From Bacteroidales bacterium (GTDB lineage Bacteria; Bacteroidota; Bacteroidia; Bacteroidales; VadinHA17), in the NCBI GenBank assembly GCA_024763075.1, contig JANTGF010000004.1:30853-94852 (forward strand): a DNA stretch of 64,000 bases, in the 5' to 3' direction. Under the pieces are notes generated by a model. That model was given only the letters and a program-made list of their open reading frames with translations, had not been told where the DNA came from and made no database searches. This document shows positions 1 through 64,000 of this stretch, piece after piece. Position 1 is the first letter of the stretch; each line of letters begins with the position of its first letter. Both the position numbers and the translations under genes were made by a program.

Positions 1-1396
1 GGATGAAGTTTTGAAAATTGCAAGGGATCAGTCCCCTCAGGCAATTCTGGCCAGGCACAAATTCCTTGGTCAATACTGGTCTTTCAGGACTTTTAAAGCA
101 AAGTACAAACCTGCGTTGAATATGAATGCCACCCTGGCGGACTTTAACAGATCACTGGAGAAAGAATATGACTTTGGTACGGGTGAGGAATATTATGTCC
201 AGAAGTTTTCCAACAACTCTTCATTAGGTTTAAGCCTGAGACAAAACGTTGGTGCAACCGGCGGGACCGTTTTTGCAACATCTTCATTGAGGAGGTTTGA
301 CAGATTCGGAGAGAACTCCAGTTCTCAGTATATTACAGTTCCGGCAAGCGTTGGTTTTTCCCAGCCTGTTTTTCAATTCAATCCGTTAAAGTGGGAGAAG
401 AAAATTGAACCCATTAAATATGAAGAAGCAAAAAAATCTTATATAGATGATATAGAACAGGTAAATCAGAGAGCTGTAAATCTTTTTTTTAACCTTGCTT
501 TGGCTCAGCTGAATCTGGAAATTGCAAATATGAATTATTCCAATGCCGATACGCTGTATAAAATTGCTATGGGTAGATACAATATTGGAACAATTGCTGA
601 AGACGAACTTTTGCAGATGCAATTGAAATTTTTGAACGCAGGAGCTGATTTGAACCAACGTGAAATCGACCTGCAAATTCAGGAATTTCAGCTTCGGTCT
701 TTTTTGGGTTATAACAATAATGTCCAGTTAACTTTACTGATTCCGAATGAAATCCCGGAATTAACAATTGATTTTGATCAGGCACTGGCACTGGCTTACG
801 AGAATAATCCCGATATTCAGGGTATGGAGCGACAGCTCGTTGAAGCTGACCGGGATGTTGCCCAGGCAAAAGGAGAGAAAGGTCTGCAAGCTGACATCTT
901 TGGTTCATTCGGATATACGGGGAGTGCAGATCAACTGGATGCTTCCTATAAAAATTTACTGGATGAACAAAAATTCAGGATCGGGTTAAATTTCCCCATT
1001 ATGGAATGGGGCCTTGGCAGAGGGAGATTGAAAATGGCCCAGTCGAACAGAGAGGTTGTAAAGGTAAACGTAAGGCAGGAACGAATTGACTTTGATCAGA
1101 GTGTGTTGCTTTCGGTTGCACAGTTTAATTTTCAGGATGATCAGGTAAAGATTGCCGCAAAAGCAGATACCATTGCCAGGAAAAGGTATGAAGTTTCCAA
1201 ACAACGTTTTTTTATTGGAAAAATTGACGTACTGGACCTGAATGTAGCAGATTCGGAAAAAGATGTTTCCAAAAGAAACTACATTAGTACGCTCAGAAAC
1301 TACTGGTCTGATTTCTATATGGTAAGGAGGCTCGCCCTCTATGACTTTCTGAAACAGGAAAAACTTAGCGCAAACTTTGACGAACTGATAAGATAG
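1..1396 (+). CDS. TolC family outer membrane efflux protein (5' end outside window)
   Basis: Open frame runs to the window edge; coiled-coil helical repeats and TolC-like C-terminal half (LDLNVADSEKDVSKRNYISTLRNYWSDFYMVRRLALYDF). Confidence 0.8.
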   Translation, partial: DEVLKIARDQSPQAILARHKFLGQYWSFRTFKAKYKPALNMNATLADFNRSLEKEYDFGTGEEYYVQKFSNNSSLGLSLRQNVGATGGTVFATSSLRRFDRFGENSSSQYITVPASVGFSQPVFQFNPLKWEKKIEPIKYEEAKKSYIDDIEQVNQRAVNLFFNLALAQLNLEIANMNYSNADTLYKIAMGRYNIGTIAEDELLQMQLKFLNAGADLNQREIDLQIQEFQLRSFLGYNNNVQLTLLIPNEIPELTIDFDQALALAYENNPDIQGMERQLVEADRDVAQAKGEKGLQADIFGSFGYTGSADQLDASYKNLLDEQKFRIGLNFPIMEWGLGRGRLKMAQSNREVVKVNVRQERIDFDQSVLLSVAQFNFQDDQVKIAAKADTIARKRYEVSKQRFFIGKIDVLDLNVADSEKDVSKRNYISTLRNYWSDFYMVRRLALYDFLKQEKLSANFDELIR

Positions 1397-1663
1397 GCTG
1401 TCTCCCTATCCTATAAGAATCATAGGAATACCTGAAATTTTCCTGACGATATTTTTGTTTATCACTTATCTGAGTCGAAGCCTGGCCTGGCATTTCATAA
1501 AATTTGTTAAAGGAGAAACAAAAATTCCAATATGTGTTTTACGACATATAATTAATGATCAATTTTAATTACTTTCGTAGCATGGTTGAAAAATAATGGA
1601 TTTTTTTTAATTGGAAAGTACAGACAAGATATAATAAAATAACCTGTTTTAAAATTTAAAAAG

Positions 1664-2611
1664 ATGAAAATAACTGTTATTGGTGCAGGAAATGTTGGGG
1701 CAACCTGTGCAGATGTACTCGCCCATAAGGAATTGGTAAAGGATGTGATTCTTCTGGATATTAAGGAAGGTATGGCCGAGGGAAAAGCCCTGGATATGTG
1801 GCAGGCAGCTGCCATAGAGAACTATGATACCCGTGTCACAGGGGTAACGAATGATTATGAAGCCACAGCCGGCTCCAGTGTGGTGGTAATTACCTCAGGA
1901 ATCCCCCGTAAACCGGGAATGTCCAGAGATGACCTGATTTCAACCAATGCAAAAATTGTTAAGGACGTTACTGAGAATGCAGTTAAGTATTCTCCTGATG
2001 CAAAAATTATTGTGGTTGCAAATCCATTGGATGTAATGACTTATACTGCCTGTCTTGCATCTGGTAAGGATACCCGAAGTGTTTTTGGAATGGCCGGAAT
2101 ACTGGATACAGCACGGTTTAAAGCTTTTATTGCAACTGCGCTTAACTGTTCACCCAAGGATGTTCAGACTTTATTAATGGGAGGTCATGGCGATACAATG
2201 GTGCCGCTTCCCAGATATACAACAGTTAGTGGAATTCCTTTGACAGATCTTATGGACAAGGAAACCATTGATGCAATTGTTGACCGTACCCGTAAGGGCG
2301 GTGGAGAGTTGGTTAAGCTGATGGGAACTTCCGCCTGGTATGCTCCGGGTGCTGCCGCCGCCCAGATGGCCGAATCTATTATCCGTGACCAGCACAGAAC
2401 CTTCCCGGTTTGTGTCGGGTTAAAAGGTGAGTATGGAATTCATGATATTTTTCTGGGTGTTCCGGTTAAATTAGGTTTAAATGGTATTGAAGAGATTATT
2501 GAAGTGGAACTGACGGATGATGAGAAAAAATTGCTGGATGAATCTGCAAATGCAGTGAAAGGCGTAATGGGAATCCTGGACGACATGAAATTCTTTAGCA
2601 ATAAGTGCTGA
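1664..2611 (+). CDS. mdh: Malate dehydrogenase
   Basis: MKITVIGAGNVGATCADVLA Rossmann motif, GGHGDTMVPLPRYTTVSGIPL catalytic region, 315 aa. Confidence 0.95.
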   Translation: MKITVIGAGNVGATCADVLAHKELVKDVILLDIKEGMAEGKALDMWQAAAIENYDTRVTGVTNDYEATAGSSVVVITSGIPRKPGMSRDDLISTNAKIVKDVTENAVKYSPDAKIIVVANPLDVMTYTACLASGKDTRSVFGMAGILDTARFKAFIATALNCSPKDVQTLLMGGHGDTMVPLPRYTTVSGIPLTDLMDKETIDAIVDRTRKGGGELVKLMGTSAWYAPGAAAAQMAESIIRDQHRTFPVCVGLKGEYGIHDIFLGVPVKLGLNGIEEIIEVELTDDEKKLLDESANAVKGVMGILDDMKFFSNKC

Positions 2612-2641
2612 CCCTCAGATAGAAATATTGCTTTTTAGGGT

Positions 2642-2672
2642 AGAAGTGTCCTCTCAGGGCACTTCTTTTTTA
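2642..2672 (+). terminator. Rho-independent terminator after mdh
   Basis: AGAAGTG...CACTTCT hairpin followed by TTTTTT. Confidence 0.75.
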
Positions 2673-2710
2673 TTCAAATTAAAAACACAAAAAATTCTAA
2701 AAAAATTTAA

Positions 2711-2718
2711 TATCTTTG
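2711..2718 (+). promoter_or_regulatory. Bacteroidota -7 element TATCTTTG upstream of secDF
   Basis: Exact match to TAnnTTTG; no clear -33 TTTG seen. Confidence 0.5.
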
Positions 2719-2778
2719 CCCGACATTTTAAGTACCTTTTATTTAACTAAGTTTAAGAGAATTTAACAATCATTAGAA

Positions 2779-5700
2779 ATGCGAAACAAAGGAGCTATTT
2801 TATTTTTAATCGTTACGGTAACAATTGTTATTATATATCATTTATCATTTACCGTTGTTACATCCCTGGTGAAGAAGGATGCTGCTGTCTATGCGGGGGG
2901 AGATTTGGTCAAAGAGTCGAATTATCTGGATTCCATAGCCAGTCTTACAAAAGATGAGTGGAGCTATCTGGGAAATACCTACAGGGAATGCCAGGAAAAA
3001 GAGATCAACCTTGGTCTTGACCTGAAAGGAGGGATGAACGTAATTCTGGAGATTTCTGTTGTTGATATCATAAAATCCTTGTCAAATTATAGTACGGATA
3101 CAACTTTTGTTAAGGCCTTAAATCTGGCACAGGCTTACCAGAAAAACAGCCAGGAAGACTTTGTTACCTTGTTTGGAAGAGCCTTTGAGGAAGTTGATCC
3201 CAACGCAAGGCTTGCTGCAATTTTCAATACCATTGAATTGAAAAGTAAAATTGATTTTAATTCTACAAATCAGGATGTGCTGAATGTCATAAGAGATGAA
3301 ACTGAGTCTGCAATTAGTAACTCTTTTAATATTCTGGAAAGCAGGATTAACCGTTTTGGTGTTGCACAGCCAAGCATTCAGAGAATTGGAAATCAGGGGA
3401 GAATAATGGTTGAATTGCCAGGTGTAAAAGACCCGGAAAGGGTTAGGAAACTACTCCAGGGAACAGCTAATCTTGAATTCTGGGAAACATATGAAAACAG
3501 TGAAGTCTCACAGTACTTAATGCAGGCAAATACCAAACTTAAGTCAATTCTCGGAACTTCACAGGCAAAGGATACAACTTCAGCAACTGAAGTAGCCGGC
3601 ACGGATGAAACTAAGACTGAGACTGCAGACACATCAAAATCCCTGCTTGATATGATAGAGGCTGATTCCACGAAACAGCCGGAAGAAACACAGGATATTT
3701 CTAAATTTAAAGAAGAAAATCCTCTGTTTGCTGTTTTATACCCCAATACAACACGTGACGGACAATTTGTACCTGGTTCTGTTGTAGGATTTAGTCATTA
3801 CAGAGATACGGCTTTGGTGAATAAATATCTTAATATGGAACAGATTCATGCCATTTTTCCCCGAGATCTGAAATTTGTCTGGCACTGGAAACCGTATAAA
3901 TATGATGAAACACAAAATTTATTTGAACTTCATGCAATAAAAGTAACTACCCGTGATGGTCGTGCTCCGCTTGACGGGGACGTGATTACTGCTGCCAGGG
4001 AAGAATATGACCAGACAACCGGTGATGCTCAGGTTTCAATGAACATGAGTACCGAAGGTGCAAAAACATGGGCAAGAATGACCAGAGAGAATGTGGGGCG
4101 TTGTATTGCCATTGTCCTGGATGGTTATGTTCGTTCAGCTCCCCGTGTAAATCAGGAGATTAAAGGAGGAAGCTCACAGATTACCGGTGATTTTACCATA
4201 ACAGAAGCCCAGGACCTTGCAAATATTCTGAAATCAGGTAAATTGCCTGCTCCTGCAAAAATTGCACAGGAGACGATCGTAGGCCCTAGCCTGGGTAAGG
4301 AAGCTATTCAGGCAGGTTTGAACTCATTCCTGATCGCATTTGTTATTGTACTTCTTTATATGATTTTTTATTACAGTCATCGCGCTGGAACTGTTGCCGA
4401 CATCGCACTTGTTGCTAACATGTTTTTTCTGATGGGGGTTTTGGCTTCTCTGGGTGCAGTCCTTACTTTGCCGGGTATTGCCGGTATTGTTCTTACAATA
4501 GGTATGTCGGTGGATGCGAATGTGCTGATCTATGAACGGATTAAGGAAGAATTACTGGCAGGGAAAGGAATTAAACTTGCCATAAAGGAAGGATATAAAA
4601 ATGCAAACTCAGCCATTATAGATGCAAACGTAACCACTCTGATTACCGGTGCTATTCTTTTCTTCTTTGGTACCGGCCCCATCAAGGGTTTTGCTACAAC
4701 TTTGGTTATTGGTATTCTTACTTCTTTGTTTTCAGCCATTTTTATCACCAGAATTATTTTTGAAAAACTTTTGGATAAGAATGCCAAATTCTCCTTCTCA
4801 ACAAAACTTACCGAGAATGCATTTAAGAATGCTCACATTAAATTTATTGAAAAAAGAAAAATATTTTATGTTGTTTCAGGTTCACTTGTTATAATAAGCC
4901 TTATTGCATTGTTCACCAGAGGATTAAACCAAAGTGTTGATTTTACAGGAGGTAGAACTTATGTGGTTCGGTTTCAGGAACCACATTCTACAGTTGAGGT
5001 TCAGGGTCTTTTGAGAGATGCGTTTGGGGAAGCTCCGGAGGTTAAGGTGTTTGGGAATGACAGGCAACTGAAGATTACTACCCAGTATCTGATTGATGAG
5101 TCTGAAGCAGATGACCAGGTTGAAGAAAAATTGTACGAAGGGCTGAAGCCTATTTTAGGACCTGATGTCAGCAAGGAAACCTTTCTGTCTGATTACAGAG
5201 AAAGTTCTCAGACAGTGGGGCCAACAATTGCCGATGATATCAAGGTCAGGGCTGTTTGGGTGATCGGACTGGCACTGATCTTTATGTTTATCTATATCGT
5301 AATAAGGTTCAGGAACTGGCAGTTTGGGATGGGTGCTATTCTGGCTCTTATGCATGATAGCCTTATTGTCCTGGGTATATTCTCTCTTGCAGATGGATTT
5401 TTGCCATTCTCACTGGAAATTGACCAGGCCTTCGTAGCAGCTATTTTAACTGTGGTTGGTTACTCCGTAAACGATACGGTGGTCGTGTTTGACAGAATCA
5501 GGGAATACGTGGGCCTTTACAGAAAGCGGGAAAGGTCGGAAATATTAAACCTGGCATTGAACAGTACACTTAGCCGGACGGTAAGTACCTCATTAAGTAC
5601 ATTTGTTGTGCTTCTTACAATTTTCATCTTTGGTGGTGAAGTCATTCGTGGATTTACATTTGCCTTAATGGTTGGTGTTGTTGTTGGTACTTATTCATCC

Positions 5701-5781
5701 TTGTTTGTTGCTACTCCTATTGTTTATGATACAATTAAAAAAGCTGAAACAACGCGTGTGTTGAAAGGAAAACGGAGGTAG
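2779..5781 (+). CDS. secDF: Fused protein translocase subunit SecDF
   Basis: SecD signature (LGLDLKGGMNVILE) and SecF half (NQSVDFTGGRTYVVRF, SVNDTVVVFDRIRE) in one 1000-aa ORF. Confidence 0.95.
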   Translation: MRNKGAILFLIVTVTIVIIYHLSFTVVTSLVKKDAAVYAGGDLVKESNYLDSIASLTKDEWSYLGNTYRECQEKEINLGLDLKGGMNVILEISVVDIIKSLSNYSTDTTFVKALNLAQAYQKNSQEDFVTLFGRAFEEVDPNARLAAIFNTIELKSKIDFNSTNQDVLNVIRDETESAISNSFNILESRINRFGVAQPSIQRIGNQGRIMVELPGVKDPERVRKLLQGTANLEFWETYENSEVSQYLMQANTKLKSILGTSQAKDTTSATEVAGTDETKTETADTSKSLLDMIEADSTKQPEETQDISKFKEENPLFAVLYPNTTRDGQFVPGSVVGFSHYRDTALVNKYLNMEQIHAIFPRDLKFVWHWKPYKYDETQNLFELHAIKVTTRDGRAPLDGDVITAAREEYDQTTGDAQVSMNMSTEGAKTWARMTRENVGRCIAIVLDGYVRSAPRVNQEIKGGSSQITGDFTITEAQDLANILKSGKLPAPAKIAQETIVGPSLGKEAIQAGLNSFLIAFVIVLLYMIFYYSHRAGTVADIALVANMFFLMGVLASLGAVLTLPGIAGIVLTIGMSVDANVLIYERIKEELLAGKGIKLAIKEGYKNANSAIIDANVTTLITGAILFFFGTGPIKGFATTLVIGILTSLFSAIFITRIIFEKLLDKNAKFSFSTKLTENAFKNAHIKFIEKRKIFYVVSGSLVIISLIALFTRGLNQSVDFTGGRTYVVRFQEPHSTVEVQGLLRDAFGEAPEVKVFGNDRQLKITTQYLIDESEADDQVEEKLYEGLKPILGPDVSKETFLSDYRESSQTVGPTIADDIKVRAVWVIGLALIFMFIYIVIRFRNWQFGMGAILALMHDSLIVLGIFSLADGFLPFSLEIDQAFVAAILTVVGYSVNDTVVVFDRIREYVGLYRKRERSEILNLALNSTLSRTVSTSLSTFVVLLTIFIFGGEVIRGFTFALMVGVVVGTYSSLFVATPIVYDTIKKAETTRVLKGKRR

Positions 5782-5809
5782 TAAAAGAATTTACCATTAA
5801 ATATTTAAT

Positions 5810-5843
5810 AACCCTGCATTAAGTTTTTGTGCAGGGTTTTTTT
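5810..5843 (+). terminator. Rho-independent terminator after secDF
   Basis: AACCCTGCA / TGCAGGGTT stem followed by a T tract. Confidence 0.85.
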
Positions 5844-5901
5844 ATTCCCTCTAACTTTCGTAAATTCGCAGAGGATAATTAAGGATTTAAGTTACAGAAA
5901 A

Positions 5902-6129
5902 ATGAGTAATTTATTATTTATAAGCGGGGGTGAAATCTTTATTGTAATGGTGGTTGTCCTGTTGTTATTTGGTGCCAACCGGATTCCGGAGATAGCCAGA
6001 GGTTTGGGTAAAGGCATGAATGAGTTTAAGAAGGCTACGGAAGATATAAAAAAGGAAATTAACGACAGTTCAGAAGGTGTGGTGGATGATATCAAAGAAA
6101 TAAAAGACACCTTTGACGATATCAAATAA
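5902..6129 (+). CDS. tatA: Twin-arginine translocase subunit TatA/TatE
   Basis: Single N-terminal TM then [26 protein letters not shown] at 5902 preferred over the upstream start in the ORF track. Confidence 0.9.
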
Positions 6130-6189
6130 CTGAAAAGCAATATTAATTTCTATCTTTATTCCTTTTAATTTCAAATCTGATCTCAAAAA

Positions 6190-7134
6190 TTGGAGCTTCA
6201 TTCTTTTATTGAACTTATTGGAGGATTGATCTTATTACTGGGAGGTGGTCATTACCTTGTTTCCGGAGGCGTATGCCTTGCGCGAAGGTTAAATGTGTCC
6301 ACGCTGGTGGTTGGGCTTACGGTTGTTTCTTTGGGGACCTCTGCCCCTGAACTTCTGGTGAGTTTGCATGCTGCAATATCCGGCCATCCCGATATATCGG
6401 TTGGGAATGTTGTTGGCTCCAATATTTCAAATATTGGCCTGGTCCTCGGTTTGTCGTCTCTTATATTTCCACTTGTTGTTCGGTCCACTTCCATTAAATT
6501 TGACTGGCCGGTGATGATGTTAACCGGAGTTTTGTTATACTGGTTCGGTTTTGATGGGGAAATCAGCCGCTTTGAGGGAATGATTTTTTCGCTGGGACTT
6601 GCCCTGTTCATTGTGTATTCATTTGTTAAATCCGGAAAAGATAAAACGATTAAACCCGATGTCAGGGTTAAGTATAAAATGTCATTGCCAATGGCAATCT
6701 TTATTATTTTGGTTTCTTCTGCCGGGCTTTTATTCGGGGCAAGGATTCTTGTGAGGGGAGCAACGGATATAGCCCAGTATTTTCATGTGAGTGAAAGGGC
6801 CATCTCCCTTACTGTAATTGCAGTTGGGACCAGCCTTCCTGAACTGGCTACCTCGGTTGTTGCTGCTTTTAAAAAAGAAGCTGATATTTCAATAGGGAAT
6901 ATCATTGGTTCCAATATCTATAATACGTTTGGGATTCTTGGTCTTACGGCAGTAGTTAAACCGATTAAGAATATAAGTGAAGATATTATGAAAGAGGATA
7001 TCATGTGGATGCTGGGTTTCTTTGTATTGCTTTTTCTTTTTATTCTTCCCATAAAGGGTGGAAAGATTACACGGTTAAAAGGAGTAATCTTTTTATTGAT
7101 TTATGGTGCGTATATTTACATGGTCTTTAAATAA
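6190..7134 (+). CDS. Calcium/sodium antiporter (CaCA family)
   Basis: Two alpha repeats: [39 protein letters not shown] and [36 protein letters not shown] start. Confidence 0.9.
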
Positions 7135-7802
7135 TGAAAAATAAGGAAATGATTGTTGCAAGGAATATCGTTAAATCATTTGGTAGCTTACAGGTTCTTA
7201 AAGGGATTGATCTTAAGGTTGAAAAAGGTGAAATTGTTTGTATTATTGGTGAAAGTGGCGCAGGTAAAACAACTTTTTTGCAAATTTTGGGTACACTCGA
7301 CCGACCGGATTCAGGGGAAATATTTTACAATGATATAAACGCTATGAACCTGAAAGAGAAGCAGCTTTCAAAGTTCAGGAATAAGAATATAGGTTTTGTT
7401 TTTCAGTTTCATCACTTATTACCTGAGTTTACAGCCCATGAAAATGTTTGTATTCCAGCATTTATTGCAGGTATGTCCAGGTCTGTAGCTGAGAAAAAAG
7501 CAAAAGATATTCTTCATTTTTTTAATCTGGATGATCGCCTGGATCATAAGCCATCCGAACTTTCGGGTGGTGAGCAGCAAAGGGTGGCAGTTGCCAGAGC
7601 ACTGATCAATGATCCGGGGCTTATCCTTGCCGATGAACCTTCTGGAAACCTGGATAGCAGGAATAAGAAAGAATTGCATCAGTTACTTCTTAGTACCCGC
7701 GATAAATTTGATCAGACCATTGTCATCGTTACTCATGACAGGGAGGTGGAAAAGATTTCAGACAGGATTCTTACGATGAAAGACGGTGTAATTCTCCGAT
7801 AA
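7134..7802 (+). CDS. ABC transporter ATP-binding protein (LolD/MacB-like)
   Basis: Walker [10 protein letters not shown], signature [15 protein letters not shown], Walker [13 protein letters not shown]. Confidence 0.9.
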
Positions 7803-7811
7803 CCCGCCCCC

Positions 7812-8582
7812 ATGGATGTCATCGAAGATTTGAAAGAATTTCTGGAAGGAAAGGCAGCCTTTTACAACCGGCCTGAATTTATTGAATCGGACCCCATACA
7901 AATTCCGCATAGATTTGAAAGAAAGGAAGACATTGAAATTGCGGCCTTCTTAACTTCTGCAATTTCATGGGGGAGAAGAACCATGATCATTAAAAAAGCA
8001 GGGGAGTTAATGGGATTGCTGTACCACAACCCTTTTGAGTTTTTAATGAATGCAACAAAAGCAGATTTTCATCTGTTCCGTGATTTTCAATATCGTACTT
8101 TTAAGGATGGGGATGGCGGATATTTTATTAAATCACTACAGAATATTTATCTGAACTATGGGGGTTTACACGAGCTGCTTGCAAAAGGTTTTCATGACTC
8201 AGGAAGTATTAATGGGGCACTGGCCATATTCAGGGAAATATTTTTAAGTAAGTTTCCTCCACAACGTACTTTAAAACATGTGGCAGATGTAAACCGTGGC
8301 TCTGCTGCAAAAAAGCTGAATATGTTCCTGAGATGGATGGTCAGAACGGATAATCATGGAGTGGATTTTGGTATCTGGAAAGACATCCCTCCTTCTGCAT
8401 TAATGATGCCATTGGATGTACATACGGGAAATGTGGCCAGAAAGCTGAATTTGCTGACCCGTAAACAAAACGACTGGAAGGCGGTGGAGGAAATAACCGG
8501 AAATCTCAGAGAGTTTGATCCTGATGATCCGGTAAAATATGATTTTGCCTTGTTTGGGCTGGGCGTTTTCGAAAATTTTTAA
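7812..8582 (+). CDS. TIGR02757 family protein
   Basis: Typical sequence (DPIQIPHRFERKEDIEIAAFLTSAISWGRRTMIIKK ... MFLRWMVR). Confidence 0.75.
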   Translation: MDVIEDLKEFLEGKAAFYNRPEFIESDPIQIPHRFERKEDIEIAAFLTSAISWGRRTMIIKKAGELMGLLYHNPFEFLMNATKADFHLFRDFQYRTFKDGDGGYFIKSLQNIYLNYGGLHELLAKGFHDSGSINGALAIFREIFLSKFPPQRTLKHVADVNRGSAAKKLNMFLRWMVRTDNHGVDFGIWKDIPPSALMMPLDVHTGNVARKLNLLTRKQNDWKAVEEITGNLREFDPDDPVKYDFALFGLGVFENF

Positions 8583-8592
8583 AAATACATGG

Positions 8593-9306
8593 ATGAGTAA
8601 TAGCTGGTTTCGTTTTAAGCAGTTTTTAGTGAAGCAGGGCAGATCGTCAATGAAGGTAGGAACGGATGGAGTTTTGCTTGGTTCCTTTGTCGATGTGGCA
8701 AATTCCAAAAAAATACTTGATGTAGGAACCGGTACGGGTTTGATTGCCCTCATGCTGGGCCAGCGGTCCATAGCACAGATTGATGCGGTAGAAATTGATG
8801 AAAATTCTTTTCTTGATGCATTTGAAAATACAGAAGCATCTCCATGGAAAGACAGGATAAATGTTTACCATTCCTCTTTTCAGGAATTTGCCCGTAATTT
8901 TCCTCCCTCAGAGGAAAAATATGATCTGATTGTATCAAATCCTCCTTATTATCACAAATTACAAGAAGCACAACTTACAGGCCGGCAGATCGCACGCCAT
9001 CAGCAATTATTACCTGAGAGGGATTTGTTGTATTATGCAGATAGGATTCTTAAGCCGCAGGGGAATTTATGGGTAATTAAACCCTATGAAAGATATGAGG
9101 AATTTAAAGAATCAGGCAAGAAATATCATTTGTTTCCTGTTTCTGAATTATTGGTACGTTCAGCACCGGAAAAAGAAGTGTCCAGGATCATTCTTAGGTT
9201 TGCCAGAGAAAAGAAAAGGGTGGAATCCGGAGAATTGATTATTCAAAAAGAGAACAGGGAATATTCGGACGAATATGTCAGGCTTACACAGGAATTTTAT
9301 TTATAA
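8593..9306 (+). CDS. tRNA1(Val) (adenine(37)-N6)-methyltransferase family protein
   Basis: FRFKQFLVKQGRSSMKVGTDGVLLG, SAM motif DVGTGTGLIALML, NPPY (IVSNPPYY); start moved to ATG at 8593. Confidence 0.85.
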   Translation: MSNSWFRFKQFLVKQGRSSMKVGTDGVLLGSFVDVANSKKILDVGTGTGLIALMLGQRSIAQIDAVEIDENSFLDAFENTEASPWKDRINVYHSSFQEFARNFPPSEEKYDLIVSNPPYYHKLQEAQLTGRQIARHQQLLPERDLLYYADRILKPQGNLWVIKPYERYEEFKESGKKYHLFPVSELLVRSAPEKEVSRIILRFAREKKRVESGELIIQKENREYSDEYVRLTQEFYL

Positions 9307-11247
9307 AACCGGCCCTGCAGCTTCTTTTTTCTCAAGCTCCAGCGTAACTTTTTCCCATTCATCAATTCTGTTCGCAAGGTCATTTTTTAACTGATCGTAT
9401 TCTGTATAAAAAGCGGGCTCAAAAACCATTGTTCCGGTATTATGGGCATCCTGCAACTGCTTATCTTTGCTTTCTATCATACTTTCCAGTTTTTCTATTT
9501 CAACCTCAAGAAGTTGAACTTTGTTCCGGAGTTTGCGAAGAGCCTGTTCATGCTTTTTCCCTGCCTCATACCGGGCTTTGGATGTTTTGTTTTTAGATTG
9601 TACAGGCTTTGCAGTTTTATTTTTATTCAGTTCACCCAGGGTATTCAGGTTCCGTTTTTCAAGGAATTCAAAGATACCTCCAAAATGTTCTTTAACCTGT
9701 TTATTTTTGAATTCAAAAACTTTTTGAACCAATCCATCCAGAAAATACCGGTCGTGAGATACCAGGATTAGTGTTCCGTTGTAATTGAGCAGGGCCTGTT
9801 TCAGAATATCCTTAGACTGAATGTCAAGGTGGTTGGTTGGCTCATCCAGTACCAGTAGGGATGTGGGTTTTAAAAGTAATTTTATCATAGAAAGCCTGGA
9901 CCTTTCACCTCCGGACAGTACTTTCACCTTTTTGTCTGCATTTTCGCCTCCAAACAAAAAAGCACCCAGGATGTTCCGTATTTGTGTTCTGATCTCTCCC
10001 GTGGCTTCGTCATCAATTGTCTCGAATACAGTTTTATTTTCATCCAGCAGTTCATCCTGGTTTTGAGCATAATATCCTATACTTACATTGTGCCCAATCT
10101 TGCAGATACGGGTATGTTCCAGTTTTTCACTTATGATTCTTGCAAGGGTGGTTTTCCCCTCACCGTTTTTCCCGACAAATGCCACCTTTTCTCCTCTCTC
10201 AATCGTAAGGCTTACATCTTTGAGTATAAGATCCTGTCCGTATCTCTTGGATAAGCCATTGACTCCAACCACGATATCCCCTGATCTCGGTGCAGCAGGG
10301 AACCTGAAATGAATACTTGATTCGTGCTCTTCAATTTCTATTCTTTCCAGTTTCCCGAGTTGCTTAACCCTGGATTGAACCTGATTTGCTTTTGTGGCTT
10401 TGTAACGGAACCTTTCAATGAAATCTTCTGTTTTTTCAATGAGCTTTTGCTGGTTATTATAGGCAGCCTGTATCTGTTCTTTCCGTTCTTCCCGTAGTAT
10501 CAGGTATTTTGAATAGGGCACGTTGTAATCATTGATTTTGCCAAGGCTTATTTCAATGGTTCTGGTGGTTACCCTGTCAAGAAATGTACGGTCGTGTGAG
10601 ATCAGCAATACTGATTTCGGATAGTTTATTAAAAAGTTTTCAAGCCAGATGATGGATTCAATATCCAGATGATTGGTAGGTTCATCCAGAAGCAAAACAT
10701 CCGGCTTGCTGAGAAGAACCTTTGCCAGTTCAATCCTCATTCTCCATCCACCACTAAATATTGCCGTAGGTTTCTCCAGATCGCCTTTCTTAAATCCAAG
10801 ACCAACCAGGGTTTTTTCGACTTCTGCCATCATATTACCGCCTCCCAAAATGTCAAATCTTTCATGAGCTTCCGTCAGTTGATGGATTGTTTTCAGATAG
10901 GCTTCAGATTCATAGTCATCTCTTTCCTTAAGTTTCAGGTTGAGTTGATGTATCCGTTTTTCAAGGAATCTGATTTCTTCAAATGCGCTGATTGCCTCTT
11001 CGAGAACAGTACCCTGATTATTGAGAACCATTTTTTGAGGTAAATAGCCTGTAACGTACTCCTGAGGAACAACTACTTCTCCCACATCAGGAGAAATCAG
11101 TCCTTTAATGAGTTTTAGAATGGTGGATTTGCCTGCGCCGTTTCTTCCTGCCAGGGCAACTTTCTCCCTGTCCCTGATCATAAACGAAACCTTGCTGAAT
11201 AAAGGAATGCCTCCAAAACGAATTGTTACATTGTCAAGTGAAATCAT
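9301..11247 (-). CDS. ABC-F family ATP-binding protein
   Basis: Two ABC domains with LSGGERSRL and DEPTNHLDI twice, linker between, C-terminal coiled coil. Confidence 0.92.
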   Translation of the reverse strand: MISLDNVTIRFGGIPLFSKVSFMIRDREKVALAGRNGAGKSTILKLIKGLISPDVGEVVVPQEYVTGYLPQKMVLNNQGTVLEEAISAFEEIRFLEKRIHQLNLKLKERDDYESEAYLKTIHQLTEAHERFDILGGGNMMAEVEKTLVGLGFKKGDLEKPTAIFSGGWRMRIELAKVLLSKPDVLLLDEPTNHLDIESIIWLENFLINYPKSVLLISHDRTFLDRVTTRTIEISLGKINDYNVPYSKYLILREERKEQIQAAYNNQQKLIEKTEDFIERFRYKATKANQVQSRVKQLGKLERIEIEEHESSIHFRFPAAPRSGDIVVGVNGLSKRYGQDLILKDVSLTIERGEKVAFVGKNGEGKTTLARIISEKLEHTRICKIGHNVSIGYYAQNQDELLDENKTVFETIDDEATGEIRTQIRNILGAFLFGGENADKKVKVLSGGERSRLSMIKLLLKPTSLLVLDEPTNHLDIQSKDILKQALLNYNGTLILVSHDRYFLDGLVQKVFEFKNKQVKEHFGGIFEFLEKRNLNTLGELNKNKTAKPVQSKNKTSKARYEAGKKHEQALRKLRNKVQLLEVEIEKLESMIESKDKQLQDAHNTGTMVFEPAFYTEYDQLKNDLANRIDEWEKVTLELEKKEAAGPVL

Positions 11248-11356
11248 ACATGCAAATTTGACCTGGCAAATATAGCTAAATCTGATAAGATGAAACCGGT
11301 ATTTTTGAAAGATAGTTTCAGATCTGCAGTTTTTAGAAAAACATTTAATTTATCTC

Positions 11357-11364
11357 TATCTTTG
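11357..11364 (+). promoter_or_regulatory. -7 element TATCTTTG upstream of rlmD
   Basis: Exact TAnnTTTG match about 20 nt before the start codon. Confidence 0.5.
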
Positions 11365-11380
11365 CATAAAAATAGTTGTT

Positions 11381-12805
11381 TTGGGACGAAAAAGGAAAAA
11401 AATGCCTCTGCTGGAACAGGTTGGGGTAACAGATATAGGAGCGGAGGGAAAATCGATTGCACGTATAGATGAAAGAGTAATCTTTCTTACAAATGCGATT
11501 CCGGGTGATGTGGTGGACATTCAGGTAAACCGGAAGAAAAAAAACTTCATGGAAGGATATCCGGTAAAATTTTACAAATATTCTGAGGACAGGGTAGAAC
11601 CTTTCTGTGAACATTTTGGGGTTTGTGGTGGGTGTAAATGGCAGCAGTTGCCTTATGAAAAGCAATTGTTTTATAAGCAAAAACAGGTGGCTGACCAGCT
11701 TCAAAGGATTGGGGGTTTGAAAGAAGAAGAACTTAAAATGATGCAACCAATTTTGGCATCACCGAAAGACAGATATTATCGGAATAAGCTTGAATTTACT
11801 TTTTCAAATAAGCGATGGGTCACTAAGGAGGAACTGGAATCCGGCGAAGAAATTCATGAAAGAAAAGGATTGGGCTTTCATATTCCGAAGATGTTTGATA
11901 AAATCCTGGATATTCAGAATTGCTACCTGCAACCGGAACCATCCAACGAAATACGTGCCTGGTTCCGGGAGCATACAAAAGGTGCGGAATATTTTGATAT
12001 ACGCGAGCATAAAGGATTGATGCGAAACCTGACAATACGTACAGCAAATACGGGTGAAGTGATGGTGATGGTGGCCTTTTATGAGAATAATGAATCTTAC
12101 ATTCAATCATTGCTTTCATCATTTGTAAAAGATTTTCCACAAGTTAATTCGGTAATGTATGTGATAAACTCAAAGGCGAATGATACGATTCTGGATCAGG
12201 ATATTTTATTATTCTCGGGAAAGGATTATATTGTTGAAAAAATGGAAGATCTGGAATTCCAAATCGGGCCAAAGTCTTTTTATCAGACCAATTCAGAGCA
12301 GGCTTTATCACTGTATAAAACAGCCAGGGATTTTGCCGGTTTAAAGGGGGATGAAGTTGTGTATGACCTTTATACAGGTACAGGGACCATTGCTAACTTT
12401 ATTGCAGGCTCAGCGGCAAAAGTGATTGGAATCGAATCGGTTCCGGAGGCAATTGAAGATGCAAAAGAGAACTCAGCCAGGAACCATATTTCAAATACTG
12501 TTTTTCTTGCAGGGGACATGAAAGATGCTTTTGATCCTGAACTGATGCAGGAACACGGAAAACCTGATGTTGTAATCCTTGACCCTCCCAGAGCCGGGGT
12601 GCATCAGAATGTAGTTGATAATCTGATTCATGCAGCTCCTCAGAAGATTGTTTATGTAAGTTGTAATCCTGCTACGCAGGCCCGGGATATTAAATTGCTT
12701 GCCGGTCATTATTCCATTACGGGAATACAAGCAGTAGATATGTTCCCACAGACCCATCATGTGGAAAATGTTGTTCTGCTGGAACGGGAAAAAGACAGGG
12801 AATAA
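11381..12805 (+). CDS. rlmD: 23S rRNA (uracil(1939)-C(5))-methyltransferase RlmD-like
   Basis: CGVCGGCKWQ Fe-S cluster motif after a TRAM domain, SAM motif YDLYTGTGTIANF, catalytic VYVSCNPATQARD. Confidence 0.9.
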   Translation: MGRKRKKMPLLEQVGVTDIGAEGKSIARIDERVIFLTNAIPGDVVDIQVNRKKKNFMEGYPVKFYKYSEDRVEPFCEHFGVCGGCKWQQLPYEKQLFYKQKQVADQLQRIGGLKEEELKMMQPILASPKDRYYRNKLEFTFSNKRWVTKEELESGEEIHERKGLGFHIPKMFDKILDIQNCYLQPEPSNEIRAWFREHTKGAEYFDIREHKGLMRNLTIRTANTGEVMVMVAFYENNESYIQSLLSSFVKDFPQVNSVMYVINSKANDTILDQDILLFSGKDYIVEKMEDLEFQIGPKSFYQTNSEQALSLYKTARDFAGLKGDEVVYDLYTGTGTIANFIAGSAAKVIGIESVPEAIEDAKENSARNHISNTVFLAGDMKDAFDPELMQEHGKPDVVILDPPRAGVHQNVVDNLIHAAPQKIVYVSCNPATQARDIKLLAGHYSITGIQAVDMFPQTHHVENVVLLEREKDRE

Positions 12806-12847
12806 CTGATATCTTCCCACTCCAGCCGGATTTCGGAGTCTGTTTTA

Positions 12848-14563
12848 TCAAACCGGAGTTTTTACTCCCGGGAAATTTTTCTTAAAATCAACCCAGTAAT
12901 CCTTTATAGATGTTTTTATTTCTTTATGAAGCAGAAGGAGACCTATGAGGTTTGGAATAGCCATTAATACAATGGTAATATAAGATAAAGACCAGATGAT
13001 GGTTGTATCGGTAAAGGATGCAAAGAAAAATCCTGCAACATATAAAAAACGGTAATAAATTACATAATTTGGTCCTGCGAGATAAGTAATTGCCCTTCCT
13101 CCGTAATAAGACCACGAAATGGCTGTGGAAAAAGCAAATAACAACAAGCCAATAGAAACAATGTATTTACCATAATCACCCAAAAAACTGTGTCTGAAAG
13201 CTTCAGTAGTTAGTGGTGCACTGTGGATCAACGATTTCCCTTTAACAACAATTTCTCCTGACTGGTTGTCCAGTTTGCCGTTTTTTACACTAACCTCACC
13301 GGTCATCAGATCTTTCCCGTAAAAATATTGCACATCCTCGGCAACTGAACGGGAATTAATGAGGGTAACGGCATTTGTCATTTTCCCTTCTTCAATATTC
13401 AATTTGCCGGTATATAAAGGAAGTGATTCTTTGTGAAATAAGAAATGGTTCAGCTTTTCCTGGTCAGTTGGGATTTTATCGTTAAAGGTTCCGTCCAAAA
13501 AAGTCATGTCGGTTACCTGAAACTGATTTTCAATTTTTTGATTCCAGACTCCGGATGAAAGCAAAACCAGTCCGGTGAGCGTACAAATTATTATGGTGTC
13601 TATAAAAGGTTCAAGAATAGCGACCATTCCTTCCGAAACAGGTTCATGTGCCTTGGCAGCTGCGTGTGCTATGGGTGCTGAACCCTGCCCGGCTTCATTG
13701 GAAAAAAGTCCTCTGTTGGCACCCCTGTTAAATACAAAGGCAAAACTGGCGCCCAGAAATCCCCCGACCGCTGCCTGTCCGGTAAAAGCATACCTGAAGA
13801 TTGAAAGAAAAGAAGGAATGATATTCTCATAATTTGAGAATATAACAAAAGCTGCTCCTAAAAAATATAAAATAGCCATGGCCGGTACCAATCGGGAAGT
13901 TACTTTGGCAATTCTTTTGATCCCGCCAATTATTACCATTCCAAGCAAAACGGATAGAATTGCTCCGGTAATTATTTGTTTTAAACCAAAGGTCGTGAAA
14001 ACAGAGTTGGAAATACTGTTAATCTGCGGTAAATTACCGGTTCCGAAAGAAGAAAGAATAGTAGCAACGGCAAAAAAACCACCCAGCCATTTTCCTGTCT
14101 GCAAAACTTTATTGTTCTTTAGTTTAATATTTAATCTTTTTTTCATGTAATACATGGGACCTCCGGAGATGGATCCGTCGGGCAGGATGTCCCGGTATTT
14201 ATGAGAGATGGTGACTTCAACAAATTTTGTAGTCATTCCAAAAAAAGCAGTAACAAGCATCCAGAAAAGTGCGGCTGGCCCTCCCAGGTGAATGGCCAGT
14301 GCTACCCCGGCAATATTCCCGGTACCAACTGTTCCGGACAGGGCTGTAGATAAGGCCTGGAAGTGAGAAGTATCTCCTACATCCGTTTTTTTATCAAATT
14401 TCCCTTTTACTATGTTTATGGCATGTTTAAAATAGCGAATCTGAGGGAACCCCAGATAAATAGTGAAAAAAATTCCGGTACCCAGAAGAAGAAATACAAA
14501 CCACCAGTGTCCGCCCATATAAGAGTCGAGCTGGATTAAAAATGCATTTGCCTTTTGAATCAT
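12848..14563 (-). CDS. Alanine/sodium symporter, AGCS family, with an extra soluble insertion
   Basis: [41 protein letters not shown] and [21 protein letters not shown]. Confidence 0.92.
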
Positions 14564-14654
14564 TAAGCTTGGTTTTTTAGGATTAAGGAAACAAATGTAA
14601 CAATAATGATAAAAATACCGAATGTAACTTTGAGAATTTGAAGGATAAAACGGA

Positions 14655-14690
14655 TATAAAAAAAGAGTTTCCGGAAACCCGGAAACTCTT
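14655..14690 (-). terminator. Orphan terminator-like hairpin on the minus strand upstream of the AGCS gene
   Basis: AAGAGTTTCCGG (14663-14674) / CCGGAAACTCTT (14679-14690); the minus strand continues into a run of T. Confidence 0.7.
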
Positions 14691-15044
14691 AACCCCTAAC
14701 TTTATCCCCAACGGATAATTTAAACAACCAATTAATTTATAAGAAATCGGTTTTTATTATTTAACCCGATAAGTTAAATACAATGATTGTGCCATAAATT
14801 GCAATGTGCATAATATCAATTCTATACGGGTAATTGCGAAAATTTCCATGTTTTCAAATACGTACGGTTATGATACAATGGAAGTTCGATTTCGTACAAT
14901 TTGAACAAAGTTTGAAAGATTTGCCGGGGGGTTGAATATTCGATATTTAAATAAATATAATAACCCAACTACATTGCCGGGGAAAACCAACTATAACCTT
15001 TTTCAGGGTATTTCGTAAACTAATTATTAAAACAAATTGACTTC

Positions 15045-15254
15045 ATGAACCTGATTAGGAAAATATTCATTATTATCCTTACTTTTTCTATGGTTTCCTG
15101 TGTGACCATCTCCATACAACCAAAGAAAAAGAAAAAGAAGCGATCACATTTCCAGCATGTGGAAACTACCCATCTTGGGAAAAATAAATATTTCTTTTCA
15201 AAAGATTATCAGCGAAAGCTGTCAAAACGTGCAAAGAAGAACCGTAGAAAGTAA
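15045..15254 (+). CDS. Small lysine-rich putative lipoprotein
   Basis: Signal peptide plus lipobox (TFSMVSC), then KKKKKKR; 69 aa; followed by its own terminator. Confidence 0.6.
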   Translation: MNLIRKIFIIILTFSMVSCVTISIQPKKKKKKRSHFQHVETTHLGKNKYFFSKDYQRKLSKRAKKNRRK

Positions 15255-15280
15255 ACCGAATCTGAAAAACAGATTCGGTT
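15254..15280. terminator. Bidirectional terminator between convergent genes
   Basis: AACCGAATCTG AAAAA CAGATTCGGTT perfect 11-bp stem. Confidence 0.8.
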
Positions 15281-15281
15281 C

Positions 15282-17132
15282 TTATTCTAATTTAACTGTT
15301 TTATTGTAAATTTCCTCCAGATACCGTGCAGCTCTCAGGTAATATACCCTTGATTCCGGATCGCTATCTTTGAGAAGAGCACTGATATCGTCCTTAAATA
15401 AAATCCTTATATCCTGGGGTAAATTCGTAATAATATTTACGGCCCAGAGTTTAACCAAATCATTTTTGTTTTTTAGTTCTTCTCTTAAAACTTTAACACC
15501 ATCCCTTGTATCAGGCGAATAGCACAAAATCTCAGCGGCTGTCATTTTAACCATATCCGAAGGATCACTCAGCGCCTTTTGAACTGCAACAATACATTTC
15601 TCACATTGTTTTTCCAATAGTTTTAAACCGTAAATAGCCCAATAACGGATAATTTGGTTCGGGTCATTTAATTTATCAAGGAATACGGTAATATTTTCAG
15701 GGTTTTGCATACTAGCTATATTGGCAAGATCCAGAATTTCTGGTAAAGGGTAATTATTCGTCCGGGTGAAGTCTGCAATGGCTGTTTCTTTTGTAATTTC
15801 ACTAAGTTGTGGTTCGGGAATAAATCCACTGTCATAAATATTCAGGATATACTCATTACAGGCATTCCTCATGCTTTCCAATACCTTTTTATAACCGGGG
15901 TTATCAGCCAGGTTATTCACTTCCCACGGATCAAGGGAAGTATTGTACAATTCCTCCGGTGGTTTTGTTCTCCAGAACATGCTTTGGATCTCATTACATT
16001 TGCCATTGAGGTAAGCTTTTTCCCAGGAACGGACTGACGGAGCTCTCCAGAGATAGTTAAGGTGCTGTCCGTAAATCCGGTCCGGCATATAATTCCTGAT
16101 GTACCTGTATTGTTGACTACGTACGGCCCGGCTCATGTCATATCTTTCGTCCATTCTTCCCCTGTACATAAATATGTAATCCTTGTGTTTTGTTTTATAC
16201 TTTTTAAGAAAAGCTTTTCCCTGCATATAATCCGGTGGTTTGATTCCGGCAAGGCTGAGGACAGTGGGCGCAAAATCTACAAAACTGACCAGCCTGTCAG
16301 AAACTGATCCGGGTTTGCCGGGTGCAAGTTTACGGTATTTTTCAGGAAAACGGATGATAAAAGGTACATGGGTGCCAGTCTCATATACAAAACGTTTGCT
16401 CCGGGCGAGCACACCGCCATGGTCTGCATAATAAAATACAATAGTGTTTTCTGCCAGACCTTCATCTTCCAGTTTTTTTAAAAATTTACCGATTTGCTCA
16501 TCCATGGCAGTAACCTTATCATAATATTGTGCCCAGTCATGTCGCATTTCCGGAGTATCGGGGTGGTAGGGGGGGAGTTTTACTTTTTTTGGGTCATGCT
16601 TCAGGGGTTCCTCCCATTTATGAATCTTTGATTCATGTGTAATATTGAAATTCTGAACGTGAAAAAATGGTTTGCCATCAGGGCGGTTAAGGTAGCTTGC
16701 TTCACGGCTTGACTCATCCCAGATATCCACTCCTTTCCATTGAGTATTATAATCTTCTTTGGCATTATTTGTACAATAATATCCGTTTTCCCGCAGAATC
16801 TGCGGAAAGAAACGAATATTTTCCGGGAGAGAATACTGACTGCGCATGTGCTGTGTACCCAGTGAGCTTGCATAACAACCGGTAATAAGTGTGGATCTTG
16901 CCGGTGCACATACCGGAGTATTGGCATAGGCATGTGTGTAACGCACTCCCTCTGCTGCCATTTTGTCCAGGTTGGGTGTTACCGCAAAAGAATCGCCATA
17001 GCAACCTAAAAAAGGGCTATTATCCTCACTTACCAGCCAGATAATATTGGGGGGTTCTGCCGGAGTATATTTATTACTACAAGCTGAAATAACTAAAAAT
17101 AAAATGTTGAAATAGAAAATGATTGGTTTCAT
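15282..17132 (-). CDS. S1-type sulfatase with C-terminal HEAT-like repeats (lipoprotein)
   Basis: NIIWLVSEDNSPFLGCYGD, formylglycine-type motif CAPARSTLITG, HEAT-like C-terminus. Confidence 0.88.
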   Translation of the reverse strand: MKPIIFYFNILFLVISACSNKYTPAEPPNIIWLVSEDNSPFLGCYGDSFAVTPNLDKMAAEGVRYTHAYANTPVCAPARSTLITGCYASSLGTQHMRSQYSLPENIRFFPQILRENGYYCTNNAKEDYNTQWKGVDIWDESSREASYLNRPDGKPFFHVQNFNITHESKIHKWEEPLKHDPKKVKLPPYHPDTPEMRHDWAQYYDKVTAMDEQIGKFLKKLEDEGLAENTIVFYYADHGGVLARSKRFVYETGTHVPFIIRFPEKYRKLAPGKPGSVSDRLVSFVDFAPTVLSLAGIKPPDYMQGKAFLKKYKTKHKDYIFMYRGRMDERYDMSRAVRSQQYRYIRNYMPDRIYGQHLNYLWRAPSVRSWEKAYLNGKCNEIQSMFWRTKPPEELYNTSLDPWEVNNLADNPGYKKVLESMRNACNEYILNIYDSGFIPEPQLSEITKETAIADFTRTNNYPLPEILDLANIASMQNPENITVFLDKLNDPNQIIRYWAIYGLKLLEKQCEKCIVAVQKALSDPSDMVKMTAAEILCYSPDTRDGVKVLREELKNKNDLVKLWAVNIITNLPQDIRILFKDDISALLKDSDPESRVYYLRAARYLEEIYNKTVKLE

Positions 17133-17431
17133 TTATTTATGTTTTATTGTCCAATGATGTATGGTCTTTTAAAGTATCAGATATGGAATGCTCTAATCAA
17201 AAATAAAAATAGGCAATTTAGAAGACCTCTCCAAAATGAAAAAATAGTATTGGCTTGTTTGTTTGAAATTGCAATACTGAATGCGTCATAAATCCCTGGA
17301 TAGATTATATTTTACAAGTTTGTGTTAAGGAACATATTACAGACTGATCGAAAGGGAGGAGAATTATGTAATTTTGTTTTTGTGAGTTTCCTGGATAAAC
17401 AGATGTAAATCAATCTGAAAAAGAACTTATT

Positions 17432-17848
17432 ATGGATACAAAAAAACTCAGGACGGATAAAATAAAATCTATTGCTGTAAATCTTTTTTTATTTGCTTTC
17501 CTGTATCTGTCTGTTTCATTCAATAAAGAATATATCCGTCCGGTTTATGGGAATATGCCTTTTTGGGGAATTATTACGGGTAGTTTTTCGAATTTTATGG
17601 CTGCTTACATAATTAGCATGTTTTCTCTGGCTCCCATAGTTGCTAACAGAGTTAAGTTGGTAAGAGCAAGGCTCATCTTTTTTTCGATTTCGGTGCTGGC
17701 ATTTATTATCCTAACCATCGAAGAAGTCAAACCTTTTGTGGATGCCAGTAAAGTTTATGATACTTATGATATTATCGCAAGTGGCATAGGTTCCCTTTTT
17801 GCTATTCTTACATTTGAGTTGTGTTTTAGTAAAAAGTTGAAAGAATAA
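17432..17848 (+). CDS. Hypothetical membrane protein
   Basis: 138-aa ORF with several hydrophobic segments. Confidence 0.6.
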   Translation: MDTKKLRTDKIKSIAVNLFLFAFLYLSVSFNKEYIRPVYGNMPFWGIITGSFSNFMAAYIISMFSLAPIVANRVKLVRARLIFFSISVLAFIILTIEEVKPFVDASKVYDTYDIIASGIGSLFAILTFELCFSKKLKE

Positions 17849-17922
17849 TCGTAAATTCACACTTCATTAATGCAGAGATGAAGAGTATTCCTTCTTTTTA
17901 CAAAACATAGATTTATAACAAT

Positions 17923-18384
17923 ATGCTAACAAAAAATATACTTGATAAACCCTTTGGGCCTGCAGGAACCTTTGCCGGAATACTTATTTTTATTGTTGGT
18001 TTATATGCAAGTGTCATGTTTTCGCTTAATGGTTTGTTTCTGGTACTCATCGGGGCATTTTTTGGTTTTACCTACACAAGTACGGTCATTGATTTTGAAA
18101 GAAAACGGGTTAAATTCCAGAATCATCTTTTTGGGATCATACCTTACGGGCAATGGTTGGATATTAAACCGGAAATGAAGCTCGGATTAAAGAGATCAAA
18201 CAGGACTTACAGTGCTTACAGCCAGAGTAACCGTACTCTTGATATAAGTGAAAAAGACATTAGATTAATACTGTTTGACAGGAATAATAAGCAATTGATT
18301 CCCCTGGAAAAGTATAAAACTAAGGAATCTGCAATAGAAGGTCTGAAGGAATATTGTAAGAATTTGGGCTTAAAAGGTGTTTAA
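17923..18384 (+). CDS. Hypothetical membrane protein
   Basis: 153-aa ORF, two N-terminal TM segments, PH-like soluble C-terminus. Confidence 0.6.
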   Translation: MLTKNILDKPFGPAGTFAGILIFIVGLYASVMFSLNGLFLVLIGAFFGFTYTSTVIDFERKRVKFQNHLFGIIPYGQWLDIKPEMKLGLKRSNRTYSAYSQSNRTLDISEKDIRLILFDRNNKQLIPLEKYKTKESAIEGLKEYCKNLGLKGV

Positions 18385-18385
18385 A

Positions 18386-19591
18386 ATGAGATTTCTATTT
18401 TTAGTGATCACCATTGGGACTTTAATTTTATTCGCCTGTAATGAGGCAAATAAAGAAGAAGTGAGCCAGACTGAAGTAAATGGCAAAATGCTGCCATTGT
18501 TAGGCTTTGAAGATGTGAAGGATTCTGTTTCCCTTTCTCTTTCGGCTCTGATTAAAGATGCTGAATTTGTAAAACTGGAAACCCGTCAAGATGCGCTGAT
18601 TGCCAATGCTCAATGGATTGTTGGCGAAAAATATATCATTGCATTTTGTTACAACCTGGGCCTGTACCAGTTTGCCAGAGATGGGAGTTTTGTGAGAAAG
18701 CTGGCGTTTATTGGACGTGGCCCACAGGAAATCCAATATCCGGTTTTCACTCTTTCAGAAAGAAATAAACTGTTATATCTGGTTGAAAGGAATGGTCCGG
18801 AGAGTATTAAATGCATAGATCTGAAAACCGGAGAATTCAGGAGTGATATTCCGCTTGCAATATCGGGCCGTTTACAAAATTTCATAATTACAGACGATAC
18901 AATAATCAATTGTGCTCCTCTTGTTGATTCGGGCCAGCCTTCCGGTAAATATTATTTTTTCAGACAAACCACTTCAGGGAATTTTATTGATGGTATATTG
19001 ACCGGAAATGAGAAAGGAGAATCTTATGATAATGGGGAGAAATTACTTTACAGAGTTGGTGGATTGATGCATTACAGGCCGGTAAACTCCGATACAGTAT
19101 TTTTGATCAGGAGAGACCATATGGAACCATTTTTTATTTTTGATGCAGGAAACAATGAACTTGGCCCTGATATACAGATAGGCAGAACTACTTTCACCAT
19201 ACTTGAAGAAACTCCTGACTTTTTCATTCTTAAGACTTTTACAATTACCACAAAAGAACAAATGGGAGAAAAAGCTTTTCGTTATAAGGGTAAAAGACGT
19301 CTCATTTTAGTGGATAAAGTGAAGAAGCAGGCACGATATATTTCACCCTTTACCAATGACTTTACAGGTGAAAAACTTAATCCGTATTATGCTAAATTTC
19401 AATCGAATGGCATTTTCTTTATGTCCATAGATGCTTTTTCTTTTCTGAAGAAAGCTGAAAAAATAAAACCCAATCCGGGCCTGGAAATAAAAAACAGGGA
19501 TCGCTTTCTTAAACTTTCAGAGGAACTGACTGAGAATGATAATCCTGTTTTACTGATAGGGAATGTCAGGGAGCTTAATAAAAGAAAATAA
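18386..19591 (+). CDS. 6-bladed beta-propeller lipoprotein
   Basis: Lipobox (LILFAC), DAEFVKLETRQDALI ... GRGPQEIQYPVFTLSE typical of the family. Confidence 0.75.
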   Translation: MRFLFLVITIGTLILFACNEANKEEVSQTEVNGKMLPLLGFEDVKDSVSLSLSALIKDAEFVKLETRQDALIANAQWIVGEKYIIAFCYNLGLYQFARDGSFVRKLAFIGRGPQEIQYPVFTLSERNKLLYLVERNGPESIKCIDLKTGEFRSDIPLAISGRLQNFIITDDTIINCAPLVDSGQPSGKYYFFRQTTSGNFIDGILTGNEKGESYDNGEKLLYRVGGLMHYRPVNSDTVFLIRRDHMEPFFIFDAGNNELGPDIQIGRTTFTILEETPDFFILKTFTITTKEQMGEKAFRYKGKRRLILVDKVKKQARYISPFTNDFTGEKLNPYYAKFQSNGIFFMSIDAFSFLKKAEKIKPNPGLEIKNRDRFLKLSEELTENDNPVLLIGNVRELNKRK

Positions 19592-19620
19592 GTTTACCTT
19601 TGCTTCAGTGAAGTGGCCGT

Positions 19621-20508
19621 ATGATGAATAAACTCAGATCTTATTTAAAACAACCTTATCCGATTGATACCAGGGGAAACTGGAGAATTGCTCTTTTAAC
19701 AGGTATTTTCATATCATTGTTTATGGCAGGCTTTGAACCATTTGGACTGAGCAGGGTGCAAATTGATCATAAGAAGTTAATCTTCGCAGGTTATGGCGCT
19801 GTGACTCTTATTATTTTGTTTTTAGTCATTGTAGCTTTACCCCTTACATTTCGGAGCTATTTCAATGAAAAGCATTGGAATATTGGAAAACATATAATTT
19901 ATTTTCTTTTTATTTTCTTTACTATCGGTCTTGCTAATCTGATTTATAGTGGTTTGATCTTTCACTTTTCACCATTGAACTTTAAGAGATTTATTTTCTT
20001 CGAAATCTTTACACTTATTGTTGGTAGCATACCGGTAAGCTTTATTATTTTGTGGAAGTATAATAAATTCTTAAAACAAAACCTGCAATCGGCAAATGAG
20101 CTTTCATCTCATCTGGATAAGGACAAATCTTCTATGAGATCACAGAGCCCTTTATTATTTGAATTTAGCTCCCATAATGACAAAAACAGGATAAGAATTC
20201 ATAGTGACCATCTTCTTTTTATTGAGTCCGATGGAAATTATTGCAATATTTATCATGTTGAAGGGGAAAAAGTTAAAAAATCTGTTTTACGTACCACACT
20301 GAAAGGAATAGAGAATACTCTTCCGGAAGCATCAGGTCTATATAAAACGCATCGTGCATATATCATTAATCCCGATAAAGTTGAAAAGATAAAAGGGAAT
20401 GCACAGGGTTACCGTCTTGCATTTCATAACCTGAATAAGGAAGCAGCTGTCTCCCGACAGTATATTGCTGAATTCAGGAAACGGATGCAAAAACAAGAAT
20501 CTTTCTAA
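19621..20508 (+). CDS. LytTR-family DNA-binding regulator with N-terminal membrane domain
   Basis: Four TM helices then LLFIESDGNYCNIYH ... LRTTLKGIENTLPEASGLYKTHRAYIINPDKVEKIKGN. Confidence 0.88.
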   Translation: MMNKLRSYLKQPYPIDTRGNWRIALLTGIFISLFMAGFEPFGLSRVQIDHKKLIFAGYGAVTLIILFLVIVALPLTFRSYFNEKHWNIGKHIIYFLFIFFTIGLANLIYSGLIFHFSPLNFKRFIFFEIFTLIVGSIPVSFIILWKYNKFLKQNLQSANELSSHLDKDKSSMRSQSPLLFEFSSHNDKNRIRIHSDHLLFIESDGNYCNIYHVEGEKVKKSVLRTTLKGIENTLPEASGLYKTHRAYIINPDKVEKIKGNAQGYRLAFHNLNKEAAVSRQYIAEFRKRMQKQESF

Positions 20509-20711
20509 AATATCTCGCTAAAAAACCCTGACAGGCCTTTGATATTCGTCCCCAAAATTTGTTAACTATCACACTCTAATGCATTTCATCACAAAAGCAT
20601 GCGATATGTCCCGTTTATGATTATTTTTTTGCGAAATAACCTAATATTGTTGTGAATTCATACAGTAAGATTTCACGTGAGATTATGTTTAACAAATTAA
20701 AAATTAGAAAA

Positions 20712-21017
20712 ATGAAAAAGTATTGGATTTTATTAACAGCAATTATTTTAGTTATTACAGGAGTTGTTCTTCAGTTATCCGGAGTTTCTGTATTATCAGC
20801 AGACCAGTTTGCTATGAATTATTTTTCAGCCGGGCAGTTTTCCTGTGGTGTTTTTTCGGCAGGGATATTTTCGATTGGTATTTTCTCCATTGGGATATTT
20901 TCGATTGGTATTTTCTCCATCAGTATTTTCAATATAGGTTTATACACAATCGGGTTCTTTATTTTGGGATGGAAAAAACGTTTGCCAGCTATGTTTACTC
21001 AGGAAAAAACTGAATAA
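20712..21017 (+). CDS. Small membrane protein with FSIGI pentapeptide repeats
   Basis: FSAGIFSIGIFSIGIFSIGIFSISIFNIG; a 30-bp DNA repeat encodes part of the array. Confidence 0.6.
   Translation: MKKYWILLTAIILVITGVVLQLSGVSVLSADQFAMNYFSAGQFSCGVFSAGIFSIGIFSIGIFSIGIFSISIFNIGLYTIGFFILGWKKRLPAMFTQEKTE
20862..20921 (+). repeat. 30-bp tandem repeat inside the FSIGI ORF (2 copies)
   Basis: GGGATATTTTCGATTGGTATTTTCTCCAT at 20862 and again at 20892. Confidence 0.85.
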
Positions 21018-21123
21018 ATCATGCTTAGAGCTTGTTCTCAGTTATCTATTGACAGTATATCTCCAGGGTAAGTATAAAATATGATGCAATAAAATAAAAG
21101 GGCATAAAATATTTTATGAATGG

Positions 21124-21164
21124 ATAATTTTACCCGAAAGCAAAGCGTTTTTGGGTAAAATTAT
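21124..21164. repeat. 12-bp perfect inverted repeat upstream of the beta-helix gene
   Basis: ATAATTTTACCC (21124-21135) / GGGTAAAATTAT (21153-21164). Confidence 0.8.
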
Positions 21165-21197
21165 GCAAAAGCGGAAATCTTTTATTAAAAAGAGAGG

Positions 21198-21205
21198 TAT
21201 ATTTG
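21198..21205 (+). promoter_or_regulatory. -7 element TATATTTG upstream of the beta-helix gene
   Basis: Exact TAnnTTTG match. Confidence 0.45.
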
Positions 21206-21260
21206 TAAGGAATAAAGAAGAAGGCCAGAAGTATTTTATCAAACATAAATTTCTAAACCA

Positions 21261-23432
21261 ATGAGAACATTATTATTTTCTTTTTTGCTCTTTATTAGTA
21301 TTGAAGCTTTTTCAACCAATTATTATGTTGATTCAAGTGCAACAGGTGCTAACGACGGCACCAGTTGGGTAAATGCATTTGACAGCCTGCACATGGCACT
21401 TGCTGTGGCTGTAGATGCAGATACCATTTTTGTTGCTGAAGGTACTTACCGACCTGCGAATGGAACTGACAGGACGAAGTATTTTGTAATGCCCTCCGGT
21501 GTGAAATTGCTGGGAGGATATCCTTCCGGAGGAGGATGGCCAATGGTGGATGAGCATAAAACCATTCTGTCAGGTGACATAGGTGTGCTGAATGATGACA
21601 GCGACAATACCTATCATGTTATATTCTGTAACATGACCAACCCCCAAACAGAAATAGCACGCTTTTATATTACCGGTGGATATGCGGATGGAGATGGGGA
21701 TGACAGCAAAGGAGGTGGAATTGCCGTGAAGACAAATTCTTCCAGATATTACGGAGTATCAATCCGGGACTGTCGTGTATATGGGAACTATGCCAAATAT
21801 GGTGGCGGGATTGACATCACACGGAAAGGGGATATTTTCAATTCGATTATCGAAAACAACCGGTGTCTTGTTTCAGGTGGGGGGTTGTACATAAATACAG
21901 ATGGAAGGGCATATAATACGATTATTCGGAATAATTATTCCGCCGGTACGGGTGGTGGTGTATATATCGGAGGATTCAATCTGGCCCCGGGGCTTGTAAA
22001 TTGTTTAATTGCCAACAATGAGTCTGTAAGTTTCGGGAGTGGGATAGATCAGTATGAATCTTATGTAATCAACTGTACTATTGTTAATAATAAAGGTCCC
22101 GGAGGGGTCTATCAGAGTTCGATTTATTCAATAATGAGAAATTCTGTGATATGGGGGAACAAACCGTATCAGGTTCAAAATCCGGTTCTTTCAAAATTTG
22201 ACCATTGTGCGATTGCCGATCCGGATGTGGATTTTTCCTCCACAACCAATTTTTATATTGATACATTAAATGCAGGGTTGACGGATACGGTTAATTATCC
22301 TTATTTTCGTTCTCCGGCAGATTCAGTTGGAAATGTTTCTACTCCTGAGGGATTGCAAAATATGAAGGAAGCAGACTGGTATATTGATCCCGGATCTGCC
22401 TGTATCAACGCAGGGGATAAAGATCTCTATCCTGCTGCTGCTCCCGCATATGACCTTTTGGATAATCCGAGAATAATTCTTGACACCATTGACATTGGGG
22501 TCTCCGAAGCTTTGATTGATGTAAGCACTGACACTGCAATTGTTATTGATGACAGGGTAAATCTTTACGGCACTGTTCTTTTTTCCATTGATCTCAACTT
22601 AACCAAAAGAGGTTTTCTTTGGGGGGACAGTCCGGATAACATGGATCATAATATTGAAAATTCTACAAGTGGTTGGTACCGGTTTATGGATACAATACAG
22701 CAAATGCCCTCGCCTGGTATTTATTATTACCGTGCCTGGGGTATGGTTGGACCAAAGATATATCGTGCCCCCGTGAGGAGTTTTGTGGTTTGCTCAAGTG
22801 ATACTTCTTTTGAAAACGTCCGGATATGCAAAGGAGAAAGTTATACATTTCCTGATGGAAGTACCTGGGACAACATATCTGCCGATGGAGAATATATCAG
22901 TTATCTTTCTTCACAAACAGGATGTGACAGCCTTGTGATGACCAGTATCAGTGTCAGTGTGATAGATACATCTGTTAGCATTGACGGGATCATACTCACG
23001 GCTAATGCAGCGAATGCAGATTATCAATGGGTGAACTGTGATAATAATTATGAGATGATATCCGGGGCTACAGACCAGAGTTTTACTGCCTCACAAAACG
23101 GTAGTTATGCTGTGATAATCAATGAAAACAATTGCACCGATACTTCTTTTTGTTATGAGGTAACTACTGTTGGTATAAGAGAAACTGATTTTAAAGGTTC
23201 TTTTGAAATTTTCCCGAATCCGGTGAAAGACCAGTTAAATGTCAGATCAGGTGATGAAGACTTTTCCGGACAAATTGAACTTTGGAGTGTGCTGGGGAAG
23301 ATGGTTTACAGCCTGGGGGTGAAGGATGCCCGCACCATAAATATTTCCATGCCTGGTTTCAGGCCTGGAGTGTATTTTCTGAAAATACATGGGGAAAAGG
23401 AAACGGCTGTATTCAGGATTCTGAAAGAATAA
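21261..23432 (+). CDS. Right-handed parallel beta-helix secreted protein with T9SS type A C-terminal sorting domain
   Basis: YYVDSSATGANDGTSWVNAFDSLHMAL, beta-helix repeats, C-terminal FEIFPNPVKDQLNV ... GVYFLKIHGEKETAVFRILKE. Confidence 0.85.
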   Translation: MRTLLFSFLLFISIEAFSTNYYVDSSATGANDGTSWVNAFDSLHMALAVAVDADTIFVAEGTYRPANGTDRTKYFVMPSGVKLLGGYPSGGGWPMVDEHKTILSGDIGVLNDDSDNTYHVIFCNMTNPQTEIARFYITGGYADGDGDDSKGGGIAVKTNSSRYYGVSIRDCRVYGNYAKYGGGIDITRKGDIFNSIIENNRCLVSGGGLYINTDGRAYNTIIRNNYSAGTGGGVYIGGFNLAPGLVNCLIANNESVSFGSGIDQYESYVINCTIVNNKGPGGVYQSSIYSIMRNSVIWGNKPYQVQNPVLSKFDHCAIADPDVDFSSTTNFYIDTLNAGLTDTVNYPYFRSPADSVGNVSTPEGLQNMKEADWYIDPGSACINAGDKDLYPAAAPAYDLLDNPRIILDTIDIGVSEALIDVSTDTAIVIDDRVNLYGTVLFSIDLNLTKRGFLWGDSPDNMDHNIENSTSGWYRFMDTIQQMPSPGIYYYRAWGMVGPKIYRAPVRSFVVCSSDTSFENVRICKGESYTFPDGSTWDNISADGEYISYLSSQTGCDSLVMTSISVSVIDTSVSIDGIILTANAANADYQWVNCDNNYEMISGATDQSFTASQNGSYAVIINENNCTDTSFCYEVTTVGIRETDFKGSFEIFPNPVKDQLNVRSGDEDFSGQIELWSVLGKMVYSLGVKDARTINISMPGFRPGVYFLKIHGEKETAVFRILKE

Positions 23433-23485
23433 TCTGTTATGTTGTATGCTTTTTTTAAATTACACCAAGAAATAGAAAAAATGTC

Positions 23486-23516
23486 TTTGATATTTGAAAT
23501 ACATTCTTTTACTTTG
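23486..23516 (+). promoter_or_regulatory. Putative trp operon promoter
   Basis: TTTG (23486-23489), 19-nt spacer, TTACTTTG (23509-23516), one base off TAnnTTTG. Confidence 0.5.
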
Positions 23517-23534
23517 CAATGCAAACGAAAAGAA

Positions 23535-23594
23535 ATGCACAAGAATTCAAATAAAAACTGGTGGTGGCACAACGATTTTGACCAAACGTTGTGA
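23535..23594 (+). CDS. Putative trp leader peptide 1, MHKNSNKNWWWHNDFDQTL
   Basis: ATG...TGA 20-codon ORF with three consecutive TGG codons, directly followed by a terminator, upstream of trpE. Confidence 0.85.
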   Translation: MHKNSNKNWWWHNDFDQTL

Positions 23595-23616
23595 TAAGGC
23601 CTGTATATAATAATCT

Positions 23617-23648
23617 AAAAGCCTGTTGTGATCACAACAGGCTTTTTT
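23617..23648 (+). terminator. trp attenuator terminator 1
   Basis: AAAAGCCTGTTGTGATCACAACAGGCTTTT 30-nt perfect palindrome ending in a T tract. Confidence 0.9.
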
Positions 23649-23675
23649 AATGAAAGAGATAAATTATCAGAACTT

Positions 23676-23750
23676 ATGAGTAAAATATTAAACATACGGA
23701 TCATTTCAGGAAAAATGTCAGCATGGTGGTGGCAATGGAATGGAACATAA
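23676..23750 (+). CDS. Putative trp leader peptide 2, MSKILNIRIISGKMSAWWWQWNGT
   Basis: 25-codon ORF with TGG TGG TGG CAA TGG, followed by a second hairpin before trpE. Confidence 0.82.
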   Translation: MSKILNIRIISGKMSAWWWQWNGT

Positions 23751-23782
23751 ATTTAATGGGTGAAAACGGAAAAAGATGCACT

Positions 23783-23825
23783 AAGAGCGGCTTCCGGACA
23801 CCCGGAAGCCGCTCTTTGGTTTTAA
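23783..23825 (+). terminator. trp attenuator terminator 2
   Basis: AAGAGCGGCTTCCGG (23783-23797) / CCGGAAGCCGCTCTT (23802-23816), 15-bp perfect stem, then TGGTTTT. Confidence 0.8.
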
Positions 23826-23857
23826 GAATATAGTTTTAGACTTTTATATTTACACAA

Positions 23858-25261
23858 ATGAAAAACTACTATTTTAAAATAAACACAAAAGAAATACTGG
23901 CAGACATCCTGACTCCTGTGGCAGTTTACCTTAAACTCAGGGATGTCTTTCCAAATTCAATTCTTCTGGAAGGGGCTGACTTTAAAGCAGGTGAAAATCA
24001 ATATTCCTTTATTTGCCTGCAAGCCCTGGCAGGAGTTAAAGCTACCGGAAATATGCTGGAAACAAGATTTCCGGATGGACAACATGAAAAAATTGAGATG
24101 ACAAATCACAGGGAGGTTACGGATGTTTTAAGTGAGTATGCAAAAGTTTTTGTACCTGAAGAAGACATCAGCCATCTTCCTGCTACCGGACTTTTTGGCT
24201 ATTCAACTTATGAGGCGGTTACCTATTTTGAAGACATTCAGTTAAAAAGACCGGATAAAAACATGGTAATTCCGGATTTGTATTACCAGTTCTATAAATA
24301 CATTGTAGCTTTTAACCACACAAGCAATAAGATCATGCTCATTGAGCATCTGTTCAATGAGGATGCTTCCGGACTGCAATTTATTGAGGATCAGTTATTC
24401 AATCGAACTTTTGCAGTATATCCCTTTCATCCGGTAAACGGGGAAACTTCCAATCTGACGGATGAAGAGTACAAAAATATAGTTACCAAAGGAAAACAAC
24501 ACTGCCTGCGGGGAGATGTGTTTCAGATAGTATTATCACGGAGTTTTAGCCAGCAGTTTACCGGAGATGAATTTAATGTTTACCGTGCACTACGTTCAAT
24601 TAATCCTTCTCCCTACCTGTTTTATTTTGATTTTGGGAATTTTAAATTGTTTGGATCTTCTCCGGAAGCCCAGTTAAAGACCGGTTATGGAAAGGCACAT
24701 ATCAACCCGATTGCAGGTACTTTTATGCGAACAGGGAATGATAAAGAAGACAGGGAGCTGGCGAAAAAATTATCGCTGGATCCTAAAGAAAACAGTGAGC
24801 ATGTAATGTTGGTCGATCTTGCCAGGAACGACCTGAGTCGAAATGCCGATGAAGTAAAACTAAATTATTTCAGAGAAATCCATTACTACTCTCATGTTTT
24901 GCATATGGTTTCTGAAGTGGAAGGGAAGATTAGAGAAGGTACGGATCCTATACGGATTTATGCCGATACTTTTCCGGCAGGAACTTTATCAGGGGCACCA
25001 AAATACAGGGCTATGGAACTGATTGATAAATATGAAAACCAGGCCCGTGGATTTTACGGAGGTTGTATTGGAATTATTGGCTTAGAAGGAAAAATTAACC
25101 TGGCTATTACCATACGTTCATTCATGAGTAAAGACAATACACTGCATTATCAGGCGGGAGCCGGGATTGTTGCAGAATCCTCTGAGGAAAGTGAGCTAAA
25201 AGAAGTAAAAAATAAACTGGCAGCACTGAAGAAAGCCATTGTTGAAGCAACTGAAATTTGA
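23858..25261 (+). CDS. trpE: Anthranilate synthase component I
   Basis: Chorismate-binding domain: DVFQIVLSRSF, GSSPEAQLKT, PIAGTFMRTG, GTLSGAPKYRAMELID. Confidence 0.95.
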   Translation: MKNYYFKINTKEILADILTPVAVYLKLRDVFPNSILLEGADFKAGENQYSFICLQALAGVKATGNMLETRFPDGQHEKIEMTNHREVTDVLSEYAKVFVPEEDISHLPATGLFGYSTYEAVTYFEDIQLKRPDKNMVIPDLYYQFYKYIVAFNHTSNKIMLIEHLFNEDASGLQFIEDQLFNRTFAVYPFHPVNGETSNLTDEEYKNIVTKGKQHCLRGDVFQIVLSRSFSQQFTGDEFNVYRALRSINPSPYLFYFDFGNFKLFGSSPEAQLKTGYGKAHINPIAGTFMRTGNDKEDRELAKKLSLDPKENSEHVMLVDLARNDLSRNADEVKLNYFREIHYYSHVLHMVSEVEGKIREGTDPIRIYADTFPAGTLSGAPKYRAMELIDKYENQARGFYGGCIGIIGLEGKINLAITIRSFMSKDNTLHYQAGAGIVAESSEESELKEVKNKLAALKKAIVEATEI

Positions 25262-25288
25262 AATGTTTAGTCATAATAAATATAACCA

Positions 25289-25861
25289 ATGAAAAAAATT
25301 TTAGTGATCGATAATTACGATTCGTTTACCTATAACCTTGTTCATTACATAAAGGATGTTACAGGGGAACTTCCGGATGTATTCAGAAATGATAAAATTA
25401 CCGCCGGAGAAGCCAGGGAATACGACAAGATTTTACTATCTCCAGGACCGGGGATCCCGGATGAGGCGGGTAATCTTAAAGACATTATTAAACAGTGTGC
25501 TCCCCAAAAGAGTATGTTTGGTGTTTGTCTTGGTTTACAGGCAATTGCTGAGGTATTTGGCGGTACTTTGTACAATATGAATAGGGTTTATCACGGAGTT
25601 TCATCGCCCATTATTATAACCAAAGAGAAAGATCCGGTTTTTGAAGGTATGCCTAAAGTTTTTGAAGGGGCCCGTTATCATTCATGGATAGTGAACCGGG
25701 AAGGGCTGCCTCAAACACTGAAAGTAACTGCCATTGATGAGGAGGCACAGATCATGGCGCTGAAACATACGGAGTTTGATGTGAAAGGGGTGCAATTTCA
25801 CCCGGAGTCTATTTTAACCGAGAATGGAGCCAGAATCATTGAAAACTGGATAAATAACTAG
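25289..25861 (+). CDS. trpG: Anthranilate synthase component II (glutamine amidotransferase)
   Basis: IDNYDSFTYNLVHY, LSPGPGIPDEAG, GVCLGLQAIAEVFGG, VQFHPESILTENG. Confidence 0.95.
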   Translation: MKKILVIDNYDSFTYNLVHYIKDVTGELPDVFRNDKITAGEAREYDKILLSPGPGIPDEAGNLKDIIKQCAPQKSMFGVCLGLQAIAEVFGGTLYNMNRVYHGVSSPIIITKEKDPVFEGMPKVFEGARYHSWIVNREGLPQTLKVTAIDEEAQIMALKHTEFDVKGVQFHPESILTENGARIIENWINN

Positions 25862-25887
25862 AAAAAACAAACCTAAAATCACTTACC

Positions 25888-26892
25888 ATGACGGAAATGC
25901 GACAAATAATTACCCATTTATCTGCGCACAAAACTTTAACCAGGGAAGAGGCGAGGAAGATACTTTCAGATATTGCCAATGGAATATACGATGAAGTGGA
26001 GATGGCTTCTTTCATGACTATCTTTCTGATGCGGAGTGTTACTGTGGAAGAGCTTTCGGGGTTCAGGGATGCACTCCTGGAGCATTGCCTGCAGGTTGAT
26101 CTGGCCTGCGATTCCCTGATTGATCTTTGTGGTACAGGAGGAGACGGGAAGGATACCTTTAACATTTCCACACTGGCGTCTTTTGTAACTGCCGGTGCCG
26201 GAGCTAAAGTTGCCAAACACGGTAATTATGGCGTTTCTTCTACCTGTGGTTCCTCAAATATTCTGGAGTTTTTCGGTTACCGGTTTACAAACAATCAGGA
26301 TAATCTCAGGAAACAGATTGAAAAAGCCGGAATTTGCTTTTTGCATGCCCCCCTGTTTAATCCGGCTATGAAAAATGTCGCCCCTGTCAGGAGAGGGCTC
26401 AGGGTAAAAACCTTTTTTAATATGCTGGGACCAATGGTAAATCCTGCCTTTCCACAAAAACAACTGGTGGGTGTTTTCAGCCTGGAGCTGGCACGTATTT
26501 ACAGCTATATTTATCAACAAACCGAAAAGGATTTTGTAATTATCCATAGTCTGGACGGGTATGATGAAATATCCCTGACCGGTGAATTTAAAATGATTAG
26601 CAATAAAAAGGAACAATTAATTGATCCGGAACAGCTGGGATTGGAAAAGGCAAGAGCAGAGGATATAAAAGGTGGATCAACAATAAATGAATCTGCAGAT
26701 ATTTTCAAAAAGATTCTGGAGGGGAATGGCACACCTTCACAGCAAAGTGTTGTTGCCGTAAATGCTGCCTACGCTTTGCAATGTTATTTTGAAAAAGATT
26801 TGGAAGAATGCCTGGCCATGGCGAATGAATCGATAAACAGTGGGAAAGCGAAACAGGCTTTTGAAAAATTAATAGAAGTATCGAATAGTTAA
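25888..26892 (+). CDS. trpD: Anthranilate phosphoribosyltransferase
   Basis: DLCGTGGDGKDTFNISTLASFV, KHGNYGVSSTCGSSN. Confidence 0.95.
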   Translation: MTEMRQIITHLSAHKTLTREEARKILSDIANGIYDEVEMASFMTIFLMRSVTVEELSGFRDALLEHCLQVDLACDSLIDLCGTGGDGKDTFNISTLASFVTAGAGAKVAKHGNYGVSSTCGSSNILEFFGYRFTNNQDNLRKQIEKAGICFLHAPLFNPAMKNVAPVRRGLRVKTFFNMLGPMVNPAFPQKQLVGVFSLELARIYSYIYQQTEKDFVIIHSLDGYDEISLTGEFKMISNKKEQLIDPEQLGLEKARAEDIKGGSTINESADIFKKILEGNGTPSQQSVVAVNAAYALQCYFEKDLEECLAMANESINSGKAKQAFEKLIEVSNS

Positions 26893-26901
26893 GTGAAGGA
26901 G

Positions 26902-27690
26902 ATGGAAAATACAATTCTTAATGAAATCATCCTGAGCAAGCAGAAGGAAGTGGAACTATTAAAAACTTCTGTTCCGATGAAGATGCTGTTGAAAAAGCAA
27001 AGAACCCGGGGGCATTTCTCCATAAAGGAGTTTTTATCGAAAATAGGTGCAAGCGGGATTATTGCAGAGTTCAAGCGCAGGTCTCCTTCCAGGGGCTGGA
27101 TAAACAAAGAAGCAGAACCTGCTATTGTATTACCTGCCTATCAAGAGGCCGGGGCAAGTGCGGTGAGCATATTGACGGATCATCATTTTTTTGGAGGCAG
27201 TCTCTCTGACCTGGAGCTGGCAGGTGAACAAATTGATTTACCTGTTTTGAGAAAGGATTTTATTATTGACGAATATCAGATTGTTGAGGCGGCAATTGCA
27301 GGGGCAGATGTCATCCTCTTAATTGCTGCAAACCTGTCCACCGGAATGGTAATGCAGCTGGCTAATACGGCAAAACAACTTCAACTGGAGGTGCTGCTTG
27401 AGATTCATAATCAGGAAGAACTCGGCCATATTTGTGAGGATGTCGACCTGGTTGGTGTGAATAACAGGAATTTGCATACTTTTAAAACAGAATTACAAAC
27501 CTCCGTAGATCTGAGTACAAAAATCCCTGATCAATTTATGAAAATATCTGAAAGTGGCATTGATCATCCGGATGATATTAAGTTTTTAAAAAAACATGGT
27601 TATAAGGGATTTCTGATAGGAGAACGTTTTATGAAAACAAATAATCCCGGAGGAGCGTGTGGTAAGTTTGTAAAAGAATTGGGTCCATGA
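26902..27690 (+). CDS. trpC: Indole-3-glycerol phosphate synthase
   Basis: IIAEFKRRSPSRGWI, SILTDHHFFGGSLSDL, LRKDFIIDEYQI, VGVNNRNLHTF. Confidence 0.95.
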   Translation: MENTILNEIILSKQKEVELLKTSVPMKMLLKKQRTRGHFSIKEFLSKIGASGIIAEFKRRSPSRGWINKEAEPAIVLPAYQEAGASAVSILTDHHFFGGSLSDLELAGEQIDLPVLRKDFIIDEYQIVEAAIAGADVILLIAANLSTGMVMQLANTAKQLQLEVLLEIHNQEELGHICEDVDLVGVNNRNLHTFKTELQTSVDLSTKIPDQFMKISESGIDHPDDIKFLKKHGYKGFLIGERFMKTNNPGGACGKFVKELGP

Positions 27691-27760
27691 GTAATAGATG
27701 AAGCATCCATGAAAAACGCCTGCCTGAATGAATTATTTGAGCAGGTAATGGGATGATAAT

Positions 27761-27802
27761 AAAAGCCCCCGGTGGGGCGTGATGTATATAACCAGGGCTT
27801 TT
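27761..27802 (+). other. Terminator-like hairpin in the trpC-trpF gap
   Basis: AAAAGCCC (27761-27768) / GGGCTTTT (27795-27802); alternative GCCCC/GGGGC pairing inside it. Confidence 0.5.
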
Positions 27803-27941
27803 AAGTAGGGGGGATGACAAAATATAAAACATTGACAAACTAAATGTAACAAAAATATAGGCAGGTGAAGATATATTATCTTTTAAAACTTGTTGAATTT
27901 GGGCTTGTCTTAAAATTAATTAATTATTTAATAGATTTATA

Positions 27942-28553
27942 ATGGGATTAAAGATTAAAATATGTGGAATGCGTGAAGAGGAGAACATCCTTCAGACAGA
28001 TGCATTGAAACCGGATTATCTGGGTTTTATTTTTTATCCCCCTTCCCCCAGGTATATTGGTTCTGTTTCCCTTCCGGATGTGAATGCAAAAAAAGCGGGT
28101 GTGTTTGTAAATGAACCACTCCACTCCCTGCTTCAGAAGGCGGCTGTTTATAATCTTGATGTGATTCAGTTGCATGGGGAAGAGTCACCGGAGACATGTA
28201 AGGTGCTTCGTGAATTTAATTACGAGGTGTGGAAGGTTTTTAAAATAGGAGAGGATACAAATTCCGATATGGTAAAACCTTTCGAGGGACTTTGTGAGTA
28301 TTTTTTATATGATACAAAGACAAACGGACATGGTGGTTCCGGAAAAAAGTTTGATTGGACAAAGCTAAATGAACTGTCATCACTGGGTCCGTTTTTGCTG
28401 AGTGGAGGCATCGGACCGGAAGATGTGGAGAGAATAAAGAATCTGAATATTGAGAATCTTGCAGGAGTAGATGTGAACAGCCGGTTTGAGGCAAGTGCTG
28501 CTGTAAAAGATATTGCAATGCTGTCAGACTTTATCAATGCAATAAGGAACTAA
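27942..28553 (+). CDS. trpF: Phosphoribosylanthranilate isomerase
   Basis: LKIKICGMREEENI, DYLGFIFYPPSPRY, VIQLHGEESPE, LSGGIGPEDV. Confidence 0.93.
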   Translation: MGLKIKICGMREEENILQTDALKPDYLGFIFYPPSPRYIGSVSLPDVNAKKAGVFVNEPLHSLLQKAAVYNLDVIQLHGEESPETCKVLREFNYEVWKVFKIGEDTNSDMVKPFEGLCEYFLYDTKTNGHGGSGKKFDWTKLNELSSLGPFLLSGGIGPEDVERIKNLNIENLAGVDVNSRFEASAAVKDIAMLSDFINAIRN

Positions 28554-28570
28554 TAGATGAACTGTTTGTT

Positions 28571-29812
28571 ATGGATTATTTTGTAAATAAAAAAGGATAT
28601 TACGGAAAATTCGGTGGGGCTTATATTCCTGAAATGCTTTATCCGAATGTAAAAGAGCTGGAAGAGAACTATTTGAAAATTATGGAGAGTGAGGCTTTCA
28701 AAAATGAGTTTGCAAGCCTGCTTAAAAATTATGTTGGCAGGCCTTCTCCTTTGTATTACAGTGAGAGGTTATCAGGTAAATATGGAGTTAAGCTATATCT
28801 GAAAAGAGAGGACTTGAATCATACCGGCTCTCATAAAATAAATAATACCATCGGCCAGATACTGATGGCTCGTTTTCTTGGGAAGAAGAGGATTATTGCT
28901 GAAACAGGAGCCGGCCAGCATGGAGTGGCAACCGCTACGGTTTGTGCCAGGGAGGGAGTGGAATGCGTGGTTTTTATGGGTGCTACCGATGTTGCCCGCC
29001 AAAAACCCAATGTGGAGAAAATGGAAATGCTGGGTGCCACTGTAATACCGGTTGAATCGGGCAACAAAACACTTAAGGACGCGACCAATGATGCCATTCG
29101 TCACTGGATAAGCCATCCGGATGAGACACATTATATCATAGGTTCTGTTGTGGGCCCTCATCCATACCCTGATATGGTGGCACGTTTTCAATCAGTGATT
29201 AGTAAAGAAATGCGTTCCCAGCTTAATAAACAAACGGGGTCTCCTTTACCGGACAAGATCATTGCCTGTGTGGGTGGGGGGAGTAATGCTGCAGGAGCTT
29301 TCTATCATTATCTGAACGAAAATAAAGTAGAATTGATAGCTGTTGAGGCCGATGGACTGGGTCTGGAAACCGGCCATACAGCTGCAACAACGGCAGCAGG
29401 TACTCCGGGAATTATTCATGGAAGCATGACCTTGCTGATGCAGACCGGGGATGGACAGATCATTGAACCTTATTCTATTTCCGCCGGACTGGATTATCCA
29501 GGAATTGGTCCATTACATGCACATCTTTTTGATGTGAACAGAGCCGGGTTTTACCGGGCGACTGATCAGGAAGCTCTGGATGCTGCTTTTGAACTTACGC
29601 GTCTGGAAGGGATCATTCCTGCTCTTGAATCAGCACATGCATTGGCCGCTCTTCCAAAAATAAAATTCGGGAAAGGAGAAGTAGTTGTGGTGAATATCTC
29701 TGGTAGGGGAGACAAAGATATGGAAGCGTACAGGAAACATCTGTTAGCCGAAAAAAGGATGAAATTCAAAAAAGAAAGATTTAAATATTTATTTTGGAAA
29801 TTTATAAAATGA
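28571..29812 (+). CDS. trpB: Tryptophan synthase beta chain
   Basis: YGKFGGAYIPEML, LKREDLNHTGSHKINN (PLP Lys), ETGAGQHGVATA, CVGGGSNAAG. Confidence 0.96.
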   Translation: MDYFVNKKGYYGKFGGAYIPEMLYPNVKELEENYLKIMESEAFKNEFASLLKNYVGRPSPLYYSERLSGKYGVKLYLKREDLNHTGSHKINNTIGQILMARFLGKKRIIAETGAGQHGVATATVCAREGVECVVFMGATDVARQKPNVEKMEMLGATVIPVESGNKTLKDATNDAIRHWISHPDETHYIIGSVVGPHPYPDMVARFQSVISKEMRSQLNKQTGSPLPDKIIACVGGGSNAAGAFYHYLNENKVELIAVEADGLGLETGHTAATTAAGTPGIIHGSMTLLMQTGDGQIIEPYSISAGLDYPGIGPLHAHLFDVNRAGFYRATDQEALDAAFELTRLEGIIPALESAHALAALPKIKFGKGEVVVVNISGRGDKDMEAYRKHLLAEKRMKFKKERFKYLFWKFIK

Positions 29813-30582
29813 ACAGAATTACAGAGCTCTTCAATAAGAAAAAGAGAAACGTTCTTTCTTTCTATTTTACAGCAGGTCATCCGGAGCCGGACTCCACTCT
29901 TTCTATCCTCAAATCCCTGGAAAAAAACGGAGCAGATATGGTTGAGATCGGGATGCCGTTTTCCGATCCTCTGGCAGATGGTCCTGTGATTCAGCAAAGC
30001 AGCCAGATAGCTCTGAAAAACGGAATGACAATTAAAAAGTTGTTAGCAGCCCTTGAATCTGTCAGAGAGGAGGTTACTATTCCGCTTTTGTGTATGGGGT
30101 ATTTTAATACAGTGCTGCAGTTCGGAATGGAAAACTTTTGCAAAACAATCAGTCAAATTGGTATTGACGGGGTGATATTGCCAGATTTACCCCTGGAAGT
30201 TTATTCGGAGAAATATCAGGCCATATTTGAAAGGTACGGCATTATCCCTGTTTTTCTGATTACTCCGGGAACTTCTGATGAACGTATCCGGCAAACTGAA
30301 AAGTATTCCAAAGGGTTTATCTATATGGTATCTTCGGCCTCGGTAACAGGAGCAAAAAAAGGCTTTGGCAATGAGCAACTTGCTTACTTTAAGCGGATAA
30401 AGGAAATGAATCTTTCAGTTCCGGTGATGGCCGGCTTTGGTATATCCGATAAATTTACCTTTAATCAGGTTTCAGATTATGCTGCCGGTGGGATTATAGG
30501 CAGTGCTTTTGTTTCTCACCTTCAAAAAGAAGGTGCTTCTGAAAATAGCATAGGGGAGTTTATAAAAAGGATTGTGAAGTAG
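29809..30582 (+). CDS. trpA: Tryptophan synthase alpha chain
   Basis: FYFTAGHPEPDSTLSIL, VEIGMPFSDPLADGPVIQQ, DGVILPDLPLEV; ATGA overlap with trpB. Confidence 0.95.
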   Translation: MNRITELFNKKKRNVLSFYFTAGHPEPDSTLSILKSLEKNGADMVEIGMPFSDPLADGPVIQQSSQIALKNGMTIKKLLAALESVREEVTIPLLCMGYFNTVLQFGMENFCKTISQIGIDGVILPDLPLEVYSEKYQAIFERYGIIPVFLITPGTSDERIRQTEKYSKGFIYMVSSASVTGAKKGFGNEQLAYFKRIKEMNLSVPVMAGFGISDKFTFNQVSDYAAGGIIGSAFVSHLQKEGASENSIGEFIKRIVK

Positions 30583-30645
30583 CTTATGTTATTACTAAAA
30601 ACCCTGTGTTCATCTCTTAAGTAAGCTGGTAATTATATACAGGCA

Positions 30646-30707
30646 CTTCCAACCTTTCAACCCTCCATCTCTCCAATCTTCCAATTTTCCAATTTTCCAA
30701 TCTATCC
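30646..30707. repeat. Pyrimidine-rich CCAAT(Y)TT-type tandem low-complexity repeat
   Basis: CCAACCTTTCAACCCTCCATCTCTCCAATCTTCCAATTTTCCAATTTTCCAATC. Confidence 0.6.
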
Positions 30708-30787
30708 GGAATATATCCATTCAATACGTGAACCGTTAAATTTTGTTAAAAAACAAAAACAGGGTATCATGGGAAAGGCGAATTATA

Positions 30788-30795
30788 TAAATTTG
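30788..30795 (+). promoter_or_regulatory. -7 element TAAATTTG upstream of gldA
   Basis: Exact TAnnTTTG match. Confidence 0.45.
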
Positions 30796-30838
30796 CGCTG
30801 CGATATAACTATTTTTCTTTAACCAAACGTTTTTAATC

Positions 30839-31768
30839 ATGAATATTCAGGTTGAGAACCTAACAAAAGTTTACGGGCCGCAAAGGGCAGTTGACAGGAT
30901 CTCCTTTGAAGTCAAAACCGGGGAGATTCTTGGATTTCTGGGTCCGAATGGTGCAGGTAAAACTACTACCATGAAAATGATTACCAATTATCTTTCACCT
31001 ACTGCCGGTAATATCTTATTTGACGGAAAATCTTTGTTTGAGGATGAGGAGTATGTGAAAAAGCATATTGGTTACCTCCCGGAAAATAATCCGCTTTATC
31101 TGGATATGCCTGTAATTGACTATCTGGAATATTGCGCAAAACTACAGGGCATCCAAAAAGAAAGAGTGGATGAAAGAATTCGGGAAATGGTAAGGGTTTG
31201 TGGCCTGCATTCCGAAAAACATAAGAAAATTGGAGAACTGTCGAAAGGTTTCCGGCAAAGGACCGGGTTGGCCCAGGCGATGATCCATGATCCTGATATT
31301 TTGATACTGGATGAGCCTACTACCGGTCTTGACCCAAATCAGATTGTGGAAATAAGGAAGCTTATCCGTGAATTGGGTCGTGAAAAAACAGTTATTCTCA
31401 GTACGCATATCCTTCCTGAAGTGGAAGCAACCTGCGACCGTATCCTGATCATTCACAATGGGAAAATTGTGGCCGATGGCACCTCCGATACTTTGCGTAA
31501 ACAGGCAGAGGGTCAGGAGCTCCTTAAGGTAAAGATTGAGGATGGGGATCCCAACATTATCATTCAGTCCCTGCAGGAACTTCCTACTGTAAATATGGTC
31601 GATTTTAGTGGCAGAGAGTCAAATCGTTTTGAGGTACAGAGTAAGCCCGGGGTAAGTTCTAAAAGAGAGGTCTTCCAAACCTGCGCAAAAAACGGATGGA
31701 TACTTACAGAATCCATTCCTATAGAAACAAAACTTGAAGATATTTTCAGAGATCTTACAATGAATTAA
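30839..31768 (+). CDS. gldA: Gliding-motility-associated ABC transporter ATP-binding subunit GldA
   Basis: GPNGAGKTTTMKMITNYLSPTAG, LSKGFRQRTGLAQAMIHDPDILILDEPTTGLDPNQI; adjacent gldF/gldG-like genes. Confidence 0.9.
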   Translation: MNIQVENLTKVYGPQRAVDRISFEVKTGEILGFLGPNGAGKTTTMKMITNYLSPTAGNILFDGKSLFEDEEYVKKHIGYLPENNPLYLDMPVIDYLEYCAKLQGIQKERVDERIREMVRVCGLHSEKHKKIGELSKGFRQRTGLAQAMIHDPDILILDEPTTGLDPNQIVEIRKLIRELGREKTVILSTHILPEVEATCDRILIIHNGKIVADGTSDTLRKQAEGQELLKVKIEDGDPNIIIQSLQELPTVNMVDFSGRESNRFEVQSKPGVSSKREVFQTCAKNGWILTESIPIETKLEDIFRDLTMN

Positions 31769-31787
31769 CAATTTTATATAGAAACAA

Positions 31788-32513
31788 ATGAAACAAATCT
31801 GGATTATTTCAAAAAGAGAGTTGGATTCATTTTTTAACTCGTTGATAGCCTATATTATGCTAATCCTGTTCCTGGGCTTCAGTGGATTTTTTACCTGGCT
31901 TTTCGGATCGGATATTTTTATGGTTGGGCAGGCAAGTCTCGGTTCCTTCTTTAGCATCGCTTACTGGACTTTGTTTTTCTTTATCCCTGCTTTAACTATG
32001 CGCTTACTTGCCGAAGAAAAACGGTCAGGAACAATTGAACTTTTACTGACAAAACCGGTAACCGACAGGCAGGTTGTAATAGGTAAATTTCTATCAACCC
32101 TCTTCCTTATTGGTATCGCACTTTTATTTACGCTCCCCTATGTAATTACAGTTGCTAAACTGGGTAACCTGGATATAGGGGCTGTAATTTGCGGTTATTT
32201 TGGTCTTCTTTTAATGAGTGGTGTATATATAAGTATTGGGTTATTTGCCAGTTCTGTTACGCAGAATCAGATTGTAGCTTTTCTGACAGCCCTTTTTATT
32301 GGATTATTCTTTCACCTGATTTTTAATGTTCTGGCCGGTAGTTTTACTGGTACAATAGGTCAGGTTTTTGATTATTTAAGTATGTCAACCCATTTTCAGA
32401 GTATTTCAAGGGGAGTTATTGATACCCGTGACCTGATATACTTTGGTACATTAATGGTTTTCGGCCTGTACTTTGCTGAATTATCCCTTTCCAGAAGAAA
32501 TGCAAATAATTAA
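31788..32513 (+). CDS. gldF: Gliding-motility-associated ABC transporter permease GldF
   Basis: ABC-2 permease (AEEKRSGTIELLLTKPVTDRQVVIGKFLS) next to gldA and gldG. Confidence 0.85.
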   Translation: MKQIWIISKRELDSFFNSLIAYIMLILFLGFSGFFTWLFGSDIFMVGQASLGSFFSIAYWTLFFFIPALTMRLLAEEKRSGTIELLLTKPVTDRQVVIGKFLSTLFLIGIALLFTLPYVITVAKLGNLDIGAVICGYFGLLLMSGVYISIGLFASSVTQNQIVAFLTALFIGLFFHLIFNVLAGSFTGTIGQVFDYLSMSTHFQSISRGVIDTRDLIYFGTLMVFGLYFAELSLSRRNANN

Positions 32514-32525
32514 CAGATAAGAAAA

Positions 32526-34031
32526 ATGAAAGCGAAAAGTTTTTATACGACTGCAATATTGATCACGGCAATTCTGATCATTCTAAACCTTGTATCTGAT
32601 CAATTTTTTGTGAGGCTTGATTTCACTGAAGATAAGCAATATACGCTTAGCAAGGCAACGAAGGATATCCTTAAAGAGCTGGAAGAACCTGTTACTATAA
32701 AGGCTTATTTTTCAAAGGATCTTCCACCATCTATTGTTAAAACACGGAAAGACTTTTTGGACATGCTGGTTGAATATGCAAGCATTTCAAAAGGAATGCT
32801 GGTTTATGAGTTTAATGATCCAGGAAAAGATCCTGAGACTGAACAAAAAGTTATGCAGGAAGGAATACAGCCGGTGATGATCAATGTGAGAGAAAAGGAT
32901 CAGATGAAACAGCAGAAGGCATATCTGGGTGCTATTGTATCAATGGGAGAGAAAAAGGAAGTCCTTCCTTTTATCCAGCCGGGAGCTGCAATGGAATACG
33001 ATCTTTCTACTGCAATAAAGAAACTTTCTGTTAAGGATAAACCCGTGGTTGGTTTATTGCAGGGGCACGGTGAACCCGGATTGCGTGATCTTCAGCAGGT
33101 ATATCAGGGATTAAGTGTACTATATAATTTCGAACCGGTAACTCTGACCGATTCCACAACCATCCCTGATAATATGAAAACCATAGCTATTATACGTCCT
33201 GCAGATAGTATCCCTGTTGATCAACTGAAACAGCTGGATGACTTTCTTGCATCGGGAAGAGGGATTTTTGTTGCCTTGAACAGGGTGAAAGGTGACTTGC
33301 AAAATGCCTACGGGACTACCCTGAACACAGGGCTGGAAACCTGGCTTGCAAATAAGGGAATACAGGTTGAACCTGATTTTGTGGTTGATGCCCAGTGTGG
33401 TTCAGTAACTGTTCAGCAGCAACAGGGGATGTTCCGGTTCTCTTCAAATGTAAATTTCCCCTATCTGCCGATAATTCATTCATTTGCAAAACATCCGGTA
33501 AGCGAAGGTCTGGAATCGGTAATTCTACAGTTTGCCAGTTCAATAAGTTATACAGGAGATACCTCAAAAACATATACTCCTGTTGCATTCACATCTGATA
33601 AATCCGGAAGTCTTCGGGCTCCGCAGTATTTTAATATTCAGAAGAAATGGGGGAATGCTGATTTTCCAAAAAAGAGCATTCCTGTAGCAGCTGTGTTGCA
33701 GGGTAAACTTGTAGGAAATCAAATCTCAAAGATGGTGATTGTTTCAGACGGAGATTTTCCGATTGGGCCTCAGGGTCAGCAGATTAATCCGGATAATGCA
33801 AATTTAATGGTCAATGGAATTGATTTTCTTTCGGATGATACCGGACTAATAAGCCTGCGTACCCGCGCGGTAACTTCACGGCCTATAAAAGATTTGGAAG
33901 ATGGCACAAAAACTTTATTGAAATATCTGAACTTCCTGCTTCCTATTCTTCTGGTTATTTTTTACGGATTGTTCAGGTTCCAGAAAAGTCGTAATACAAG
34001 AGCAAAACGCCTCGAAGAAAACTATTTTTAA
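32526..34031 (+). CDS. gldG: GldG-like ABC-type uncharacterized transport protein
   Basis: YTLSKATKDILKELEEPVTIKAYFSKDLPPSI, VVGLLQGHGEPGL; C-terminal TM. Confidence 0.82.
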   Translation: MKAKSFYTTAILITAILIILNLVSDQFFVRLDFTEDKQYTLSKATKDILKELEEPVTIKAYFSKDLPPSIVKTRKDFLDMLVEYASISKGMLVYEFNDPGKDPETEQKVMQEGIQPVMINVREKDQMKQQKAYLGAIVSMGEKKEVLPFIQPGAAMEYDLSTAIKKLSVKDKPVVGLLQGHGEPGLRDLQQVYQGLSVLYNFEPVTLTDSTTIPDNMKTIAIIRPADSIPVDQLKQLDDFLASGRGIFVALNRVKGDLQNAYGTTLNTGLETWLANKGIQVEPDFVVDAQCGSVTVQQQQGMFRFSSNVNFPYLPIIHSFAKHPVSEGLESVILQFASSISYTGDTSKTYTPVAFTSDKSGSLRAPQYFNIQKKWGNADFPKKSIPVAAVLQGKLVGNQISKMVIVSDGDFPIGPQGQQINPDNANLMVNGIDFLSDDTGLISLRTRAVTSRPIKDLEDGTKTLLKYLNFLLPILLVIFYGLFRFQKSRNTRAKRLEENYF

Positions 34032-34049
34032 CCTTTTATTTGTAATACA

Positions 34050-35012
34050 ATGGCTGGAAAAAATAATAATAAAACGCTTGTAATTGTTTTCGCTTTTTTG
34101 TTGGCTGTTTTTCTTTTTGGAAAATATTTCAGACAAGGAAAGAGAGAAAATACTTTGAAAAAGAATGCAATCGAACTGGACACATCCCTGGTGACAAAAA
34201 TTGATTTGTATCCGGTAGCTGAAAAGGGCAATGTTTTGAACTTCTATAAGAAAGGAGAAGTGTGGAGAGTAAAGAAGGGGGATGTGGATGCACCGGTTGA
34301 AAAAGAACGCGTCTTGAGTTTACTGACTGAAGCAGTCCGCATAAAACCGGGTCAACTGGTTGCAAAGAGTAAAGGTAAATGGACAGAATACCATGTGGAT
34401 GATTCCCTGGGCACCCGTGTTCAGTTTTTATCCGATAAAAAAAAGCTGATGGATTTATACATTGGTAAATTTACCTATAAGCAAACGCAGAGTCCTTACG
34501 GAGGGTCTCAGGGAGGCAATATCGTGGGAACTTCTTACTACAGAAAAGCGAAGGAAAAGGAAGTTTATGCTACGGATGGTTTCCTGAGTTTTACTTTTAA
34601 TCAGGATTTCAATTCATGGAGGGATCAGCGACTTTTACAATTAAATAAGAAGGATATCACCCGCCTGAACTTTGATTATTTTGCTGACAGTAGTTTTACA
34701 GTGCAGAAAGCCGATAGTATATGGTTGATAGGTTCTCAACAGGCAGATTCCTTGAAAATGGATAATTATCTGGGAAAACTTGGAAATCAACGAAAATCTG
34801 ATTTTATAGATGATTTTCGTCCGGAAAATCAACCTGCCTGCCAGCTTACCATTGAGGGTAATAATATGAATACAATAGTGTTGAAAGCGTATAAAGATAA
34901 GGGTGAATGGATCTTTAATTCCAGCCTGAACCCGGAGTCTTATTTTGTAGATAAAGATAGGAGTCTGGCTTCGGAATTATTGATTACTAAGGAAGATCTG
35001 TTCAATAATTAG
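34050..35012 (+). CDS. DUF4340 domain-containing protein
   Basis: Position after gldG, N-terminal TM, W-x-V-rich repeats (VWRVKKGDVDAPVEKERVLSLLTEAVRI). Confidence 0.7.
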   Translation: MAGKNNNKTLVIVFAFLLAVFLFGKYFRQGKRENTLKKNAIELDTSLVTKIDLYPVAEKGNVLNFYKKGEVWRVKKGDVDAPVEKERVLSLLTEAVRIKPGQLVAKSKGKWTEYHVDDSLGTRVQFLSDKKKLMDLYIGKFTYKQTQSPYGGSQGGNIVGTSYYRKAKEKEVYATDGFLSFTFNQDFNSWRDQRLLQLNKKDITRLNFDYFADSSFTVQKADSIWLIGSQQADSLKMDNYLGKLGNQRKSDFIDDFRPENQPACQLTIEGNNMNTIVLKAYKDKGEWIFNSSLNPESYFVDKDRSLASELLITKEDLFNN

Positions 35013-35189
35013 TGTGTGTCCATAAAGTCGAGTGTTTGAACTTTAAAGTTTGAGATCAAGCCTCGCCTTCCTTAATATAAAGTACGGCGGACAAGGCCCT
35101 GAGAGAATTTTAAACCACAGTCCTGAAAATCGGGATGAGGATTTGAAATTTGAACAACAACGCAGATATCGGACTTTAAAGACAAACAC
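35013..35189. mobile_element. MITE-like element with imperfect terminal inverted repeats and 7-bp TAATTAG direct repeats
   Basis: TGTGTGTCCATAAAGTC ... GACTTTAAAGACAAACAC; flanks TAATTAG at 35006-35012 and 35190-35196. Confidence 0.6.
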
Positions 35190-35303
35190 TAATTAGAGTT
35201 TTGGATTGCTGATTAATAGTGTTTTGCAGTGTTTTGCATTTCGGTTTGGGAATGCTTATTTGTATTTTTTCTAAATAAGTGTTAATTAATTAGGAATAAT
35301 TTT

Positions 35304-35311
35304 TAATTTTG
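35304..35311 (+). promoter_or_regulatory. -7 element TAATTTTG
   Basis: Exact TAnnTTTG match 36 nt before the next ORF. Confidence 0.45.
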
Positions 35312-35346
35312 CAAAAATGAAATTAATAAATTAAAATTTAATTAAA

Positions 35347-35802
35347 ATGAAGAAAATCACTATTGTTTTTGCGTTTTTAATGATGTCTGCTTTAATTTTT
35401 GCACAGGGGGAAGCCCCTCTTGCCAAAGGCGAGAAGCAGATGAATTTTGGTATTGGATTTGGGTCAGGAATTCCTCTCTACTGGGGGATGGATTGGGCTG
35501 TACACCCTGATGTAACTGTAGGTGGTGTGGCTGCGGTTAATTTACAAGATTTTGACTGGATTAGTCTGAATGCGAAAGGTGACTATCACTGGAACCGATT
35601 GATTGGAATTCCAAGCAACTGGGATTTTTATGCAGGCGCCGGACTTGGTTTTCAAATTGGATTTAATGGTGGCTCAACCGGCTTCGATTTTGATATTCAT
35701 GTTGGTGGCCGCTGGTACTGGAGTGAGAAATGGGGCCTTAACCTCGAAATTGGCGGAGGAAATGGTTTTGGTACAACTTTAGGCCTGACGATGAAGATGT
35801 AA
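35347..35802 (+). CDS. Small outer-membrane beta-barrel-like protein
   Basis: Signal peptide then alternating Gly/aromatic strands (FGIGFGSGIPLYWGMDWAVHPDVTVGGVAAV). Confidence 0.65.
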   Translation: MKKITIVFAFLMMSALIFAQGEAPLAKGEKQMNFGIGFGSGIPLYWGMDWAVHPDVTVGGVAAVNLQDFDWISLNAKGDYHWNRLIGIPSNWDFYAGAGLGFQIGFNGGSTGFDFDIHVGGRWYWSEKWGLNLEIGGGNGFGTTLGLTMKM

Positions 35803-35824
35803 ATATTATATAGAACCATAAAGC

Positions 35825-35856
35825 AAAGCCATTTGTCAATTGACAAATGGCTTTTT
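35825..35856 (+). terminator. Rho-independent terminator
   Basis: AAAGCCATTTGTCAATTGACAAATGGCTTT perfect palindrome followed by TT. Confidence 0.85.
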
Positions 35857-36041
35857 CTATTTTAGGGATGAAAGCTTTCTGCCTTAATCTCAGTTGTGTG
35901 ACCATTTTCAGAATAAACTCAAATTTTATTTTAGAAACAAGTGAAGTCCTTATTGAATATAGCCCCAATCTTTCAAATTTAGTGATTATTAGGAGATTTA
36001 TTTATTTGGTGAAATTACTTGATAAATAACTGTTGTATTCA

Positions 36042-36049
36042 TACATTTG
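36042..36049 (+). promoter_or_regulatory. -7 element TACATTTG upstream of the sulfatase cluster
   Basis: Exact TAnnTTTG match; CTTG about 20 nt upstream. Confidence 0.45.
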
Positions 36050-36100
36050 TGGGACAGTGAGAATTATTTGGGACACATTAGTTCTGTAAAAAATGAATCG

Positions 36101-37558
36101 ATGAGACACACAATGTTAAATTCAGTTTTCGCATTTCTTTTTATCCTGGTAAATATGATATTTACAGGATGTGTACAACAATCGGGAAAACCGGAAAAAC
36201 CAAACATCATTTTTATATTTGCGGATGATCAGTGTTATCAAACCATACATGCGCTGGGTAATGATGAAATTATAACACCCACGCTGGATAAGATGGTGAA
36301 AGAAGGCGTAACATTTACACATGCTTATAACATGGGTGCCTGGAACGGAGCTGTGTGTGTTGCCAGCAGAGCTATGCTAAACTCAGGCCGGTTTGTGTGG
36401 CGGGCACTTAAAATGGAAAAAGATTTTAAGCAACGTGCAGAAGATGGGAAAATGTGGGGTAACCTGATGCAAAAGGCTGGCTATAGCACATATATGACTG
36501 GGAAATGGCATGTAAAAGTAGATCCTGCTCAATGTTTTAATTATGTAGTCCATCAACGTCCCGGGATGCCAAATCAGACGCCGGAAGGTTATGATCGTCC
36601 AAAAAATGAGAATGATACGGTTTGGGAACCATGGCATAAAAAATACGGAGGTTTCTGGAAGGGTGGGAAACACTGGAGTGAAGTACTTAAGGATGATGCC
36701 CTGGCTTTTATTGATTCTGCCTCGAAAAAGGATGATCCGTTTTTTATGTATCTGGCATTTAATGCTTCGCACGACCCCCGGCAATCACCTAAAGAGTACG
36801 TGGATATGTATCCCCTGGAAAATATCTCCGTTCCTAAAACTTTTATGCCCGAATATCCTTATCAGGATCAGATAGGGTGCGGTAAAAATCTGAGGGATGA
36901 ACGGCTGGCTCCGTTCCCCAGAACAGAATATGCCGTCAGAGTGAATCGTCAGGAATACTATGCCATAATTACACACATGGATGAGCAGATTCGTCAGATT
37001 TTGGAAGCGATAGAAAAGAGTGGGAAAGCAGATAATACCTATATCTTTTATACTGCCGATCATGGTCTTGCCGTTGGAAATCATGGATTAATGGGGAAGC
37101 AAAACATGTATGATCATAGTATACGGCCGCCAATGATTGTGATTGGACCGGATATTCCCAAAAACAAAAAGGTAGATGCCGATGTGTATTTGCAGGATAT
37201 TATGGCAACAGCGCTGGAGCTTGCCGGTATAGAAAAACCAGAATATGTGGAATTCAATAGCTTGCTGGATCTTGCAAAAGGCACACAAACCAAAAGTTAT
37301 TATGATGCCATTTATGGATGTTATACCAGGAAGCAGCGTATGATCCGAAAAAATGGCTTTAAGTTAATTGCTTATCCTGATGCCGGTAAAGTATTACTTT
37401 TTGATATGAATAAGGATCCGCTCGAAATGAATGACCTTTCAGAGTCTCAAGAATATTCAGCAAAGAAAAAGCAACTTTTTGATGACCTGCTTAAGTTGCA
37501 GGCAGACATGGACGATGAACTTGATTTAAAACCACTATACAACACTGTTCTTCAGTAG
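36101..37558 (+). CDS. Sulfatase (S1-type)
   Basis: NIIFIFADDQCYQTIHALGNDEI, CVASRAMLNSGR motif, YTADHGLAVGNHGLMGKQNMYDH. Confidence 0.9.
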   Translation: MRHTMLNSVFAFLFILVNMIFTGCVQQSGKPEKPNIIFIFADDQCYQTIHALGNDEIITPTLDKMVKEGVTFTHAYNMGAWNGAVCVASRAMLNSGRFVWRALKMEKDFKQRAEDGKMWGNLMQKAGYSTYMTGKWHVKVDPAQCFNYVVHQRPGMPNQTPEGYDRPKNENDTVWEPWHKKYGGFWKGGKHWSEVLKDDALAFIDSASKKDDPFFMYLAFNASHDPRQSPKEYVDMYPLENISVPKTFMPEYPYQDQIGCGKNLRDERLAPFPRTEYAVRVNRQEYYAIITHMDEQIRQILEAIEKSGKADNTYIFYTADHGLAVGNHGLMGKQNMYDHSIRPPMIVIGPDIPKNKKVDADVYLQDIMATALELAGIEKPEYVEFNSLLDLAKGTQTKSYYDAIYGCYTRKQRMIRKNGFKLIAYPDAGKVLLFDMNKDPLEMNDLSESQEYSAKKKQLFDDLLKLQADMDDELDLKPLYNTVLQ

Positions 37559-37565
37559 GAAAAGG

Positions 37566-39026
37566 ATGAAAAGCAGATTCAGTAGCAATAAAATTAAATC
37601 CACAGGCATTTTAGCATTAGCTTTTATTCTACTTATTATATGCTTTTCCTGCAATTCTTCATTAAGGAAGAATAAGAATACAGACAAACCAAACATCATA
37701 CTTATTATGGCCGATGATATGGGCTGGGGTGATCCTGCTTATAACGGTAATCCATTAAGCAAAACTCCTGTCCTGGATAAAATGGCTTCGGAGGGAATTG
37801 TGTTTAACCGTTTTTATGCTTCATCCCCTGTCTGCTCCCCAACACGTGGAAGTTGTATTACCGGAAGACACCCATATCGTTATGGAATTTTTTATGCCAA
37901 TGTAGGTCATATGATGGATCGGGAAGTTACCCTGGCGGAGGCTTTGAAAACCAAAGGATATGTTACCGGGCATTTTGGAAAATGGCATCTGGGTACATTA
38001 ACGAAAACTATAAAAGATGCGAACAGGGGAGGAAGACCTAAAGATACAGTGAACTATTCTCCCCCCTGGGAAAATGGTTTTGATGCCTGTTTCTCGACCG
38101 AATCAAAAGTGCCCACATGGAATCCAATGATAACTCCACCAAGAAGTGCTCAGGATGTGGGTCAACGTGTGGAAGGGGAAGCTTTTGGAACATTTTACTG
38201 GACCGGCCCGGGACAAATAGCAAGTGAAAATCTTGAAGGTGACGATTCACACGTTATAATGGACAGGGTAATCCCTTTCATTGGGGCAGCAGTAGAAAGT
38301 AAAAAGCCTTTTTTTACGGTCATTTGGTTTCATACGCCTCATTTGCCGGTTATTACAGGTGAAAAGTATAAACAACTGTTTAGTGAGTATTCCGAAGATG
38401 TTCAGCATTATTACGGTGCGATCTATGCAATGGATGAACAAATAGGAAGGTTGCAATCTTTTTTGAAAGAAAAGAAAGTGAAGGATAATACCATTATTTT
38501 CTTTACCAGTGATAATGGTCCGGAGGGCAAGAAAAGAAAAGGGAGAACACAGGGTACTGCTGGAAAATTCAGGGGCAGAAAACGTTCTCTTTATGAAGGA
38601 GGTGTGAGGGTACCGGGGCTGATGTCATGGCCGGCGGTTATTAAAGAACACAGAACAACGGATATCCCGTTCAGTACGCTGGATTATTTTCCAACGATTA
38701 TGGATATTGTTGGCTTTTCCGTACCATCACAACCGGAGCCTTTGGATGGGATAAGCATGATGCCGTTTATTGAACATAAAATGGAAGAGCGTCCGGCTCC
38801 TATTGGTTTTGAATCCCGTAATCAGCAGGCATTCATGAATAATAACTACAAGATATACAGCAGTGATAACGGAGCGCATTTCGAGCTTTATGATATAGTT
38901 AATGATCCGGGAGAAACAAAAGATATCTCTACAGAGTTTCCGGAAATTGTTAAGGAATTATCGGAACAATTGACCCGTTGGAGAGAATCCTGTAAAAATA
39001 GTTTCCAGGGGGTGAATGAAAAATAG
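37566..39026 (+). CDS. Sulfatase (arylsulfatase, S1-type lipoprotein)
   Basis: NIILIMADDMGWGD, CSPTRGSCITGRHPYRYG, HFGKWHLGTL, FTSDNGPEG. Confidence 0.92.
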   Translation: MKSRFSSNKIKSTGILALAFILLIICFSCNSSLRKNKNTDKPNIILIMADDMGWGDPAYNGNPLSKTPVLDKMASEGIVFNRFYASSPVCSPTRGSCITGRHPYRYGIFYANVGHMMDREVTLAEALKTKGYVTGHFGKWHLGTLTKTIKDANRGGRPKDTVNYSPPWENGFDACFSTESKVPTWNPMITPPRSAQDVGQRVEGEAFGTFYWTGPGQIASENLEGDDSHVIMDRVIPFIGAAVESKKPFFTVIWFHTPHLPVITGEKYKQLFSEYSEDVQHYYGAIYAMDEQIGRLQSFLKEKKVKDNTIIFFTSDNGPEGKKRKGRTQGTAGKFRGRKRSLYEGGVRVPGLMSWPAVIKEHRTTDIPFSTLDYFPTIMDIVGFSVPSQPEPLDGISMMPFIEHKMEERPAPIGFESRNQQAFMNNNYKIYSSDNGAHFELYDIVNDPGETKDISTEFPEIVKELSEQLTRWRESCKNSFQGVNEK

Positions 39027-39046
39027 TTAGTGCTTCTAAGAAAACT
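39027..39046 (+). repeat. 20-bp exact repeat, copy 1
   Basis: TTAGTGCTTCTAAGAAAACT, identical at 63882-63901. Confidence 0.85.
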
Positions 39047-39089
39047 ATCTATTTTTAAGTTAGAGTTTTCACTATAAAATTGTAACAAT

Positions 39090-40232
39090 ATGGACAGAAG
39101 ATTTTTTTTGCAATCTTCCGCTCTTGCAGCATCCTCTTTTCTTATTCCATCTTTTTTGGACTCATGCAGGGCAAACAATGTTCCTTCGTATCTGAGAGGA
39201 TATGATGCTGAATTTAAGGAAAATCCAAGACTGGCAGCCTTACATTGGTTCAGGGATGCAAAATTCGGATTGTTTATGCATTATGGACTCTATTCCCTTT
39301 TAGGCAGGGGTGAATGGGTGCAATTCAGGGAGAAAATTCATGTGGCGGAATATGAAAAATTAATGAAAAAGTTTACAGCAGAACATTTTGATGCAAATTT
39401 CATAACAAATCTGGCCGTTCGAGCAGAAATGAAATATGTAAATATCACCACCCGGCATCATGATAGTTTTTGCCTTTTTGATACAAAAGCAACGGATTTT
39501 AACAGTGTAAAATCGGCTGCAAAAAGAGATCTGGTGGGAGAGCTTGCTAATGAATGTGCAAAAAAAGGACTGGGACTTTGTTTTTATTATTCTCATGGAC
39601 GTGACTGGCGTTATCCCGATGCTCCCAATAACGATGTTTGGGGAGGGAGTGCACGGCCAAAATACGATGAACCAGAACCTTACTACAATTATGGAGAAGC
39701 ACATGATCTGAATAGATACATTGATTTTATGCATGAGCAGCTTACAGAATTATTAACCAATTATGGACCGGTAGCCAGTATCTGGTTAGACGGATATTCT
39801 ACCCCAATGAATGGACCTACGGAAAAATTCAGAATTCCGGAAACCTATGATCTTATTTGGAAATTACAAGCTCAGACGCTTATTTCATCAAAATGGGGAT
39901 ATATTGGTACAGAAGACTATTTTGCACCTGAGTACCACTGGCTGGAAAGGAATCCAGGGAAAACAGAAGAAATGATGAAAACAGGTAAACCTGTGGAATT
40001 ATGTACGGCAATTGCCGGCTGGGGATACAATAAAAAGAAGGATGGAAAACACAGAGGTGCTGATTCAGTATGGGAAAATATTGAGTATGCAGCAAAATAT
40101 CATGCTAATTTATTACTCAATATAGCTCCCCGGTCTGATGGGAGTATTGATCCTCAGGACATTAAAACATTAAAAGAGATTGGACAAAGGATCAGAAGTG
40201 ACGGCTGGCCGGATACCAAAACTTCCTTTTAA
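39090..40232 (+). CDS. Alpha-L-fucosidase (GH29)
   Basis: WFRDAKFGLFMHYGLYSLLGRGEWVQ, NITTRHHDSFCLFDTKATDFN, ASIWLDGYS; Tat-like lipoprotein signal. Confidence 0.88.
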   Translation: MDRRFFLQSSALAASSFLIPSFLDSCRANNVPSYLRGYDAEFKENPRLAALHWFRDAKFGLFMHYGLYSLLGRGEWVQFREKIHVAEYEKLMKKFTAEHFDANFITNLAVRAEMKYVNITTRHHDSFCLFDTKATDFNSVKSAAKRDLVGELANECAKKGLGLCFYYSHGRDWRYPDAPNNDVWGGSARPKYDEPEPYYNYGEAHDLNRYIDFMHEQLTELLTNYGPVASIWLDGYSTPMNGPTEKFRIPETYDLIWKLQAQTLISSKWGYIGTEDYFAPEYHWLERNPGKTEEMMKTGKPVELCTAIAGWGYNKKKDGKHRGADSVWENIEYAAKYHANLLLNIAPRSDGSIDPQDIKTLKEIGQRIRSDGWPDTKTSF

Positions 40233-40398
40233 CCAGAATTCTGAGATAATTGATAGAATCAGAGGCTTTAAAAAGAAATTTTTATTATTTGCAATCGAAC
40301 AGGTTTATAATGTCGATCATTTATTAAATATTAATGTTTCGCAGGTAATGCAGTTTGGCATAATACATTGATATCAAGGCTGTTGGCTTTAGTGGGCC

Positions 40399-40490
40399 CT
40401 TTGTGGTATCCTTTGGGGACTTGGTGGTTAAAATTGGATACTCTATATTACCACTAAGGAACACTAAGGAATGCACAAAGTATCACAAAG
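40399..40490. repeat. Long imperfect inverted repeat with CACAAAG/CACTAAGG tandem motifs
   Basis: CTTTGTGGTATCCTTTGGGGACTTGGTGGTTA facing TTACCACTAAGGAACACTAAGGAATGCACAAAGTATCACAAAG. Confidence 0.65.
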
Positions 40491-40618
40491 TAAAAAGTTC
40501 AAAAATGGAAATATTAAGTAATTATTTATCTTGGGTATAATTTAATTATGGATTATATAACTTATTTAATATCATACAACTACCTTTAAGTGCGAAACAT
40601 TTGTTAAATACTAAACCA

Positions 40619-41377
40619 ATGAAAAAGTTAAAACTTTTATTTATTCCGTTTGTTTTGTTGTTTTCAATGACCTTTTTAAATCAGTGTTCAAAAAACAAAG
40701 AAAAAACCAAAGTGCTGATAATTACCGGTGGCCATGATTTTGAAAAACAGGCTTTTTATGACGTCTTTCGAAGTTTTTCCAATATTGATTTCGATACGAT
40801 TTTCCAACCTGAAGCCAATAATGTTTATGCATCGGATAGCATTGATAAATACGATGTGCTTGTGTTTTATGATATGGTACAGGAGATTACAGAACAGCAA
40901 AAGAATGATTTCATTAAAATGCTGAACAAGGGAAAAGGAATCTTATTCCTTCATCATTCACTGGCTTCTTATCAGAAATGGAGTGATTTTGGGGAAATTA
41001 TCGGGGGCCGTTACCTGCTTCAGCCCATAGAAAAGGACGGGGTGATTTTTATGCCGGCATCAGACTATAAACACGACCAGGAAATTCCGGTGAAGGTTGT
41101 TGACAGGGAGCATCCGGTAACCCGTGGGATAACAGATTTTACCATTCATGATGAAACCTATGGCAATATAGTTACCACCGGATCCATTCATCCCCTGATG
41201 CGTACGGATCATCCCCTGAATGGGAAGAACATTGCCTGGGCAAATGAATGGGGAAATTCCAAAATCATTTATCTGCAATTAGGTCACGATCATTTTGCTT
41301 TCGGGAATCCAAATTTCAGAAAGATTGTTGACCAGTCTATCGTCTGGTTGGCAGGAAAACAAGATTTTACCAATTAA
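40619..41377 (+). CDS. ThuA-like domain lipoprotein
   Basis: KVLIITGGHDFEKQAFYDVF, GKGILFLHHSLASYQKWSDFGEIIGGRYL, HPVTRGI; lipobox LNQC. Confidence 0.88.
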   Translation: MKKLKLLFIPFVLLFSMTFLNQCSKNKEKTKVLIITGGHDFEKQAFYDVFRSFSNIDFDTIFQPEANNVYASDSIDKYDVLVFYDMVQEITEQQKNDFIKMLNKGKGILFLHHSLASYQKWSDFGEIIGGRYLLQPIEKDGVIFMPASDYKHDQEIPVKVVDREHPVTRGITDFTIHDETYGNIVTTGSIHPLMRTDHPLNGKNIAWANEWGNSKIIYLQLGHDHFAFGNPNFRKIVDQSIVWLAGKQDFTN

Positions 41378-41400
41378 TGTTATCCTAAGGTATAATTCTT

Positions 41401-43959
41401 ATGATTATAAAAAAGACAAAGAGTGGGGAGGAGTACCCGGTGGGTGCAATTTATGTTGATACATCAGTAGCTTTGCATGGATTAAAAATCTTCCTTGTAT
41501 TTCTGCTTCTTACATTCTCTTTCAGTAGTTTTTCCAAAGACATTCAGGGAGTGGTATATTTAGATAAAAACAACAATGGAATCAGGGATAAAGAGGAACC
41601 CGGACTTAAAGGGATTGTCGTATCTGATGGTTTCAGTGTGGTAAGTACAAACGGTGAGGGGAGCTATGTGATTCCCCGGAATAAAAGAGCCCGCATGATA
41701 GTCGTTCACCAGCCGGTAGGATATTATGTTAAACATTATTTTAAACAGATCACGGGTGCTTCAGGGAGTTATGATTTTGCCCTGCTTCCCCGGGAGAAAA
41801 AGACTTCTTTTTCCTTCATTCATATCACAGATACGGAAACCTATCTCATGAAGGACTGGGTGAATAACCTGAAAGATTATATTGCCCGGCAAAATATTGC
41901 ATTTCTTATTCATACCGGTGATATTTGTTATACTAAAGGCCTGAAATGGCATGCCCGGAATGTTAATGACAGTACTATGGATTGCCGGGTATATTATACC
42001 ATTGGTAACCATGATTATGTGGATGGAGATTATGGTGAGCAGCTTTTTGAAAATATTTTAGGCCCGCTTACTTATTCTTTCGAAGTGGGTAAATTTCTTT
42101 TTATCGGGACTCCCATGGGATATGGAGATAAAAAATCTACTTATAAGCCGGAGGATACCTATCGCTGGTTAAGGAAATTACTCGAATTTTTTCCAAAAGA
42201 CCAGCCCAAGATCATTTTCAATCATAATCTGCCTGTGCAAACAGAGCAATTTATACTGCTTGAGGGCACAGAAGATGAACTTGATCTAGATGAATCTAAT
42301 TTAAAAGCATGGATCTACGGTCACTGGCATGTTTCGATGAACCGGGAACATACTCCAGGCGGCACCCGTTCAATTTGCAGCAGTGTGGCTACACACGGAG
42401 GAATTGATTCCTCACCCGCCTATTACCGGGTAATACATGTGGATGAAGAGGGGAATTTTACTTCGAAGATACGCTATACCTACATTCATCGAAAAATTGC
42501 AATTGTATCCCCTAAGAAAGGGAGCATTCCAAAAAATCCGGACGGAAGCTATACTGTTTCCGTAAATGTATATGACAGTGGTTCGGAAATTGATTCGGTG
42601 CGTTGCTCTATCCTGGATAATGCCCATGGAATAGGCTGGAAAACCAGGTATGAAGATGAAAACTGGCAAGACCTTCAACAAAAAACTGACTGGAACTGGT
42701 CAGGACACTGGACACCTTTAACAGATACCATTTCCGATTATACGATCCTGGTAGAAGCCTACACATCAGACAACCGGGTGATCCGGGAAAAATTAAAATT
42801 TCGGTTTTCTCCGGAGACACGGGAAGGGAAACCTGTTACAGACTGGACAAATCTGGGGGGAAATCCTGTTCATGATGCACGAACAGATGCTTCCCTGAAA
42901 TTGCCATTACAAATGTTATGGGTGCAAAATGCAGGCTCCAATATTTTCATGACATCGCCGATAGTGGAAGATGGCAGAGTGTTTATTGCGACTACGGATG
43001 ACAACAACTCAACAGAAAACAAAATCCTTGCTTATGATGCAAAATCAGGAAAGGAATTGTGGCAGTTTACAACCAGGTATTCGATTAAAAACACCATTAT
43101 CGTTTCAAATGGGAGGATTGTGGCTACCGATAACCTTGGATACACCTACATTCTGGATGCTGCAACAGGTAAATTATTACATGATATTGATATTGGATTT
43201 AAACGTTTGCCAGGTTTTTCATACGGAATTGTTCAACAGGGAGATACTGTTTTTGCAGGCTTTGGGCAAAGTCTTTCCGCAATTAAGATATCTACAGGAA
43301 AAATACTATGGAAAAATAAGGACTGGAGGGGTGGAGAAGGAAGCATTCCCACGATGACACTGGGTGACGGGGTACTGGTAACTTCCTCTAACTGGAGAGC
43401 CTTATACGGACATGACAGTAAAACAGGGAAATTGCTCTGGGCAAAAAAGGATGAGGGTATAACTGCAAGGCAGGGAACTGCAAGCTGGCAGGATGGAAAG
43501 TTTTACGTTTGTTCGGCTAACCGGATTTTTGTAATGGATCCGAAAACAGGTGAAACCCTGAAAAGTATTCCAACGGAATTTTCTTTTTCTGCTGCTTCAG
43601 CTCCGCTGGTCACAGAGAACCTGATAATAGTAGGAACAGGGGATAGAGGGCTGGTTGCTTTTGATAAAGAGACTTTTCATCCGGTGTGGCAGGTGGAAAC
43701 CGGAACCTCTGTTGTTTATACAACTCCTTACCATGCAGACGGGGAACAAACTGTGGAAAGCAGTCCGGTACTTGCAGGAGAGCTGGTGTTGTTTGGGGCT
43801 TCAGACGGGTTTCTATATGCGGTGGACAGTAAGGATGGATGTATTAAATGGAAGTTCAAAACCGGTGCTCCGGTCTTTTCTTCGGTGGCAATCTCAGGGA
43901 ACATGGTTTTTGTCGCAGATTTTGCCGGAAATGTATATGGATTCGTAGGGAACAACTAA
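41401..43959 (+). CDS. Calcineurin-like phosphoesterase fused to a PQQ-type beta-propeller
   Basis: FIHITDTETYL, HTGDICYT, IGNHDYVDGDYG, then repeats AYDAKSGKELWQF, AIKISTGKILWKN, AVDSKDGCIKWKFKTGAP. Confidence 0.85.
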   Translation: MIIKKTKSGEEYPVGAIYVDTSVALHGLKIFLVFLLLTFSFSSFSKDIQGVVYLDKNNNGIRDKEEPGLKGIVVSDGFSVVSTNGEGSYVIPRNKRARMIVVHQPVGYYVKHYFKQITGASGSYDFALLPREKKTSFSFIHITDTETYLMKDWVNNLKDYIARQNIAFLIHTGDICYTKGLKWHARNVNDSTMDCRVYYTIGNHDYVDGDYGEQLFENILGPLTYSFEVGKFLFIGTPMGYGDKKSTYKPEDTYRWLRKLLEFFPKDQPKIIFNHNLPVQTEQFILLEGTEDELDLDESNLKAWIYGHWHVSMNREHTPGGTRSICSSVATHGGIDSSPAYYRVIHVDEEGNFTSKIRYTYIHRKIAIVSPKKGSIPKNPDGSYTVSVNVYDSGSEIDSVRCSILDNAHGIGWKTRYEDENWQDLQQKTDWNWSGHWTPLTDTISDYTILVEAYTSDNRVIREKLKFRFSPETREGKPVTDWTNLGGNPVHDARTDASLKLPLQMLWVQNAGSNIFMTSPIVEDGRVFIATTDDNNSTENKILAYDAKSGKELWQFTTRYSIKNTIIVSNGRIVATDNLGYTYILDAATGKLLHDIDIGFKRLPGFSYGIVQQGDTVFAGFGQSLSAIKISTGKILWKNKDWRGGEGSIPTMTLGDGVLVTSSNWRALYGHDSKTGKLLWAKKDEGITARQGTASWQDGKFYVCSANRIFVMDPKTGETLKSIPTEFSFSAASAPLVTENLIIVGTGDRGLVAFDKETFHPVWQVETGTSVVYTTPYHADGEQTVESSPVLAGELVLFGASDGFLYAVDSKDGCIKWKFKTGAPVFSSVAISGNMVFVADFAGNVYGFVGNN

Positions 43960-43988
43960 CAGTTAGTAGGGATCAATAATAAACAAAA

Positions 43989-45194
43989 TCATATAATTAC
44001 CCGGGTGGATATCTTTTGTTGACTTTCATCAACTTCTACAACAATATGACCATTGCTTTTATCAGGCATGCAATATCCGGCGGTAAATTCTTTGATGCTT
44101 AGCTTTTGTTGTTGATAGAAAGGAAAAAGGGATTGTTCCAAAGCGTATTGAACTCCGTGGGGCATGCCGTCAGATCCAAAGATCAGGTCTTCTCCGGGGA
44201 CAAATCCCGCTTCATCAATCAGCATCCGGAACGGATTGTTATTCCGGAGATATTTTTCCGGAAGACGGTCGGCATAGTGTCTGGAATCACTATTGAAATT
44301 GGGTTGCATGGATAATTTAATTCCCATTTCTTTTGCTTTAATTGCAGTTTCTTTTGTAATAAACTGACAATGCTCCATACGGATAGTTGGAAGAAAAACT
44401 TTTTGGCTTTTAAACTTTTCCAGAATTCTTACTACCTGTTCTGTAACCAGGTCGCCAATGGCGTGTATGGCAATTGGTTTTCCGGTTTTTTTGATCTTTA
44501 ACAGGAGGTTTTCCAGCTCTTTATCTGTGTAGATCATGATTCCTTTTTCCCCGCTAATAAATCCTTCGCGAATGGTTGCAGTTTTTACCCCCACTGCTCC
44601 GTCAGTAAATACTTTTATTCCTTGGATATGCTCCTGATTTTCTCTGTCCAGTGAATGAAACATTTCCAGATCAGCCCAGATCCGGGTTCTGTCTATGAGT
44701 CCATTTTGGAGAAGTAGCTGTATAAACTTTTCATCAGGTAAGAGTAATTCTTCAGCATACCAGATCCCTTTTGTTACAAGGAAGTCATCATAGAATGATT
44801 TTATTTGATCTGTGGTTGATGTGACAAGGCCGGCAATGAATTTTGTTATTTTGTCAAGATTCCGCTCTATCCAGTTTGTTTTATCAATGTTTGAGATCAC
44901 TTCTGTGTGAGAGCTGTATAAAATATCCCGGGCCGGTTTATTTACCAGAAAACTGTGAAACGAAAGGTTGCAGATGATAAGTGGAGGCAGCCTGTCCAGT
45001 TCTTTATCATCAAAACTATAGAAACTGCTGTTCCATCCATAAACGACTGTGATTTCATTTTTACTTTGGCTCATCTGTGTGAGAGCCTGCTCTTTATTCA
45101 GAACGGACCTCAGGTTAATGCACTGATTAAGTGATGAATATACACATGGATGGGTATGGTGATCTCGTAATAATGGGATTTTGATCTTTTTCAT
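43989..45194 (-). CDS. Amidohydrolase family protein
   Basis: LLRDHHTHPCVY metal motif, PIAIHAIGDLVTEQVVRILE, FGSDGMPHG. Confidence 0.78.
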   Translation of the reverse strand: MKKIKIPLLRDHHTHPCVYSSLNQCINLRSVLNKEQALTQMSQSKNEITVVYGWNSSFYSFDDKELDRLPPLIICNLSFHSFLVNKPARDILYSSHTEVISNIDKTNWIERNLDKITKFIAGLVTSTTDQIKSFYDDFLVTKGIWYAEELLLPDEKFIQLLLQNGLIDRTRIWADLEMFHSLDRENQEHIQGIKVFTDGAVGVKTATIREGFISGEKGIMIYTDKELENLLLKIKKTGKPIAIHAIGDLVTEQVVRILEKFKSQKVFLPTIRMEHCQFITKETAIKAKEMGIKLSMQPNFNSDSRHYADRLPEKYLRNNNPFRMLIDEAGFVPGEDLIFGSDGMPHGVQYALEQSLFPFYQQQKLSIKEFTAGYCMPDKSNGHIVVEVDESQQKISTRVII

Positions 45195-45364
45195 TATGTA
45201 AATCAGAAAATACTTCCACTCTGATAATTCATTAATATCATTGAAGTGTAGATGTAATTCATTATCTGTGAATATGTTAAGTTTATTTAATTACAAGAAA
45301 AAATATTTTGTAATACAAGGAAATGCAGGTAATTTTTTAATAAAGCTATTAATTATCTCCAAAA

Positions 45365-47935
45365 TTATCTTACTTTATTCACAAAAAAGTACCTGAGCAC
45401 ACAGAGATTTCCAACACTATTTGGATTTCTGTCAGGTGAAATTTTAACCTGCAATGTGTGCTTTCCGGGTTCAAGGCCATCAGCAAGCATATATGGCCAG
45501 GGTAAATAAAGGTGAGAACTGTGTTTCGTGAAAAGGTCTTTTGTCTGCCATTCTCCTTTATCAATGCGGTACTCAATAATGCCGGCATCGGGCCCGGCTG
45601 CCGGGATAATTCCCACAGCATTTCCTTCAAATGTAAGCTTTAGGATTTTTCCCGGATAATTTCCAACCAGCATGGGAACATGAGTGTAATTGTTCCGGGT
45701 ACCTGCCTTAATTGCAGGAATCCAGTTCTCCGTATATACCCAGCCTTTCACTGCTTTTACTTCTTTTGCAGGAATCAGAATTCCATTATCATAACAAACC
45801 TGATCTAATTTCTGAGGGAGGATATAATCAAGGACCTTATCATCATCTGCCACATAACCATTCCATGCATCTTCCATAAAAGAGATCATGGAACGGGCAT
45901 AGACACCCTGACCGAAAGGGGAGGGGTGAAGGTTCTTAAAATCGTCCTTCCAGGTGAATTCACCTGCATTGATCCTGTCGGTTACTTCTTTAGCGAGATT
46001 CAGTGCCGGGATATTATAATACGCTGCAATCAGATCATGATACCGGATGATCGATGGGGTTTTACCCTGATTGTAATCTTTTATTTTTGAAGGGTCAACA
46101 AAATACATAAATACAAGATCCGTTGTCAGGTCAACATTTCTCATGTGTCGTACAATTCCTTCCATGGATCTCAATATTTCTGATTCGGGTCTTCCTTTTC
46201 CACCGTCATTTACTGCTGCTTCCACAAAAAGAAGGTCAACCGGTCCGTTTTTCAGGATATCCCTTTTAAGCCGGAAAGCATCGCTGGTTGAACCCATGGA
46301 GGGAATGCCTGCAGAAATAAAATCAAATTCCGTATCGGGAAAACGGTTTTGAATATAAGCCATCAGACTATCACGCCAACCTCCATTATAGGTGATTGAT
46401 CCTCCCAGAAATGCTACTCTGCCTTTCTTTTCCTTTTCAAACTTTATAAAGGAGTTTCTTATTCCACCCCGCATTTTGTGGTAAGCAGAGGGTTTAAGTT
46501 TAGCTTTTGGCAGTTTTGTATAATATTGAATAAAATTAGCTCCTAACCCGGGAGTTTCAATAACAAAATGATGTCCCCATAAATCCTGTTTTCCTTCTGT
46601 GCAGGGAACGACCTTTGCAATTCCTCCAAGTTTTACATAACGGTTAATTAAAAGCATGGTATTTTCATCTGCCGGTACAACCCTGTCATTCAAGCCAATC
46701 ATGTGTAGCACGGGCACTTTGGCTTTTGCCAGTACATCTAAACTGTCAATCGGATTATTGAGGTAAGCTTTTGCTTCTTCATCTGAGCTGAAACCATATT
46801 CAATTTTCAGTCTATTCCAGTCAGATTCACTACCTTTGCCTTTTCCAAAACCACCCGGCCAACTCTTAAAATCACAAACAGGTGCTTCTGCATAAATGCA
46901 GTTTACTTTATCCGGATTTTGTTTTGCCCAGTTATAAATAAACAGACCTCCACGGCTTACTCCTTCCAAAGAAACTTTTGCATTAAAATGCTGAATGCTA
47001 ACGAGGTAATTATAAAAGCGGTTCCAGATATGCATTGCACGCGGGCTTCCATACATATTATCGGTATTTATGTATGCGATATGGTATCCTTCCGATAACA
47101 GGATGCTGTCCATTTCGGTATGCCATCCGGGAAAGCGGGCCCTCCATATCCACGGGTTTCCATTCAGGGCTTCTTCAGGAACCACAAAAAATGCCTGACG
47201 TCCGTAAAAATCAAAACTGTATTTTTCAAATCCTTTCCATACAGATTTTAGTCCGGGCAACTCCTGATTGACTAATCGTCCGGGCTTCCCTGTGATCTGG
47301 TGGTAAATGATCTTTGCCATTTCCCCGGCTCCTTCCGCATTAGGGTGGATATGATCAGGAAAAAGATTCCCTTTGCCTGTAAAGGGATTGTACAAATCAA
47401 CAAGTGTCAGTTTATTCTTATCAGCAATCTTTTTGACCATTGGATTTACTTCATTTCTTACAATAGAATCTGTAATTCCCCATCGGGTTTGAAAAACCGG
47501 TACAGCCTGAATCAGATATATTTTCGGTTTGGATACCAGCGTATCAAAAGAAGTGATCATTTTATTGTAATCTGCCTCAAATTCATCTTTGTATTTCCAG
47601 TTTTGAGGCTTACTGTCATTGGTTCCAAGCTTAATGATGACAATGTCAGGTTTCCAGCTTATCGCATAAAAAAACATGTCTTCCTTCATATAAGGATAAT
47701 CTCCTTTCAAAAGCATAGTTCTGCCAGAATAGCCGTAATTCCGGACTTCATAACCATTGCCCAGCATTCTTCCCAGTTGGGCAGGATAGGAATCCCTGAT
47801 TCGGTCTTTTATTCCATCCCCATAAGTAATGCTGTTACCGATACAGGCTACTTTAACCGTTTTTGTATTTTGTCCATGAATACTGACATTCAGGAAGAGG
47901 CTTAAGGTGATTAGCCAGATAAATTTGGTTCTCAT
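45365..47935 (-). CDS. Multidomain secreted hydrolase: SGNH - alpha/beta hydrolase - SGNH
   Basis: GNSITYGDGI (SGNH 1), SLEGVSRGGLFIYNWA (serine elbow), FLGGSITYNGGW and VEAAVNDGG (SGNH 2). Confidence 0.82.
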   Translation of the reverse strand: MRTKFIWLITLSLFLNVSIHGQNTKTVKVACIGNSITYGDGIKDRIRDSYPAQLGRMLGNGYEVRNYGYSGRTMLLKGDYPYMKEDMFFYAISWKPDIVIIKLGTNDSKPQNWKYKDEFEADYNKMITSFDTLVSKPKIYLIQAVPVFQTRWGITDSIVRNEVNPMVKKIADKNKLTLVDLYNPFTGKGNLFPDHIHPNAEGAGEMAKIIYHQITGKPGRLVNQELPGLKSVWKGFEKYSFDFYGRQAFFVVPEEALNGNPWIWRARFPGWHTEMDSILLSEGYHIAYINTDNMYGSPRAMHIWNRFYNYLVSIQHFNAKVSLEGVSRGGLFIYNWAKQNPDKVNCIYAEAPVCDFKSWPGGFGKGKGSESDWNRLKIEYGFSSDEEAKAYLNNPIDSLDVLAKAKVPVLHMIGLNDRVVPADENTMLLINRYVKLGGIAKVVPCTEGKQDLWGHHFVIETPGLGANFIQYYTKLPKAKLKPSAYHKMRGGIRNSFIKFEKEKKGRVAFLGGSITYNGGWRDSLMAYIQNRFPDTEFDFISAGIPSMGSTSDAFRLKRDILKNGPVDLLFVEAAVNDGGKGRPESEILRSMEGIVRHMRNVDLTTDLVFMYFVDPSKIKDYNQGKTPSIIRYHDLIAAYYNIPALNLAKEVTDRINAGEFTWKDDFKNLHPSPFGQGVYARSMISFMEDAWNGYVADDDKVLDYILPQKLDQVCYDNGILIPAKEVKAVKGWVYTENWIPAIKAGTRNNYTHVPMLVGNYPGKILKLTFEGNAVGIIPAAGPDAGIIEYRIDKGEWQTKDLFTKHSSHLYLPWPYMLADGLEPGKHTLQVKISPDRNPNSVGNLCVLRYFFVNKVR

Positions 47936-47960
47936 GATTTGTTTATGATTTTAAATGTTA

Positions 47961-50330
47961 TTATTCCTGTGATTCAATAAAATATGTACTGAAAGTTTTT
48001 ATGATGGGTTGGTTGCGATATTCATTTATAATTAACCGGACTTTATTGGTAGGTACTTTGCCAAAGGGCTGAATGCGTTTTTGCCCAATGGATTCTCCTT
48101 CACAAACCAGCTGCCATTTTCCGTCCACACGGGCTTCCACCTTATATGAGCGTACCCGTTCCCCTGATTTAATATCCTCCTGAAGGACAATGCAATTGAT
48201 ATAGTGTTTTTCCGGAGTTTTGAGAAAGAATTTTGTTCCATTGCCAGATTTAGTAGCGATAGGGCTGGAAAAGCTTTTTCTGATTCTATCCCCGAATTCC
48301 TTTAATCTATTTACATCTCCTTCCGGTAGCAGTCCGTGAGGATCAGGAGTAAGTCCTAAAATCAGGGTGGAATTCCTCCCTACAGACTTGTAATACATAT
48401 CAACCAGCTTATCCACCGGATACAGATTCTCTTCATCCCCGGGTTCCCAGAACCATTCATGCCGTCCATTGATTCCACGGAGTGGGGCATCTGACATGGC
48501 AGGCATCCAGTATTTGCCATCCGGATCACCATGTTTTAATAAGGTTATTTTCTCTGACGGTGTGTTTCCGGCATGTGAATAAAAATTAGGGAAGGTAGCC
48601 CAGCATGGATATCCAACGGTGCCTGACTCAGATCCTCCCCAACGGGCTTCAGCCAGCTGGGAGTTATGGTAAAACAGACAATTGGGCTGGTACTGCTGAA
48701 TAATGGGCAGTACATCCGGAGCTCCGTTATCGGGATGGTCGGCGCCACCATCAAACCATATTTCAAACAGATCTCCGTAGCGGGTACAAATTTCCTTGAC
48801 CATTCCTTCCACCATTTTATTGTAATAGGCCTGGCGGTTTTTTTGAAAATCACCTTCACCGTTTACTTTAAAATTATGCACTCCAAAGAATGAATTCCAG
48901 CGAATTCCCAGATAAATGCCGGGTTTGATGCCATATTTCCGGCATGAATTTACAAAATCCCTGACCAGATCGCCTTTTCCGTCTTTCCATTCCACTGCTT
49001 TTAAACAATAGGGATTCACATCAGACTGGTATAGCGCAAAACCTGTTTCATGGGTGGCTGTGAGGAGGGCAAATTTTGCTCCGGCATCTTTTGCTGCTTT
49101 GATCCATTGATCCGTATCCAGTTTGTCAGGCTTGAACAACTGGTAATCCGGGAAAGGAGATATTCGGTTATTCCCCTGTCCATACCTCTTTCCGTCAAAA
49201 ACGTGTAAATCATAATGGAATACCACACCCAATTCAGCTTCCTGCCATGCCAGTTGATGCTTGTTCGGAACCGGATATTTGCTTTCTTTCACCGGAATAA
49301 ATACGCAGTAGGATTCGTTCCCTTTTTTAACAGCAAGGCTTAACACTTTTGGCTCATCGTTTTCTGTGTAAACAAAGGGCCGTTCCAATCGGTCAGTTTT
49401 TATTGTATCCCCGCTTTGCATGGGAATGAATTTCGGCATCAAAACATATTCCGTTGCCTTTTCCCAGTTGATCCCTTCTGCCGAACTGACCATGCCGATA
49501 AATGTATGTGCATGAAATACGCCGTAATAATAATCTCTTTTATGATCATACCACAGGGACATATCTTCTGTATCAAGGTAATCAATCACTGGTTTTGGCT
49601 GGATGACAAAAGGTCCAGTTGGGGAATTTGAAATAGCCATTGCCTGGTTACGGATAAATCGTTTTTCATTTGGCTTATCTCCTTTTACAATCAGGTAATA
49701 CTTGCTATCCTTTCCCTTGGTAATGGCCGGATTTACGCTTAAGGTAGTTATAGGGCCTGATGGTTCGATGAGTGGTTTGTCCATCCTTTCCCAGGGGCCG
49801 TTAATGGATGTTGCCACTGCAACTCCGGTTCGCTGATTCGGGCGTAAGATTTTCCAGTTGGGATGTGAATATCCCGTATGTGCAGTTTCAATCAGATCCT
49901 GTTCGGTATAATCTTTACCTCCCAGGTTGGTGGAAACGTAGTAAAGATAATATTTCCCATCAAAGTATTTGATTTTCGGGTTATGGGCTGTAATGGCATC
50001 CCAATGTCCCCTGCCATGGCTTTTTAGTATCGTTTCTCTATATTTCCAGGGTCCGGCCGGGCTTTTTGAAATGGCGTGGGCAATTTCAGAATGAGTGAGC
50101 CAGCCATAAAAGCTGTATTCTTTTTTCCATCGTGAATAAAAGAGATGGTATTTCCCGTCCTTTCCTTTCAGTATGGAAGAACCCCAGTTGTAATATCCTT
50201 CTGTTTTAAGAATATTCTCCGGAGAAATGGCCTGCAAACGGTCTTTAAAAAACAGTTTGTCAGGATGTTCCTGGGATCTTGCTGTCAGTGAGAATGTTAT
50301 AACTGTGAGGAGAATCTGTATTTTATACAT
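47961..50330 (-). CDS. GH43/GH117-like beta-propeller fused to GH29 alpha-L-fucosidase
   Basis: N-terminal five-blade glycosidase repeats (SSILKGKDGKYHLFYSRW, AHNPKIKYFDGKYYLYY), C-terminal WQEAELGVVFHYDLHVF, FALLTATHETGFALYQSDVNPY, FEIWFDGGAD. Confidence 0.8.
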   Translation of the reverse strand: MYKIQILLTVITFSLTARSQEHPDKLFFKDRLQAISPENILKTEGYYNWGSSILKGKDGKYHLFYSRWKKEYSFYGWLTHSEIAHAISKSPAGPWKYRETILKSHGRGHWDAITAHNPKIKYFDGKYYLYYVSTNLGGKDYTEQDLIETAHTGYSHPNWKILRPNQRTGVAVATSINGPWERMDKPLIEPSGPITTLSVNPAITKGKDSKYYLIVKGDKPNEKRFIRNQAMAISNSPTGPFVIQPKPVIDYLDTEDMSLWYDHKRDYYYGVFHAHTFIGMVSSAEGINWEKATEYVLMPKFIPMQSGDTIKTDRLERPFVYTENDEPKVLSLAVKKGNESYCVFIPVKESKYPVPNKHQLAWQEAELGVVFHYDLHVFDGKRYGQGNNRISPFPDYQLFKPDKLDTDQWIKAAKDAGAKFALLTATHETGFALYQSDVNPYCLKAVEWKDGKGDLVRDFVNSCRKYGIKPGIYLGIRWNSFFGVHNFKVNGEGDFQKNRQAYYNKMVEGMVKEICTRYGDLFEIWFDGGADHPDNGAPDVLPIIQQYQPNCLFYHNSQLAEARWGGSESGTVGYPCWATFPNFYSHAGNTPSEKITLLKHGDPDGKYWMPAMSDAPLRGINGRHEWFWEPGDEENLYPVDKLVDMYYKSVGRNSTLILGLTPDPHGLLPEGDVNRLKEFGDRIRKSFSSPIATKSGNGTKFFLKTPEKHYINCIVLQEDIKSGERVRSYKVEARVDGKWQLVCEGESIGQKRIQPFGKVPTNKVRLIINEYRNQPIIKTFSTYFIESQE

Positions 50331-50383
50331 GAGTTTGAATTATAGTATTTGTGGAAAGCAAACTTAATAAAAAATGAACTAAA

Positions 50384-51997
50384 TTACTCCGAAAGAAACT
50401 GATCCTTGATTTTTCGTTTGACTTTCATTTCTTTTGCCCATTCTTTATATTTTTTCAACATATCTTTTGCAATTTCCGGTTCTTCCTGTGCCAGGTTATG
50501 CAATTCAGCCCGGTCATTTTCAAGATTGTAGAGGGCCCATTCTCCGTTACCCTCTTTTTGTTGTGAAACCAGTTTCCGGTTTTTATGCATTACAGCCATA
50601 TTTCCGTAATGTTCCCAAAAGATATATGCATGTCCCGGTCTGTTTTTTCCTTCAAAGACAGGAAGTAAAGATTTCCCCTGAAGCGGAATAATGGGATTTT
50701 CATTATAAGTTTTCGGATACTGAGCTTTCGCAACGTCAATGATTGTTGCCGTTATATCAAATATGATTCCCCTGTTATTAAGGATTGCCCCCTGATTTTT
50801 GATTTTTTCAGGCCAGTGAACAATAAAAGGGGTTGAAATACCTCCTTCATACACCCACTGTTTATAATACCGGAAAGGAGTGTTGGATGCATTGGCCCAG
50901 CCCCTGCCGTAAGACTGGTAGGAATCTACCGTTCCAGGGTCAATGTCATTCTTCCAGAAGTTGGTTCCGTAAACTCCTGTTTCAGCACATCCTCCGTTAT
51001 CAGAAAGGAACATGATCAGGGTATTCTCATAATTTCCGGTTTCTTTTAGTTTTGCAATTATTTTGCCAATTCCCTGATCCATCCGGTCGATCTGAGCCGC
51101 ATAAACATTCATCTTTTTGGTCATGAGTTCTTTATGTTCTGCATCTGCCCATGCAGGGACTTTGGGGTCACGGGGAGATAGTTGCATGGATTCATCAATA
51201 ATTCCCATTTCTTTCATCCTTTCGTACCGTTCTTCCCTTATTTTATCCCAGCCAACGGAATATCTCCCTTTGTATTTTGCAATATCTTCGGGCAGGGCAT
51301 GGAGTGGCCAGTGGGGTGCCGTATATGCCACATACATGAAAAATGGATGTTCTGCATTTTTTCTGTTCTCGAGGGATTTTACCGCATGTTCTGTAATGGC
51401 ATCCGTCATATAAAAACCTTCTTTGGGAGGTAAATATTCTTCGTTTCCCACGGCAAAATGACGTTTTACGCCCTTAAACTTGGTGCGGGTGATATCAAAA
51501 TAGTTTGCTGCACCGCTGATCAGTCCGTAATATTCATCAAATCCCCTGTCCATTGGCCAATCAGGGTGTTCTTCCCCGACATGCCATTTACCTGTCATGG
51601 AACAGTAATAGCCGGCTTCTTTTAATACTTCTGCGATAGTTACGGTATGTTTGCTTAAGTAACCTTGGTAGGAACCCGGTTCAGAATTACTCTTATCCTT
51701 CACCATTTCTCCCATGCCGGCCTGATGAGGATAAACACCTGTTAACAGGGAAGCACGGGAAGGACAGCATCTTGCCGCATTGTAAAAATGGGTAAAACGG
51801 AGCCCTTCATTTGCCAGTGCATCAATGTTTGGGGTATGAATTTCACTGCCATAGCAACCCAGGTCAGAATAACCCATGTCATCTGCCATAATAAGAAGAA
51901 TGTTGGGTCGCTGATCGATGCTTTTTTCCCTGCATCCTGTATAGATGAGTAAAACGAATAGGAAAATGATAAATAAAGGGAATCTAAAATTTCTCAT
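50384..51997 (-). CDS. Arylsulfatase (S1-type lipoprotein)
   Basis: NILLIMADDMGYSDLGCYGSEIHTPNIDALA, CCPSRASLLTGVYPHQAG, GKWHVGE. Confidence 0.93.
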   Translation of the reverse strand: MRNFRFPLFIIFLFVLLIYTGCREKSIDQRPNILLIMADDMGYSDLGCYGSEIHTPNIDALANEGLRFTHFYNAARCCPSRASLLTGVYPHQAGMGEMVKDKSNSEPGSYQGYLSKHTVTIAEVLKEAGYYCSMTGKWHVGEEHPDWPMDRGFDEYYGLISGAANYFDITRTKFKGVKRHFAVGNEEYLPPKEGFYMTDAITEHAVKSLENRKNAEHPFFMYVAYTAPHWPLHALPEDIAKYKGRYSVGWDKIREERYERMKEMGIIDESMQLSPRDPKVPAWADAEHKELMTKKMNVYAAQIDRMDQGIGKIIAKLKETGNYENTLIMFLSDNGGCAETGVYGTNFWKNDIDPGTVDSYQSYGRGWANASNTPFRYYKQWVYEGGISTPFIVHWPEKIKNQGAILNNRGIIFDITATIIDVAKAQYPKTYNENPIIPLQGKSLLPVFEGKNRPGHAYIFWEHYGNMAVMHKNRKLVSQQKEGNGEWALYNLENDRAELHNLAQEEPEIAKDMLKKYKEWAKEMKVKRKIKDQFLSE

Positions 51998-52002
51998 ATC
52001 AA

Positions 52003-53112
52003 TTATTTCTTAATGAATTTAATGCATTGTGGTAAGGCTATACCCGAAATTTCCTGATTTCCGGATAATATTCCGTTATGTTTGTCAATTTTAAAAGTAA
52101 TGATATTTTCTGAACGTTTATTTGCAACAAGAAGGTAGCTGCCTCCGGGACTGACAAAGAAGTTTCTGGGAACATTTCCACCTGAAGGGAAATAACCGAT
52201 TAACTCCGGTTCACCATCTTTTCCCGTTTTAAAGGCTGTAATGCTATTGTGACCACGATTGGATGCATATAAAAATCTTCCGTCGGGAGTAAGGTGAATA
52301 TCAGCTGATTTATTAAATCCCGTAAATTCTTCAGGTAATAGTTTTTTTGTTTCTATCTCACTCAGTTTTCCGGTCAATTTGCTCCAGTTGTATGCTGTTA
52401 CAGTCGAATTCAACTCATTCAATACATAAATATATTTCCCGTTGGGGTGAAATTCAAAATGTCTCGGACCAGCCCCCGGATGTAATTTTATGCTGGTTGA
52501 ATGGTTCTCATTCAGGAAACCGGTTTCTTCATTAAAGGGATAAACGTAAATCTTATCGGCACCCAGATCGGTAACCAGTACAAATTTATTATCCGGGGAA
52601 GAAAGAATCATATGCGGATGCGCACTTTTTTGACGATCTGTATTGACAGATGATCCTAAATGATGAATTGTCTGATGAATCTTCCCAAGATGCATGTCCG
52701 GATCCACAGGAAATACATTTATTGTTCCTCCCCCGTAGTTTGCAACAAAAACCCATTTTCCGGTGTTATCTGTTGAAACATAACAGGGTCCTCCAGTAAC
52801 AGGCTGAGAATTGATCAGCTTAATTTCGCCGGTCTCCCCGGATACAGTGAAAGCAACTATTTCCCCGTTTCCGACTGAGTATAAATACTTTCCGTTGGGA
52901 GAAGGATTCAGGTAGGAAGAAACTTTAATGCTTTCAGTTTTCCCTGTAAACTTCATGTTTCCCGTTTGTTCATTAAATGAATAAAGGTAGATACCTGCAT
53001 TATCTTTTGGGGAAGCAGATGAGACGTACACACAATACTCCTGAGCATTCATCTTTGCCGCCATAAAAAACAAAGTGGTTGCAAGAATAGCGAAGCATTT
53101 AATTTTAAACAT
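52003..53112 (-). CDS. Lactonase family protein (7-bladed beta-propeller)
   Basis: NPSPNGKYLYSVGN, GPCYVSTDNTGKWVFVANYGGGTINVFPVD, HPGAGPRHFEFHPNGKYIYVLNELNSTVTAY. Confidence 0.88.
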   Translation of the reverse strand: MFKIKCFAILATTLFFMAAKMNAQEYCVYVSSASPKDNAGIYLYSFNEQTGNMKFTGKTESIKVSSYLNPSPNGKYLYSVGNGEIVAFTVSGETGEIKLINSQPVTGGPCYVSTDNTGKWVFVANYGGGTINVFPVDPDMHLGKIHQTIHHLGSSVNTDRQKSAHPHMILSSPDNKFVLVTDLGADKIYVYPFNEETGFLNENHSTSIKLHPGAGPRHFEFHPNGKYIYVLNELNSTVTAYNWSKLTGKLSEIETKKLLPEEFTGFNKSADIHLTPDGRFLYASNRGHNSITAFKTGKDGEPELIGYFPSGGNVPRNFFVSPGGSYLLVANKRSENIITFKIDKHNGILSGNQEISGIALPQCIKFIKK

Positions 53113-53553
53113 CTGAATTTTATTTATTTGTGTCACAAGATTGTTTGGAGAATGGAACATAAATTAAGTAAAATATTTTCAGGGTAATTTCATAAAACAA
53201 AGGTATCGAATAATTCTAATTTTGTACTAAAACTGGATTCAGGTTAATTCAAAAATACCTTAATTATTACTAATATAGATTGTTTTCAGTTATTTTGATA
53301 TCCTTCGTAGATTCAAAGCTAAAGAGATACTGATAGTTTTATTTTTAAAAAATGGGTTATCAAATTCACAAAATAAGATATTTTATATTAATAAAAAATT
53401 ACCCTAATACTATGATAGTAGAGTAGAAACAAATTTTGTTAAATCTCGTAGAACTTCTAATACCCAGTTAAATGAGAAATAATCATGTACTTATTAGATG
53501 CAAGGTGCAGATATATGCATGTTTTTTAAAAAATTATTTTAATACTCCATATT

Positions 53554-54885
53554 ATGAAAGAAGTAGTTAGAATAGTAAGTGTTTTTTCAGTACTTTTAGT
53601 AAGTTCACTTACGTTTGGACAACAAAACCAGGATTATATTCCATGGACGGGAAAAGCAACTGACGGGAATGGTCATTTTCTTATTAATCAAACAATAAAT
53701 GCACAAGTTGCTCTGAAATTTGGTTCCGGAAACTCTGATATACAGTATATTGAAAATCACACAACATCTACAGATTCCAAAGGCTCTTTTAACCTGAAAA
53801 TTGGTGGTGGTAATGTTTTAGTTGGGAATTTTAAAGAACTTCCCTGGGTTTCAAAAAGATCATTTGCTGAAATTACAGTTAATGGAAACCGTATCGGAAT
53901 TTTTGAAATACATAAGAACAGAAATTTCGATAAATTTAAGAATCCTAATATAAATAATGATGTAAAACCTGGTTATAAAGGAGCACAGCTTAAAACAAAT
54001 ATTACTCCTTTATTCAGTATTAAACTGGGAAATGATGTTATTAATGCTGGTGAGGGGATCCTTTTTTTTGGGAAAAACCACAATTATACAATTAATACAA
54101 AGGATAAAGTAACACTTACAGCCGGAGAGGGACTTGAAGTAACTGGCGCCTATCCTAATTACAGAATTGAAATAAAAAAACATTACATTGGAGAACACTA
54201 TTTAGGTGGTATAATATTTTGGCTCGATGAGTCAAAACAACATGGTTTAATCGCAAAAGAATATAATGAACATGAAAAATACTCTTTTAATTATCTACGG
54301 GGTACCTGGGCTACTTTCCCATGGGAACCTTCGACTTCTATGCAACAATATTATACTTTAAAATTTGATGACCCGGGACTTAAGAAAGTGAATGCATTGG
54401 GCACACAAATTGGTTCGGGCGAATATAATACAAATATAATGGTTTCTCACGATGAATTTAATAATAAGATACATGACATAGGAGAACCCAGTTCCATCCC
54501 GGAGATACTAATTTCTAAGAATTATTTTGGTCAGTGGTATTTACCGAGTAGTAATGAATTATACTTAATATATAAACAAAGGATTGTTTTAAAGGATATT
54601 ATTCAAATTAAGAGCGAAAATCATATTTTTTGGAGTTCAACAGAAGGAGAGGATATTTGGGCTTCTCACGGGGATGGACCCAAAGGAGAGGATCTAAAAT
54701 CCGGTGAAAAATTAAAGGTAAAATTCCCAAACCCGGTATTGCTAAAACAAAAGATATTTAAAGTTGGCCCTGAAGAAATTTATACCGGAAGACCAGGAGC
54801 ATTAGCTATTGATTTTTTTACCGGGGAAACCCTGAATATTGCAAAGTATTATACATATCCTTTTGTTTTAATACGTAATTTTTAA
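53554..54885 (+). CDS. Secreted protein with DUF1566/Lcl-like C-terminal domain
   Basis: Signal peptide; C-terminal GGIIFWLDESKQHGLIA ... WYLPSSNELYLIYKQR ... FWSSTE. Confidence 0.65.
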   Translation: MKEVVRIVSVFSVLLVSSLTFGQQNQDYIPWTGKATDGNGHFLINQTINAQVALKFGSGNSDIQYIENHTTSTDSKGSFNLKIGGGNVLVGNFKELPWVSKRSFAEITVNGNRIGIFEIHKNRNFDKFKNPNINNDVKPGYKGAQLKTNITPLFSIKLGNDVINAGEGILFFGKNHNYTINTKDKVTLTAGEGLEVTGAYPNYRIEIKKHYIGEHYLGGIIFWLDESKQHGLIAKEYNEHEKYSFNYLRGTWATFPWEPSTSMQQYYTLKFDDPGLKKVNALGTQIGSGEYNTNIMVSHDEFNNKIHDIGEPSSIPEILISKNYFGQWYLPSSNELYLIYKQRIVLKDIIQIKSENHIFWSSTEGEDIWASHGDGPKGEDLKSGEKLKVKFPNPVLLKQKIFKVGPEEIYTGRPGALAIDFFTGETLNIAKYYTYPFVLIRNF

Positions 54886-54891
54886 TTTATT

Positions 54892-55032
54892 ATGATAGTT
54901 AAACAAACTAACCCAACTTATAAAATCGAATTGGAACCGGACATAGATTCTCTGCAGAAATACAACCCAAATCACAAAATGAAGTACAAGAGAAAATTAA
55001 TAAGGGGTCACGGAATGGGTAAAAAGAAATAA
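54892..55032 (+). CDS. 46-aa basic small ORF downstream of the DUF1566-like gene
   Basis: MIVKQTNPTYKIELEPDIDSLQKYNPNHKMKYKRKLIRGHGMGKKK; starts 6 nt after the previous stop; not in the ORF track. Confidence 0.45.
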   Translation: MIVKQTNPTYKIELEPDIDSLQKYNPNHKMKYKRKLIRGHGMGKKK

Positions 55033-55121
55033 TTAAATTATATTTCACTTGAAAAAACAATGATGACCTCCGGAGAATTTCTGAAAACCTTGTTATTAGC
55101 TTGAGTCAAGTCATGTGTAAG

Positions 55122-55256
55122 TTGTCATTTCTCTCCGTCTATTGATGGAGAGAAATCTGCTTCAATTTAAAGATTTCTCAGTCATATTTCCCTGCTTGCA
55201 TCGCTTTCGAATAGCCATGGCAGAGCGTGGCCAGCAGGCATGCTTAGAAATGACAA
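55122..55256. mobile_element. 135-bp MITE/REP-like palindromic element
   Basis: Perfect 11-bp terminal inverted repeats TTGTCATTTCT / AGAAATGACAA; internal CTCTCC...GGAGAG and AGAAATC...GATTTCT. Confidence 0.65.
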
Positions 55257-55294
55257 ATAGTAGTACCATAATATATTTTACTTGATACCAGGGA

Positions 55295-55411
55295 GGCAGA
55301 ATTATTCACATTCCTCCTGCTGTCGGAATGCTCATGATCCTGGAGTGGGAGTAGATTCAAAACAAAAAAGCCTGTTTCGCTGCGCTCACCTTGGGCTTTT
55401 TCCATTTTCCC
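55295..55411 (+). repeat. 117-bp direct repeat, copy 1
   Basis: GGCAGAATTATTCACATTCC ... CTTGGGCTTTTTCCATTTTCCC; nearly identical to 55473-55589. Confidence 0.85.
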
Positions 55412-55472
55412 TTCTTCAGATAACATGGGTTTGATGGATAAATTCGATAAATAGGATTGTTTTTTTACAGTT

Positions 55473-55589
55473 GGCAGGATTATTCGCATTCCTCCTATCG
55501 TCGGAATGCTCATGATCCTGGAGTGGGAGTAGATTCAAAACAAAAAAGCCTGTTTCGCTGCGCTCATCTTGGGCTTTTTCCATTTTCCC
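55473..55589 (+). repeat. 117-bp direct repeat, copy 2
   Basis: GGCAGGATTATTCGCATTCC ... CTTGGGCTTTTTCCATTTTCCC. Confidence 0.85.
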
Positions 55590-55622
55590 GTTTTCAAGCA
55601 AGCTTGATCCGGTCAAAATGGA

Positions 55623-55653
55623 AAAAGCCCGGCACTTTGTGCCAGGCTTTTTT
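55623..55653. terminator. Bidirectional terminator next to tRNA-Pro
   Basis: AAAAAGCCcGGCAC TTT GTGCCaGGCTTTTT. Confidence 0.8.
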
Positions 55654-55659
55654 GTTTTG

Positions 55660-55734
55660 TCGGGGTAGCAGGATTCGAACCTGCGACCCCCTGCTCCCAA
55701 AGCAGGTGCGCTAACCGGACTGCGCTATACCCCG
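55660..55734 (-). tRNA. tRNA-Pro (anticodon TGG)
   Basis: Reverse complement CGGGGTATAGCGCAGTCCGGTTAGCGCACCTGCTTTGGGAGCAGGGGGTCGCAGGTTCGAATCCTGCTACCCCGA folds as a cloverleaf. Confidence 0.95.
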
Positions 55735-55742
55735 AAAAATAA

Positions 55743-55876
55743 GAACCTGCGACCTCCTGCTCCCAAAGCAGGTGCGCTAATCCCGAAAAAACACAAATTT
55801 TCAATTTGTTATTTTTTCGAGGATCCTCGGTTTTGTTCCAAATTATAAATTTGGACAGAACCGGGACCGGACTGCG
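55743..55876 (-). pseudogene. tRNA-Pro relic split by an 86-bp insert
   Basis: 55743-55780 matches the intact tRNA-Pro at 37/38 bases; continuation CCGGACTGCG at 55867-55876; insert at 55781-55866. Confidence 0.75.
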
Positions 55877-56087
55877 TTCCCTGTAATATTTTTTGGGAGT
55901 GCAAATGTAGAAATTATATTGTAATTAACAAAAGATCGATTAATTATGTTTATCGGGTTGAGGATTACTTTTAGTGATCCATTAAGGATGGCCTTGCAAA
56001 CCCAAATATACTTTATCAAGGTTTCTTTGTTTTTATATCCGGTCCCTTATGAAAATAAATTTTCAACGCTCTCTCCCATAAAAACAA

Positions 56088-56110
56088 AACACCACGCGAT
56101 GCGTGGTGTT
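56088..56110 (-). terminator. Terminator downstream of tRNA-Ser
   Basis: AACACCACGC GAT GCGTGGTGTT, with a minus-strand T-rich continuation. Confidence 0.75.
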
Positions 56111-56121
56111 GTTTGGGTTTT

Positions 56122-56209
<88 letters not shown>

Positions 56210-56350
56210 AATAGGATTATGTATTATAAAATAGAATTTCAAATATGTTTAAGAACGAGATTTGCAGTATTACTTTTTCTGTAAATTAAAGCGGGGCAAA
56301 AATATAAAATTCAGGAACAAACTCAAAACATCAATCGCTATTTATTAAAA

Positions 56351-56378
56351 GAAAATGCCGGAAACTTCCGGCATTTTC
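56351..56378 (-). terminator. Terminator after floA
   Basis: GAAAATGCCGGAA AC TTCCGGCATTTTC. Confidence 0.8.
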
Positions 56379-56397
56379 ATCAAACAGAACTTATTTC

Positions 56398-57375
56398 TTA
56401 TTTTTTGTCCTCCGGGCCCGACTTGGAAATAGAATCTCTCATTGAAGTGTCAGATTCGATATTTTTCATTTTCAGATAATCCATGATGCCAAGGTTTCCT
56501 GCCCGGAATGCATCAGCCATAGCAAGTGGTACCTGTACTTCTGCTTCAATAACTTTTGCTCTAGCTTCCTGTGCTTTTGCTTTCATTTCCTGCTCAAGGG
56601 CAACTGCCATTGCTCTACGTTCTTCTGCTTTTGCCTGAGCGATATTTTTATCGGCATTGGCCTGATCCATCTGAAGTACCGCACCAATGTTTTTCCCAAT
56701 GTCAATATCTGCAATATCTATGGAGAGGATTTCAAATGCAGTTCCTGAATCCAGCCCTTTTCCCAAAACAGTCTTGGATATGGAATCAGGGTTCTCAAGT
56801 ACAGCCTTATGGGAATGGGAAGACCCGATGGAAGAAACAATGCCTTCACCCACTCTTGCTAAAACGGTTTCTTCACCGGCACCACCAACAAGTTGCTGTA
56901 TATTTGCACGTACTGTTACCCTTGCTTTGGCAATGAGCTGGATACCATCCTTGGCTACTGCTGTAACACTCGGAGTATCAATAATTTTTGGTACAACTGA
57001 CATCTGAACGGCATCCAGTACATCCCTTCCGGCCAGGTCTATTGCTGTAGCCATCCGGAAAGACAAGTCCATGTTTGCTTTTGCCGCAGATACCAGTGCA
57101 TGAACCACCTGCTGTACATGACCTCCGGCCAGATAGTGTGCTTCCAGGTCATCCCGGACAAGGTGTACACCTGCTTTCGTTCCTTCAATCATAGCATTCA
57201 CAATGATGCTGGGAGGTACTTTTCTCCATCTCATGAAAACAAGCTGAAGAAGCGATATCCGTACTCCGGATACCAGAGCCCTGAACCATAGTCCAACCGG
57301 GATAAAGTAAAATATGATCCATAAGAAAATAAGGACCACTACAATTATTACAATGTAAATTCCTGTTCCTGCCAT
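56398..57375 (-). CDS. floA: Flotillin-like protein FloA
   Basis: [49 protein letters not shown]. Confidence 0.93.
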
Positions 57376-57381
57376 TTTGTA

Positions 57382-57864
57382 TTATTTATTTGGTTCAACA
57401 ATTATTTTTTTTCCTGCAATTTTAGTGATAACAATATCTGTGCCTTCATCAATAAGCATGTTTAAGGCTTGTGCTTCATAATACTGCCCGTTTATCATGA
57501 CTTTTCCTATTGGATTCAGTCTGGTGATGCTTATGCCGGTATCACCAATATTTAACTTTCCCCCTTTTTCTTCAATGCTGTTTACTTTACCTTCAATTTT
57601 TGTATTTAGCATTACTTTCTTCCAGGTTTTTGATTTAAGGACCAACACCAGCGTAATTACAGAAAGGACTACAGTGGAAGCTAAAATAATATTTCCAATG
57701 GTTACTCCATGGTAGGTGTAACCCAGAATTACCCCACCAATCATTAAAACAGCCCCCACAATTCCTGCAATACCAACCCCCGGAATAAGTAGGAATTCGA
57801 TTATAAATAACAAAATTCCAAGTAAAATAAGTATAATAATTAAGGTAACAGACATTTGTTTCAA
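57382..57864 (-). CDS. NfeD family protein
   Basis: TM-rich N-terminus and C-terminal OB-like domain (GDTGISITRLNPIGKVMINGQYYEAQA), adjacent to floA. Confidence 0.85.
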   Translation of the reverse strand: MKQMSVTLIIILILLGILLFIIEFLLIPGVGIAGIVGAVLMIGGVILGYTYHGVTIGNIILASTVVLSVITLVLVLKSKTWKKVMLNTKIEGKVNSIEEKGGKLNIGDTGISITRLNPIGKVMINGQYYEAQALNMLIDEGTDIVITKIAGKKIIVEPNK

Positions 57865-57872
57865 ATATTAGT

Positions 57873-58142
57873 TTAGTCGATGGTTACTTCCAGCTCCCGT
57901 TTTATCAGCCTGTCTTTCATTTGTTTCAAGATGGGAAAAGGACCCTCTTTTACAGCACATTTACCTTTGAAGTGAATGAGCATGGTACATTGTTCTGCCT
58001 GTACTGTTGTATGATTACAAACATCAACAAGCGCATCTATTACATAATCAAAAGTATGGATATCATCATTATGAAGTATCAGAAATTTCTTTTCGTCACT
58101 TCTCAGTAAATATTTTTCGCTTAATTCAGACTTTTCTTTCAT
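57873..58142 (-). CDS. clpS: ATP-dependent Clp protease adaptor ClpS
   Basis: FLILHNDDIHTFDYVIDALVDVCNHTTVQAEQCTMLIHFKGKCAVKEGP. Confidence 0.88.
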   Translation of the reverse strand: MKEKSELSEKYLLRSDEKKFLILHNDDIHTFDYVIDALVDVCNHTTVQAEQCTMLIHFKGKCAVKEGPFPILKQMKDRLIKRELEVTID

Positions 58143-58151
58143 TTTTTGTTA

Positions 58152-59942
58152 CTATTTCCTGCTTAATACCCGAATCGCTTCGTCCAACGGGATTTTTTGA
58201 TTTCCGCTTAGTGCAATAACGTATGCACCTTCAAGTCCGTTTTCAATCAGCCTGTTTTTTAAAGCAACGGTCTTTTCAAAGTTATAAAATTTTCCAATTG
58301 AATAAACATATAAGCCATTTTTATTCTGAAAAAATGTTACAGGTTCATTTTCAGAGTGTAAGCGGATCTGACTCATCCTTTTTTCAGGTACCTTATTGTG
58401 AAATGCACCAATCTGTACAGCTAAAAAAACATTCTTATACATATCAGTTGGTTGTTTTTTTACCAGAGGAACCGATACTTCATTAACCTTACGGTAATTT
58501 TTCTCCTCAACTGTTTCATTTTCCAGTTTGCGGGCTTCTTTTACAGATATTTTTTTCTGATCAAGGTAGGAAATAATAAATGCATCTTTAAATCCGAGTT
58601 TATGAACTGTGTCAACTGCCGGTAAAGCATCCTGATATGATGAAAATATCCCTGCAAAAAACCGGAGGTTCTGAGAGGAAGGAATAGTTTCTGCACTTAT
58701 GGGCCGGATGCCTTTGAAAAATGATTTGGAAGGGATCTTCTGGTAAACTCCGATCTGGATTTTGTAAATTACACCCGAGGGTAAGGGTTTATCAACCGGG
58801 ATGGTATAATTACCTGTATTTTCAGAAGTGGTAACCATAAACTGATTCGTTTGCACCGGTGTATTTGTTTGGGGCGTTTGTTTTTCCTCCCGGACGATGG
58901 AGACAACGGGCTTTTTATCCATCTGTGATGGGCCGGATGATGCTGAATTTATTACAGAGAAGATTCCGGAATAGGTGCCAATGGCTTTCTTTTGTGTTTC
59001 AACTGCCAGCAAGGCATATGTGTTGGATTCACCTAATAGATCGAATTGCTTTTCTTTGTTTGCAGTGCTTTCAGCTTCTTTTAAAAGTTCAAAGGATTTT
59101 TTATAGCTTCGGGCTGCATTGTTTTTGTAATTAAGGATTATTTTCTGATTTCCCTTTTTAGTATCCAGCGTAATCCGGTTAATAATACCGGAGTTTATCT
59201 TATACTTGCCTGTATATACTTTTTGAAAACTGAGGAATGCTTTGTTCTCCATGTTTCTGATCTTCAGATTCAGGTTTTCGATCTGACTTTTTAATGTTTC
59301 ATTCTCTCCCCGGTCCTGGGAAGTATTGGTTAAAATTTCCAACTGGTTTTTCTCTTTTTTCAGCATCGCGATTTCCTGCATCATGCTATTTCCATCCGAA
59401 TAAAAAGGTTCTAGAGAATACAGTTCTTTCCATTCTGCTGGTGTTAAAATTGAACTAACAGCAGGGAGTTTGTAAAAAGCATCGCTGTAAACCGAAATCT
59501 CCGCCAGTCTTTCCTGTTGATCCGTCAGATCAATATTGTTTTTTAATGCTCTGGTTTTTTCAAAATATTGATCTGCATATTTCTGATATTCAGTCTGTTG
59601 TTGTTCAAGATTTAATATTTTTTTTTCCAGTAATGCTTTTTCTTCAGTATTGGTTTCAGTCGATAGTTCATTTCTTAAGATTCTGATAATTTTCAGGGTT
59701 GAGTCCGCGCGGTTCTGATAAAATTTAGCCTTTTCATAGATTTGATGATATTCATCCTTTTTATTTTTGTCTGATTTTTGCGGGTTTGTCTGTGCGGTTG
59801 TGTATCCTGAAAAAAGAAAGAGGAAAATAATAATTTCGATGAACAGGAACTTTATATGGCTGAAACGAAGGATGCATTTTCCTGCAGGATAAAGACATTG
59901 ATAAGCAGGGATATTTTTTACGTAATGATTATGAAAAACCAT
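58152..59942 (-). CDS. Coiled-coil secreted protein with two C-terminal SPOR-like repeats
   Basis: YKIQIGVYQK ... FFAGIFSSYQDA and AVQIGAFHNK ... YSIGKFYNFEKTVALKNRL. Confidence 0.72.
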   Translation of the reverse strand: MVFHNHYVKNIPAYQCLYPAGKCILRFSHIKFLFIEIIIFLFLFSGYTTAQTNPQKSDKNKKDEYHQIYEKAKFYQNRADSTLKIIRILRNELSTETNTEEKALLEKKILNLEQQQTEYQKYADQYFEKTRALKNNIDLTDQQERLAEISVYSDAFYKLPAVSSILTPAEWKELYSLEPFYSDGNSMMQEIAMLKKEKNQLEILTNTSQDRGENETLKSQIENLNLKIRNMENKAFLSFQKVYTGKYKINSGIINRITLDTKKGNQKIILNYKNNAARSYKKSFELLKEAESTANKEKQFDLLGESNTYALLAVETQKKAIGTYSGIFSVINSASSGPSQMDKKPVVSIVREEKQTPQTNTPVQTNQFMVTTSENTGNYTIPVDKPLPSGVIYKIQIGVYQKIPSKSFFKGIRPISAETIPSSQNLRFFAGIFSSYQDALPAVDTVHKLGFKDAFIISYLDQKKISVKEARKLENETVEEKNYRKVNEVSVPLVKKQPTDMYKNVFLAVQIGAFHNKVPEKRMSQIRLHSENEPVTFFQNKNGLYVYSIGKFYNFEKTVALKNRLIENGLEGAYVIALSGNQKIPLDEAIRVLSRK

Positions 59943-60054
59943 AAATTGATTTTTATAAAATTAAATGTTTATAAACTTATTAAAAGTTGTTTAATATTTT
60001 CTCGATTTTTAGATCAAACTTTGTAATTTTACAAAAAAACATAAAAAAAATATA

Positions 60055-60516
60055 ATGAAGCTAAAAGAAGGAAAAAAAGCACCTGAGTTTGAAGGGGTGA
60101 CTCAAGACGGTTCAGTTTGTAAATTAGATGATTATAAAGGGAAAAAGTTAATTTTATTTTTTTATCCCAAAGATATGACCCCGGGGTGTACAGCAGAAGC
60201 GTGTAACCTTAGGGATCACTATAAAGATTTAAAATTAAAAGGTTTTGAGTTACTGGGTGTGAGCCCTGACAGTGTGGAAAGACACCGGAGGTTTGCCGAA
60301 AAGTATGAGTTGCCGTTTCCCCTGATTGCAGATGAAGAAAAAAAAGTACTTAAGGATTATGGAGTATGGGGTGAAAAGAAACTTTACGGAAGAACTTACA
60401 TGGGTGTAAACCGTACAACATTTGTTATGGATGAAAACGGGATTATTCTTAAGATTTTCCCGAAAGTAAAAACAAAAGATCATACTGCCCAGATTTTATC
60501 GGAAATGGGCATGTAA
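60055..60516 (+). CDS. bcp: Thioredoxin-dependent thiol peroxidase (Bcp)
   Basis: LILFFYPKDMTPGCTAEACNLRDHY, LLGVSPDSVERHRRFAEKYELPFPLIAD. Confidence 0.92.
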   Translation: MKLKEGKKAPEFEGVTQDGSVCKLDDYKGKKLILFFYPKDMTPGCTAEACNLRDHYKDLKLKGFELLGVSPDSVERHRRFAEKYELPFPLIADEEKKVLKDYGVWGEKKLYGRTYMGVNRTTFVMDENGIILKIFPKVKTKDHTAQILSEMGM

Positions 60517-60579
60517 GGATTATTGGAACCTGGAAGACGGGTTTTAAAAGCAGAATTTTAAACTTTCAAAATTATATTT

Positions 60580-61587
60580 ATGGCTAAGGAAAAAGTGGAA
60601 ATTAATAAAGAGAAATTAAAGGCTTTACAGCTTACAACAGATAAAATTGTAAAAGATTTTGGTCGCGGTTCAATTATGAAGCTGGGTGACCACGTTGTGG
60701 AAAATGTACCGGCTATTTCCAGCGGATCCATTGCATTGGATCTTGCGCTGGGTGTTAAAGGTTATCCCAGAGGAAGGGTTGTGGAGATTTATGGCCCGGA
60801 ATCATCGGGAAAAACAACACTGGCTTTGCATGCCATTGCCGAAGCTCAGAAAGCAGGGGGTATTGCAGCCTTTATTGATGCGGAACATGCCTTTGACAGA
60901 TATTATGCCGAGCAATTGGGTGTGGATGTTGAGAATATGCTGATTTCGCAACCTGATAACGGAGAACAGGCACTGGAAATTACCGATCATCTGATACGCT
61001 CAGGAGCACTGGATATTATTGTGATTGACTCGGTGGCGGCACTTACTCCCAGAGCTGAAATTGAAGGGGAAATGGGAGATTCCAGTGTGGGACTTCAGGC
61101 CAGACTTATGTCTAAGGCTTTACGTAAATTAACTGCCAATATAAGTAAAACAAATACCACCTGTATTTTTATTAATCAATTGCGCGAGAAAATAGGGGTG
61201 ATGTTTGGGAATCCGGAAACCACCACAGGAGGAAATGCTCTTAAGTTCTACTCTTCTGTAAGGCTGGATATCAGAAGGGTTGGACAAATTAAGGAAGGAG
61301 ATCAGGTGAAGGGTAACCGGACCAGGGTGAAAGTTGTTAAAAATAAACTGGCACCACCATTCCGTAAAGCGGAGTTTGATATTGTTTATGGTACAGGAAT
61401 CTCTTTAACGGGTGAGGTAATTGACCTCGGTGTAGAACAAGGAATTATTAAAAAAAGTGGTTCGTGGTTTAGCTATGGTGATACAAAGTTAGGACAGGGC
61501 CGGGAAGGAGTGAAACTGATTCTGGAGGATAATCCTGAATTACTGGAAGAACTTAAAACCAGGATAGAGGAAGATTCCAGGTCTTAA
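60580..61587 (+). CDS. recA: Recombinase RecA
   Basis: [64 protein letters not shown]. Confidence 0.97.
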
Positions 61588-61615
61588 CAAGTTTTAAAAT
61601 TTACTTATATGATTT

Positions 61616-61654
61616 AAAAAAACCGGAGATCGGCTTGCTGGGTTTCCGGTTTTT
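61616..61654 (+). terminator. Terminator after recA
   Basis: AAAAACCGGA ... TCCGGTTTTT stem with terminal T run. Confidence 0.75.
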
Positions 61655-61699
61655 AAATTTTCAACCATTTGATTCTGTATAAACCTTAAAATATCTGTC

Positions 61700-63793
61700 A
61701 TGAAAAAACTTGTTTTTCTATTGTTTGTTACTTTTATATTCTACTCTTGTGATCAACCCGAAAAAACTACAACAGCTGAGGGGAAAGCGGATTTTTCAAA
61801 CCTGCTTACACAAAAAGAAATTTCGGGCGCACGTATGACACCGGAAATCCTGTGGAAATTTTCCAGGCTGGGAGGGATACAACTTTCACCCGATATGGGT
61901 ACGGTTTTGTTTACGATTACCAAATATGATTACAAAACCAATAAAAGTAAAACAAATATCTATTTCCTGCCTGCCGCAGGAGGAGAAATGAAAATAATTA
62001 CGAAAATGGATGGCTTTCATCCCCGCTGGAGGCCGGATGGAAAGAAAATAGGTTTCTTGTCATCCAAATCAGGGTCGGTTCAATTGTGGGAGTTGGGTGC
62101 AAAAGGAAGTGAACCTGTTAAAGTTACAGATATTGAAGGCGGAATAAACAGTTTTGAGTATTCCCCGGATGGAAGCAGAATCTATTATATTAAAGACGTT
62201 AAAATGGATCCGACTCCACAGGAAATCTATCCTGATCTGCCAAAAACGAACGTCAGAATTATTGATGACCTGATGTACAGGCACTGGAACCATTGGGAAG
62301 ATTACGCATACAGTCACATATTTGTTGCTGATTACGATGATGGAAAAGTAGGAGAAGGAAAGGATATTCTGGAAGGAGAAGCTTTTGATACACCACTCTC
62401 GCCTTATTTTGATGATGCGGAAATTAGTTGGAGTAATGATGGAAATTACATTGCTTATACCTGTAAAAAATTGAAAGGCGCCGAATATGCCATGAGTACA
62501 AACTCAGATATTTATCTATACAATGTTCAGGATAGATCTACTGTAAATATAACCAAAGAGAATTTGGGCTATGATAAATACCCTGTGTTTTCGCGTGATA
62601 ATAAAACGATTGCTTATGAGAGTATGGAAACTCCCGGGTATGAGTCGGATAAAAGCCGCTTATTCCTGTATCATCTGGATACCGGAGAAAAAGAATACCT
62701 TACAGCGGATTTCGATCAGAATGTTTCTTCTCTTACCTGGACGGCAGACGGGAATGGATTGTTCTTTATCAGTGGAATAAAAGCGACATTTCAGTTGTAT
62801 CAAATGGATTTGAAAAGCCGGAGTATCCGGCAGATTACAGAGGGAGACCACAATTATACACAGTTTGCACCTGCTGGAGAATCTCTGATCGGAGTTAAAA
62901 TGACCATGTCAATGGCTCCGGAAATATTTTCTGTTGATTCAAAAACCGGAGGAGAGACTCAGCTAAGTTTTATCAATAAGCCCATTTATGATAATATAAA
63001 AATGGGGAAAGTGGAAAAACGATGGATAAAAACCACCGATAATAAAGATATGCTGGTTTGGGTGATTTATCCTCCCGGGTTTGATCCGCAGAAGAAGTAT
63101 CCGGCACTGCTTTATTGTCAGGGTGGGCCGCAGAGTGCCGTTAGTCAGTTTTTTAGTTATCGGTGGAACTTTCAGATGATGGCTGCCAATGATTATATAA
63201 TTGTTGCACCCAACAGACGTGGATTACCCACATTTGGTCAGGAATGGAATGCCCAGATATCCGGAGACTACGGAGGACAGAATATGAAAGATTATTTTTC
63301 TGCAATCGATGCCTTAAAAAAGGAAGCTTTTATTGATGAGAACAGGCTAGGGGCGGTTGGTGCCAGTTATGGTGGTTTTTCTGTTTACTGGCTGGCAGGC
63401 CATCATCAGAAACGGTTCAAGGCTTTTATTTCCCATTGTGGGATTTTTGACTTTGAAAGCATGTACACAGCTACTGAAGAAACTTTTTTTGTGAATCATG
63501 ATCTGGGTGGGCCTTACTGGGACAAATCCAACAAAGTTGCGCAACGGTCCTATGCAAATTCCCCGCATAAGTTTGTACAAAACTGGGATACTCCGATTTT
63601 GATCATTACCGGAGGAAATGATTTCAGAATTCCCTATACTCAGAGTATGGAGGCTTTTAATGCAGCTAGGCTGAGAGGAATTCCTGCCAGATTATTGTAT
63701 TTCCCGGATGAGACGCATTTTGTGACAAAACCACAGAATAGTATTTTATGGCAAAGGGAATTTTTTGCCTGGCTGGATAAGTACCTTAAATAA
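61700..63793 (+). CDS. S9 family peptidase (prolyl oligopeptidase type, lipoprotein)
   Basis: N-terminal beta-propeller, catalytic GASYGGFSVYWL, C-terminal DETHFV; lipobox FYSC. Confidence 0.9.
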   Translation: MKKLVFLLFVTFIFYSCDQPEKTTTAEGKADFSNLLTQKEISGARMTPEILWKFSRLGGIQLSPDMGTVLFTITKYDYKTNKSKTNIYFLPAAGGEMKIITKMDGFHPRWRPDGKKIGFLSSKSGSVQLWELGAKGSEPVKVTDIEGGINSFEYSPDGSRIYYIKDVKMDPTPQEIYPDLPKTNVRIIDDLMYRHWNHWEDYAYSHIFVADYDDGKVGEGKDILEGEAFDTPLSPYFDDAEISWSNDGNYIAYTCKKLKGAEYAMSTNSDIYLYNVQDRSTVNITKENLGYDKYPVFSRDNKTIAYESMETPGYESDKSRLFLYHLDTGEKEYLTADFDQNVSSLTWTADGNGLFFISGIKATFQLYQMDLKSRSIRQITEGDHNYTQFAPAGESLIGVKMTMSMAPEIFSVDSKTGGETQLSFINKPIYDNIKMGKVEKRWIKTTDNKDMLVWVIYPPGFDPQKKYPALLYCQGGPQSAVSQFFSYRWNFQMMAANDYIIVAPNRRGLPTFGQEWNAQISGDYGGQNMKDYFSAIDALKKEAFIDENRLGAVGASYGGFSVYWLAGHHQKRFKAFISHCGIFDFESMYTATEETFFVNHDLGGPYWDKSNKVAQRSYANSPHKFVQNWDTPILIITGGNDFRIPYTQSMEAFNAARLRGIPARLLYFPDETHFVTKPQNSILWQREFFAWLDKYLK

Positions 63794-63881
63794 GGCTGGT
63801 AGTTTTTTACTTTTCCAAATGGGATTGTTTTATACAACACATTAATAATTAGTTGATTTTGTGCGTTTCAGCAAACCCTAT

Positions 63882-63901
63882 TTAGTGCTTCTAAGAAAAC
63901 T
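63882..63901 (+). repeat. 20-bp exact repeat, copy 2, with adjacent inverted copy
   Basis: TTAGTGCTTCTAAGAAAACT identical to 39027-39046; inverted TTCTTAGAAG at about 63921-63931. Confidence 0.85.
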
Positions 63902-64000
63902 CTTAATTTTTCAAGTGGCTTCTTAGAAGACGCCAAAGACAAGGCTTTCGAAGCTTTTAAAATCAGGGAGTTTACTTTTGTAAATGACCGTTTTCAAAAC

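Follow-up and report, generated by a model that had tools for sequence, protein, structure and literature searches.

Probable serial pair of tryptophan leader-peptide attenuators upstream of the trp operon in Bacteroidales

The trp operon in the window, which is the whole 64,000-nucleotide stretch of Bacteroidales DNA that was analysed, is preceded by two complete and dissimilar attenuator units, read directly in the sequence at 23480-23857, upstream of trpEGDCFBA. With a probability of about 0.8, they represent two complete ribosome-mediated transcription attenuators arranged in series and carried by one transcript, whose start lies a short way 5' of leader 1. The anatomy of the region, its conservation, the predicted antiterminator alternatives and the probable single-transcript layout were established computationally. 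Attenuation is taught as one switch per operon. The doubled trp leader appears to be a genuine regulatory design and no accident, because the doubling recurs in other Bacteroidales families and before histidine genes.

Organization of the trp leader and operon

The two Trp-rich leaders, the two terminators and the trpE start were found on direct reading where the first-pass annotation had placed them (Table 1). An additional in-frame ATG lies upstream of leader 1 at 23481; its use as a start is unlikely, because it is also located upstream of the promoter candidate. For leader 2, the inner ATG at 23715 is an alternative start. The two units differ in several details. The tail of terminator 2, TTTGGTTTT, is an interrupted U-tract, weaker than the T-run of terminator 1, and a 1:2 pause hairpin is clear on folding in unit 1, whereas none is clear in unit 2. 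The sole direct repeat between the units is 12 nt long at 92% identity. The arrangement is therefore neither an assembly artefact nor the result of a recent duplication, and the possibility that unit 2 is a duplicate of unit 1 was rejected for the window. At the Rfam gathering threshold, no T-box, riboswitch or other family was found in the trp leader, the matches in the window being two tRNAs only.

Table 1. Features of the trp leader region and operon in the window
Feature	Position	Strand	Details
Promoter candidate, Bacteroidetes-type	23486..23516	+	TTTG 23486-23489, 19 nt spacer, TTACTTTG 23509-23516; 26 nt upstream of leader 1 start
Leader peptide 1	23535..23594	+	ATG 23535 to TGA 23594; MHKNSNKNWWWHNDFDQTL; three Trp codons (WWW) 23559-23567
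Unit 1 region 1:2 hairpin (folding)	23568..23593	+	CACAACG 23568-23574 with CGTTGTG 23587-23593; directly 3' of Trp codons
Unit 1 predicted antiterminator	23590..23636	+	TGTGAT 23590-23595 with ATCACA 23631-23636; AGGC 23597-23600 with GCCT 23621-23624
Terminator 1	23617..23648	+	15-bp perfect inverted repeat 23617-23646, plus T-run
Leader peptide 2	23676..23750	+	ATG 23676 to TAA 23750; MSKILNIRIISGKMSAWWWQWNGT; four Trp codons in five (WWWQW) 23724-23738
Unit 2 predicted antiterminator	23758..23803	+	GGGTG 23758-23762 with CACCC 23799-23803; CGGAA 23767-23771 with TTCCG 23792-23796
Terminator 2	23783..23824	+	15-bp perfect stem 23783-23816, 4-nt loop, tail TTTGGTTTT
trpE, anthranilate synthase component I, first structural gene	23858..25261	+	TIGR00564, E=1.3e-125, below the model's curated cut-off
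Rest of operon	25289..30582	+	trpG 25289, trpD 25888, trpC 26893, trpF 27942, trpB 28571, trpA about 29809; NCBIfam

The operon order, trpE-G-D-C-F-B-A, was named by NCBIfam matches. The TrpE protein of the window shares 67-75% identity with its counterparts in other families (Salinivirgaceae-type, f19 and f96) and no more than about 57% with those in members of its own family, f1. This closer similarity to other families suggests that the trp operon has moved horizontally, perhaps with its leader included.

Alternative folding within each unit

The switching of each unit was modelled by state folds, in which the RNA left free by the ribosome was folded and the ribosome edge was assumed to lie 13 nt 3' of the first A-site nucleotide. 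With the ribosome on the Trp codons, an antiterminator is predicted in both window units, at -5.7 kcal/mol in unit 1 and -15.2 kcal/mol in unit 2. With the ribosome at the stop codon, the antiterminator is gone from both and the terminator alone remains. The same potential is present in every aligned unit: each contains a stretch, located at the leader stop codon or immediately 3' of it, whose complement is found in the left arm or the loop of its own terminator. In a duplex test against shuffles, window unit 1 taken alone gave p = 0.07 and unit 2 gave p = 0.02; such single-unit tests are often not significant by themselves (7/25 for unit 2). Across the tandem loci, pairing with the own terminator was stronger than that of shuffled segments (mean z -1.87 in unit 1 and -1.45 in unit 2), and the single units of one-unit loci gave a mean z of -2.29 in the same test. 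Moreover, in 37 of 50 comparisons within a genome, a unit paired better with its own terminator than with that of the other unit (p = 0.0009). The earlier description of the region as a tandem attenuator is thus strengthened, since each unit has its own antiterminator/terminator alternative and doubled units are also present in other families and in his operons.

The antiterminator of Prolixibacteraceae unit 1 contains two pairs that change on both sides (UA to CG and GC; GC to AU), and 88.8% of the cells are paired in its structure vs 32 to 67% in slid registers. The covariation is modest, as the alignment comprises 8 sequences and the observed values are matched or exceeded in 24 to 126 of 500 column shuffles, so that the column-shuffle support is only suggestive. 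In the same family (L011, L015-L017, L019, L020, L023, L045 and L114; nine sequences from several genera), the unit 1 leader is nearly invariant, non-Trp residues included (IWLPWWGLLT), and the first Trp codon lies within a fully conserved stem, CAATATGGC/GCCATATTG. This conservation goes beyond the requirements of the Trp codons and might point to an additional effect of the nascent peptide.

Occurrence in Bacteroidales and transcript layout

Regions of 450 nt upstream of trpE from 189 loci, gathered by three routes, were searched with a detector that required a leader no longer than 40 aa with two or more Trp in five codons, followed within 100 nt by a hairpin that had a T-rich tail and a folding energy of -8 kcal/mol or lower. 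One unit was found in 114 loci, none in 48 and two in 27, of which 25 are true; L012 and L083 were rejected as tandem, their first 'leader' being upstream coding sequence. The doubled arrangement is a minority among the trpE loci surveyed. The expectation of the first-pass annotation that two runs of Trp codons, each with its hairpin, would hardly arise by chance is confirmed by dinucleotide shuffles, which yielded two units in 0/756 and one unit in 1/756. Outside Bacteroidales, each of the 49 trpE loci examined in further orders of its class had exactly one unit. On a trpE tree built with FastTree, on which gains are not separable from losses, the tandem state requires about 12 changes and is distributed over roughly seven lineages. 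Prolixibacteraceae and related freshwater MAGs are tandem in 16 of 20 rows of this tree, and the remaining tandem lineages are one formed by the window and two Salinivirgaceae MAGs, and others represented by one or two genomes each, in families f80, f56, f97, f114 and f7. Cultured tandem strains are Draconibacterium orientale FH5T (Prolixibacteraceae), Draconibacterium sediminis, Maribellus maritimus and Mariniphaga sediminis. In the large upper clade of the tree (L160, L186, L190, L194, L162 and others), the detector finds no Trp leader in 38 of 43 rows, and trp control is therefore probably different there.

Conservation, which the first-pass annotation had named as a check on its reading, was found for both leaders, leader 1 having equivalents in L003, L030, L002, L111 and L112, and leader 2 in L003 and L030. 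In the aligned units, the Trp runs, terminators and antiterminators of both are kept as far as L003 and L030. The one-unit state of L002/L111 and L112, which are close relatives of the window, indicates that the second unit is dispensable in some lineages. These relatives, together with the weak U-tract of terminator 2 and the absence of a clear 1:2 hairpin in unit 2, are what may be expected if one unit alone regulates the operon and the other is either a duplicate in decay or a terminator that acts constitutively. Such an explanation is unlikely, given that both units retain all their elements up to the distant L003 and L030, that unit 1 is almost invariant in the nine Prolixibacteraceae sequences, and that a constitutive terminator placed in series would merely silence the operon.

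The serial reading also implies that both units are transcribed together. The motif T[AT]NNTTTG, which we take to be the Bacteroidetes -7 type promoter element, precedes leader 1 by 23-33 nt in 16 of the 25 tandem loci, the window included. Upstream of leader 2 it occurs in 1 of 25, terminator T-tract matches being set aside (Fisher p = 1e-5). Counts of TGGTGGTGG in whole genomes were uninformative, as they matched those of the reversed-pattern control. The distance from the end of the terminator 1 stem to the leader 2 start codon has a median of 27 nt (16 to 89) and is usually 16-33 nt, so a separate promoter would overlap terminator 1 in most loci. Motif position and short spacing together indicate that both leaders are almost certainly carried by one transcript, as had been proposed at first sight. 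Two alternative promoters with one attenuator each are quite improbable. In the window, leader 2 follows the T-run by about 27 nt, the promoter consensus used for this lineage is a presumed one, and L005 does carry TTAATTTG 23 nt before its leader 2. Against this, no credible promoter and no motif was found between the units of the window, in agreement with the first-pass annotation; 5 of the 6 leader 2 matches across the tandem loci are terminator T-tracts, and most relatives leave no room for a promoter outside terminator 1.

It is hardly credible that terminator 1 and its ORF belong to the gene at 21261-23432 and have nothing to do with trp, and this assignment was rejected. In its favour, the gene and leader 1 share a strand, about 100 nt lie between them, and the scan of 23200-24000 revealed no further terminator-like site for the gene. 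However, leader 1 carries three consecutive Trp codons with a 1:2 hairpin, and unit 1 stays beside trpE in L003, L030, L002 and L112 where the upstream genes differ, the window's upstream protein having no match in any other fetched locus, so that unit 1 goes with trpE rather than with a fixed upstream gene.

Proposed mechanism and relation to other serial attenuators

For two attenuators in series on one transcript, the following sequence of events is proposed. Transcription would start just upstream of leader 1 and run through both units. When charged tRNA-Trp is scarce, we infer that the ribosome stalls on the Trp codons of a unit; the segment around the leader stop codon could then pair with the left arm and loop of the terminator, and RNA polymerase would continue. 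When Trp is plentiful, the ribosome would reach the stop codon and cover this segment, and the terminator would form. With termination possible at both hairpins, trpE would be reached only past both decisions, and the read-through probabilities would multiply; the response might also be sharpened, as the first-pass annotation suggested. The likeliest gain from serial control would be a larger control range in a genome without the TrpR repressor. TrpR (PF01371) was not found in the 12 genomes searched, 8 of which are tandem genomes besides the window's own, and the control search gave a match in E. coli. The data fit equally well with two thresholds, set by the different construction of the leaders.

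Serial leaders are not peculiar to trp, as tandem His leaders are present upstream of hisG. Of the 76 hisG loci of Bacteroidales, a single His unit was detected in 55 and a pair of units, each followed by a terminator of its own, in 8 (L199, 891-1350; L205, L228, L237, L300, L306, L315 and L319; L300 and L319 are weaker cases), and 380 shuffles gave no unit at all. The genomes of L199 (G248) and L205 (G233) also carry a tandem trp leader. The hisG of the window genome has a single His leader (MKSFQLHHLHHHTGFQARRR, L198), and no convincing tandem was found among the leaders upstream of ilvD and pheA. Same-amino-acid serial leader-peptide attenuators may thus be a recurrently evolved Bacteroidales design (about seven lineages have it for trp and several for his, and at least two genomes have both), which would stand in for the repressor by multiplying two charging-dependent terminations, with differently built leaders setting different thresholds; we regard this broader proposal as evenly balanced.

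The window leader would work like classical trp attenuation twice over. It shares with the E. coli type trp leader (trpL) the short leader ORF, adjacent Trp codons, an antiterminator competing with an intrinsic terminator, and the position upstream of trpE. However, E. coli has one unit plus the TrpR repressor, whereas the window has two dissimilar units in series and TrpR was not found. Comparative prediction had already identified leaders with UGG runs outside Proteobacteria, in Actinobacteria, but with one unit per operon, and the text of that paper contains no mention of tandem or two leaders (PMC1262725). A search of the open literature for tandem or double amino-acid attenuators and for Bacteroidetes leaders returned, as relevant matches, mgtCBR and single leaders only. 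Salmonella mgtCBR, the only experimentally described tandem attenuators that we met there, has two short ORFs acting as attenuators in one leader mRNA; these respond to different signals, ATP and proline, while the two units of the window have Trp codons in common and a separate intrinsic terminator each (PMC3641672). Double T-boxes are known in Firmicutes (PMC9413887), and tandem T-boxes have been listed with their mode of action given as unknown (PMC7583486). Tandem T-boxes and riboswitches are likewise RNA switches in series whose ligands are identical or related, and double T-boxes also sense tRNA charging, but they bind the tRNA or metabolite directly, without a leader peptide or ribosome. 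No description of same-signal tandem leader-peptide attenuators was found in the open-text literature searched. The same-signal doubling therefore appears new, although an earlier note is possible.

Conserved doubling of a switch that senses one signal, seen for trp and his in several lineages and in genomes without TrpR, is a clean natural system in which to ask what serial attenuation buys, be it dynamic range, threshold or noise. Cultured tandem strains exist for this purpose, and single-unit relatives are natural controls.

A further structure was noted inside the operon itself. The gap between trpC and trpF (27691-27941) comprises 251 nt of non-coding sequence with an imperfect hairpin, AAAAGCCC...GGGCTTTT, which is possibly an internal terminator or attenuator.

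Follow-up and report, generated by a model that had tools for sequence, protein, structure and literature searches.

Tandem trp attenuators of Bacteroidota with a predicted antiterminator directed at the terminator loop

The trp operon and its tandem leaders

The window, which is the whole stretch of 64,000 nucleotides analysed here, belongs to the Bacteroidales (Bacteroidota), and its closest named TrpE relatives are from Salinivirgaceae or unclassified Bacteroidetes MAGs (71-75% identity). Downstream of trpE lie trpG, D, C, F, B and A, the last of which reaches position 30582; these names are based on translations and gene order. Two complete Trp attenuators are present in series before trpE (23535-23816), and the order upstream of trpEGDCFBA is leader 1, terminator 1, leader 2, terminator 2 (Table 1). 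Screening of the region 23301-23860 revealed a single -7-like site, located ahead of leader 1, whose box is one base shorter than TAnnTTTG. Because the only -33/-7-like pair found, a weak one, precedes leader 1, the two attenuators probably act one after the other on a single transcript, and attenuators arranged in this way should multiply repression. To learn whether other operons share the design, His-rich leaders were also searched for in the same genome, and the first 20 of 31 CAY4 sites did not include a plausible leader with a terminator.

Table 1. Features of the trp leader region (positions in the window)
Feature	Position	Strand	Basis
Promoter-like pair (TTG, then TACTTTG), like Bacteroidota -33/-7 boxes, before leader 1	23487-23516	+	pattern scan, weak
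Leader peptide ORF 1, MHKNSNKNWWWHNDFDQTL, 19 residues; stop TGA 23592-23594	23535-23594	+	sequence; WWW leaders ahead of trpE in most relatives
Three Trp codons (TGGTGGTGG), predicted stall site	23559-23567	+	sequence
Segment 1, CACAACG, partner of segment 2	23568-23574	+	sequence; 1:2 matched across leaders (z -3.7)
Segment 2, CGTTGTGAT, overlaps stop codon; predicted antiterminator strand	23587-23595	+	sequence, folding, comparative matching, covariation
AGGC, can pair with GCCT (23621-23624) at start of segment 3	23597-23600	+	folding of this leader
Segment 3, rising arm of terminator 1, AAAAGCCTGTTGT	23617-23629	+	sequence
Terminator 1 loop, GATC; AUC predicted to pair with segment 2	23630-23633	+	sequence, folding, comparison
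Segment 4: falling arm ACAACAGGCTTTT (23634-23646) plus T-run to about 23648	23634-23649	+	sequence
Leader peptide ORF 2, MSKILNIRIISGKMSAWWWQWNGT	23676-23750	+	sequence
GGGTG, predicted segment 2 of attenuator 2; pairs with CACCC (23799-23803, loop+4)	23758-23762	+	duplex -17.1, p 0.015; folding
Terminator 2 hairpin: AAGAGCGGCTTCCGG, loop ACAC, CCGGAAGCCGCTCTT; weak T-run TGGTTTT	23783-23816	+	sequence
trpE, first gene of the controlled operon	23858-25261	+	

The WWW run of the first leader lies within a 19-codon ORF, 263 nt upstream of trpE, as in other attenuators that sense an amino acid through a run of its codons. The first-pass annotation had described four segments in this leader, and reading of the sequence confirmed all of them: CACAACG (23568-23574), CGTTGTGA (23587-23594, with the leader stop codon inside it), GTTGTGA (23625-23631) and TCACAAC (23632-23638). 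It had also stated that segments 3 and 4 pair perfectly. A hairpin does exist at this position, but GTTGTGA and TCACAAC abut, which leaves no room for a loop and rules out full pairing. The predicted terminator has a stem of 13 bp (23617-23629/23634-23646), a GATC loop and a T-run downstream. This correction matters because the loop bases belong to what segment 2 reaches: GUUGUGAU (23588-23595) can pair over 8 bp with AUCACAAC (23631-23638), which comprises three loop bases and the first five bases of arm 4.

Dinucleotide shuffles of the leader gave a chance of 0.005 for an 8-bp Watson-Crick match to loop+4 and a frequency of 0.006 for a 7-bp 1:2 helix in place, and both helices occurred together at 0.0003. 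The locus by itself is only moderately improbable, because the window has six copies of GTTGTGA or its complement; the weight of the evidence lies in the relatives. Neither is the loop/4 helix the sole strongest contact in this leader. AAGGCCUGU (23596-23604), right after the stop codon, can pair over 9 bp (one G-U) with the distal part of arm 4 (23637-23645), a second 2:4 register; a nested fold can hold only one of the two. Similar matches are also found in the nearest relatives L035 and L062.

Terminator 1 contains TGTTGTGATCACAACA, a perfect 16-base palindrome, which would be expected if it were a DNA operator for a regulator instead of an RNA element. The palindrome is not conserved: the loops of relatives break it (CATTTCA in L034, ATATCA in L035, ACTC in L092) while the arms, the T-run and the Trp leader are kept, and we consider an operator very improbable.

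In the second attenuator (Table 1), the predicted GGGTG:CACCC pairing is extended by CGGAA (23767-23771) with TTCCG (23792-23796).

Predicted folding in three ribosome states

Growing transcripts were folded with segments masked to mimic ribosome positions. For leader 1, folding with no ribosome yielded 1:2 plus 3:4, in which 1:2 prevents the antiterminator. When segment 1 was masked, as by a ribosome stalled on the Trp codons, segment 2 paired with loop/4 once 2-8 nt of arm 4 were out (-3.9 to -10.6 kcal/mol), aided by AGGC:GCCU. With a ribosome at the stop codon, the antiterminator was absent from the prefix folds. These results agree with the ribosome-dependent states that had been proposed for this leader, namely that stalling on the Trp codons frees segment 2 and that a ribosome at the stop allows 3:4.

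The same analysis was applied to the relatives. The antiterminator was the minimum-energy fold at some exposure of arm 4 in 82% of leaders in the Trp-stalled state and in 5% with the ribosome at the stop, and its mean span was 6.3 nt for the real segment 2 versus 1.6 nt for shuffled ones. Masked folding and conservation thus both point to an antiterminator that excludes the terminator and is tied to ribosome position. The antiterminator was also seen in ribosome-free folds of 80% of the relatives' leaders, so the 1:2 helix does not give protection in every case.

With the whole of arm 4 exposed, the balance tips to 3:4, at -18.5 kcal/mol versus -10.6 kcal/mol for the antiterminator. The antiterminator is therefore metastable and must act kinetically, and the scheme depends on a kinetic trapping that the folding model suggests. 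This difference of 8 kcal/mol would also suit another explanation, in which 3:4 is a terminator too strong for a metastable 2:4 helix, leader 1 has degenerated and control lies with attenuator 2. We judge this improbable, because matching between antiterminator and terminator is kept across the phylum, including the first leaders of L035 and L062, and because the estimated refolding barrier is large relative to the passage time of the T-run. A heuristic path estimate placed the barrier from antiterminator to terminator at 11.8 kcal/mol for attenuator 1 and 14.9 kcal/mol for attenuator 2, with a median of 14.2 kcal/mol in 79 leaders.

Comparison of trp leaders across Bacteroidia

The regions upstream of 168 trpE loci were examined, some of them redundant between collections, and 152 contained a Trp-rich leader plus a terminator. 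Removal of sequences that were >80% identical left 96 non-redundant Bacteroidia leaders. Helix energies were compared with those obtained after swapping terminators among leaders, a conservative null since related clades share sequences. For the stop-proximal region, the match to its own terminator was far better than to swapped ones at the loop (z -11.8) and at loop+4 (z -8.5). There was no clear excess for arm 3 (z -1.7 to -1.8), and when the loop was left off arm 4, z was -2.2 to -2.5. Segments 1 and 2 were also matched to their own partners (z -3.7). The best helix takes in two or more loop bases in 64 of the 96 leaders versus about 34 with swapped partners, and 36 of these 64 helices include the stop codon.

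The proposal of the first-pass annotation that segment 2 competes by 2:4 instead of 2:3 pairing is therefore favoured, in that the far side of the hairpin appears to be targeted, with one refinement: specific matching is directed mainly at the loop. Its 1:3 pairing found no comparative support (z -1.8).

The loop pairs differ in sequence between lineages. The typical pair in Flavobacteriaceae is UCGUGA:UCACGA, and others are CCGUGAG:CUCACGG (L005), CUCGCUGUGUA:UACACAGCGGG (Chitinophaga, L061) and UUGAGUGA:UCACUCAG (Flammeovirga, L053). Covariation among homologues, on which the first-pass annotation had staked its proposal, was analysed for eight columns of a fixed MAFFT alignment of 89 leaders and exceeded all 1000 column shuffles. 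These columns were paired in 65.7% of cases versus 59.7% after shuffling (maximum of 1000: 63.4%), with 57 two-sided changes versus 30.5 (maximum 51), and the pairing also exceeded that obtained when the partner was slid by 1-3 columns. Because column shuffles ignore phylogeny, this covariation is support, not proof.

In the classical arrangement, segment 2 would mainly capture the rising arm, here through AGGC (23597-23600) and GCCU (23621-23624). This 4-bp helix is the first to appear as the chain grows (transcript ends at 23624-23632) and persists in the composite fold, and leaders L123, L131, L136 and L146 from other Bacteroidota lineages have strong 2:3 helices instead. Across the 96 leaders, however, arm 3 is matched neither by the stop-proximal region (z -1.7) nor by the stretch downstream of it (z 0.5, -0.6), whereas the loop is. 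We therefore regard a classical 2:3 switch as unlikely for this leader, in which the 4-bp contact is only an extension of the loop/4 helix.

The AGGC:GCCU composite with segment 3 was also considered as a general feature and rejected: it is prominent here, and across leaders its z is -0.6 to 0.5. Likewise rejected was a pairing with segment 3 of the stretch after segment 2 (consensus roughly GCYATTGT), which the Rfam model sets opposite the Trp codons.

According to these comparisons of sequence, the loop is the conserved target and the predicted design recurs through much of the phylum. Both antiterminator designs appear from sequence to exist in Bacteroidota, and the other lineages with long 2:3 helices suggest a change of antiterminator topology inside the phylum. 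Leaders L123, L131, L136, L141 and L146 carry such long helices of the classical type, e.g., CGGGGUUCU:AGAACCCCG. Outside the class Bacteroidia (L158-L173), a Trp-run leader plus terminator precedes trpE in most sampled genomes, and a match of the loop+4 type (AUCAGUG.. with ..CACUGAG) is present in L158 and L161. Several Flagellimonas/Muricauda genomes (L068, L070, L073, L088, L098) have the leader 430-500 nt upstream of trpE, with an extra reading frame between the two (about 35-150 nt upstream of trpE; …RREKQLKKWNRxWKINLINDFNPNWEDL…), which we take to resemble the end of a small GIY-YIG-type nuclease.

Tandem Trp attenuators were detected in 16 of the 152 loci, i.e., in the window and in L005, L035-L040, L042, L043, L047, L048, L052, L055, L062 and L077, and by eye also in L049 and L051; all are Bacteroidales-type genomes. 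The first leader peptide is near-invariant in Prolixibacteraceae (NTIWLPWWGLLT/A in L043, L047, L048, L049, L051, L052, L055 and L077), and in the lake Bacteroidia L036-L040 and L042 it is IWLWWGNTFLC/F. Part of this constancy reflects base pairing between the codons and RNA further downstream (CAATATGG..CCATATTG); a role of the nascent peptide is also conceivable.

Relation to known attenuators and proposed mechanism

The Bacteroid-trp RNA (Rfam RF01692), defined by Weinberg et al. 2010 (PMC2864571), resembles leader 1 in having a Trp-codon leader before Bacteroidetes trp genes and a hairpin of the 1:2 type in the same order, and these parts are present in the window. The window scores 29.3 bits (E 0.26), under the gathering cut-off of 49, though it is collinear over the whole model; the relatives L056, L068, L075, L087 and L103 are above the cut-off. 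The model stops at GGCUUGUC, corresponding to segment 3; as neither the loop nor segment 4 is included, it has no place for the loop/4 pairing. A Bacteroid-trp RNA has been noted before the trp operon of Flavobacterium psychrophilum (PMC6414381), and clues to leader-peptide attenuation of amino-acid operons have been reported for this species (PMC9723704).

The E. coli trp leader (RF00513) shares with leader 1 the Trp codons, the 1:2 and 3:4 hairpins and a ribosome at the stop codon that favours termination. Its antiterminator, however, is a 2:3 helix (GGGC:GCCC) with no loop pairing, whereas the conserved target in the window is loop+4. An Rfam model search with RF00513 matched the E. coli control but nothing in the window or elsewhere in the genome. 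Six annotated E. coli leaders served as further controls, five of them with usable terminators; thrL had none under our detector. The known 2:3 helices were recovered for trpL and pheL, with pheL alone significant by shuffling (p 0.007), and none of the five usable leaders had a significant loop match. Scores of the leader against RF04312 (trpB motif) and RF00506 (Thr_leader) were below cut-off and reflect generic hairpin-terminator resemblance.

A serial arrangement of two leader ORFs and attenuators ahead of a single operon is also described for Salmonella mgtCBR (PMC3641672), where the signal and the operon are different, whereas both leaders in the window are Trp-rich. No description of tandem trp leader-peptide attenuators was found in the literature searched. 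A pseudoknot with a terminator loop has been speculated for the unrelated fhsA motif (PMC11109978). For leader-peptide attenuators, no account of a loop/arm-4 antiterminator was found in the openly accessible literature searched, and an earlier description elsewhere is possible. What appears to be new is a predicted variant of antiterminator topology; ribosome-mediated attenuation itself is already known.

We consider it likely that the trp operon is controlled by ribosome-mediated transcription attenuation with a 2:4 antiterminator nucleated on the loop. From the sequence, the predicted pairings, their conservation and their covariation, we infer stalling, trapping and termination as follows. 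With no ribosome, 1:2 and then 3:4 would form and transcription would end. When charged tRNA-Trp is scarce, a ribosome would stall on the UGG codons, covering segment 1 and leaving the stop-codon segment 2 free. As the loop and the beginning of arm 4 exit the polymerase, segment 2 would pair with both before 3:4 closes, and the polymerase would read on past the kinetically trapped antiterminator. When Trp is plentiful, a ribosome at the stop codon would cover segment 2, and 3:4 would terminate.

In a textbook attenuator, the antiterminator has already taken the rising arm by the time the falling arm of the terminator is transcribed. A target consisting of the loop and the falling arm would shift this timing, confining the decision to a few nucleotides while arm 4 emerges. 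With somewhat less confidence, we propose that in much of the Bacteroidota the stop-codon segment begins pairing at the terminator loop, which serves as a built-in toehold for invasion of the falling arm, rather than occupying the rising arm in advance, and that some Bacteroidales have two such attenuators in series. If true, this would provide a testable mechanism of trp control for a large phylum, complete an Rfam family that is without its switch half, and suggest a design for synthetic attenuators.
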